Shown here one piece after another: positions 1-27,827 of a DNA stretch of 27,827 nt. Where the stretch lies: IMG/VR virus record IMGVR_UViG_3300042892_004880, positions 1-27,827 of that record; one strand, given 5' to 3'. The notes beneath the pieces are model-generated. The model saw nothing but the letters and a program-made list of their open reading frames with translations, had not been told where the DNA came from and searched no databases. This DNA is from a virus. A program made the position numbers and the translations under genes. Within the stretch, counting starts at the first letter, position 1, and every line of letters begins with the position of its first letter.

Positions 1-2
1 AT

Positions 3-353
3 CGCACTATATTACTTATAGGACCAGAATACTTAAAAAATATTAAAGAAATAAATATCTCACAACACATCGTAACAGAAGAGTACTATGTTTGGGAAAA
101 AATAGACACAATTGAAGAACAAATTATTGAGTATCTAAGTAATAATATTGACAAAAGACCTGTATTATTATACAGTTGTAGCATTGCGGCTAAAATATTG
201 ATACATAAATTTAAAGATAAAGAAATAACACAAATAGACACAGGCTCATTACTAGATCCTTATGTTGGAATGAACTCTAGGAGTTATCATATTGATGTCT
301 TAAAAAGATTAAACATAGATGAGTCAAATTTTAAATATCCAAAAATAAAATAA
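3..353 (+). CDS. Glycosyltransferase C-terminal part (GT-D-like), 5' end outside window
   Basis: The reading frame is open from the left edge to TAA at 351-353, so only the last 116 residues are visible. Near the C-terminus it reads VLLYSCSIAAKILIHKF, followed by a strand and turn with IDTGSLLDPYVGMNSRSYH. A free-standing 'sugar-acceptor/DxGS-LDP-RSYH' ending is, from memory, typical of GT-D-fold or capsule-type glycosyltransferases. The catalytic part would lie upstream and cannot be seen. It sits 10 bases before a second glycosyltransferase on the same strand and probably shares its transcript. The family call is moderate; that it is a real gene is likely because codon use and spacing continue into the next gene. 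Confidence 0.5.
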   Translation, partial: RTILLIGPEYLKNIKEINISQHIVTEEYYVWEKIDTIEEQIIEYLSNNIDKRPVLLYSCSIAAKILIHKFKDKEITQIDTGSLLDPYVGMNSRSYHIDVLKRLNIDESNFKYPKIK

Positions 354-363
354 AAATTAACTT

Positions 364-1233
364 ATGAGTAAAATTTCATTTTTAATTTATATACCAGGAC
401 GAAAGGAAAACATTGGTGGACAAATTGTTCTACATAAATTAGTTAAGATATTAGCTGATATGGGAGAAGAAGTTTGGACAAATCAAATTCCTATGTTTGA
501 ATGTAATTCTAATATATTAGATCAAAATAATGATGGAACTTGGAACACTAAAGATATTAAAAACACAATAGTGGCACTATATCCTGAACAAATAGAGGGT
601 AATCCATTTGAAGCAGAGAATGTGACTAGATGGATATTATACCATACTAAAGAAAATATTGAAAAAACTTGGTCACCAAGTGATATTCACTTCTACTTTA
701 CTAAAGGATTTAAATCATCTTCAAAAACTAGATACAAATTAACAGCAATTGATTCAAAACTAGACATATTTAGTAATAAAGGATTAGGTTCTAAAAAGAA
801 AGGATATTGTCATATAAATAAAAAAAAGTATCCTATTGGTGAAAAAACTTTAAGTCATTTAGAATCTAAAGACCTTTCAAATTTTATGGAACTTGGTGGA
901 TTTCCATATTTATCTGAAGAATTTAATAAACATGAATATTTTATAACATATGATGATGCAACTTATTATTCAATATTAGCCGCTTTATGTGGATGTAGAT
1001 CAATTATCATAAATACAAATGCTCTAATCACACCAGATGAATATAGAGAAATGTATCATATTTCAAAATATGGAATTTCATATGGTTGGAATGATATAAA
1101 ACATGCAGACCTAACTAGAGATTTATTAAGAGATTTTATTAAGTCAATTGAAAAAGAATCAATAAAAAATGTGGCTAGTTTTATAGACTTTTGGGTAAAC
1201 AAAGTAGATAATATTGATATAAATAAAAAATAA
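364..1233 (+). CDS. Glycosyltransferase-like protein
   Basis: A 289-residue protein. The N-terminus (ISFLIYIPGRKENIGGQIVLHKL) has the first beta strand and glycine-rich turn of a GT-B-type sugar transferase. Residues around 68-90 (VALYPEQIEGNPFEAENVTRWILYH) match a motif common in bacterial polysaccharide glycosyltransferases. Residues 195-240 (ITYDDATYYSILAALCGCRSIII) look like the nucleotide-sugar-binding half, where the family often has an E/D-rich 'S-x-A-A-x-C-G' segment. It probably adds sugar to a virion component, to DNA or to a host glycan; the sequence does not say which. It lies between two other glycosyltransferases on the same strand. The leader before ATG is A/T-rich without a Shine-Dalgarno site. 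Confidence 0.6.
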   Translation: MSKISFLIYIPGRKENIGGQIVLHKLVKILADMGEEVWTNQIPMFECNSNILDQNNDGTWNTKDIKNTIVALYPEQIEGNPFEAENVTRWILYHTKENIEKTWSPSDIHFYFTKGFKSSSKTRYKLTAIDSKLDIFSNKGLGSKKKGYCHINKKKYPIGEKTLSHLESKDLSNFMELGGFPYLSEEFNKHEYFITYDDATYYSILAALCGCRSIIINTNALITPDEYREMYHISKYGISYGWNDIKHADLTRDLLRDFIKSIEKESIKNVASFIDFWVNKVDNIDINKK

Positions 1234-1242
1234 TATTCTTTA

Positions 1243-2007
1243 ATGAATCCAAATTACTCATTTACCTATGTTATAGGATACAGACACAAATCTGATAGAC
1301 TACAAAATTTAAGAAGAGTCCTTGATTGGATTAACGGATTTGGAGGTGTTGAAGTTCTTCTTATAGAACAAGATAAACATTCTAAAATATCACATTTAAA
1401 TCTTAAAGCAAAACACATATTCATAAAGTCTAATATGCCTTACAATAGATCTTGGGCATTTAATGTGGCTATGAAAAATGCTAAATCAAATATTGTTGTT
1501 TATGGAGACGCTGATTTAATAATGAGACCAGAAGATTTTATAAACGGATTAAAAATGATGGAACACTATGATATGGTAAGTCCATATAAATCAGTAATTG
1601 ACTTAAATCAAATGGAAACTAATTTACAATTAGAAGACCTTGTTAAAGTAAATAGACCAGGAAGAGGAGAAAACGATAATCAAAAAATAAATCCTTGTGG
1701 TGGAATAGCTATTTTTAGAAAAGATGCCATTTATAAAATAGGCGGTTGGAATGAAGACTTCATTGGATGGGGTGGAGAAGATGATTTTCAATATGTTAAA
1801 GTTAAACATTTTTTAACTTGGACTGAATTAGACGCTAGATGTTATCACTTACATCATGATAGAGTTCAACCAGATATGAAATGGTATCAAAGAAGTTTAC
1901 AGTTATTGCAAAAATCAGCTGAAATGACTAAAGACCAACATATGAAAATGATAGGCAATCAAATGCCAAAAATAGGGATGAAGAACAAATATGATAATTT
2001 CTGCTAA
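1243..2007 (+). CDS. Family 2/7-type glycosyltransferase (GT-A fold)
   Basis: A 254-residue GT-A enzyme. Residues about 84-91 contain YGDADLIM, the D-x-D motif that binds the metal and nucleotide sugar. Residues about 151-180 contain NPCGGIAIFRKDAIYKIGGWNEDFIGWGGEDDFQY, which has the GGW-NE-F-GWGGED signature of galactosyltransferase C-terminal domains (Glyco_transf_7C, as in chondroitin synthases). A later HLHHDR is the usual second metal-binding histidine region. The reaction is transfer of a hexose or N-acetylhexosamine from a nucleotide sugar; donor and acceptor are unknown. It starts 9 bases after the previous gene and its 3' end overlaps the next gene by 17 bases, so the run is probably one operon. 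Confidence 0.82.
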   Translation: MNPNYSFTYVIGYRHKSDRLQNLRRVLDWINGFGGVEVLLIEQDKHSKISHLNLKAKHIFIKSNMPYNRSWAFNVAMKNAKSNIVVYGDADLIMRPEDFINGLKMMEHYDMVSPYKSVIDLNQMETNLQLEDLVKVNRPGRGENDNQKINPCGGIAIFRKDAIYKIGGWNEDFIGWGGEDDFQYVKVKHFLTWTELDARCYHLHHDRVQPDMKWYQRSLQLLQKSAEMTKDQHMKMIGNQMPKIGMKNKYDNFC

Positions 2008-2767
2008 AGATTTAGAAAAGATTTGTAACTATGTAGAATCTACAAAGCCTTCTTTACCACAAGTTGTAATGACTTTTATGGATTGGGATGAATCACCCAG
2101 TGAGGAATATCAAAGAGAATTAAAAAGAAAGAATCGTGAACTTGCGATTGATGCTATTGTAGATGATAAAGTGGAAGAGTTCAAAAATAGAGAACCGTTT
2201 TCAAATCCATTAGATAACGAAAGTTATATGATGACTATATCTCCTAAACTTAATTCTATTAATGTTCAAGGTAAAACCTATTTAGACTTATTTGATATTT
2301 ACAATGATGTTATGATGACATTAGAATCACTAACATCTAAGCCTATGACCATTCCACAAAATTTTAATGTTTCTATTCAAAAGGATCCAAATCTAACAGA
2401 TTATGAAAATGAGTCATCAACATCAAGAAAGGTTATAACAAAAATAATGATGATGAGAAATTTAATATCATCAACTAGTAGAACAGGCCCAGCTAATACT
2501 ATTATAGTTGGTTTAGATGCTTATAAATATCTTATGATTTCTAATGGAATGATGATGACTAATGATGATGGTGTTGTAACTGGAAACATCAATGGAATAA
2601 ATGTTATACCGGGACCTTATATCAAGTCAAATAAGATTATTATGATGAGAAATGTTCAGAAAACTGAGAATGGATTAAATGTGATAAATTGTCCAAATGA
2701 TATGAGGTACTTCTTAAAAGAAACACCAAACTGGGATAAGATTATAAATTGGTTTGAAATTATTTAG
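1991..2767 (+). CDS. Unknown phage protein with possible capsid-like C-terminal segment
   Basis: A 258-residue protein whose ATG lies inside the end of the preceding glycosyltransferase (17-base overlap, different frame). The N-terminal half is charged and helical, with no recognised domain. The C-terminal part has a weak pattern match to the distal part of T4-type capsid proteins: SRTGPANTIIVGLDAYKYL, then GNINGINVIPGPYIKSNKIIMMR. The capsid protein at 12979-14646 has the equivalent order VGPAQYLITNGGLAAAL, then VGSIGDISIYVDPYMRYNDNRIVLGR. This could be a HK97-fold relative such as a vertex or decoration protein, or only convergent spacing. It contains many methionines (MMTM, KIMMMR). Its last 8 bases overlap the tail of the convergent gene at 2760-3299. 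Confidence 0.6.
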   Translation: MIISAKDLEKICNYVESTKPSLPQVVMTFMDWDESPSEEYQRELKRKNRELAIDAIVDDKVEEFKNREPFSNPLDNESYMMTISPKLNSINVQGKTYLDLFDIYNDVMMTLESLTSKPMTIPQNFNVSIQKDPNLTDYENESSTSRKVITKIMMMRNLISSTSRTGPANTIIVGLDAYKYLMISNGMMMTNDDGVVTGNINGINVIPGPYIKSNKIIMMRNVQKTENGLNVINCPNDMRYFLKETPNWDKIINWFEII

Positions 2768-3299
2768 AAGCAACTCTAACTTTATCATACTTTATAAGTA
2801 GTTTATAAAGTTTTTCATACTCATCACCAGGATTCTCAACAAGTTTTTCAAACCACTTATTGTTGTTAAAATACTCAACTAACATTCCAACCCTAAAGTC
2901 TTCTTTCTTAGATGGTTTCCAATATCTTTTTGATTCAACAAATGAAAATGATGTACCATTATGTAGATAAGACATATTATCAGAGTCTGTATTATACATT
3001 ACAATACCCAGGGGCTTCTCAGAACCATCTCTAAATAACTTCTTAGCATTAGTCTCACCAGTGTATTTAATAATAGCACATTCTTCGTGAAAATGGTTTA
3101 AAAGAAAAAGAACATCATTTCTTAAAGTATCATTATCAACACGACCATATCCCATAACAGAATCTTCATATTGACCTTGATAATATCCCTTAATAGGTAA
3201 TACCTGATATTCTTTAGCATAAAGAATGGAAATCATATCATCTAATTTAGGAGATGAAAGTAAAATAAACGAAGCGTCTCTGTGTTCTAATCCTGTCAT
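2760..3299 (-). CDS. Uncharacterised phage protein (179 aa)
   Basis: The product is soluble, of mixed charge, with no signal peptide or membrane segment. The N-terminal 60 residues (ASFILLSSPKLDDMISILYAKEYQVLPIKGYYQGQYEDSVMGYG) have a faint resemblance to DUF3293-type proteins, in which a strand and helix are followed by a G-Y-Y/W turn and an E-S-x-x-V strand. I would not assign a function from this. The 3' end overlaps the convergent upstream gene by 8 bases. A TTTAATATATAC box sits only 3 bases before the ATG, so either the transcript is nearly leaderless or transcription starts further upstream. Confidence 0.6.
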   Translation of the reverse strand: MTGLEHRDASFILLSSPKLDDMISILYAKEYQVLPIKGYYQGQYEDSVMGYGRVDNDTLRNDVLFLLNHFHEECAIIKYTGETNAKKLFRDGSEKPLGIVMYNTDSDNMSYLHNGTSFSFVESKRYWKPSKKEDFRVGMLVEYFNNNKWFEKLVENPGDEYEKLYKLLIKYDKVRVASK

Positions 3300-3317
3300 A
3301 AAGTATATATTAAAATA

Positions 3318-3473
3318 TTATACTTGATCTGTGACTAGAAAAATATTAAGTAAGTCTTTCTTAGAAAGTTTCTTTACTTTTGAAAAATATTCAACCGCTT
3401 GTTCATAGCTTTCAGCTACAAATTTCGAAAGTGTCTCGTTTGAGATTTTAGATTTTAAATGAAATTGTTTCAT
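3318..3473 (-). CDS. Small phage protein (51 aa)
   Basis: A short frame running from ATG at 3473 to TAA at 3318. It encodes a basic, helical protein beginning MKQFHLKSKISNETLSKFV and continuing with AVEYFSKVKKLSKKDLL. The regular amphipathic pattern and third-position bias suggest it is translated. It occupies the gap between the polymerase-like gene and the 179-residue protein, on the same strand as both. The early I-S-N-E sequence resembles cleavage sites of the prohead protease seen elsewhere in this window, but the match is short. Function unknown. Confidence 0.5.
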   Translation of the reverse strand: MKQFHLKSKISNETLSKFVAESYEQAVEYFSKVKKLSKKDLLNIFLVTDQV

Positions 3474-3497
3474 AATTTATATATTGATTTAATTATC

Positions 3498-4733
3498 TTA
3501 AATAATTCCAAACTCTTCATAAAGCTTTGTTTCGAAGATTGCCAAAACATAATCTTTATATTTTTTTGAAACTATTATACTGTCGTGTACTGTTACTACT
3601 TTTATCTCTGGATATAATGAAATAATTTGTTTAATTATTTTATTGAATATTAAATTACTTTCAGACTTTTGTAACTCATAAGCTAAGATTCTATAATCAC
3701 CATTGTCTTTTTTATAAAGTTTAATAAAATGATGTATTGTTGGAAATAAATTACAAAATATCTTATCAGCTTTACTATTGACACCATTTCTACCAAAAAG
3801 AACTTTATAAGTCATCTCTTTAACCATTCCTCTATCTTTTGTACCAATAGAGTCCATAACATATTGATAGTAGTTGCCGTTAATAGTTAAGTCTCTAAAT
3901 AAACTAAGTTCATCAGCATTTACCCATTTAGATTCAGAATCTTGAATCAACTTTGTTAAGAAAAGTGGTTGAGAATTTTTAATATCAATTTCAAATGTTT
4001 CTTCACCATCTATCAATAAACAATTCTTTCTGATAAATGCTTTCAATATTGTGAAGTTAGTGTGCATTCTACCATAATTATCAAAGTGATAGAATATGTG
4101 TTTATCATTTATACACTCAACAGAATACTTATTTCTATTGTAGATATCAATATCATTAGACTTTAATGAATCTAAGTAAAAAATTGACCTACTAAAATCA
4201 ATATCAATAAAAAACAAGTCATCAACCAGTTTCTTTTTAATATCATTTTCTATTAAAGAACTTTCAATATCATTTTCCTCAATTTGAGCTACTTTTGATT
4301 TATATTTTTTAAGTAGAACTTTATCAAAGTTATTATATCTGATTATCTTACCTCTTAAAATATATTCATTGATTGCATAGACTCTAGAACGCTTTCCCTT
4401 TTGATGTTTGGCTAATAAAACTAAGACTCCATTATCAATTAAGAAGTTCATATAGTAGTTGTAAAGATGTCCATACTTTTCTTTAAGTATAGAAGCCATT
4501 AAATTGAACTTATTTTCTTTTTTGAAATAATACTTTAATATCAAATTGTGTATGATATCAATTAGATAAGCAGTCTTTAACTTCTGACCTTTGTATATAA
4601 AGTTTTTTGATTTTGATATTTCTTCTAAGGAAAGTGGAAGAAACTGCAGACTGCACTTTTTACTTTCCAAATTTTTCTTTATTGATGAATAACTTGGAAC
4701 ATCACTTAACTTAATTACACTTGAAACTGCCAT
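3498..4733 (-). CDS. Divergent family-A-like polymerase palm protein with winged-helix N-terminus
   Basis: A 411-residue product counted from ATG at 4733. A longer frame would start at 4826, but it adds 31 A/T-rich residues and overlaps the divergent gene at 4818. Residues about 75-130 look like a winged helix (FNLMASILKEKYGHLYNYYMNFLIDNGVLVLL). The C-terminal half carries the three motifs of family A DNA polymerases and T7-type RNA polymerases in order: motif A EIDIKNSQP (Asp250), motif B K305-x4-K310-x2-FG314, and motif C TVHDS (His383, Asp384). A GRMHTNFTIL segment precedes motif A. There is no 3'-5' exonuclease domain and the fingers region is short. HDS rather than HDE in motif C resembles single-subunit RNA polymerases, so template and product type are open. 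A replication or primer-synthesis role is inference. Confidence 0.65.
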   Translation of the reverse strand: MAVSSVIKLSDVPSYSSIKKNLESKKCSLQFLPLSLEEISKSKNFIYKGQKLKTAYLIDIIHNLILKYYFKKENKFNLMASILKEKYGHLYNYYMNFLIDNGVLVLLAKHQKGKRSRVYAINEYILRGKIIRYNNFDKVLLKKYKSKVAQIEENDIESSLIENDIKKKLVDDLFFIDIDFSRSIFYLDSLKSNDIDIYNRNKYSVECINDKHIFYHFDNYGRMHTNFTILKAFIRKNCLLIDGEETFEIDIKNSQPLFLTKLIQDSESKWVNADELSLFRDLTINGNYYQYVMDSIGTKDRGMVKEMTYKVLFGRNGVNSKADKIFCNLFPTIHHFIKLYKKDNGDYRILAYELQKSESNLIFNKIIKQIISLYPEIKVVTVHDSIIVSKKYKDYVLAIFETKLYEEFGII

Positions 4734-4784
4734 AAAAATTATATCAAAAATCCTGGTTATGTTTGTAATAAATTGGTTTTTTAT

Positions 4785-4796
4785 TTTAATATATAA
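4785..4796 (+). promoter_or_regulatory. Late-type promoter box for gene at 4818
   Basis: The sequence TTTAATATATAA ends 21 bases before the ATG. It matches the TAATATATA element found at similar distances before the structural genes in this window. T4-type late promoters have only a -10-like A/T box. Confidence 0.45.
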
Positions 4797-4817
4797 GGTA
4801 TAAAAATATTTAAAAAT

Positions 4818-5162
4818 ATGAGACACATAAAAACATTTGAAAGCTATTCAGTAAATGAAGAAGAAGGAATAAGAAAATTCTTCACTGGACATGACTCATC
4901 GGAAGATAGAGATAAAGCAATGATTGAATTTACTAAATCTTTAGATGAAGCTGAAGCTGATGTGAATAAAAAACCTGAACAATATGTATTCAATAAAGAA
5001 GCTTTATTAAAAGCAGCATCTGAGAATAACTACTTAGGTGGATTAAGAATACAAGTTGGTGGTAGAGATAAAAGCAGATATTATGTTGTTTATGATCCAA
5101 AATCAACAGGTTGGAATAATTTAACATCCGCTGCGGGTGGATCACAACCATTTAGACAATAA
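4818..5162 (+). CDS. Putative internal head protein with capsid-targeting-like N-terminus
   Basis: A 114-residue product. It begins MRHIKTFESYSVNEEEG, which fits the pattern M-(K/R)-x-h-K-x-F-x-x-h-x-E shared with proteins starting at 11119, 12893 and 22106. T4 internal proteins carry a comparable peptide (MKTYQEFIAE) that directs them into the prohead and is cut by gp21. The V-N-E here would be the cleavage point. The rest is a soluble alpha/beta protein (ALLKAASENNYLGGLRIQVGG, RYYVVYDP) with no known family. It has its own late-type box and a strong terminator behind it. Packaging is inferred from the N-terminus only. Confidence 0.6.
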   Translation: MRHIKTFESYSVNEEEGIRKFFTGHDSSEDRDKAMIEFTKSLDEAEADVNKKPEQYVFNKEALLKAASENNYLGGLRIQVGGRDKSRYYVVYDPKSTGWNNLTSAAGGSQPFRQ

Positions 5163-5180
5163 TTTAACTATATAATAAAA

Positions 5181-5203
5181 AACCTCCTCAATTTGAGGAG
5201 GTT
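5181..5203. terminator. Bidirectional hairpin terminator
   Basis: Stem AACCTCCTC / GAGGAGGTT with a 5-base loop, preceded by A-rich and followed by T7. It lies between the convergent genes ending at 5162 and 5207 and can serve both. Confidence 0.85.
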
Positions 5204-5206
5204 TTT

Positions 5207-5614
5207 TTATGATCCTAAAATCATCTTATCAATAGTATCAATTGAGTTGATTCCTCTTTCTAAGATTTTATCTAATACATCATCAACAGAAGTGTTTTCA
5301 ATTCGAAAATTATCAAACATATAAGGAGTTAATTTTTCAACTTCTGGATATTTCTTTTGAATATCACCACTAATAACATCATTAGTTACATCAGTAACAT
5401 CAAACTCAAATCCGTGTTTAGTAAAGACATCTAATACTTTTTGAACTTTGAAATAAACAAGTCTGATAAATAAGTCTTCACAATTAGTAAATCCAAGATA
5501 TTTACTATCTTCTTTATCTAAAGCGTTTGATAAGTCTTGATAAATTGGATGAGAATCATCCTCTATATCAGAGGATTTAGTAAATCTAACAAAATAAATA
5601 TTATTTGATTTCAT
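5207..5614 (-). CDS. Uncharacterised early-type phage protein (135 aa)
   Basis: The start is placed at ATG 5614 (MKSNNIYFVRF). An upstream TTG at 5641 is in frame, but it lies inside the -7 box of a host-type promoter and would not be transcribed. The product is acidic and soluble: an N-terminal strand, then helices (DLFIRLVYFKVQKVLDVFTKHGFEFDV) and a C-terminal helix pair (SVDDVLDKILERGINSIDTIDKMIL). No family is recognised. It has one of the two best host-type promoters in the window, so it is probably expressed early, and it ends at the bidirectional terminator at 5181. Confidence 0.7.
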   Translation of the reverse strand: MKSNNIYFVRFTKSSDIEDDSHPIYQDLSNALDKEDSKYLGFTNCEDLFIRLVYFKVQKVLDVFTKHGFEFDVTDVTNDVISGDIQKKYPEVEKLTPYMFDNFRIENTSVDDVLDKILERGINSIDTIDKMILGS

Positions 5615-5638
5615 AATTGTAGTGGATTTATTGTTTAA

Positions 5639-5670
5639 CAAATATACTAAAATTTTAATAGATATTCAAA
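5639..5670 (-). promoter_or_regulatory. Bacteroidota-type promoter (TTTG-N20-TATATTTG)
   Basis: On the minus strand, the -33 box TTTG (5667-5670) is followed by 20 bases and the -7 box TATATTTG (5639-5646). This matches the Bacteroidota sigma-70 consensus TTTG-N19~21-TAnnTTTG. It drives the gene starting at 5614 and rules out the TTG start at 5641. Confidence 0.8.
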
Positions 5671-5675
5671 CTTTT

Positions 5676-5870
5676 TTAAATATTATTAAAAATTTTATTT
5701 ATAGATTTTTTACGATTAGAAGCTCTCATTTTTCGAACCTCCTCGCTCAAAAGATAAGCGAGTTCTTTATCAAGGTCTATATTGTGATATGATTCTAAAT
5801 CAGCGGCTAATTCACGAGTCCAAGTAGCTCTAATAGCTCTTGTCTCAGCTTTAACTTGAACACTTCTCAT
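5676..5870 (-). CDS. Small protein resembling the middle of T4-type capsid protein (gp23 fragment)
   Basis: A 64-residue product. Residues 4-45 read VQVKAETRAIRATWTRELAADL, then ESYHNIDLDKELAYLLSEEV. This matches, from memory, the segment of gp23-type capsid proteins with the pattern V-x-A-x-(T/S)-R-x-L-x-A-x-(W/Y)-T-x-E-L-A-x-D-L-x-x-x-H-x-(I/L)-D-x-E-x-E-L. The full capsid protein of this window, at 12979, has a clearly different sequence in that region. The fragment ends in a basic tail (MRASNRKKSINKIF). Its ATG overlaps the stop codon of the upstream gene by 1 base (TAATG), so it is translationally coupled and probably expressed. It may be a relic or a small peptide that interacts with the capsid. 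Confidence 0.6.
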   Translation of the reverse strand: MRSVQVKAETRAIRATWTRELAADLESYHNIDLDKELAYLLSEEVRKMRASNRKKSINKIFNNI

Positions 5871-7207
5871 TACTTAGTAGGTTCTTTACCTTCTTCACCA
5901 CCACTTACAGGTAGTTTACCACCTTTGCCTTTTTTCTTCTTTTCATCACCAGCTCCTTTTTCAAACTCTGAGTAAACATCAGGATAAACTTCACCCTCGC
6001 CATCACTATCATATTGAATTTCAAAGAAGTCACCAAAGTCTAAAAGACCAGCTCTAGTTAATTCAACTTCATGTATCTTGTTCATATACTTCTCAATATA
6101 ATTATTGATGTCTGTAACAAATACATTGAATAAAATAACCGTGTTATCTGTGAATATACCAATTGGTTTTTTTCTTTTCTTACTAAATGAACCTAGAATA
6201 ACTTTGAAAATGTATTCTAACTTATCAGACTCTTTAATATAGTCTTTAGTTAATTTATTTGAAATTAACTCAGTATTAATCTTGAACTTTTCTTTATCAA
6301 AAAATTCAGGAACAGTAAAATCAAAGTCCAATAAATCTTGTTTAACCTCTGATATATAAACATTAAATAATTTAGATATTAAATAGATGTATATTTCATC
6401 TCTCTTAGTTCCTTTAAGTTTAATCTCATCTAAGTTAAATGACTGACAGAAATTTAAGAAATTAACTAATATAAGTGTGTATATCTCAACAAAGTCAGTA
6501 GAGTTGTTATCACTAATTCTTTTATACAAAGGATTTAATATTTCAAATGATAAATCTCCTTTTTTTGTTCTAACAATTAACTTTTCAAGATTTGATTGAT
6601 AGTCTTCATCTTCCATTAAAAATGAATTTTGTGAACTAGGATTAAGTATTTTATAAAAGAAAAAAGCAAATGATTTTTCACCAAAAATATATTCCAAATC
6701 ATCTTCACTTGTATTAATAAAGTATTTAATAGCTTCTATCATTCTTTCATTTAGTTTACCTTGAAAAACAATAGGTAACATATCAACATCAAATAATCTA
6801 GCGTATTCATCTAACTCTTCAATACTAAAATCATATTTACCAGATTTATTAAGAGCTGTTAAAACAAGATTATTCTTTGGAACTCTTGAGTATTCAATAT
6901 TAGCTGGTTGATTATCTGGAAAATATTCAAAGCAAAACCACCATTTTTTATTCAATAAAGATTTAACTCTTATATCCAATGATTCAAAAAATTTAATAGC
7001 TGGATTATAATAGTTCTGCATTGCTAAATCAATAAGATTGATTGATTCACTGCCTATTGATTTTGGTTTAATGGTAAACTCTTTACCATCCCAATTGATC
7101 CATATTTTAGATCCTTGAATATCTTCAAATACAACGATTTCATTATCAAAAATAGAACTTAAAAGTTCTTGGTCATTACTTCCATTTAATGTTACTAATT
7201 TACTCAT
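5870..7207 (-). CDS. Uncharacterised T4-type phage protein (445 aa)
   Basis: Start placed at ATG 7207 (MSKLVTLNG); the in-frame GTG at 7219 would add four residues. The N-terminal 120 residues contain GSKIWINWDGKEFTIKPKS and, later, KKWWFCFEYFPDNQPANIEY followed by PKNNLVLTAL. This order (strand with W-DG, then W-x-F-E-Y/F, then a P-x-N-x-L-x-L strand) occurs in T4-like phage proteins of unknown role. It vaguely recalls nucleotidyltransferase/ligase folds, but no K-x-D-G ligase motif is present. The middle is helical, and the C-terminal 40 residues are disordered and charged (EKKKKGKGGKLPVSGGEEG). It is coupled to the gp23-like fragment downstream. Function unknown. Confidence 0.7.
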   Translation of the reverse strand: MSKLVTLNGSNDQELLSSIFDNEIVVFEDIQGSKIWINWDGKEFTIKPKSIGSESINLIDLAMQNYYNPAIKFFESLDIRVKSLLNKKWWFCFEYFPDNQPANIEYSRVPKNNLVLTALNKSGKYDFSIEELDEYARLFDVDMLPIVFQGKLNERMIEAIKYFINTSEDDLEYIFGEKSFAFFFYKILNPSSQNSFLMEDEDYQSNLEKLIVRTKKGDLSFEILNPLYKRISDNNSTDFVEIYTLILVNFLNFCQSFNLDEIKLKGTKRDEIYIYLISKLFNVYISEVKQDLLDFDFTVPEFFDKEKFKINTELISNKLTKDYIKESDKLEYIFKVILGSFSKKRKKPIGIFTDNTVILFNVFVTDINNYIEKYMNKIHEVELTRAGLLDFGDFFEIQYDSDGEGEVYPDVYSEFEKGAGDEKKKKGKGGKLPVSGGEEGKEPTK

Positions 7208-7246
7208 ATTATTATACACTTTGTTTGATTTTTGTTTTTATCATAA

Positions 7247-7257
7247 GTATATATAAA
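7247..7257 (-). promoter_or_regulatory. Late-type promoter box
   Basis: Minus-strand TTTATATATAC lies 39 bases before the ATG at 7207. It fits the late-box family of this window, although the spacing is at the long end. Confidence 0.35.
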
Positions 7258-7297
7258 AAATAGACATCCTCTAAAATGAAAGAAATGATATGTGAAA

Positions 7298-7309
7298 TTT
7301 AATATATAA
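7298..7309 (+). promoter_or_regulatory. Late-type promoter box for gene at 7329
   Basis: TTTAATATATAA, identical to the box at 4785, ends 19 bases before the ATG at 7329. Confidence 0.45.
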
Positions 7310-7328
7310 AAAAAATTAATTCTATAAA

Positions 7329-7790
7329 ATGACTTATAAAGATAACACACCTACATTCAATGTAAATAGAAAAGTAGTTAACTTCAAAGACTTCTCAGCT
7401 AATCCTAATGCTGAAAAAGAGGAATTGAACAAAATGGACAGACAAAACAAGCCTAATACTGATGACCAACAAAAGAATATGGCTAATTCAAGATATAAAT
7501 TCAATAACACAACTCGTAAAATGGATGATTTAAGTCCAGCAGAGATTGAAGATAAGATTGAAGCTATTGAAGATTTTGAAGAAACTAATGTCATCAAAGA
7601 AAAATACGACGAAACTCTAAATACACTATGGAATGACATTCAAAAACCAATAAAGAATTACATAGATCCCATAGGCCGTCCATCTATTGAGAGTGATGAT
7701 AGTAAAGTCATTGAGGTTATAGATGTTCTTGAAGACATCATGAAAGATTTAAAACAAAGATTAAAACCAACAAAAAAATGGTTTAAGTAA
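7329..7790 (+). CDS. Uncharacterised phage protein, possibly virion-associated (153 aa)
   Basis: A hydrophilic product. The first 60 residues are rich in N, D, K and Q and are probably disordered (NVNRKVVNFKDFSANPNAEKEE). After residue 65 there are two long amphipathic helices (SPAEIEDKIEAIEDFEETNVIKEKYDETL and SKVIEVIDVLEDIMKDLKQRL) with coiled-coil potential. No catalytic motif or membrane segment is seen. It has the same late-type box as the gene at 4818 and its own terminator. A small scaffold or head protein is possible but not shown. The antisense frame over 7334-7639 is a shadow of this gene. Confidence 0.65.
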   Translation: MTYKDNTPTFNVNRKVVNFKDFSANPNAEKEELNKMDRQNKPNTDDQQKNMANSRYKFNNTTRKMDDLSPAEIEDKIEAIEDFEETNVIKEKYDETLNTLWNDIQKPIKNYIDPIGRPSIESDDSKVIEVIDVLEDIMKDLKQRLKPTKKWFK

Positions 7791-7797
7791 AAATATT

Positions 7798-7820
7798 AAC
7801 TCCTAACAAAATTAGGAGTT
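7798..7820. terminator. Bidirectional hairpin terminator
   Basis: AACTCCTAA / TTAGGAGTT with loop CAAAA, A-rich before and T-rich after. It lies between convergent genes ending at 7790 and 7821 and closes the methylase/NADAR operon on the minus strand. Confidence 0.8.
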
Positions 7821-8042
7821 TTATTTAAGTATTTTATTAAGTTTATATTCCCTTTTATCTTCTAGTTCAAGTGGCTCAGCTATTAACTCACCATCTGATA
7901 TTTTAATTTGCCATTTGTTACCAGTCTTTTCATCCAATAAGACTAATTTACTAATAACAGTTTGACCATCAGAGTCAACATTAATTGCTTGTGATCCACT
8001 AGAATTAGTAACTTGGAATGTATTATTTATTTGTCCTACCAT
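7821..8042 (-). CDS. Small phage protein (73 aa)
   Basis: The product has a Ser/Asn/Gln-rich N-terminal half (NNTFQVTNSSGSQAINVDSDGQTVI) and then VLLDEKTGNKWQIKISDGELIAEPLE. A strand-turn-strand 'G-x-x-W-x-I-x-I-x-D-G-E-L' pattern is common in short beta-rich phage proteins. No enzyme motif is visible. Its ATG overlaps the stop of the upstream DUF1653 gene by one base, so it is the coupled last gene of the operon. Function unknown. Confidence 0.65.
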   Translation of the reverse strand: MVGQINNTFQVTNSSGSQAINVDSDGQTVISKLVLLDEKTGNKWQIKISDGELIAEPLELEDKREYKLNKILK

Positions 8043-8242
8043 TATATTAATTGAAATCTTTTATGCCCATCTTCAGAAGTTGAATTCCAAATATCTAATG
8101 GTCTAACATAAATAGAGCCAAAGTTGATAGATTTATAAACTACTAACTTTTCTCCGGTTTCTGTATGAGTGGCTAAAGTAATTACTTCGTAAGTACCACC
8201 CTTATAGTGCTTATATCTCTGTCTCGGTAGTGGATACTCCAT
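8042..8242 (-). CDS. DUF1653-family protein
   Basis: A 66-residue product. Residues 9-50 (RYKHYKGGTYEVITLATHTETGEKLVVYKS, then IYVRPLDIW) carry the DUF1653 signature: R-Y-x-H-(Y/F)-K-G-x-x-Y-x-V, then H-(S/T)-E-T-x-E-x-L-V-V-Y, then V-R-P-L-x-x-(F/W). The biochemical role of this small SH3-like family is unknown; it is common in bacteria and phages. The ATG lies 32 bases inside the end of the methylase gene, and the gene is coupled to the 73-residue protein downstream. Confidence 0.85.
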   Translation of the reverse strand: MEYPLPRQRYKHYKGGTYEVITLATHTETGEKLVVYKSINFGSIYVRPLDIWNSTSEDGHKRFQLI

Positions 8243-9194
8243 CTTGAATGTTTAATTTTTTACCAGTTATTGGATCATAATTCAAAATTAATAACTCAAC
8301 TCCCTTTTCTTGTTCTTTTTTAATATCTGAATTGTTTCCACCTTGAGCAGAACTTCTAAATACTTCTTTCTCAGTCCAGATGTATTGGTCTCTTGGTAAC
8401 AATTCTTCTAATAAAGGAAAATAGTAATAAGAAAGAGACCAACGAGATTTTGATTTCTTGATTAAGTCTAATAATCTTCTATGTGAAGCTGGTCCAAAAA
8501 CACCTTCTTTATCAGCACCATACCAAGATAATCTTTTAGAATCATCATCTCCATTTGCATCAGGTCTGTGATATGGTGGATCTAAATACAAGTAAGTATC
8601 TTCTGAGTCATATTTATTAATAAGTTCTTCAAAATCAACATTATTAAACTCTTTAATAGAATTTAATTTATCTGTATATTTATTCTTTTTCAATTTATCA
8701 ATAAGAACTTCTAATTTCAAACGGTCTTTATCTTTCTTATAACCATTAAAACCAGCACCACGAGGATAAACTGAATTATGTGCTGATGTAATTAAGAAAG
8801 CATAAATAGAAGCTTTCTTAAAGTCACCTATTTCAAAATCCATATTATCCAAGAACTCATTCTTGATATATCTTTTATAAATTTCTTTATAAAAATCCCA
8901 TTTCTTTAATGGATCAGTTTCATCTGTATGAAGTAAAGTTCTTTTCAAAGCTTCTAAATACTTAACGAATGTTTCAGGTTCAGCACAACACTTATATAGA
9001 TTGGTTTGGTGACGATTTTTATCATTATAAACAACTACATCAAATTTTAGATTTGAGTCGTCCATATACGTTCCCATAGCTCCAGAGAATGGTTCTACAT
9101 ATGTTTTAATACTACCATCTTTTGGTATTTTTGAATTTATGAATTCAATGAAAACGTTGGAGCTCTTGCCCCCAAAATATGAAATTACAGACAT
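8211..9194 (-). CDS. dam: DNA adenine N6-methyltransferase (Dam/D12 class)
   Basis: A 327-residue enzyme that transfers a methyl group from S-adenosylmethionine to N6 of adenine. Residues 5-11 (SYFGGKS) form the FxGGK-type N-terminal motif of D12 methylases. Motif I is YVEPFSGAMGTY (residues 32-43) and the catalytic DPPY is in YLYLDPPYHRPD (about residues 202-213). The order SAM-binding motif, target-recognition region, DPPY identifies the alpha class. The target sequence cannot be predicted. The usual phage role is protection against restriction. It is directly followed by the DUF1653 gene (overlap) and preceded by NADAR with no gap, so all are co-transcribed. Length is normal for the class and all key residues are present. 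Confidence 0.93.
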   Translation of the reverse strand: MSVISYFGGKSSNVFIEFINSKIPKDGSIKTYVEPFSGAMGTYMDDSNLKFDVVVYNDKNRHQTNLYKCCAEPETFVKYLEALKRTLLHTDETDPLKKWDFYKEIYKRYIKNEFLDNMDFEIGDFKKASIYAFLITSAHNSVYPRGAGFNGYKKDKDRLKLEVLIDKLKKNKYTDKLNSIKEFNNVDFEELINKYDSEDTYLYLDPPYHRPDANGDDDSKRLSWYGADKEGVFGPASHRRLLDLIKKSKSRWSLSYYYFPLLEELLPRDQYIWTEKEVFRSSAQGGNNSDIKKEQEKGVELLILNYDPITGKKLNIQDGVSTTETEI

Positions 9195-9713
9195 TTAATT
9201 TAATTTATTTTTATCTTTTATTATATCTTCGATTGAAGGTTTTTGATTTTTGAATTTTAATTCTTCTCTAACAGTCATTAGAATTTTACCAAGATGATTT
9301 TCACCTTTATTAGCACATTTTGTACAAATACAAATACCCCAGAATTTATCATGCCACCACGTGCCTTCAATAAGTTCATGACCATCAGTATCAATTAATA
9401 ATTGAGCTAGTTCTTCGTTTTTAAATTTCTCACGAACTCCCCAATTCATTACTTCTATTTTCTTTTCATCCCAACCAGTTCTTAGTTTTATTTTAGAACC
9501 TAATTTTTTAACTTCAGCAGGATTAGAAATTTTAGCAATCATTTCTCTGAAATCACCAGGTGTGAAGTAAGTACCATTTATTAATTGTTGATCATTGACT
9601 TTCATAGCAACATAAAAGTTTTCAACAGATGGGTATGTAATACCTTGGTGTTCTATTTTACAAGGGTAGAAGTTGGATAAGAATCTCCAACGACCTTCAA
9701 ATTTATCAATCAT
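9195..9713 (-). CDS. NADAR-family N-glycosidase (YbiA-like)
   Basis: The start is set at ATG 9713 (MIDKFEGRWRFLSNFYPC). A 14-residue extension to 9755 overlaps the upstream gene and is not part of the fold. NADAR markers are F-L-S-N-F-(Y/S)-P (residues 11-17), the VENFYVAMK helix, and the ending with WWHDKFWGIC, then GENHLGKILMTVRE. NADAR proteins cleave N-glycosidic bonds, acting on riboflavin intermediates (YbiA) or on ADP-ribosylated nucleic acid. Some NADAR proteins remove ADP-ribose from guanine in DNA and neutralise DarT-type toxins. Its place in one operon with a DNA methylase suggests counter-defence here, which is inference. A CICTKC segment precedes the last helix. Confidence 0.88.
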   Translation of the reverse strand: MIDKFEGRWRFLSNFYPCKIEHQGITYPSVENFYVAMKVNDQQLINGTYFTPGDFREMIAKISNPAEVKKLGSKIKLRTGWDEKKIEVMNWGVREKFKNEELAQLLIDTDGHELIEGTWWHDKFWGICICTKCANKGENHLGKILMTVREELKFKNQKPSIEDIIKDKNKLN

Positions 9714-9742
9714 GACTATTATATAAGTTAAATAATTAAAGT

Positions 9743-10075
9743 TTACCAATACCAAGGAGCATCTCTGTAGTTGTCTTCAAAGATTACATTTTCATCACCT
9801 TTCATAATTCGGTGAAGAGATTGTTTAGATTTAGCTCGTTGTGAACGATTAAGCATATTTCTATACCACCAAGGAGCAGTATGATATTTTCCACAATATT
9901 CATTAAAGAATTTATGTTCAAGTCTTTGATTAATATAAACTAATCTACTATTACTTCTATTATTAGAGTATAGTCTACGATATCTTGGAAGAGAATCCCA
10001 TATCAAATCGCGTTCTTTTATAAGAGAGATATATTCTTTTTCTCTTAACCAGTGTTTGTTTGTGTGCTTTGACAT
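9743..10075 (-). CDS. Basic phage protein of unknown function (110 aa)
   Basis: The product is strongly basic and rich in Arg, Tyr, Asn and Trp. It starts MSKHTNKHWLREKEYISLIKE. The centre has RRLYSNNRSNSRLVYINQRL, followed by HTAPWWYRNMLNR and, at the C-terminus, YRDAPWYW. The repeated (T/D)-A-P-W-(W/Y)-(Y/W) motif at residues about 66-72 and 104-110 is unusual and may be a recognition or packing element. No known domain was recognised. It is the first gene after the host-type promoter at 10132 and is expressed with NADAR and the methylase. A nucleic-acid-binding early protein is plausible. Confidence 0.65.
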   Translation of the reverse strand: MSKHTNKHWLREKEYISLIKERDLIWDSLPRYRRLYSNNRSNSRLVYINQRLEHKFFNEYCGKYHTAPWWYRNMLNRSQRAKSKQSLHRIMKGDENVIFEDNYRDAPWYW

Positions 10076-10131
10076 ATTGTAAGTTATTTTTTACTTACAT
10101 ATCTACTCTGTCTCTTAGATTTTTCATAGTA

Positions 10132-10162
10132 CAAATATATATAATTTTTTCAAATTTTCATA
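10132..10162 (-). promoter_or_regulatory. Probable Bacteroidota-type promoter of the NADAR/methylase operon
   Basis: The minus-strand -7 box TATATTTG (10132-10139) is a full TAnnTTTG match. The -33 position 19 bases upstream reads TATG (three of four bases of TTTG). It lies just after the tmRNA terminator and about 57 bases before the ATG at 10075. Confidence 0.55.
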
Positions 10163-10170
10163 AATAAAAA

Positions 10171-10202
10171 AGACCTCACTCCCATTTCAGGAAGTGAGGT
10201 CT
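10171..10202 (-). terminator. Terminator of the tmRNA gene
   Basis: A 10-bp stem AGACCTCACT / AGTGAGGTCT, extended by a C-C/G-G pair, is followed on the minus strand by T6. It ends the tmRNA transcript about 28 bases after the mature 3' end. Confidence 0.88.
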
Positions 10203-10229
10203 AAAAAATCGATATTACTATCGAACTTG

Positions 10230-10609
10230 TGGAGATGACGTTGTACTGCCCAACGTGTCTTTTTCAGTTGTTAATAATTAATCTTTCACAGGCTTAGAAA
10301 GTTTTTATAAACTTACAAACTTTTTACTTTTTTTGAGAGACTCTAATAAGTAACAAAAAACCGTTTCACCCTTTTAGTCCTGTGTGAGACAGGTTGGAGA
10401 ATTTTTTGATAATGAACTGTTGTTAGACAGCCATTAGATCTTCTACCAAGATCATGTTGTTTTGTAGTGCAAATACTAAATCTTCATTGCTAGCTACTTC
10501 ATTTGTTTTGCCATTTACGACTTTACCATCTAATTTGTTAATCGGTCATATGACAACCCGATACCTGCATAACTACCACCACTCTGCAAATCAATTCTGA
10601 GACATCCCC
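10230..10609 (-). ncRNA. ssrA: Transfer-messenger RNA (tmRNA)
   Basis: About 380 nt. Mature ends are set by a 7-bp acceptor stem: 5' GGGGATG (10603-10609) with 3' CATCTCC (10231-10237) then A. It contains the G3-U70 pair that is the alanine identity element; relative to GGGGCTG/CAGCTCC the fifth pair has changed compensatorily. A pseudoknot precedes the tag at 10535-10562 (stem 1 ATCGG/CCGAT, stem 2 TTGT/ACAA). GGTAGTTATGCAGG and TAAAGTCGTAAATGGC align with the corresponding parts of Bacteroidota tmRNAs. The tag frame starts at GGC 10512 and stops at TAA 10423. The stop lies in a small hairpin (CTGT/ACAG), as in E. coli helix 5. A second pseudoknot is at 10366-10393. Odd points are a T-loop GGCAGTA instead of TTCRANY, no encoded CCA (ACAA), and an unusual tag. 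Confidence 0.82.
10423..10512 (-). other. tmRNA tag-peptide reading frame (29 codons)
   Basis: Resume codon GGC at 10510-10512, preceded by AAAGTCGTAAAT as in Bacteroidota tmRNAs. The predicted tag starts GKTNEVASNED, runs through a LVFAL segment and ends VEDLMAV before TAA. Typical tags are 8-20 residues and end in (L/V/F)AA. This one is longer and ends in MAV, so recognition by ClpXP and similar proteases may differ. Confidence 0.65.
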
Positions 10610-10631
10610 GGTGTATTTGTTATTATTTCTA

Positions 10632-10662
10632 CAAATGTATATATAATATACCAAATATCAAA
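10632..10662 (-). promoter_or_regulatory. Bacteroidota-type promoter of the tmRNA gene
   Basis: The -33 box TTTG (10659-10662), 19 bases, then the -7 box TACATTTG (10632-10639), an exact consensus match. The mature 5' end is 23 bases downstream of the -7 box, leaving a short leader for RNase P removal. Confidence 0.82.
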
Positions 10663-10681
10663 AAAGTTTAATAAATTTTAA

Positions 10682-11119
10682 TTAAAAAGGTGTGTTACTA
10701 TCACCTAAACCATCTCCATAGTAAAAACTAAATGTAAGCATTGGTAGACCTTTCTTATCTTCCCATAAATCAAATTCAGAATCATATTGAGCTAGAATAT
10801 CTTTTTTCAATTTATTAGCAACACTAAAGATACTAATAACATCTCTAAGACGTTCTTTTTGATTAAGCATTGCAACTATTTGAATGTCTCCATTATCACT
10901 AGTAACAGTAACATCTATACCAACATTTCTAAACATCTCTCTAAGTAGATATTCTAAATGAGCCATATCATCTTGATTACCATTATCGTCAGAATCATCA
11001 TCATCTGAGTTTAATTTATCATATCCTTCATCTTCATAGTCATCATCATCATCATCATATCCATCGATATAATCGAATCCTTCGCGTTCAAATAGTTGGT
11101 TAAATTTTTTCAGTTTCAT
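10682..11119 (-). CDS. Acidic protein with capsid-targeting-like N-terminus (145 aa)
   Basis: The product begins MKLKKFNQLFEREG, which fits the N-terminal motif shared with the proteins starting at 4818, 12893 and 22106; L-F-E would be the protease site (T4 gp21 cuts after (I/L)-x-E). Residues 16-50 are extremely acidic (GYDDDDDDYEDEGYDKL, then a second Asp run). The C-terminal 90 residues form an alpha/beta domain with VDVTVTSDNGDIQIVAML-type strands. The acidic segment could mimic nucleic acid or bind basic partners. Its ATG overlaps the stop of the peptidase gene by one base (TAATG), so translation is coupled. The tmRNA gene starts 73 bases after its stop, on the same strand but with its own promoter. 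Function unknown. Confidence 0.65.
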   Translation of the reverse strand: MKLKKFNQLFEREGFDYIDGYDDDDDDYEDEGYDKLNSDDDDSDDNGNQDDMAHLEYLLREMFRNVGIDVTVTSDNGDIQIVAMLNQKERLRDVISIFSVANKLKKDILAQYDSEFDLWEDKKGLPMLTFSFYYGDGLGDSNTPF

Positions 11120-12468
11120 TATTTCAATTCTATTTTTATATAGTAACCATCAAAGAAAACATCTTGATTGATTTTATGTCTATTTAATATAACTTGTAAA
11201 TCTGTAAGTGATCGAAAAGCACTTTCTATATCACTATCTTCCATATCACATTGTATAGAAACACCACCACCTTGTTCACCGACAACTTTAATATCTAAAT
11301 CAAAAGGAGATTGTTTTAAGTCATTTATTAATTTACCATGTCTTCTAATAACATCATCATCCAATCCAATCTTTCTAACAGTTGGTAATGAATTCCAATT
11401 TACTTTAATACTAGCTTCTGCTAAACTTTTCAAATAAGTCATATTTTGATACTCATCACCAGTATGCTCATTAAAATAACCTACTGATATATTAGTACAT
11501 TCTGGAATTTGGTCAATAAATGAAGCCGAATCTGTGTAAATACCTGTAGGATCTAGTGATAAATTAAGTCCATTCTTATTATATTGCTCACATAAAGCTG
11601 TTCCAAAATCATTTGAACAACAAACTCTACCCATTTGCTGAGTAATAACTGAATGATAATTTCTTCTATCAAAAGAAACGCATCTTTTAATGTTCTTTAG
11701 GTAATCAACTTGTTCATAAACAGATGATAATAAACCTGAACCAATACCACCTCTTTCTTCTCCAATAAAGAAGTAATAAAGACCCGGTACATTATGAGCC
11801 ATCATATATAACATAACAGCGACTCCTGATTTATCATCAGAACCTAATATAGAATTACCATCTGTAACAATATATTCTTCTTCTTTTTCAATCATTGAAT
11901 AAAGTTTAGTTATCTTTTGTGCTCTATCAGCAGTATCTAAGTGAGATGTAAACATAGTTTCTTGTTTAGGATCTCCAATTATTTTATAATAATTACCAAC
12001 TGTATCTTTTTCTAACTTAGGAAGAAATTGTAAAACTTCATCTTCGTGGCCATGTGGATATGTTTTAGTAACCAATGATAAGAAAGTACTTCTAACATCT
12101 TTAGGCTTATAAACAAAATCTTCAGGTTTAATAAGATTACCATCAATTGGTTCACCATTTTTAGTAGAATTATAAATTCTAATAAACTGTTTAACATCAG
12201 CAGGTGATAATAAATTCTTAAAATAGTATTGAATAAACTTTTCAATTTTCATAGGCACTACTTTACCATCTATAGTAACATCAAATGAACCAGATGTCTC
12301 TGAAACATCAACACTACTTATTTTTAGACCATTGAAGTATTTAGCGCCACTTTCATTTAACCAAAGAAGTTCAAATGCAACATAATTGTTATCATCTTCT
12401 AAGTCTTTAAGAATAGATTCTAGTTCTTTAGTATAAGTTACTCTAATTGATTCTTTTTCTTCTGCCAT
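11119..12468 (-). CDS. Zinc metallopeptidase of the M20/M28/M42 type
   Basis: A 449-residue product. Residues 126-350 carry the co-catalytic zinc peptidase pattern in order: FTSHLDTAD (His176, Asp178), ILGSDDKSG (Asp211, bridging), FFIGEERGGIGS (Glu237 base, Glu238 ligand), a SFDRRN Asp (267), and VGYFNEHTGDEY (His335). These enzymes are aminopeptidases or dipeptidases acting on peptide N-termini. Residues 1-120 and the last about 90 residues are outside the peptidase core; the latter (VVGEQGGGVSIQCDMEDSD) may be a substrate or oligomer domain. All five metal ligands appear intact, so it should be active. It follows a late-type box and is coupled to the acidic protein downstream. The substrate is unknown; peptide recycling or processing of cleaved head peptides is speculation. 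Confidence 0.85.
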   Translation of the reverse strand: MAEEKESIRVTYTKELESILKDLEDDNNYVAFELLWLNESGAKYFNGLKISSVDVSETSGSFDVTIDGKVVPMKIEKFIQYYFKNLLSPADVKQFIRIYNSTKNGEPIDGNLIKPEDFVYKPKDVRSTFLSLVTKTYPHGHEDEVLQFLPKLEKDTVGNYYKIIGDPKQETMFTSHLDTADRAQKITKLYSMIEKEEEYIVTDGNSILGSDDKSGVAVMLYMMAHNVPGLYYFFIGEERGGIGSGLLSSVYEQVDYLKNIKRCVSFDRRNYHSVITQQMGRVCCSNDFGTALCEQYNKNGLNLSLDPTGIYTDSASFIDQIPECTNISVGYFNEHTGDEYQNMTYLKSLAEASIKVNWNSLPTVRKIGLDDDVIRRHGKLINDLKQSPFDLDIKVVGEQGGGVSIQCDMEDSDIESAFRSLTDLQVILNRHKINQDVFFDGYYIKIELK

Positions 12469-12489
12469 TTCATTAAATATTTTATTGTA

Positions 12490-12500
12490 GTATATATTAA
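12490..12500 (-). promoter_or_regulatory. Late-type promoter box for the peptidase gene
   Basis: Minus-strand TTAATATATAC ends 21 bases before the ATG at 12468. The same 14-base string TTAATATATACTAC recurs just upstream of the gene starting at 12893. Confidence 0.5.
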
Positions 12501-12503
12501 TTA

Positions 12504-12893
12504 TTAAACTACTATTTGATATGAATTAGTATAATCAACTTTAACTTGACCATCATTCATACCTGATTCTTTCTTTACAAATCTTTTTTGACAATAAACA
12601 ACAGTTGCTTTATCATCTTTAGAAGCTTTACTATTCTTTTTAGCCAATTGAGCTGCTGCTTTTATAATAGTTTCAGTGGGTAAGTTTTCTCTAACACGAA
12701 TAACAACGTGGCTACCCGGAGTTCCTTTAACGTGAAACCAAATATCTTCTTTATCAGCAACATTAAATGTTAAGTGGTCATTAGATTTAGCATCTTTACC
12801 AACATAAACAACAAATCCATCTATGTCCAATTTTTGAACATTTGGAAACTTATCTTTTTTACTTTCATTAAATGAATTAAATTTCTTTATCAT
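12504..12893 (-). CDS. Stand-alone NFACT-R domain protein (RqcH-type RNA-binding domain)
   Basis: A 129-residue product. Residues 24-120 match the NFACT-R (DUF814) domain: DGFVVYVGKDAKSNDHLTF, then DKEDIWFHVKGTPGSHVVIR, a helix IIKAAAQLAKKNSKASKDDKATVVY, and KKESGMNDGQVKVDY. The G-x-(N/D)-A-x-x-N-D-x-L-T, D-x-W-x-H-x-x-x-x-P-G-S-H-V and V-K-K-x-x-G motifs are diagnostic. In bacterial RqcH this domain works with NFACT-N and a coiled coil in ribosome-associated quality control (alanine tailing on obstructed large subunits); those parts are absent. Stand-alone NFACT-R proteins exist in archaea and eukaryotes. The N-terminus (MIKKFNSFNESKKDK) matches the capsid-targeting-like motif, with F-N-E as possible cut site. 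A TTAATATATAC box lies only 6 bases upstream of the ATG. Confidence 0.9.
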   Translation of the reverse strand: MIKKFNSFNESKKDKFPNVQKLDIDGFVVYVGKDAKSNDHLTFNVADKEDIWFHVKGTPGSHVVIRVRENLPTETIIKAAAQLAKKNSKASKDDKATVVYCQKRFVKKESGMNDGQVKVDYTNSYQIVV

Positions 12894-12928
12894 ATAGTAG
12901 TATATATTAATTAGAAATTCTTTAAAAA

Positions 12929-12955
12929 GAAAAAAGACCCATAAGGGTCTTTTTT
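12929..12955 (-). terminator. Terminator after the major capsid gene
   Basis: Stem AAAAAGACCC / GGGTCTTTTT with loop ATAA. It lies 24 bases after the capsid stop codon, in the gap before the NFACT-R gene. Confidence 0.85.
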
Positions 12956-12978
12956 CAATATTAGCAATAAAACTATTA

Positions 12979-14646
12979 TTAGTTTAATAACTGAGCAGCG
13001 TCAGTAACTGTAATAGTCATGTATTGTTTTTGTGGGTACCAACCAACTTCAGTTACAGCGTATCTTGAACGTAACAACATTCTTGGAGCGAATGTAGCTT
13101 CAGAGATAACTGAGATAGACTGAGCCATTAAATAAGGTACGAAAATGATACCTGGTTGGTCAGGGTTGTTCTTACGACCTAATACGATTCTGTTATCGTT
13201 ATATCTCATATATGGATCTACATAGATAGAGATGTCTCCGATTGAACCTACAGGGTATAATTGACCTTGTCCGTTTAATTTAGATTTAGTCGGGTTAATT
13301 GTGTAACCAGCGATATCTTGAAGTGCTGCAGCTAAACCTCCGTTTGTGATAAGGTATTGAGCAGGACCTACACGACCTTCAGTAGCGATGTAGTTAGAAG
13401 CGTGAGCAATCTTAGTGATTAACTTACGTTGTACAGCGTGAGTAGTCTCACCACCTAATGAACCAGAAGCAGCATAAGCTGTATTTAAGTCGAAGATAGT
13501 TAAACCACCACCAACTGTAGATAAAGGAGCTGTAGTAGCGTTTAATGCACCCATTTCGAAAATCTTAGCAACAATTTGTTTAGAGATTGTTTGAGATAAT
13601 TCGTTAACAAGGATAGACTCCATTTTTTGAACGATATCCATACCTGTATTAGCTTTGATATCTTCAATTTCAGTTCTTCTAAGAGCTGAAGATACTTCAA
13701 TAGTACCAACTGCAACAGTTTTAGAAGAAATTTTTGGTCCGATAACACCAGCATATGATTGATCATCAGCAAGACGACCCATTGGGTATTGACCAGCAGC
13801 TTGACCAGAAGCAGCAGATGTCCAGTTTGCAGAGAAACCTGGGATATGATCTTCTAATGCAGATACTAATGTAATTGTTTTATTAGCATTTGCTGTTGGT
13901 GTAACACCAGCAATTCTTAAAATTAAGCTAGTCATTGCAGTATTTTGGTCAAATGTGTTTAATGTAGCGTCAAAATAAGAAGCGCCATAGTTACCTGTTG
14001 TATTAGCTTGTCTGAAAGCTCTAAACATTGGTAAAGCATCAATACGAGAGAAACCTAAAAACTCAATTATGTCTGTTTTAGTACCAGGCTCAGTTTTAGT
14101 TGCAACAGCTGAAGAAGCTGTAATACCGTAGAACATTCTACCACCTGATAAACCACCTGTAGTTAAAGTGATACTATTTGAAAGTAAAGAAGCTGTGATA
14201 CCAGCTGCAATAGCAGTATTGTTATCAGCACTAAATTTGAAAACTAGTGGTCTTTCGCTTGTTGTTTGATCGATATCATCGTATTGAAAATCAATGTATA
14301 ATAAATCGATTTTTGGACCTGGAGTTGGTTTAACAGCTACTAAATCTAAACCGATTGTTTGAGCTGCGATTTTCATTGCTACAGGAAGTAAGTTTTGACC
14401 TACATCTCCTGAACCTGCTACGTTACTGTTACCAGTTACGTTACCAGCTAATGTACCAACAACTGGATTTAATATTGCACCCATACCGGCTACGTTTGAT
14501 GCGTTTACATACGCATTTTCATTGATTGAGTGGTATTCAGCCATTTCTGACATCCAGTCCAATCTTTCTTCACTTACACCCATGTTCTCTAAAACTGGAG
14601 ACCACTTCTTAAGCGCTTTTGATTTGTCTATTCTAATATGTGACAT
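12979..14646 (-). CDS. Major capsid protein, T4 gp23-like
   Basis: A 555-residue product that would form the hexamers of the phage head. The N-terminus (KALKKWSPVLENMGVSEERLDW) matches the start of gp23-type proteins (LLxKWxPxLE). A propeptide cleavage site is visible at YHSINE-NAYVNAS (after Glu43), of the h-N-E type expected for the gp21-like protease next door. The C-terminal third has the family pattern VGPAQYLITNGGLAAAL, VGSIGDISIYVDPYMRYNDNRIVLGR, IIFVPYLMAQSISV and a final LRSRYAVTEVGWYP. Length is within the gp23 range (T4: 521). Codon use is more G/C-rich than in neighbours, as expected for the most highly expressed gene. It is preceded by a late-type box and followed by a strong terminator. 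Confidence 0.93.
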   Translation of the reverse strand: MSHIRIDKSKALKKWSPVLENMGVSEERLDWMSEMAEYHSINENAYVNASNVAGMGAILNPVVGTLAGNVTGNSNVAGSGDVGQNLLPVAMKIAAQTIGLDLVAVKPTPGPKIDLLYIDFQYDDIDQTTSERPLVFKFSADNNTAIAAGITASLLSNSITLTTGGLSGGRMFYGITASSAVATKTEPGTKTDIIEFLGFSRIDALPMFRAFRQANTTGNYGASYFDATLNTFDQNTAMTSLILRIAGVTPTANANKTITLVSALEDHIPGFSANWTSAASGQAAGQYPMGRLADDQSYAGVIGPKISSKTVAVGTIEVSSALRRTEIEDIKANTGMDIVQKMESILVNELSQTISKQIVAKIFEMGALNATTAPLSTVGGGLTIFDLNTAYAASGSLGGETTHAVQRKLITKIAHASNYIATEGRVGPAQYLITNGGLAAALQDIAGYTINPTKSKLNGQGQLYPVGSIGDISIYVDPYMRYNDNRIVLGRKNNPDQPGIIFVPYLMAQSISVISEATFAPRMLLRSRYAVTEVGWYPQKQYMTITVTDAAQLLN

Positions 14647-14670
14647 ATTTTTTTTTATTTTTTTTTGTTA

Positions 14671-14681
14671 TCTATATATTA
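14671..14681 (-). promoter_or_regulatory. Late-type promoter box for the major capsid gene
   Basis: Minus-strand TAATATATAGA lies 25 bases before the capsid ATG, in an A/T-rich leader with long A runs. Confidence 0.5.
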
Positions 14682-14724
14682 CCCTTCGAAATTTCAATAA
14701 TTTCAAGTGTGGATTTTTTATAGA

Positions 14725-16845
14725 TTAGATGTTTTTGAATCTTTCCATAATTGCAGTAACGTCATTATCAGAAAGTTTATCTTCTTGTATTAAACTTTCA
14801 TGAGCTACTAACTTTTTAGTTACAGATTCATTTGTTTTAAGCTTTCTAGTTAACCAGAAATGCTCAACTTGTGATTCAGTCATTAAAACATCAGCTGGGT
14901 AAAGTCTAGCTTGTGATAAGATAGATTTTTTAGCAGATTCGTTCATTTGACTCCAGATAGCCTTAGTGTTTTCAGGCATTAATCTGATTACTCTTTCTTC
15001 AAGAGATTCATTCTTTGTTGATAGTGCTTCAGAGATTAGACCCAACACATCTTTAGATGTGAAGTAACTTCTTTCGTTTATGTGAAGTTTTACATTGTCT
15101 TGTTCTTCGTTTGTTAAAGCATAATAACTATCTACTTGAGACTTGTTTAAGAATTTTAAGAAATTCAAGTCTGATGTTTCAGAAACTTTACGTTTTTTAG
15201 CTTCTTCTATTAATTTGTCGATTGACTCAGATAATTCAGAATCACTGTTACCAGTTACTTTATAATCATGAGCTTCTTCTTCATTTTCATTTTCTTCTTC
15301 AGTTGAATTAGGACCACAGTCTTCATCTTCTTCTTTATTATAATTTTCTTCTTCGTAAGATGAAGGAACACCATTGTATTCTTCTTCATTTTCTTCTTCA
15401 TTTTCATTTTCATTTTCTTCCATGTTTTCAAAACCAGCAGCTTGTAATGAAGGGAAAGCTTCTTCTTCACCAAATGCCTCATTTAATTTACCAGAATTTA
15501 ATTTTTCAACTATTAATCCTTGGTAGTTAATTGATTTGTCTAGGTTCTCAGCGATATACTCAGAATAAGCAATATTGTCATCTAAATGTTCAGCAATGTA
15601 TTCAGAGTAAGCGATGTTACCTTCAACATGTTCAGCTAAATATTCAGAATAAGCGATTGAATTATCAACGTGTTCAGCGATATACTCACCGTAAGCAATA
15701 CTTTTGTCTAAGTTTTCAGCGATGTACTCAGAGTAAGCGATGTTTTTATCAAGATTTTCAGCTAAATATTCTGAATACTCAATGTTTTTATCTAAATTCT
15801 CAGCTAAATACTCAGAATAAGAAATGTTTTTATCTAAATTCTCAGCGATATACTCAGAATAAGAAATGTTTTTATCAAGATTTTCAGCTAAGTACTCAGC
15901 GTACTCAATGTTCTTGTCTAAATTTTCAGCTAAATACTCAGAGTAGTTAACAGCTTTTTCAAGACTTTCAGCTAAATAGTCATTGTGTTTGATAAGTTTA
16001 TTAGTTGTTTCTTTTAAAGATTTGTTTTCATTAACCATAATTGAGAATTTCTCAGCTAAGTAATCTAAATATTTAACAACTTGAGAGTTTGTAGTATTTA
16101 ACTCTTCATAGTATTCTAATAATTGCTCTAATTTCTTAGGACTCATATTGCCTTTAGAAATTGCGCCTTTAACTTCTTTTTGTGTAGAAGCTAGTTCCTT
16201 AACTAAATACTGAGAGTATTCAGTTAATTGTTCTTTAGTAACAAATTCATTTTTATTCATATTAAATAATTCATTTATTTTTGACTCATCGGACATTTCG
16301 TATATCCTAAAGTTGGAGTTTTCATTATAACCTAATGACTCATTAAGAGATTTGATACTCATTTTAGCTGAAGCAAAACCTGGGTCAGCAACGATATCAT
16401 ATGTAAATAATTTCTTTAATGAAACAGTACCATCTGATTCAGTGATACCTGCAGCTCTTGAAGAAACGAATACTGGACATCCATCATCAACTAATGATTT
16501 AGCCTCTTTTCCCCAATAAGTATTTAATAATTTAATCTCACCACTAACAAGATTTGATTCTTTTACATAAGTAGCTTTTGTGATTATGTGTGATGCTCTT
16601 GAAAGAGATGTATCAAATACATCCGGGTGATCGAATTCACCATAAACAGCACCAAGACTGCTCATTCTCTCATTAAGTTCTTGAAGAGCTGGAAGAAATT
16701 TATCAGCTGTGTAAACTCTTTCGTTACGGTTTTTAACACCAAACTCAGTGAATGTACCATTCATGATATAATCTTTCTTACCTGAACCATTATTCTCTCT
16801 GATAAGAGAGTTTGTCGAATTTTCTACAATTAAAACTGGTTTCAT
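14725..16845 (-). CDS. Prohead protease fused to a repetitive scaffold region (gp21/gp22-like)
   Basis: A 706-residue product. Residues 25-170 are the serine prohead protease: NGTFTEFGVKNRNERVYT, catalytic His73 in GEFDHPD, catalytic Ser128 or Ser129 in PVFVSSRAAG, and DIVADPGF. The His-to-Ser spacing of 55 matches what I recall for T4 gp21. Residues 287-440 are eleven 14-residue repeats of the type (Y)SEYLAENLDKNI(A/S/E), a coiled-coil scaffold-like rod. Residues 474-525 are very acidic (Glu/Asn runs), followed by a helical C-terminus. In T4 the protease (212 aa) and scaffold gp22 are separate. Possible self-cleavage sites of h-N-E type occur at SLNE (169), VNE (273), KLNE (456) and HINE. 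It lies directly upstream of the capsid gene, behind its own late box. Antisense frames over the repeat are shadows. Confidence 0.9.
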   Translation of the reverse strand: MKPVLIVENSTNSLIRENNGSGKKDYIMNGTFTEFGVKNRNERVYTADKFLPALQELNERMSSLGAVYGEFDHPDVFDTSLSRASHIITKATYVKESNLVSGEIKLLNTYWGKEAKSLVDDGCPVFVSSRAAGITESDGTVSLKKLFTYDIVADPGFASAKMSIKSLNESLGYNENSNFRIYEMSDESKINELFNMNKNEFVTKEQLTEYSQYLVKELASTQKEVKGAISKGNMSPKKLEQLLEYYEELNTTNSQVVKYLDYLAEKFSIMVNENKSLKETTNKLIKHNDYLAESLEKAVNYSEYLAENLDKNIEYAEYLAENLDKNISYSEYIAENLDKNISYSEYLAENLDKNIEYSEYLAENLDKNIAYSEYIAENLDKSIAYGEYIAEHVDNSIAYSEYLAEHVEGNIAYSEYIAEHLDDNIAYSEYIAENLDKSINYQGLIVEKLNSGKLNEAFGEEEAFPSLQAAGFENMEENENENEEENEEEYNGVPSSYEEENYNKEEDEDCGPNSTEEENENEEEAHDYKVTGNSDSELSESIDKLIEEAKKRKVSETSDLNFLKFLNKSQVDSYYALTNEEQDNVKLHINERSYFTSKDVLGLISEALSTKNESLEERVIRLMPENTKAIWSQMNESAKKSILSQARLYPADVLMTESQVEHFWLTRKLKTNESVTKKLVAHESLIQEDKLSDNDVTAIMERFKNI
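15526..15987 (-). repeat. Eleven tandem 42-bp repeats within the protease-scaffold gene
   Basis: In-frame repeats coding a 14-residue unit with consensus YSEYLAENLDKNIx (residues 287-440). Units vary at synonymous positions and at L/I and N/H, so they are old duplications kept by selection. Hydrophobic residues at Y1, Y4, L5, L9 and I13 give a heptad-like spacing. Confidence 0.9.
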
Positions 16846-16875
16846 TTAAATAAGGTTTATTTTTTAAAATATAGA

Positions 16876-16886
16876 GTATATATAAT
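16876..16886 (-). promoter_or_regulatory. Late-type promoter box for the protease-scaffold gene
   Basis: Minus-strand ATTATATATAC (16876-16886), about 30 bases before the ATG at 16845. Confidence 0.45.
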
Positions 16887-17018
16887 CAATATAAAACCAC
16901 CTTTTTTTCAACGTGGATTTTTTATAGTCAAGAGAAGATTCAGGCCGGCTTTAACATGTGTAAAACCATGGAGGAGAAAGACAAAAATTAATAAATAAAG
17001 GAAATTAAGTGGTTTTTT

Positions 17019-17414
17019 ATGATCCTAACTAGAGATATAGATATTAAAATAAGTGAATCAAATTATCAGTACTATGATGATTTAGGTTATGATGTTGCAA
17101 TAGGAGAAAATATAAAGATACCAGTTGAATTAATGTCTAAAGGATCTCATTATAAAATAGTTTGTAAGTGTGATGGATGTGGAATTGAAAAAGAAGTAAT
17201 ATTTAAGAACTATATTAAATATGATAATAACTGGGGAGAATACTTCTGTAGAAAGTGTTCAGAAAGAAAAAGAAAAGAAACTTTAAGAAAAAACTTTGGA
17301 GTTGATTACCCAATACAGAATAAAAAAGTTCTTAGTAAGATGAAAAATACTCTTATTGAGAAGTACGGTGTAGATAATATATCAAAAAGAGATAAACAAA
17401 ATGATATTTCTTAA
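17019..17414 (+). CDS. Zinc-ribbon protein resembling the N-terminus of phage homing endonucleases, probably truncated
   Basis: A 131-residue product. Residues 51-80 form a zinc ribbon (CKCDGCGIEK, then YFCRKCSERKRK). Residues 90-125 have two copies of the (F/Y)-G-V-D-(Y/N) unit, in LRKNFGVDYPIQNKKVLSKMKNT and LIEKYGVDNISK. Such units separate the zinc ribbon from a nuclease domain in free-standing phage homing endonucleases. Here the frame stops right after the second unit, with no nuclease domain, so it looks like a degraded homing gene or a short DNA-binding derivative. It sits between the protease and RNase R genes, at the edge of the plus-strand block that interrupts the minus-strand head genes. 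A short frame at 16956 with a GGAGGAG stretch just precedes it and is probably not a gene. Confidence 0.6.
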   Translation: MILTRDIDIKISESNYQYYDDLGYDVAIGENIKIPVELMSKGSHYKIVCKCDGCGIEKEVIFKNYIKYDNNWGEYFCRKCSERKRKETLRKNFGVDYPIQNKKVLSKMKNTLIEKYGVDNISKRDKQNDIS

Positions 17415-17426
17415 ATAGAATATCAT

Positions 17427-19307
17427 ATGATAGAATTAAAAGAAGGTGATGTTTACGAAGGACAAATTGAGTTCTCAACAAGCGGTAACGCATCACTAGT
17501 AATAAACGAGAAAGAGATTTTCGTTTACAAGAAAAACACGACTAACTCACTACACTTAGATAAAGTAAAAGTTCAGATATTCAAAGCTGAAAAGAAGTTA
17601 GAAGGAAAAGTTATTGAAGTTATTTCAAGATTTAAAACAGAGTTTGTTGGAAAAGTACAAATTGGGAAAAAAACTATATTCGTAGTTCCTGATAGTAATA
17701 AAATACCAGTTGATTTTTATATCAAAGGTGGATTAAAAGCAGAACACGACCAAAAAGTTGTAGTCGAGTTAATAAAGTGGGAAGATACAAAATCACCACA
17801 AGGAAAAATAATTAAAGTTTTAGGAGATTCTGGCGATAACAACGCTGAGATGAATTCAATTATGTTCGAATATGGACTACCTGTTGAATTTCCTCAAGAA
17901 GTTATTAACGAATCAATGTTAGTAGCAGAAGTTATTACCGAAAAGGAAATTTCTTCTCGTAAAGATATGAGAAGAGTTACTACTTTAACAATCGACCCTG
18001 TTGATGCTAAAGATTTTGACGATGCCCTTTCAGTTAATATAATAAGTGATAATAAAATTGAAGTAGGTGTTCACATTGCTGACGTAGGTCACTATGTTAA
18101 ACCAGGAACTAAGTTAGATGATGAAGCTTTCAAAAGAGCTACATCAGTATATTTAGTTGATAGGTGTGTACCAATGTTACCTGAAAGATTAAGTAATGGT
18201 ATTTGCTCATTAAAACCTCACGAAGATAGATTAGCTTTTTCTGTTATCTTTACTTTAGATGGAGATGGTAACATATTAAATACTTGGCAAGGTAAAACCG
18301 TTATTCACTCTGATAGAAGATTTGCTTATGAAGATGCACAAGAAATTATTGAAGGTACAGATGGTGATTATTCAACTGAAATTAGATTACTTGATACTTT
18401 AGCTAGAAAGATTAGAAAGAAAAGAATCAAAGAAGGTTCTATTGAAATGGGTGGTATTGAAGTCAAATTCAAACTAGCCGAAGATAATAAGAAACCAATT
18501 GGTGTTTATTTCAAAGAACAAAAAGAATCTAACAAGTTAATTGAAGAATTTATGTTATTGGCTAACAAGTCAGTTGCTAAAACTTTATCAGAAGCTAGTT
18601 GGGTAAATGTTTATAGAGTTCACGATACTCCAAATATGGAGAAGTTAAATGCTTTAGTTGGTGTTTGTAAAACTTTTGGATATGATATAGAGATATATGA
18701 TGATTCAACTGAGATTAAAAAATCACTTAATTCTTTATTAAAAGAAATTAAAGATACTCCTGAGGAAAATATGATTGAGACTTTAGTTACTAGATGTATG
18801 TCTAAGGCAACTTACACAATTAAGAACATTGGTCACTATGGTTTAGGATTTACTCACTATTCTCACTTTACTTCACCAATTAGAAGATATCCTGATTTAA
18901 TTACACATAGAATACTACTTGATTTCTTAGATAAGAAAACTCAAGGTAATCCTGGTAAGATTGAAGAACAAGCTAAATGGTGTTCTGCTAGAGAATTGGT
19001 AGCTGCTAAAGCCCAAAGAGATTCAATTAAATACAAACAAGCTGAATATCTTTTAGATAAGATTGGAAAAGTATTTGATGGTATCGTTTCAGGAGTAACT
19101 GATTGGGGTATGTATGTTGAATTGATTGAAAGTAAATGTGAAGGAATGGTTAGATACCAATCACTTGAAGGAAAATGGTCAGCTGATACAGCTAACTATA
19201 CAATAACAAGTGAAAATGGTGAGAAAATCAGATTAGGAGATCCTCTTAAAGTTGTAGTTAAGTCAGTAGACTTAGAAAGAAAACAAATAGATTTTACTTT
19301 ATTGTAA
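17427..19307 (+). CDS. rnr: Ribonuclease R (RNB-family 3'-5' exoribonuclease)
   Basis: A 626-residue enzyme that degrades RNA processively from the 3' end, including structured RNA. Residues 1-130 are OB/cold-shock-like. The RNB domain starts with LTIDPVDAKDFDDALS (catalytic-site Asp190, Asp196, Asp198, Asp199), followed by GVHIADVGHYV, SVYLVDRCVPMLPERLSNGICSL and, further on, HYGLGFTHYSHFTSPIRRYPDLITHR. The last 65 residues are an S1 domain (GKVFDGIVSGVTDWGMYVEL). It is shorter than E. coli RNase R (813) because the N-terminal HTH and the C-terminal basic tail are absent. In bacteria RNase R acts with tmRNA-SmpB to remove nonstop mRNA. The next gene starts on the base after its stop codon. 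It lies between the protease and portal genes on the opposite strand. Confidence 0.95.
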   Translation: MIELKEGDVYEGQIEFSTSGNASLVINEKEIFVYKKNTTNSLHLDKVKVQIFKAEKKLEGKVIEVISRFKTEFVGKVQIGKKTIFVVPDSNKIPVDFYIKGGLKAEHDQKVVVELIKWEDTKSPQGKIIKVLGDSGDNNAEMNSIMFEYGLPVEFPQEVINESMLVAEVITEKEISSRKDMRRVTTLTIDPVDAKDFDDALSVNIISDNKIEVGVHIADVGHYVKPGTKLDDEAFKRATSVYLVDRCVPMLPERLSNGICSLKPHEDRLAFSVIFTLDGDGNILNTWQGKTVIHSDRRFAYEDAQEIIEGTDGDYSTEIRLLDTLARKIRKKRIKEGSIEMGGIEVKFKLAEDNKKPIGVYFKEQKESNKLIEEFMLLANKSVAKTLSEASWVNVYRVHDTPNMEKLNALVGVCKTFGYDIEIYDDSTEIKKSLNSLLKEIKDTPEENMIETLVTRCMSKATYTIKNIGHYGLGFTHYSHFTSPIRRYPDLITHRILLDFLDKKTQGNPGKIEEQAKWCSARELVAAKAQRDSIKYKQAEYLLDKIGKVFDGIVSGVTDWGMYVELIESKCEGMVRYQSLEGKWSADTANYTITSENGEKIRLGDPLKVVVKSVDLERKQIDFTLL

Positions 19308-19757
19308 ATGGAAGGATGGAGTGTAACAAAATCTTTTAATATTGAATTAGATAATAATACTTTAGAGCAATACGAGAAGTTATTATCTAATTTCAGTAAT
19401 TGGAAAGAATATAAAAGAGAAATTAAATTAAATTCGATTTTAGAAGATAAAAAGATTGAATTTACTTTAGATATATCTGGTCACGCTCACGGTGTTATGT
19501 ATGTGAATGTTGTAGTTGATGATGAAGACGACTTTGATGTACTTAAAAAAGCATCATCATCTATAAAACATATGAAGTTTATACTAAAAGGTAACAATGT
19601 TTTAGAGTTAGAAATAACAATCAAAACAATGACCACTGAATGGGGTAAGATTATTGGAGACCTAATTGAATCCGGAGTTGAACTAGAACTAAAACAAAAC
19701 ATAGTAGATAACAAAGTCAAATCCTTCTACTTCACACACCCAAAAATGGCAGCATAA
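19308..19757 (+). CDS. Uncharacterised phage protein coupled to RNase R (149 aa)
   Basis: The ATG follows the RNase R stop codon with no gap, so the two are translated together. The product is a soluble alpha/beta protein: WSVTKSFNIELDNNTLEQYEKLL, KKIEFTLDISGHAHGVMYVNVVVDD, a helix VLKKASSSIKHMKFIL, then ELEITIKTMTTEWGKIIGDLIESGVELEL. The pattern of paired sheets with a G-H-A-H-G-V-M-Y turn is distinctive, but I do not recognise the family. It is not SmpB, because the SmpB start and its K-x-R-rich tail are missing. The coupling suggests a partner or regulator of the nuclease. It ends at the bidirectional terminator at 19761. Confidence 0.7.
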   Translation: MEGWSVTKSFNIELDNNTLEQYEKLLSNFSNWKEYKREIKLNSILEDKKIEFTLDISGHAHGVMYVNVVVDDEDDFDVLKKASSSIKHMKFILKGNNVLELEITIKTMTTEWGKIIGDLIESGVELELKQNIVDNKVKSFYFTHPKMAA

Positions 19758-19760
19758 AAA

Positions 19761-19782
19761 AACCTCTCAAATTTGAGAGGTT
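19761..19782. terminator. Bidirectional hairpin terminator
   Basis: A perfect inverted repeat with arms AACCTCTCAAA / TTTGAGAGGTT, A-run before and T-rich after. It separates the RNase R unit (+) from the portal gene (-). Nearly the same hairpin occurs at 25224 and 5181. Confidence 0.87.
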
Positions 19783-19801
19783 TTCTTTTTTATAGTATAT
19801 T

Positions 19802-21520
19802 TTAGAATTCAAATTCTCCTCCACCACCTTCAGCACCACCTTCAGCAGGAGGAGTTTCAGGAGCGGCTTGTGCTTCTGGAGCTGCATCACCACCCTCAGC
19901 TGGTACATCACCACCCTCAGCTGGTACATCACCACCCTCAGCAGGAGCAGCACCTTCAGCTCCAGGAGCGGCACCAGCGGCAGCGGCTACACTAGCAGCA
20001 TCTTTAGCCCAGTATTTTTGATTCTCAGCTTTTTCTTCTGGAGTTAACTTAAATACGTTATCAATTAAATACTCAATATGGAAGTAAGGTTTCTCACCAT
20101 TCATAACACCAACTAATGTACCGAATATCTCAGCTTTCTTAGCCAAGTTATTTAATTTCTTCCACTCTTCAAATACCTGATTAGAGTTAAAAGAAATATC
20201 AATTTGATTCATTACAATCTCATCTTCTTTTAACTCAGGAAATTCAATTAACATTTGTAATTTCAAAGGCTTAACAATAAGTTCTTTGAAGTTAGCTCTT
20301 AATCTATTAATAAAGTTATAGAATTTAATCTCATCTCTCGTCATATCTGCCGAGTCGTTAATTAAGTTACCACCACCATTTTCTTTATCAAAACGTTGGA
20401 AAGGAATCTTAGAAGCTCTTTTCAAAGCGTTGTAGAACCAAGTCAACATATCTGATTCATTTAAGTTGTGTCCTTCAGGTGAAACTAATTCCATAGCTGG
20501 TGTACCAGCGTCTCCTTCAGGAAACCAAATTTGTTTGTTATAAGGTAAATGTTTAGCACCATTAATAGATAATGTACCCAATGAATCATCCCATTCAACT
20601 TCTTCTGAATAATCATTAATCAATTGACCAATTTGTTCTTCAGCTCTTTGTCTTGATAAGCCTTTAATAGGAATAGTAAACTTTTGATAAACTGTAGCAT
20701 TAATAATGTTAAACATTACTCTTGTTTGTTCAAGAATCTTTAATTGGTTATAAGGTTTAATTAAACCCTCAACATATGATGTTTCCGAATAATCATTCTG
20801 AGATGAATACGAGATGTAAACTATCTGAGAATCTAAGAAGATTCTTCTTAGTTGAGGATCTTCTGGAAACTGAATCCATAAGTGACCAATAGTTGGTTCA
20901 TATGCTGGAACAATTGTTTCAGGTCTTAATCTATTAAAACCAATAATATTCTTTTTCTTATCATCATAAATAATTTCTAATGCTAAATAACCATCAATAA
21001 GGAAATCTTTCATCATATTCCAAGCTGTGATACTATCTGAAAATCCAAACTTATTATAAATTTTTTCAAAATATTCTTGATACTTATCTTTAACTTCTTG
21101 TGAGTAATCATTACTTAATGGTTTAGGGGAACAGAAGTCTCTCTCATCGTTATAAACGATACTCTCATCAGCTAATGAACTAACGAAGTCTCTAATCTCA
21201 TCTTTAATAGAATACTCTCTTAGGATTCTTCTTTTGTCTCCATAAGCCTTATCTAAATAAGGTATAGACTTTCTATTCAAAACAGATGCTACAGCTCTTT
21301 GTGAAAAGAAATCGTACATTGAGTTACCTCTAGCAGCGTATGGATCTTCATTGATACCGATACCAACTTGGTTTCTAACAATCATATCATCATAGTTCAT
21401 TCCGTATGATGATAATCCTCTTAAAATTCTATTAAAAAGTCCTTTGTTTTCGACAGCACTGTTCGTGTAAGCGAAGTTGGTATTGTTACTACCTTGATTA
21501 AATTGGTTATAAGAAGCCAT
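19802..21520 (-). CDS. Portal protein, T4 gp20-like
   Basis: A 572-residue product that would form the dodecameric DNA gate at one head vertex. Support comes from the N-terminal region ending in the helix SQRAVASVLNRKSIPYLDKAYG, the central NIIGFNRLRPETIVPAYEP, the region AWNMMKDFLIDGYLALEII, and the long-helix region SDMLTWFYNALKRASKIPFQRFDKENGG with NLINDSADMTRDEIKFYNFINRLR. This is the 'R-x-x-x-IP..RFD..G' plus 'RDE..F..FI..LR' pattern of gp20-type portals. The last 75 residues are low-complexity Ala/Gly/Pro/Glu with GGDVPAE repeats, which I do not expect in T4 gp20. It is preceded by a late-type box and closed by the terminator at 19761. Confidence 0.9.
   Translation of the reverse strand: MASYNQFNQGSNNTNFAYTNSAVENKGLFNRILRGLSSYGMNYDDMIVRNQVGIGINEDPYAARGNSMYDFFSQRAVASVLNRKSIPYLDKAYGDKRRILREYSIKDEIRDFVSSLADESIVYNDERDFCSPKPLSNDYSQEVKDKYQEYFEKIYNKFGFSDSITAWNMMKDFLIDGYLALEIIYDDKKKNIIGFNRLRPETIVPAYEPTIGHLWIQFPEDPQLRRIFLDSQIVYISYSSQNDYSETSYVEGLIKPYNQLKILEQTRVMFNIINATVYQKFTIPIKGLSRQRAEEQIGQLINDYSEEVEWDDSLGTLSINGAKHLPYNKQIWFPEGDAGTPAMELVSPEGHNLNESDMLTWFYNALKRASKIPFQRFDKENGGGNLINDSADMTRDEIKFYNFINRLRANFKELIVKPLKLQMLIEFPELKEDEIVMNQIDISFNSNQVFEEWKKLNNLAKKAEIFGTLVGVMNGEKPYFHIEYLIDNVFKLTPEEKAENQKYWAKDAASVAAAAGAAPGAEGAAPAEGGDVPAEGGDVPAEGGDAAPEAQAAPETPPAEGGAEGGGGEFEF
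19886..19942 (-). repeat. 21-bp tandem repeats in the portal C-terminal tail
   Basis: About 2.7 copies of a 21-bp unit coding GGDVPAE within a longer Ala/Pro/Gly/Glu-rich tail. The near-identical DNA indicates recent duplication or slippage. Confidence 0.8.
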
Positions 21521-21541
21521 CTATTTTAAAATAAGTATTTG

Positions 21542-21554
21542 TTTATATATTAAA
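21542..21554 (-). promoter_or_regulatory. Late-type promoter box for the portal gene
   Basis: Minus-strand TTTAATATATAAA, about 21 bases before the ATG at 21520. Confidence 0.45.
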
Positions 21555-21588
21555 ATTACAATCTTCCTCCAGAGGTTTATTAAAAACG

Positions 21589-21613
21589 AAACCCACATTT
21601 TTGGTGTGGGTTT
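21589..21613 (-). terminator. Hairpin terminator
   Basis: Stem AAACCCACA / TGTGGGTTT with a 7-base loop. It lies just after the stop codon at 21633 of the upstream minus-strand gene and before the portal promoter. Confidence 0.75.
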
Positions 21614-21632
21614 TTTATAGTGTTTTTAATTT

Positions 21633-22106
21633 TTAATTATAAAATGTTCTTTGTATCAGTCTAAGATCCTCAGGATGTAAACCTGTTTCTTTTAAGTAAT
21701 TAACTAACTCATCCTGTGATTGAGTCAATGATATTATAGCTTTTTGGAATTTAACAACAGATTTTCTATCAATAAACTTATTACCATCTCTCCAGATTAT
21801 CTCACCTATATCAGAAACCGAACAACCAATTCTATGTGTGTTATTTCCAGAATGAAAAACAGCTTGTAGTGTCCATCCTTCTCCTGTTTTAAATATATCT
21901 AAACTTGTAAATTTAGCTTCTGGAAAAGGTTTTATATCACCAACCATAATACCAAATGTCATATCATCTACAACTTTTCTAGACATATTAACAGCGTGGT
22001 CTTTAACCTCTTTAGATCTAGATGTCTGACCAAAAGCAGAAAGTTTGTCAGCAGCACTCATATATGTTGAATAGTTTAGTTCTTCGAATTTTCTTAAATG
22101 TTTCAT
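21633..22106 (-). CDS. Putative internal head protein with capsid-targeting-like N-terminus (157 aa)
   Basis: The N-terminus MKHLRKFEELNYST fits the shared M-K-x-h-x-K-F-x-x-h motif of this window, although the cleavage glutamate position is less clear than in the others. The rest is a soluble alpha/beta domain (GDIKPFPEAKFTSLDIFKTGEGWTLQAVFH, then HRIGCSVSDIGEIIW) ending in helices. No family was recognised. It has its own late-type box 24 bases upstream of the ATG and a terminator behind it, so it forms a single-gene late unit. Packaging into the head is inference. Confidence 0.65.
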   Translation of the reverse strand: MKHLRKFEELNYSTYMSAADKLSAFGQTSRSKEVKDHAVNMSRKVVDDMTFGIMVGDIKPFPEAKFTSLDIFKTGEGWTLQAVFHSGNNTHRIGCSVSDIGEIIWRDGNKFIDRKSVVKFQKAIISLTQSQDELVNYLKETGLHPEDLRLIQRTFYN

Positions 22107-22130
22107 TTAATAATTGTAAATTTTATAATA

Positions 22131-22140
22131 GTATATATTA
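22131..22140 (-). promoter_or_regulatory. Late-type promoter box
   Basis: Minus-strand TAATATATAC, 24 bases before the ATG at 22106. Confidence 0.45.
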
Positions 22141-22836
22141 TTATCTATTTCCATATTTTTTCATATTATTCTGAATTCTTTGAATGTGACCTTTCAAAAG
22201 AACATACTTCTCATTAATCTCACCTCTGGTATCATAGAAGTCATCCATAGTAGCTTTCATTATCTCTTGATTTCTCTTATCCTTATCACCTATCTTAGCC
22301 TTCCATATATCAAATAACTTACCTGGATCATATTTATTCTTAGGATGACCAGATATCAAGAATCTAGGAATAGATTCCATATGTATTTTATGAACTAATT
22401 TAATTTGTTCAGCATTATATTCAACAATAGCATATTCAAAACCATATTTAATCAATTCAGAATACATACCATTATAATCTACTTTGAGAAATTTATTCTT
22501 TTCAAAATCTTCTTCTATTATAAATTTATCAAAAAGATAAACTCTTACTTCTAAAGGTATAAAGTTAAAATTAACACCAAATATTATTGTGTATTTTCCA
22601 ATTTTCTTAAAATTAGTAACAAATATTGGAGAATACATCATCCAATTAGAACTATCCAAGTAATGTAAGTGATAAAACCCACCTGGTTTTATATCCTTTA
22701 TAGATATTGACAAAACATCTTTATCTGACTTTTGATATTTATCATAAAAATAAAGTGAGTTATTCTTAAAGTTATCAGCGAGTCCATCACCATGCACTAA
22801 CATTCTAATACCTACTCTATCTACTAATTCTCCCAT
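22141..22836 (-). CDS. Conserved T4-type structural or DNA-packaging-associated protein (231 aa)
   Basis: Start chosen at ATG 22834-22836 (MGELVDRVGIRML); a start at 22908 would overlap the divergent gene and its promoter. Residues 45-105 have the motif KPGGFYHLHYLDSS, then YSPIFVTNF, then IIFGVNFNFIPLEVRVYL. This layout, 'PG-x-(F/Y)-x-(F/L)-x-Y..., P-(I/L)-x-(F/V)..., (F/L)-G-(V/L)-N-x-(N/H)-(F/Y)-(I/L)-P-x-x-x-R', recurs in T4-like phages in a protein of unclear function usually near head-completion genes. The C-terminus is basic and helical (GHIQRIQNNMKKYGNR). It faces the gp4-like nuclease gene, which fits a late assembly role. Confidence 0.7.
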   Translation of the reverse strand: MGELVDRVGIRMLVHGDGLADNFKNNSLYFYDKYQKSDKDVLSISIKDIKPGGFYHLHYLDSSNWMMYSPIFVTNFKKIGKYTIIFGVNFNFIPLEVRVYLFDKFIIEEDFEKNKFLKVDYNGMYSELIKYGFEYAIVEYNAEQIKLVHKIHMESIPRFLISGHPKNKYDPGKLFDIWKAKIGDKDKRNQEIMKATMDDFYDTRGEINEKYVLLKGHIQRIQNNMKKYGNR

Positions 22837-22852
22837 GAAAAAAGGTTTTCTT

Positions 22853-22863
22853 TTATATATAAA
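22853..22863. promoter_or_regulatory. Palindromic late-type box between divergent genes
   Basis: The sequence TTATATATAAA lies in a nearly palindromic TTTTATATATAAAA, about 16 bases from the ATG at 22836 (-) and 17 bases from the ATG at 22881 (+). It may serve both genes. Confidence 0.4.
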
Positions 22864-22880
22864 ATAAACAAATCCAAGGT

Positions 22881-23408
22881 ATGTTAAATTCAAAGCCAAA
22901 CAATTCAAATTATAATCAAGGAAACTATGTACCTAAGAATAAGGACAAAGTAATTAAACTTAACACACAAGGCGGAGTTTACTTCAGAAGTTCTTGGGAA
23001 AAGAAAATAATGCACTGGTTAGACAATAACAGCACTATAACTAAATGGGGAGCCGAGTGTTTGAGAATACCTTATCAAATGACTCACTTTGATAACGGAG
23101 ATACTAAAATAAAAGAACATTCCTATTTTCCAGACTTTTACTATGAAATGAGACTATCAGATGGAACACTTAAACAAGTTGTTGTAGAAGTTAAGCCAAT
23201 GAAAGAATTTCAAATGGTTCAAGACTTAAATGAAGGTAAATTAAATGTACCAGAAAATGGTATGAAAAAGTTAAAAAACTTTGAGTATGATCTAAAAATG
23301 GCTTATAAGAACAAACAAAAGTGGGAAACTATGATTAATTGGTGTAATAAAAAAGGTTATGACTTTATAATCATAACCGAACAACATCTAAAGAAGTTTA
23401 ACCTTTAA
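22881..23408 (+). CDS. Head completion nuclease-like protein, T4 gp4-like
   Basis: A 175-residue product. The gp4 pattern is clear: NYVPKNKDKVI, VYFRSSWEKKIMHWLD, ITKWGAECLRIPYQMT, HSYFPDFYYEM and VVVEVKPMKEF. The E (SSWE), D (FPDF) and E-x-K (VEVKP) residues form a PD-(D/E)xK-like nuclease site. T4 gp4 (also called gp50/4) is needed to complete DNA-filled heads before tail joining. It is slightly longer than T4 gp4 (150). It is divergent from the 231-residue protein with a shared A/T-box promoter. Its end overlaps the tail of the convergent membrane-protein gene by 11 bases. Confidence 0.88.
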   Translation: MLNSKPNNSNYNQGNYVPKNKDKVIKLNTQGGVYFRSSWEKKIMHWLDNNSTITKWGAECLRIPYQMTHFDNGDTKIKEHSYFPDFYYEMRLSDGTLKQVVVEVKPMKEFQMVQDLNEGKLNVPENGMKKLKNFEYDLKMAYKNKQKWETMINWCNKKGYDFIIITEQHLKKFNL

Positions 23409-23742
23409 GTTTGTATATTAGTATTATCATTATAAATATGATTGAAATACTAGGTAATAAATTATCCCAGATAATATAAAGTTTTCTATTTATGTGATAA
23501 AATAGAAATCTAAGAAGATGTAATGAACCAAGAAACATAAACATTTCTGATTGAGACGACCACAGACCTATAACTATCCAAATCCAAAATAGGATTCTCA
23601 ATAAATAATGAGCGATGTCTATACTTTTAGTAGCTTCAACATCTCTGTTTTTCATATTTAAATCCAATCTAGGTTTATTAAGTACATAATAGACCTCATT
23701 GAAAGCAAAAACTATAAGTAATAAGTAGAATAGTGTAATCAT
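23398..23742 (-). CDS. Small membrane protein (114 aa)
   Basis: Hydrophobic segments are visible at residues 2-20 (ITLFYLLLIVFAFNEVYYV), 45-62 (YLLRILFWIWIVIGLW), 66-84 (MFMFLGSLHLLRFLFYH) and 94-112 (LLPSISIIFIMIILIYKL), giving three or four membrane passes. No family was recognised. Its ATG overlaps the stop codon of the upstream 101-residue gene (ATGA-type, 4 bases), so the two are translated together. A role in altering the host envelope, or as a holin-like or superinfection-exclusion protein, is possible; the sequence does not discriminate. Its 3' end overlaps the gp4-like gene. Confidence 0.7.
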   Translation of the reverse strand: MITLFYLLLIVFAFNEVYYVLNKPRLDLNMKNRDVEATKSIDIAHYLLRILFWIWIVIGLWSSQSEMFMFLGSLHLLRFLFYHINRKLYIIWDNLLPSISIIFIMIILIYKLKG

Positions 23743-24044
23743 ATCTCAATAGTGTTAAATATTATCTCATCAAATTTAAGAAGGTTCTGAAAAGCAGGTT
23801 CTGATAATTTCAAAGTACCTTCTTTTTCAACTAAATCATAGATTCTATCAGGAACAAAAGCAATAACCTCATCACCAACAATTCTATCATATTCAGAAGG
23901 AACATTAGAACTATCTCTTCCTTTATATATTTCAGAAATATACTTGTTTCTTTCAATAGAATCGATGTGTAAAGAACATCCATCACTTAAAAACCCATCT
24001 TTCATATTAGACTCTTCCCAAAGTTGTAAAATAATCTTGTTCAT
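23739..24044 (-). CDS. Uncharacterised phage protein (101 aa)
   Basis: An acidic soluble product with FLSDGCSLHIDSIERNKYISEIYKGRDSS, then EVIAFVPDRIYDLVEKEGTLKLSEPAF, and a C-terminal helix-strand. No domain or motif was recognised, and there is no signal peptide or membrane segment. It is the first gene of a two-gene unit with the membrane protein (4-base overlap) and is divergent from glutamine synthetase across a 78-base A/T-rich gap. That gap holds no clear consensus promoter on either strand; a poor TAnnTTTG-like CAACTTTG is the only candidate for this gene. Confidence 0.6.
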   Translation of the reverse strand: MNKIILQLWEESNMKDGFLSDGCSLHIDSIERNKYISEIYKGRDSSNVPSEYDRIVGDEVIAFVPDRIYDLVEKEGTLKLSEPAFQNLLKFDEIIFNTIEI

Positions 24045-24122
24045 TTTTTTAATTTTATAGATATTTTACTAAACATTTTAAACAAAGTTGACTAAAACTC
24101 ATAAAATAAAAAAAAACTAAAT

Positions 24123-25205
24123 ATGCAAAATATCAAATTAGAGTACATTTGGCTAGATGGTTCAAACCCTCAACAAATTAGGTCCAAAACTAAAATTGTT
24201 AACTTAGAAGCTCTTGAAGGAGAAAAAAACGTTTTTGAATCTTTTAAAAACGGAACAAGAAAAGCACCTGTTTGGAACTTTGACGGATCTTCTACTTATC
24301 AAGCAGAAACATCAAAATCAGAATTACTGTTAGTACCGGTTAATTTCTTTCTTCATCCATTAGTTGCTAGAACAATCATTGTATTAGCTGAAGTTTATAA
24401 CACTGATATGACACCACATCACACCAACACAAGAAGAGGTATGATGAATGTTATAGAAAAACATGACGATGAAACAATGTATGGTTTCGAACAAGAGTAC
24501 TTTATCTATGATAATGAAACTAATAAACCATTAGGATGGCCTTCTACACAAGGTTCTTTTCCTAAACCACAAGGTGACTATTACTGTGCTGTAGGAGCTA
24601 ACAATGTTAGTGGAAGAGCATTCGTAGAAGAACACGTTGATCTTTGTTTAGGAGCTGGATTATTAGTATCTGGTATAAACGCAGAGGTTGCTTTAGGACA
24701 ATGGGAATATCAAATTGGTCCTGTACCAGCGGAAGATGGTTCTGACCAACTTTGGGTATCTAGATATCTTCTTTACAGATTGAGTGAAAAGTATAACTAC
24801 CGAATTGAATTAGATCCAAAACCGTTCAAAGGTAGTGATTGGAATGGTTCAGGAATGCACGTTAACTTCTCTACTAAAACAATCAGAGAAGATAAGGAAA
24901 ACAAAAAAGCAATTGCTGAACAAATGTGTAAGAAATTAGAAAAGAAACACAAAGAACACATTGCTATCTATGGTGTTAACAATGAACACAGATTAACTGG
25001 AGCGAATGAAACATCATCTATGGATAAATTTGGATGGGGTATTGGAGACAGAACTAAGTCTATTAGAATTCCATCTTCTATTAATGAAGCAAACGCGGTT
25101 GGTTATATTGAAGACAGAAGACCATCATCAAATGCAGATCCTTATCTAATTGTAGAAAAAATGATTACAACTATTTTAGGAGATTCAGTTCCTGAATTAA
25201 ACTAA
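24123..25205 (+). CDS. Glutamine synthetase, type II (eukaryote-type GSII)
   Basis: A 360-residue enzyme making glutamine from glutamate, ammonia and ATP. Diagnostic segments in order: EYIWLDG (beta-grasp), PVWNFDGSSTYQAE, MYGFEQEYFIYD, VSGINAEVALGQWEYQIGP, WNGSGMHVNFST, NNEHRLTGANETSSMDKFGWGIGDRTKSIRIP and GYIEDRRPSSNADPYLI. Metal-site Glu residues (QEYF, NAEVALGQWE), the HVNFS histidine and ATP/phosphate-site arginines are present, so it should be active. Length and motifs fit GSII rather than bacterial GSI or GSIII. GSII also occurs in some Bacteroidota, a likely source. It stands alone with its own terminator and may keep nitrogen flowing into nucleotide synthesis during infection. Confidence 0.95.
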   Translation: MQNIKLEYIWLDGSNPQQIRSKTKIVNLEALEGEKNVFESFKNGTRKAPVWNFDGSSTYQAETSKSELLLVPVNFFLHPLVARTIIVLAEVYNTDMTPHHTNTRRGMMNVIEKHDDETMYGFEQEYFIYDNETNKPLGWPSTQGSFPKPQGDYYCAVGANNVSGRAFVEEHVDLCLGAGLLVSGINAEVALGQWEYQIGPVPAEDGSDQLWVSRYLLYRLSEKYNYRIELDPKPFKGSDWNGSGMHVNFSTKTIREDKENKKAIAEQMCKKLEKKHKEHIAIYGVNNEHRLTGANETSSMDKFGWGIGDRTKSIRIPSSINEANAVGYIEDRRPSSNADPYLIVEKMITTILGDSVPELN

Positions 25206-25223
25206 AATAAGATATAAAAAGAA

Positions 25224-25244
25224 AACCTCTCAAATTGAGAGGTT
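25224..25244. terminator. Bidirectional hairpin terminator
   Basis: Arms AACCTCTCA / TGAGAGGTT with a 3-base loop, A-run before and T6 after. It lies between glutamine synthetase (+) and the gp55 region (-). The arms are the same as in the terminator at 19761. Confidence 0.87.
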
Positions 25245-25394
25245 TTTTAGTTTAAATATGTTTTGAATTTTTTCCTTTCGTCTTTTCTGTCTTGAAGGTA
25301 ATATAGTTATCGGTATAGTAGCAGTACCAAATGCTGGTGTTAGAACTATATCAAATGTTTTGATATTAAAGTGAGTGGAGTCCCATTCCATCAT
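25230..25394 (-). CDS. Possible small protein overlapping the late sigma gene (54 aa)
   Basis: A frame from ATG 25394 to TGA 25230, shifted relative to the sigma gene and overlapping its last 29 bases. It reads MMEWDSTHFNIKTFDIVLTP, then FGTATIPITILPSRQKRRKEKIQNIFKL. The balanced strand-like pattern followed by a basic helix looks coding, and no other gene explains 25230-25365. The stop lies inside the terminator hairpin, which is unusual. Alternatives are an extension of the sigma factor reached by a frameshift, or non-coding sequence. Confidence 0.45.
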   Translation of the reverse strand: MMEWDSTHFNIKTFDIVLTPAFGTATIPITILPSRQKRRKEKIQNIFKLKNLSI

Positions 25395-25731
25395 TTGATC
25401 CTTCAATTGAAATTAATTTGATTAAGTGTTCGTTATCTCCCTTTTTCTTATAAAGTTCATTATAACCTTTAGCGATTCCTCTTTTGAATACTTCTGTAAA
25501 GTAAGCGAATGCGTTTACTGATTTTTCTTCGTTAAAATTATACCAGTTTTGAAACATATCTAATAATCCTGATTGGTAACAATCTAGTTTATCATCATTA
25601 GACCAGTATCTCATTTTTTTGATTGTTTTCTTTGCTAATAACTCTAGCATTTTTTCTGCGTTTCTTGTTAGTTTTCCTTGAGCTTTTGAAACGATAACCT
25701 CAATGTATAAATCTTTGTTGTTTAGATACAT
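25366..25731 (-). CDS. Late-transcription sigma factor, T4 gp55-like
   Basis: A 121-residue product. It shows the sigma-70 region 2-like core of gp55 proteins: KLTRNAEKMLELLAKKTIKKMRYWS, DDKLDCYQSGLLDMFQNWYNFNEEKSVNAFAYFTEVFKRGIAKGYNELYKKK. The D-(C/A)-x-Q-x-(G/A)-x-L-D and N-A-F-A-Y-F-T-E-(V/I)-x-K-R motifs are characteristic; the latter is the region that melts the -10 element. In T4, gp55 replaces sigma-70 and directs host RNA polymerase to an A/T-only -10 box, with gp33 and the sliding clamp as partners. T4 gp55 is longer (185), and here the C-terminal clamp-binding tail is not obvious. The recurring TAATATATA boxes in this window are its likely targets. Confidence 0.85.
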   Translation of the reverse strand: MYLNNKDLYIEVIVSKAQGKLTRNAEKMLELLAKKTIKKMRYWSNDDKLDCYQSGLLDMFQNWYNFNEEKSVNAFAYFTEVFKRGIAKGYNELYKKKGDNEHLIKLISIEGSNDGMGLHSL

Positions 25732-25782
25732 CCATATAATTTATTTTTTGGAATTTAGGAGTTATTCACTCTTAAATGCTTT

Positions 25783-25804
25783 CATGTTATATACATGTAA
25801 CATG
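25783..25804. promoter_or_regulatory. Inverted repeat upstream of the late sigma gene
   Basis: Arms CATGTTA and TAACATG, separated by 8 bases, lie about 52 bases before the sigma ATG. It could be an operator or simply a hairpin in the leader. No host-type -7 box is visible nearby. Confidence 0.35.
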
Positions 25805-25826
25805 AAAAAGTTTTATAATAAAAAAA

Positions 25827-25850
25827 AATCCTCAAATTTCTTTGAGGATT
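25827..25850 (-). terminator. Hairpin terminator after the 427-aa gene
   Basis: Stem AATCCTCAAA / TTTGAGGATT with loop TTTC, followed on the minus strand by a long T run. It lies 20 bases after the stop codon at 25871. Confidence 0.87.
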
Positions 25851-25870
25851 TTTAATATATTTAATACTAA

Positions 25871-27154
25871 TTAAGATTTTACTCTTTCTTTGTATTGTAA
25901 TTCTTTAGTAGCTTGTAACTCAACATCAAGAGATGACCTTCTTTTCTCTAAATTATTTAAAGCTGTTGTTAAAACTTCTGATTCACCAATCATCTGGATA
26001 GAACCTTTAACTTTTTCAATATTGAAGTTAACATCTTCTAATTTAAGAGTGATTTCTCTTTCTTTATCTTCAAGTTTTCTTTTAACGATTAATTCTTTAT
26101 CTAATCTGTTTTCATAGAAATAAGTTAAGTCATAGTTTAATTCGTTTCTTACTTCATTAACCAACTCTAAAGCTGATTCATATTTGAAGAATGAATTACC
26201 ATATCTCTCATCACATCTGTATAGGAATGTGTTGTTCTTATAATTAAAAGCAAATATTTCTAAATAAGGATTAATTAAGTTGTTAACTCTTTTAACAACA
26301 TCTAATTCTACGAATTTATCTAAGTTTTTAGATACTTCAAGTAAAATAGGATAAAAGTTTTTGTTAACGATAGGAATGATAGGAGAAGAGAATAAAGACT
26401 CTAATGTAGTTTCATCATTCATCTCATCATCATTGATGAAAAGATTACTTTTCTTACCAACAGAAAGACCAATAGTTAAATATTCAGAAATTCTGAAATT
26501 AACTCTATCTTCAGAAACTTGTGCATACTTCATAGCTGTTTCTAACATTCTTAAAGATTTTAAAGATTCTTCATCTTTAACATTGTTTTCTAATAATGTT
26601 TTTTCAATTGTGTTCTCAGTTAATAAAAACCAAGAATCTTTAACTAAAGCAACATGACCATCTTCAACTTGTTCAACAATAGTGAATGTAGATTCACCTT
26701 TACCACCACTTAAAAGATTAGATCTTTTTTCTGGAGATTTTGTTAAGTTATGAACAAACAATTTAACTTCTGGAACCCAGTCATAAATAGCTAATTCATT
26801 AAGAATTTTTGACATTCTATCTTGATCAGTTTCTAAATTTATAGTTTGAAGAACCACGTTCAAAGGTTGTCTGTATAACTCACCTTGGTTTTTAGAATTA
26901 AGAACATTGTATAAACTCTTTAGTTCATATAATAACTCATAGTTTTTCATGTCATCATTAAGGTCTTCCAATAAAGCTTTAACACTCTTATCATATGTGT
27001 ATGGTCTAAGTCTTTCATTCAAAGAAAGAACTATCGATTTTTCAGACAGTTCATTACAAGCATTCATATGCCCTTCAACTATTCCTGAAACTTCCTCCTG
27101 GTCAAGAGTTAAGTTCTTTTTGAAGTTAAACAATTCAAGTTTAAGATTCTTCAT
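25871..27154 (-). CDS. Probable virion protein with C-terminal coiled coil (427 aa)
   Basis: The start at ATG 27154 is supported by a late-type box 27 bases upstream. The product is soluble. Residues 1-110 are helical and contain SIVLSLNERLRPYTYDKSV, with an L-N-E possible prohead-protease site at about residue 46. The middle alternates strands and helices (STFTIVEQVEDGHVALVKDSWFLL). Residues about 355-425 form a strong coiled coil (DKELIVKRKLEDKEREITLKLEDVNFNIEKVKGS). No named family was recognised, but size, late-type promoter and strong terminator fit a structural protein. The short antisense frames over it are shadows. Confidence 0.7.
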   Translation of the reverse strand: MKNLKLELFNFKKNLTLDQEEVSGIVEGHMNACNELSEKSIVLSLNERLRPYTYDKSVKALLEDLNDDMKNYELLYELKSLYNVLNSKNQGELYRQPLNVVLQTINLETDQDRMSKILNELAIYDWVPEVKLFVHNLTKSPEKRSNLLSGGKGESTFTIVEQVEDGHVALVKDSWFLLTENTIEKTLLENNVKDEESLKSLRMLETAMKYAQVSEDRVNFRISEYLTIGLSVGKKSNLFINDDEMNDETTLESLFSSPIIPIVNKNFYPILLEVSKNLDKFVELDVVKRVNNLINPYLEIFAFNYKNNTFLYRCDERYGNSFFKYESALELVNEVRNELNYDLTYFYENRLDKELIVKRKLEDKEREITLKLEDVNFNIEKVKGSIQMIGESEVLTTALNNLEKRRSSLDVELQATKELQYKERVKS

Positions 27155-27181
27155 ATTTTAAAATATTTTTTTTTATATACT

Positions 27182-27191
27182 CTATATATTA
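27182..27191 (-). promoter_or_regulatory. Late-type promoter box for the 427-aa gene
   Basis: Minus-strand TAATATATAG, 27 bases before the ATG at 27154. Confidence 0.45.
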
Positions 27192-27250
27192 TAGATAAAA
27201 AGTCATTTTTTACCATTTTATAAAAAGGAGTATTTTATATGTTTTATTTA

Positions 27251-27827
27251 TCATGACATGTCATTTCCATTAGGATTTCTGTCACTTATGTTATTTCCAT
27301 TAGGATTTGTGTTATTAGATCCAGATTTTTCTCTAGATTTTAGTATATTATTAAACCATCTTGACCTTCTAGGAGTAATAGCATAAAAGTCAGAATTAGC
27401 AAAAGTTCCATATTGATCACCTGGACTAGCAGCGCCCTGTGTATTATAAAAACTACCAGTTGTTCCAATAGCGGGAATATTAGGAACAGATGGTATACCA
27501 GGAACATTTGGAGGAATAGGAGAACCAGGAGTTCTGTTAGGAGGTATGACACCAGAAGGCCCATTAACAACACCAGAAGGAGGAGATCCAGGAATAGTAG
27601 AAGGGGATCCAGGTTGGTCAAATAAACTAGACACTCCACCAGCTAAAGCAAATCCATTAGCATCAACCATACCGGTTCCATATTGTTGTGGATAACCAAC
27701 AGCGTTGACTCTATCACTTCTAAAAGCTGGATAATAAGTCTCAACTGTGAAAGAAACTTTTAATTTAATATTATTATCAGATGTTAGATTTTTTTCTCTA
27801 GCCATCTCAATTGAATTAGTATCTGGC
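27251..27827 (-). CDS. Virion-type protein with Pro/Gly-rich region, 5' end outside window
   Basis: The frame stays open past the methionine at 27805 to the right edge (PDTNSIEMAREKNLTSDN), so that methionine is probably internal and the gene is cut by the window. The visible N-terminal part is NIKLKVSFTVETYYPAFR, a beta segment of the kind found in tail or neck proteins of T4-like phages. Residues after it are low complexity and rich in Pro, Gly, Ser and Asn (SPSTIPGSPPSGVVNGP). Near the end there are two NPNGN repeats. The stop codon is embedded in a 12-bp palindrome, ATGACATGTCAT. A tail or neck structural role is likely but not proved. Confidence 0.6.
   Translation of the reverse strand, partial: PDTNSIEMAREKNLTSDNNIKLKVSFTVETYYPAFRSDRVNAVGYPQQYGTGMVDANGFALAGGVSSLFDQPGSPSTIPGSPPSGVVNGPSGVIPPNRTPGSPIPPNVPGIPSVPNIPAIGTTGSFYNTQGAASPGDQYGTFANSDFYAITPRRSRWFNNILKSREKSGSNNTNPNGNNISDRNPNGNDMS

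Follow-up and report, generated by a model that had tools for sequence, protein, structure and literature searches.

Does a 600-base gap in a viral genome fragment hold a tmRNA gene and, if it does, would the RNA work for the phage? tmRNA, the product of ssrA, frees stuck ribosomes with SmpB as its protein partner. The window, which here means the whole stretch of 27,827 nucleotides that was analysed (IMG/VR record IMGVR_UViG_3300042892_004880), is part of the genome of a T4-like phage whose relatives include huge phages of 634-642 kb (Mahaphages, predicted Bacteroidota hosts). The T4-type markers are gp23 (capsid) and gp20 (portal), and the closest named relatives are huge phages with predicted Bacteroidota hosts, in keeping with the original prediction of a T4-type phage of Bacteroidota. 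Bacteroidota hosts are predicted for the Mahaphages of 634 and 642 kb in the account of Al-Shayeb et al. (2020, PMC7162821).

Three other genes of the window may be mentioned in passing. A NADAR-domain protein (9195-9755, minus strand) is a weak match to an anti-phage NADAR family, under the cut-off of that family, and a GlnII-like glutamine synthetase, here in a phage, is encoded at 24123-25205 (plus strand). The protein encoded by the open reading frame at 14725-16845 (minus strand), which adjoins the capsid gene, contains repeats of the type AENLDKNIEYSEYL.

The locus and its transcription unit

The gap at positions 10076-10681 holds a promoter, an RNA of 380 nt and a strong terminator, all on the minus strand, as are the RNA features described below. 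Homology to relatives recognized by RF00023 and ARAGORN, together with alignment and covariation, placed the tmRNA gene at 10228-10609. The mature RNA probably runs from GGGGATG, which starts at 10609, to the discriminator A73 that follows CATCTCC at position 10230. The encoded 3' end reads ACA, not ACCA, and the CCA is not encoded. Upstream lies a Bacteroidota-type promoter, TTTG-N19-TACATTTG (10632-10662), in which TANNTTTG is the -7 box; 26 of 43 relatives have the arrangement TTTG-N17-23-TANNTTTG ahead of the RNA, compared to 0.11 expected in shuffles. Downstream, a 13-bp hairpin followed by a T-run forms an intrinsic terminator (10171-10202), and a terminator-like hairpin is present downstream of the RNA in 42 of the 43 relatives compared to about 5 expected. 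A unit at 10171-10662 with its own host-type promoter and terminator had been predicted, and these coordinates were exact.

Distant BLASTN detected the RNA in LR745206.1 (634,780 bp, 79.5%) and LR756502.1 (642,428 bp, 70%), both from uncultured huge phages, and dozens more IMG/VR contigs that carry it emerged when the flanking genes and the tag motif served as scan queries. Identity of the RNA is 80-91% for most of the closer phages, and the adjoining 145-residue protein is often only 45-53% identical. Integration at ssrA is common (PMC11915505, PMC9004378), and the locus might be a functionless remnant of a host ssrA gene, acquired by a phage that integrated there. We give this explanation next to no weight: the unit has its own promoter and terminator, the tag is unlike the Bacteroidota host tags examined and the RNA is deeply conserved, with compensatory change, in dozens of phages, a conservation that already contradicts a remnant.

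Homology and covariation

The window RNA escaped both standard finders. ARAGORN was negative and Rfam RF00023 gave nothing at gathering scores, with no RF00023 match even at E-values up to 10. On these two results alone the tmRNA finding would have been rejected. The best Rfam matches were weak ones to PyrR/PyrG leaders (PyrR, E 0.027), driven by the hairpin and T-run and reflecting no homology. While these results would suit a cis-regulatory or small RNA that is not a tmRNA, such an assignment has a negligible probability; it is already contradicted by a chain of homology, in which the window aligns without a break to RF00023-positive relatives.

The links in that chain are relatives that share the tag core EVxSxEDLVFALxNN. 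Three of these exceeded the RF00023 cut-off (L056, 65.3 bits; L027, 63.6 bits; L081, 54.1 bits), which is the Rfam gathering score of 47 bits and a detection threshold rather than a biological criterion, membership resting on homology. The best RF00023 match among the tag-core relatives had an E-value of 2.8e-23, and L032 fell just under the cut-off at 46 bits. ARAGORN called L027 and L056 as tmRNAs with the tag GNTNEVGSVEDLVFALRNNILKANRLAVA. Their T-arm is canonical (CTGGG TTCGAAT CCCAG) and their CCA end is encoded; the usual 5 bp and TTCRANT are seen in L081 as well. The check with ARAGORN and Rfam proposed for the original prediction was thus negative for the window and positive when extended to its tag-core homologues. 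A single alignment that includes the RF00023 positives, with shared covarying structure, extends the homology to recognized tmRNAs over the full length of the RNA. Homology and covariation together show, on comparative sequence grounds, that the locus is a tmRNA gene, as predicted. RF00023 found nothing above the cut-off in the two 634-642 kb records, LR745206.1 and LR756502.1, so the window-type RNA is their only visible tmRNA.

Covariation was counted in 34 aligned relatives, and the identity elements and the T-arm in 43 sequences. When RNAalifold was given the 34 relatives and no structural plan, it returned the acceptor stem, a long helix 2, stem 1 of pseudoknot PK1, a helix-5-like hairpin, stem 1 of pseudoknot PK4 and the T-stem, with compensatory changes in 30 of 50 predicted pairs. 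Over 55 counted pairs, 96.2% of pair cells were paired compared to 84.1% in shuffles and 34-45% in slid controls, the latter contrast being overstated because the structure was derived from the same alignment. The compensatory counts have a wider basis than that contrast: 31 of the 55 pairs, in 204 cells, changed on both sides, compared to 19.8 and 57.5 in shuffles. None of 500 shuffles reached the observed pairing or compensatory values, and covariation also exceeded that in all slid controls.

The acceptor stem pairs GGGGATG (10603-10609) with CATCTCC (10231-10237), and all seven pairs form in 43 of 43 sequences, with compensatory changes at pairs 5 and 6. Pair 5, singled out beforehand as compensatory, is A-U in 25 sequences, G-C in 6 and G-U in 3. 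G3-U70 and A73 are the alanine identity elements of tmRNA; pair 3-70 is G-U, as had been read from the window, and position 73 is A in 43 of 43 sequences. Helix 2 (5' strand, 10563-10586; 3' strand, 10265-10293) has 18 pairs, 12 of them with compensatory change.

Two H-type pseudoknots had been proposed, and two, PK1 and PK4, were resolved. Compensatory changes support the first stem of each, and the second stems, though present, are weaker. In PK1 (10523-10562; stem 1, ATCGG/CCGAT; stem 2, TTGTCAT/ATGGTAA), stem 1 is 100% paired with three compensated pairs, while stem 2 occurs in a similar register in most relatives and is significant by itself in only 8 of 34 sequences. In PK4 (10295-10314; stem 1, AAGTT/AACTT; stem 2, TAT/CTA), four of five stem 1 pairs are compensatory; stem 2 is paired in 86% of cells and has 3 bp with one mismatch in the window. 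Loss of the acceptor stem and pseudoknots in related phages, which would have spoken against a tmRNA, is not what was seen. The helix-5-like hairpin GATCTT/AAGATC at the tag end (10437-10453) is paired in 86% of cells, with compensatory change in three of five counted pairs. The stop codon was also predicted to lie within a hairpin. In the window it does so, in the loop of GGCTGT-CTAACA-ACAGTT (10415-10432, p 0.10), and in close relatives this hairpin is mostly of 6 bp and at most of 10, but it is not kept across the clade.

The tag and the T-arm

The tag frame extends from the inferred resume codon GGC to GTC (10426-10512), specifies the 29 residues GKTNEVASNEDLVFALQNNMILVEDLMAV and ends at the stop codon TAA (10425-10423). 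A frame with resume and stop codons was found across the 51 tags compared, all of 28-30 codons, with lengths that differ by whole codons only and with A or V as the last residue. The resume codon is GGC, GGA or GAC, in the context TAAAY-GGC. For L027 and L056, ARAGORN has the tag begin at the same Gly codon, and for most Bacteroidota host tmRNAs likewise at Gly or Asp. The host tags that we found are mostly of 9-10 residues (e.g. GENNYALAA and GNTQYAMAA), and 10 is the commonest tag length in the tmRNA database (PMC11915505). Given its 28-30 residues, the phage tag resembles a Bacteroidota tag into which about 20 residues were inserted.

Within the tag frame, the insert forms a hairpin of its own, GTAG..CTAC with inner covarying pairs (10464-10497). 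The inner pairs 132-149 and 133-148 are compensatory in 13 and 11 sequences, respectively; the outer pairs are invariant and partly fixed by the search pattern. The pN/pS ratio of the tag core was 0.26 in frame compared to 0.93 and 1.06 out of frame, for pattern-independent loci only (those found without the tag pattern), as elsewhere the search pattern forces part of the conservation. Outside the tag core, pN/pS showed no difference and no coding signal was seen beyond the RNA's own constraint, and a coding test on the whole tag was not decisive. The tag motif was absent from 18 other SmpB-bearing viral records, several of which are fragments and others members of other clades; the tmRNA, if any, of those other-clade records is not of the window type.

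The T-arm (10238-10256) combines a 6-bp stem, ACGTTG/CAACGT, with a 7-nt loop, GGCAGTA. Canonical tmRNA has 5 bp and TTCRANT at these places, whereas the window lineage has a 6-bp stem and a GGCARTR-type loop. All five aligned T-stem pairs have changed on both sides, and the loops form a graded series from canonical relatives to the window: TTCGAAT, TTCGAT, TTCGTC, TTCGTTA, AGCGATA, TGCAATA and GGCAGTA. The stem grows from 5 to 6 bp in the lineage of the window, and the form with 6 bp and 7 nt occurs in 24 of 43 sequences. The T-arm that closes the tRNA-like domain is therefore present and covarying, in a derived form. Because the loop has departed from TTCRANT and the stem has gained a pair, elbow contacts, T-loop modification and the binding of SmpB and EF-Tu are not assured. 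The series from canonical to re-shaped T-arms, with its SmpB partners, constitutes natural material on the contacts that trans-translation needs.

Drift of the T-loop, the missing CCA and a tag region that is conserved as an RNA hairpin as well would all suit a former tmRNA that now has another structured-RNA role, as scaffold or regulator, and has ceased to be charged or translated. We consider this improbable in view of the invariance of G3-U70 and A73 in 43 of 43 sequences, the in-frame length changes, the retention of resume and stop codons and the co-occurrence with SmpB. Very probably, a huge T4-like phage of Bacteroidota here encodes a one-piece tmRNA that is divergent and functional.

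Partner genes, function and known systems

SmpB (PF01668, E 1e-50 to 3e-55) is encoded in six of the six RNA-bearing records of at least 385 kb and in two shorter ones, and the five SmpB proteins tested all pass the NCBIfam equivalog cut-offs. The records without SmpB are shorter fragments, so its absence there says little. The genes for SmpB, ClpP and a ClpC-like ATPase were located only in relatives, outside the window, which is too short to show SmpB. Across eight phages, the distances for SmpB follow those for the RNA (Mantel r 0.83, p 0.003), a correlation that shows a long shared inheritance and not contact. The suggestion that the phage controls ribosome rescue gains indirect support from the SmpB of its relatives; the RNA might also, as was suggested with it, stand in for host tmRNA that the cell had damaged.

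An inhibitory role was also weighed, in which the RNA acts chiefly by titrating the SmpB of the host or by blocking trans-translation there, and the altered T-arm could indeed yield a non-productive complex. The precedent is the TLD-only RNA of mycobacteriophage DS6A, likewise a phage RNA related to tmRNA, which is thought to act in this way. The DS6A RNA has no tag domain, however, and the window RNA, which retains a complete mRNA-like domain, tag and stop included, does not qualify as a decoy of that type. These phages also bring their own SmpB, which would be pointless if the RNA were a decoy of host SmpB. We therefore think a decoy improbable.

Relatives variously encode further genes that might act on the same path, namely RNase R, a stand-alone NFACT-R protein, ClpP and a ClpC-like ATPase. 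NFACT-R is the domain through which RqcH, an RQC factor, binds RNA. In the window, a stand-alone NFACT-R domain protein (12504-12893, minus strand; PF05670, E=1.7e-17) is encoded on the strand of the tmRNA and about 1.9 kb upstream of it. NFACT-R matches were found in 12 of 13 related records, and in LR745206 and LR756502 the gene lies about 2 kb upstream, also on the same strand. This protein may have a role on stalled large subunits. The gene between NFACT-R and the tmRNA (11119-12468, minus strand) is weakly assigned as a peptidase T-like metallopeptidase (TIGR01883, 9e-9, far under the cut-off). RNase R, an exonuclease linked to non-stop mRNA decay (PMC3949413), is encoded at 17427-19307 (plus strand; TIGR02063 equivalog, 646.8 bits, cut-off 597.9), and RNB was found in 10 of 25 related records. 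ClpP was present in 9 of 13 records, at the equivalog level in LR756502. Up to three ClpP (PF00574) matches per record, along with a ClpC-like double-AAA+ ATPase, were noted in LR745206.1 and LR756502.1 (loci L300, L301 and L306) and in L309. ClpX was rejected as a candidate: matches were weak only, and in the two records checked the protein matched proved to be ClpC-like, an AAA+ protein that has UVR and ClpB_D2-small domains.

The function most likely served by the locus is active trans-translation run by the phage, and we infer, with good indirect support, that the window RNA rescues ribosomes with phage SmpB. The RNA would be transcribed from its own promoter, trimmed and provided with CCA, and the host enzyme would charge it with alanine. 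Where ribosomes had stalled at the end of a broken mRNA, phage SmpB and EF-Tu would carry it into them. Translation would resume at GGC, adding alanine and a 29-residue tag that ends in Met-Ala-Val, and the ribosome would terminate and be recycled. Tagged fragments would pass to a Clp protease (phage ClpP with the ClpC-like ATPase, or that of the host), and RNase R would receive the broken mRNA. The gain would be a pool of free ribosomes during infection, while phage, host and defence nucleases cut mRNA. A more elaborate version, which we put forward tentatively and consider rather doubtful, is a private line of trans-translation: the re-shaped T-arm would pair the RNA with phage SmpB rather than that of the host (or let it escape host T-loop modification or defence nucleases), the long tag would direct peptides to phage ClpP and the ClpC-like ATPase, and phage RNase R would remove the broken mRNA. 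These gene sets suggest that the entire route, from the stalled ribosome to the degradation of its peptide and mRNA, is taken over by the phage in some of the largest phages known.

Compared to the one-piece tmRNA of Bacteroidota, the window RNA has the same elements in identical order: an acceptor stem with G3-U70 and A73, helix 2, PK1, a Gly resume codon, tag and stop, PK4 and the T-arm. It differs in falling below detection by RF00023 and ARAGORN and in having no encoded CCA. The phage tag, of 28-30 residues with an internal hairpin, has ends such as MAV, ATV or AVA, whereas Bacteroidota tags end in LAA or MAA.

Phage-encoded tmRNAs have been described in mycobacteriophages Bxz1 and Wildcat, Bacillus phage G and Melnitz (PMC4131195, PMC9004378). 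The Melnitz tmRNA is in two pieces and accompanied by a glutamine riboswitch, in contrast to the window lineage, which is one-piece and missed by standard finders. Among wider viral contigs from IMG/VR, SmpB is common (80 loci kept, L190-L269), and only 4 of 20 long SmpB-bearing contigs had an RF00023 tmRNA over the cut-off; the others may hide divergent tmRNAs. Two further phage tmRNAs (L286 and L290) have long tags, ANNVVRANRVTRPVALAA and AKVELSTWTVEDALAFVDGEYAVAA. The tag AKVELSTWTVEDALAFVDGEYAVAA of L290 resembles the EDLVFAL core of the window tag. With SmpB and tmRNAs elsewhere in viral contigs, phage trans-translation genes are not unique to the window lineage, and because both standard finders miss this lineage, the ribosome-rescue genes of phages are undercounted.

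tmRNA and SmpB were reported among the genes of huge phages by Al-Shayeb et al. (2020, PMC7162821). The tmRNAs in that work were assigned with ARAGORN, which does not call the window RNA, and an altered T-arm and a structured tag are not described in the passages of its main text that were covered. A phage tmRNA with SmpB is thus already known in huge phages, and the window lineage is a divergent form of it.

Follow-up and report, generated by a model that had tools for sequence, protein, structure and literature searches.

A predicted capsid-targeted NFACT-R domain protein encoded beside the major capsid gene of megaphages

Phage T4 injects its internal protein IPI, which inhibits a nuclease of the host (PMC9958956, PMC5694885, PMC9391042). 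In RqcH, a bacterial ribosome quality-control factor, the NFACT-R domain is placed near the A-site finger, where it is poorly resolved (PMC8012679), and NFACT-N is described as reading tRNA-Ala (PMC8373112). Human CCDC25 is described as a membrane DNA sensor (PMC7445241), and ehv463 of an Emiliania huxleyi virus is listed as NFACT RNA-binding (PMC10222054). Searches of openly licensed literature (CC0, CC BY and CC BY-SA papers, including PMC8012679, PMC11633108 and PMC10222054) gave, by title or abstract, no phage NFACT-R protein, nothing on a stand-alone NFACT-R domain, no paper on RqcH and bacteriophages that deals with a phage NFACT-R, and no T4-type tags in huge phages. The locus described here lies in a 27,827-nt stretch of virus DNA (IMG/VR record IMGVR_UViG_3300042892_004880, positions 1 to 27,827), referred to below as the window. 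Its close phage relatives are the megaphages LR745206 (634,780 bp) and LR756502 (642,428 bp) and many metagenome contigs.

The gene of interest (bp 12504-12893, minus strand) is an ATG-to-stop open reading frame encoding a protein of 129 aa. A preliminary description made from the sequence, which named no strand, had taken this protein to be a free NFACT-R domain, and the identification is upheld: Pfam NFACT-R_1 (PF05670) matches with an E-value of 1.7e-17 and 64.4 bits, where the curated cut-off is 29.8, and its envelope covers residues 24-119 (bp 12537-12824, minus strand). Among PDB sequences, the matches are to RqcH NFACT-R (3.5e-16) and CCDC25 (1.7e-8). The protein carries the elements D-x-W-x-H ... 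PGSHVVI ... NSK ... VKK (residues 50-65, 87-89 and 106-108), of which D-I-W-F-H ... P-G-S-H-V (residues 50-63; bp 12705-12746, minus strand) is seen in the sequence and in alignments with RqcH and with the protein's own family. An AlphaFold2 model (pLDDT 89.7, pTM 0.82; residues 1-13 below 50) has the same fold as RqcH NFACT-R (Z 19.8, 2.0 Å over 111 residues) and is also close to CCDC25 (Z 16.6); unrelated folds reach at most Z 3.1. Neither of the two outcomes named beforehand as counting against the identification, a missing profile match or a deviating fold, came about.

The domain stands alone, as had been claimed. The full RqcH/Rqc2 architecture is absent from this single-domain protein, which has no NFACT-N, HhH or coiled coil, and no NFACT_N domain (PF05833) was found in seven related phage records, including LR745206 and LR756502, which encode exactly one NFACT-R each; 11 of 14 control genomes match the same model. 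The NCBIfam match is to EfbA, a full-length model, whose C-terminal end the protein aligns with at a score far under the cut-off, as a lone domain should. PHROGs hold no family for it and PADLOC returned no match. The search for other stand-alone NFACT-R proteins in phages matched 13 phage records; in 4 of the 11 besides the two megaphages, the matching frames are 442-578 aa long and were rejected as RqcH/FbpA-length proteins. With the protein as query 25 viral loci were found, and with its alignment 75; together with a median dN/dS of 0.218 for the family (237 pairs), this indicates that the open reading frame is not a chance one. Median pair identity is 0.686 for the NFACT-R protein and 0.753 for the major capsid protein (351 pairs). 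The preliminary description, which saw little more here than an NFACT-R domain with its signature motifs, was right about the signature but overlooked residues 1-10, which resemble a capsid-targeting tag and proved more informative than any other part of the protein.

These residues (bp 12864-12893, minus strand) read MIKKFNSFNE and are followed by SKKDKFPN; based on a tag profile, the family alignment and the disorder in the model, they are predicted to form a T4-type capsid-targeting sequence (CTS) cut by the prohead protease after E10. The mature domain would have a mass of 13.4 kDa, a pI of 9.38 and a net charge of +6. A first crude pattern for such tags matched 100 of 865 ORFs in LR745206 and 118 of 894 in LR756502, chance matches included. 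The profile that replaced it spans 12 positions, was trained on LR756502 ORFs only, with T4 and the NFACT-R protein unseen, and calls a tag at a score of at least 10. In LR745206 it called a tag at 114 of 865 N-termini; among internal-methionine segments of the same proteins 4 of 2645 passed, so that 1.3 would be expected for 865. In the training genome the figures are 159 of 894 and 9 of 2909. Because the two megaphages have orthologs in common, this split is not fully independent; T4 is the independent test. Among 53 T4 proteins (of 73 CDS rows), IPIII (18.8), IPII (18.6) and IPI (14.8) rank as the top three, followed by gp24 (7.3), e.6 (6.9) and the remainder at ≤ 1.6, and the only 3 of 63 mechanical ORFs from the same T4 stretch to pass are these three. 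None passed among 68 ORFs of phage G or 75 ORFs around Bacteroidota RqcH genes. Known false positives are an SMC-like LR745206 protein and probably the window portal (10.4).

At 17.9, the NFACT-R protein has the highest score of the 33 window ORFs and falls within the range of the T4 internal proteins (14.8-18.8); a candidate cut site, SFNE followed by S, lies at the end of the putative tag, and the window encodes a protease of the cognate phrog_207 type. Several other window proteins begin alike, among them the products starting with MRHIKTFESYSVNE (bp 4818-5162, plus strand; score 13.7) and MKHLRKFEELN (bp 21633-22106, minus strand; 8.9). In tagged ORFs, serine follows the glutamate in 84 of 253 and I, F or L stands two residues before it in 178 of 253, an enrichment that is partly circular since the profile spans those positions, a flaw that does not affect the T4 test. 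The tag also agrees between orthologs: of 355 reciprocal-best pairs from the two megaphages, both partners carry it in 30, one partner in 29 and neither in 296 (p 1.7e-22).

The 75 viral loci yield 49 distinct family members, of which 38 score at least 10. Among the 11 below, five (L107, L108, L110, L133 and L164) continue the frame of an upstream domain and lack a promoter-like motif of their own, L152 is a fusion that starts with its own tag (6.5 at that start), and the others are L127, L161, L163, L165 and L169. The LR756502 ortholog begins with another domain, so that it scores 2.9, under the training threshold of 6; inside this longer protein it reads ...KENKIIKFDKFNEGKKDKFPN... and the site is retained. 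Close to the N-terminus, 49/49 members have a hydrophobic-(x)-E-[SGNK] site, and 47/49 have hydrophobic-x-E within the first 25 residues. E10 is the sole invariant column before residue 32 in a 38-row alignment that includes the cellular protein L095, whose glutamate may align by chance. The domain upstream of NFACT-R in the five in-frame loci and at LR756502:229253-229942 is acidic and about 110 aa long (MKYLLIE... or MKKYILV...). Between it and NFACT-R the fusions keep the tag-like cut site, at a place where no N-terminus is possible, as expected if the protein is cut there.

The phage origin originally assigned to the stretch agrees with its neighbourhood, in which PHROG matches identify T4-type head genes: protease/scaffold, major capsid protein and portal. 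The major capsid gene (bp 12979-14646, minus strand; phrog_138, 7e-28) encodes a conserved SINE followed by NAYVN, kept in relatives; from its sequence, this point after residue 43 is likely the maturation site. The gp21-class head maturation protease (bp 14725-16845, minus strand) matches phrog_207 (1.3e-31) over residues 2-324 and has a scaffold-like C-terminal part. Ten 14-residue repeats of the form Y-x-E-Y-[LI]-A-E in this protein (bp 15544-15945, minus strand) are perhaps scaffold cut sites. The protease/scaffold repeats score below 3 by the tag profile, and their mimicry of the T4 tag, an impression only, was discarded. A 626-aa RNase R-like nuclease (phrog_13933, 7e-149) is encoded close to the head genes at bp 17427-19307 (plus strand). 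On the other side of the NFACT-R gene, a peptidase-like protein (bp 11119-12468, minus strand; phrog_4191, 1.7e-64) is the one that follows NFACT-R in most relatives, and by synteny an acidic tagged protein (bp 10682-11119, minus strand; 8.3) belongs to the same gene block.

The arrangement of capsid and NFACT-R genes was surveyed in the best 80 of 211 relatives found with the major capsid protein, 73 of which have at least 1000 nt downstream and could be judged. In 62 of these 73, the NFACT-R gene follows the capsid gene on the same strand, mostly 64-96 nt past the capsid stop. Of the 11 without it, L229, L237 and L246 hold a divergent ortholog and eight show inserted endonuclease-like ORFs or other genes. 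Endonuclease-like ORFs (RLRESYF) or similar inserts were observed just after the capsid gene in L261, L262, L265, L269, L280, L283 and L246.

Between the two genes lies a terminator-like hairpin (bp 12929-12956, minus strand), and a promoter-like motif, TTAATATATA, stands upstream of the NFACT-R start (bp 12901-12910, minus strand). In the general form T[AT]AATATATA, window sites are found there and at bp 12491-12500, 21544-21553 and 3304-3313 (minus strand) and 4786-4795 and 7299-7308 (plus strand), and the motif also precedes the portal and peptidase genes. In LR745206, 115 of 150 sites lie at most 60 nt before a same-strand ORF; the motif accompanies 40 of 114 tagged ORFs versus 70 of 751 untagged ones (p 1.3e-11). 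Exact sites precede 26 of the 49 NFACT-R family members, with near forms for most others. T[AT]AATATATA is probably a phage-specific promoter.

Approximately 13-18% of the mechanical ORFs of LR745206 (114/865) and of the training genome LR756502 (159/894) begin with a T4-type capsid-targeting-like tag, and T4 has three; a large injected proteome is a possible meaning of this set. Pfam gave few matches for the 114 tagged LR745206 proteins (21 family names, each on one protein, some names sharing one). The domains include an Rnl1-type RNA ligase, a CCA/poly(A)-polymerase type, a 2H phosphoesterase with RNase T, NUDIX, methyltransferase and wall-cutting domains, and NFACT-R. In the RNA ligase, polymerase-type and 2H proteins, the domain does not begin before residue 30, which fits a tag placed in front of it. 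The 2H protein (L051:8260-9573 of LR745206, minus strand) joins a phosphoesterase weakly like anti-CBASS Acb1 to an RNase T exonuclease domain. Both megaphages encode SmpB (LR745206:332958-333383, 6.8e-53; LR756502:367597-368013, 7.8e-50), untagged in LR756502, and dozens of tRNA genes each. ARAGORN found no tmRNA in the tiles of either genome, in which genes across tile borders could be missed, and neither genome has an S4 domain that would indicate the partner RqcP.

Divergent orthologs occupy the same slot after the capsid gene in several relatives. In L231, L225 and L243, DIWMH is kept and GTHLIIK replaces PGSHVVI, while L229, L237 and L246 have neither the DxWxH nor the PGSHV signature. 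Profile-profile comparison links the divergent sets stepwise to the family alignment A2 (A5-A6 8e-27, A6-A2 1e-24, A5-A2 2e-6), and a model of L229 (pLDDT 90.3) matches CCDC25 (3e-5) and RqcH (2e-4) above all else. Tag scores are 12.4 for L229, 10.0 for L237, 6.8 for L246, 10.3 for L231, 9.5 for L225 and 14.5 for L243. The signature-less orthologs thus keep tag and fold though the nucleic-acid face is lost. That tag and fold outlast the signature is evidence against a ribosomal target shared by all members and favours either retargeting or a structural role; it also argues against competition with RqcH as the only selected function.

In a tree built on 121 columns, the phage NFACT-R domains form one clade (support 97/92), whose sister (99/96) is L095, a protein of Bacteroidales bacterium UBA5342. 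L095 is an untagged stand-alone NFACT-R of 124 aa with chromosome-like neighbours, apart from the RqcH domains of Bacteroidota; the cellular genome scan that yielded it matched seven stretches and is not a census. Among 148 Bacteroidota genomes, 114 have NFACT-R: 112 frames of at least 492 aa, the stand-alone L095 and L182. The latter (135 aa), considered as a second cellular stand-alone copy, was rejected because a contig edge cuts its start and, in the tree, it falls among the full-length RqcH proteins of Bacteroidota. The simplest story is that a host stand-alone domain was captured and a tag added. A paper on huge phages assigns its five genomes above 634 kb to the Mahaphage clade, with predicted Bacteroidetes hosts (PMC7162821).

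With somewhat more confidence than doubt, we read the NFACT-R protein as a head protein that is packaged in the virion, ejected, and acts on the host ribosome or RNA. It would be an internal head protein of a megaphage, composed of a host-type NFACT-R domain and a T4-type CTS. Made alongside the head proteins, it would enter the prohead core by means of residues 1-10, which the gp21-like prohead protease would then remove with a cut after E10, leaving the basic domain in the filled head; the domain would then be ejected with the DNA into a new host, ahead of any phage gene expression. There its conserved face may bind ribosomal or tRNA surfaces, such as the 50S site of RqcH, and shift ribosome rescue in the phage's favour. 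Since NFACT-R lies near the A-site finger in RqcH and it is NFACT-N that reads tRNA-Ala, a free NFACT-R could occupy or shield the 50S subunit without tailing. Packaging and cleavage, which a structural role would share, are very probable on the strength of the sequence features; ejection, by analogy with T4, is fairly likely; action on ribosome or RNA is the most tentative of the three.

The tag, the capsid-gene neighbourhood and the promoter-like motif of head genes all point to a virion-packaged protein. For the full reading we count the tag score and the ranking of the T4 internal proteins, the gp21-class protease, the universal cut site, the capsid adjacency, the motif at tagged genes, the agreement of tags between orthologs, the disordered tag, the intact signature, the low dN/dS, the RNA-repair-type enzymes among tagged proteins and the SmpB genes. 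Against it we count the 11 members scoring below 10, the false positives of the profile and the signature-less, tagged L229, L237 and L246, which tell against a target on the ribosome that is essential. Unlike the accessory T4 internal proteins, the NFACT-R gene keeps a constant position next to that of the capsid, which fits a structural role too. In this main rival explanation, which we consider rather unlikely, the NFACT-R fold has been recruited for a basic protein of the head core that would bind the capsid or the packaged DNA, much as CCDC25 binds DNA, and would serve head assembly or DNA packing instead of acting in the host. The adjacency in 62 of 73 testable relatives (best 80 of 211), the basic mature domain, the closeness of the fold to CCDC25 in complex with DNA, the orthologs that have lost the RNA/ribosome signature and a conservation nearly like that of the capsid protein all suit it. 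However, most members retain the full ribosome-factor signature, which a structural part would not need, and 8 of the 73 seem to have no such gene at the capsid-adjacent place. In addition, T4 proteins with such a tag are injected effectors rather than structural proteins (PMC9391042, PMC9958956).

If instead the N-terminus were incidental, the protein could be made during infection and stay unpackaged in the cytoplasm, competing with host RqcH or serving as an RNA-binding cofactor, roles that were both proposed at first. The RqcH-type signature, the full-length NFACT-R proteins in 112 of 148 Bacteroidota genomes and the SmpB and many tRNA genes of the phages agree with this; yet the tag and cut site are kept throughout the family, in a gene that sits among head genes behind a promoter-like motif, and we regard the explanation as improbable. 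A further explanation is that the N-terminal motif is some other sorting signal, with a membrane or a replication compartment as conceivable destinations. The number of tagged proteins, more than 100 per megaphage genome, would favour it, and is to our knowledge far above any set of internal head proteins. But a profile blind to T4 singled out the T4 internal proteins alone among 53, the site fits a hydrophobic-x-E cut, and a gp21-class protease is encoded, so that this explanation appears very improbable. Returning to the packaged and ejected protein, we can go further only speculatively, in a proposal about which we are more doubtful than hopeful: the megaphage clade may pack its more than 100 tagged proteins for injection as a ready-made early proteome, including RNA-repair enzymes and a near-constant NFACT-R that seizes 50S subunits of the host, whether obstructed or free, ahead of any phage transcript.

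If the main reading is true, a ribosome-quality-control domain is delivered by the virion, and the protein ties a ribosome-rescue domain to virion delivery. The tag rule, checked on T4, predicts head entry for individual proteins among the hundreds of unknown ones in megaphages. Hypothetical proteins would thereby become candidate effectors whose injection can be tested, and megaphage injection becomes a question that virion proteomics can answer. The loss of the signature in tagged orthologs is a natural experiment on NFACT-R domain function.

Among known systems, T4 IPI, IPII and IPIII resemble the protein in their N-terminal tag of about 10 residues with a protease site, their small basic mature form and the gp21-class protease; they differ in that here the body is an NFACT-R domain, the gene adjoins that of the capsid and is present almost throughout the clade, and packaging and injection are predicted. 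RqcH, of the Rqc2/NEMF family, is alike in the sequence, fold and signature of its NFACT-R domain, whereas the phage protein has a putative capsid tag and no NFACT-N (absent also from the seven related phage records), HhH or coiled coil. CCDC25 likewise has a stand-alone NFACT-R of similar fold, but it is 27-29% identical and continues at the C-terminus: model residues 18-129 align to its residues 1-122, where the phage protein stops. Short NFACT-R proteins of large algal viruses are also similar, with BFVD models of 105-171 aa matching at E-values of 1e-6 to 6e-10; from their accessions we take these to be viruses of eukaryotic algae, and ehv463 differs in the same way, coming from a virus of a eukaryotic alga. 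The cellular L095 shares with the phage protein the single domain and is sister to the phage clade; unlike the phage protein, it has no tag and sits among chromosome-like neighbours.
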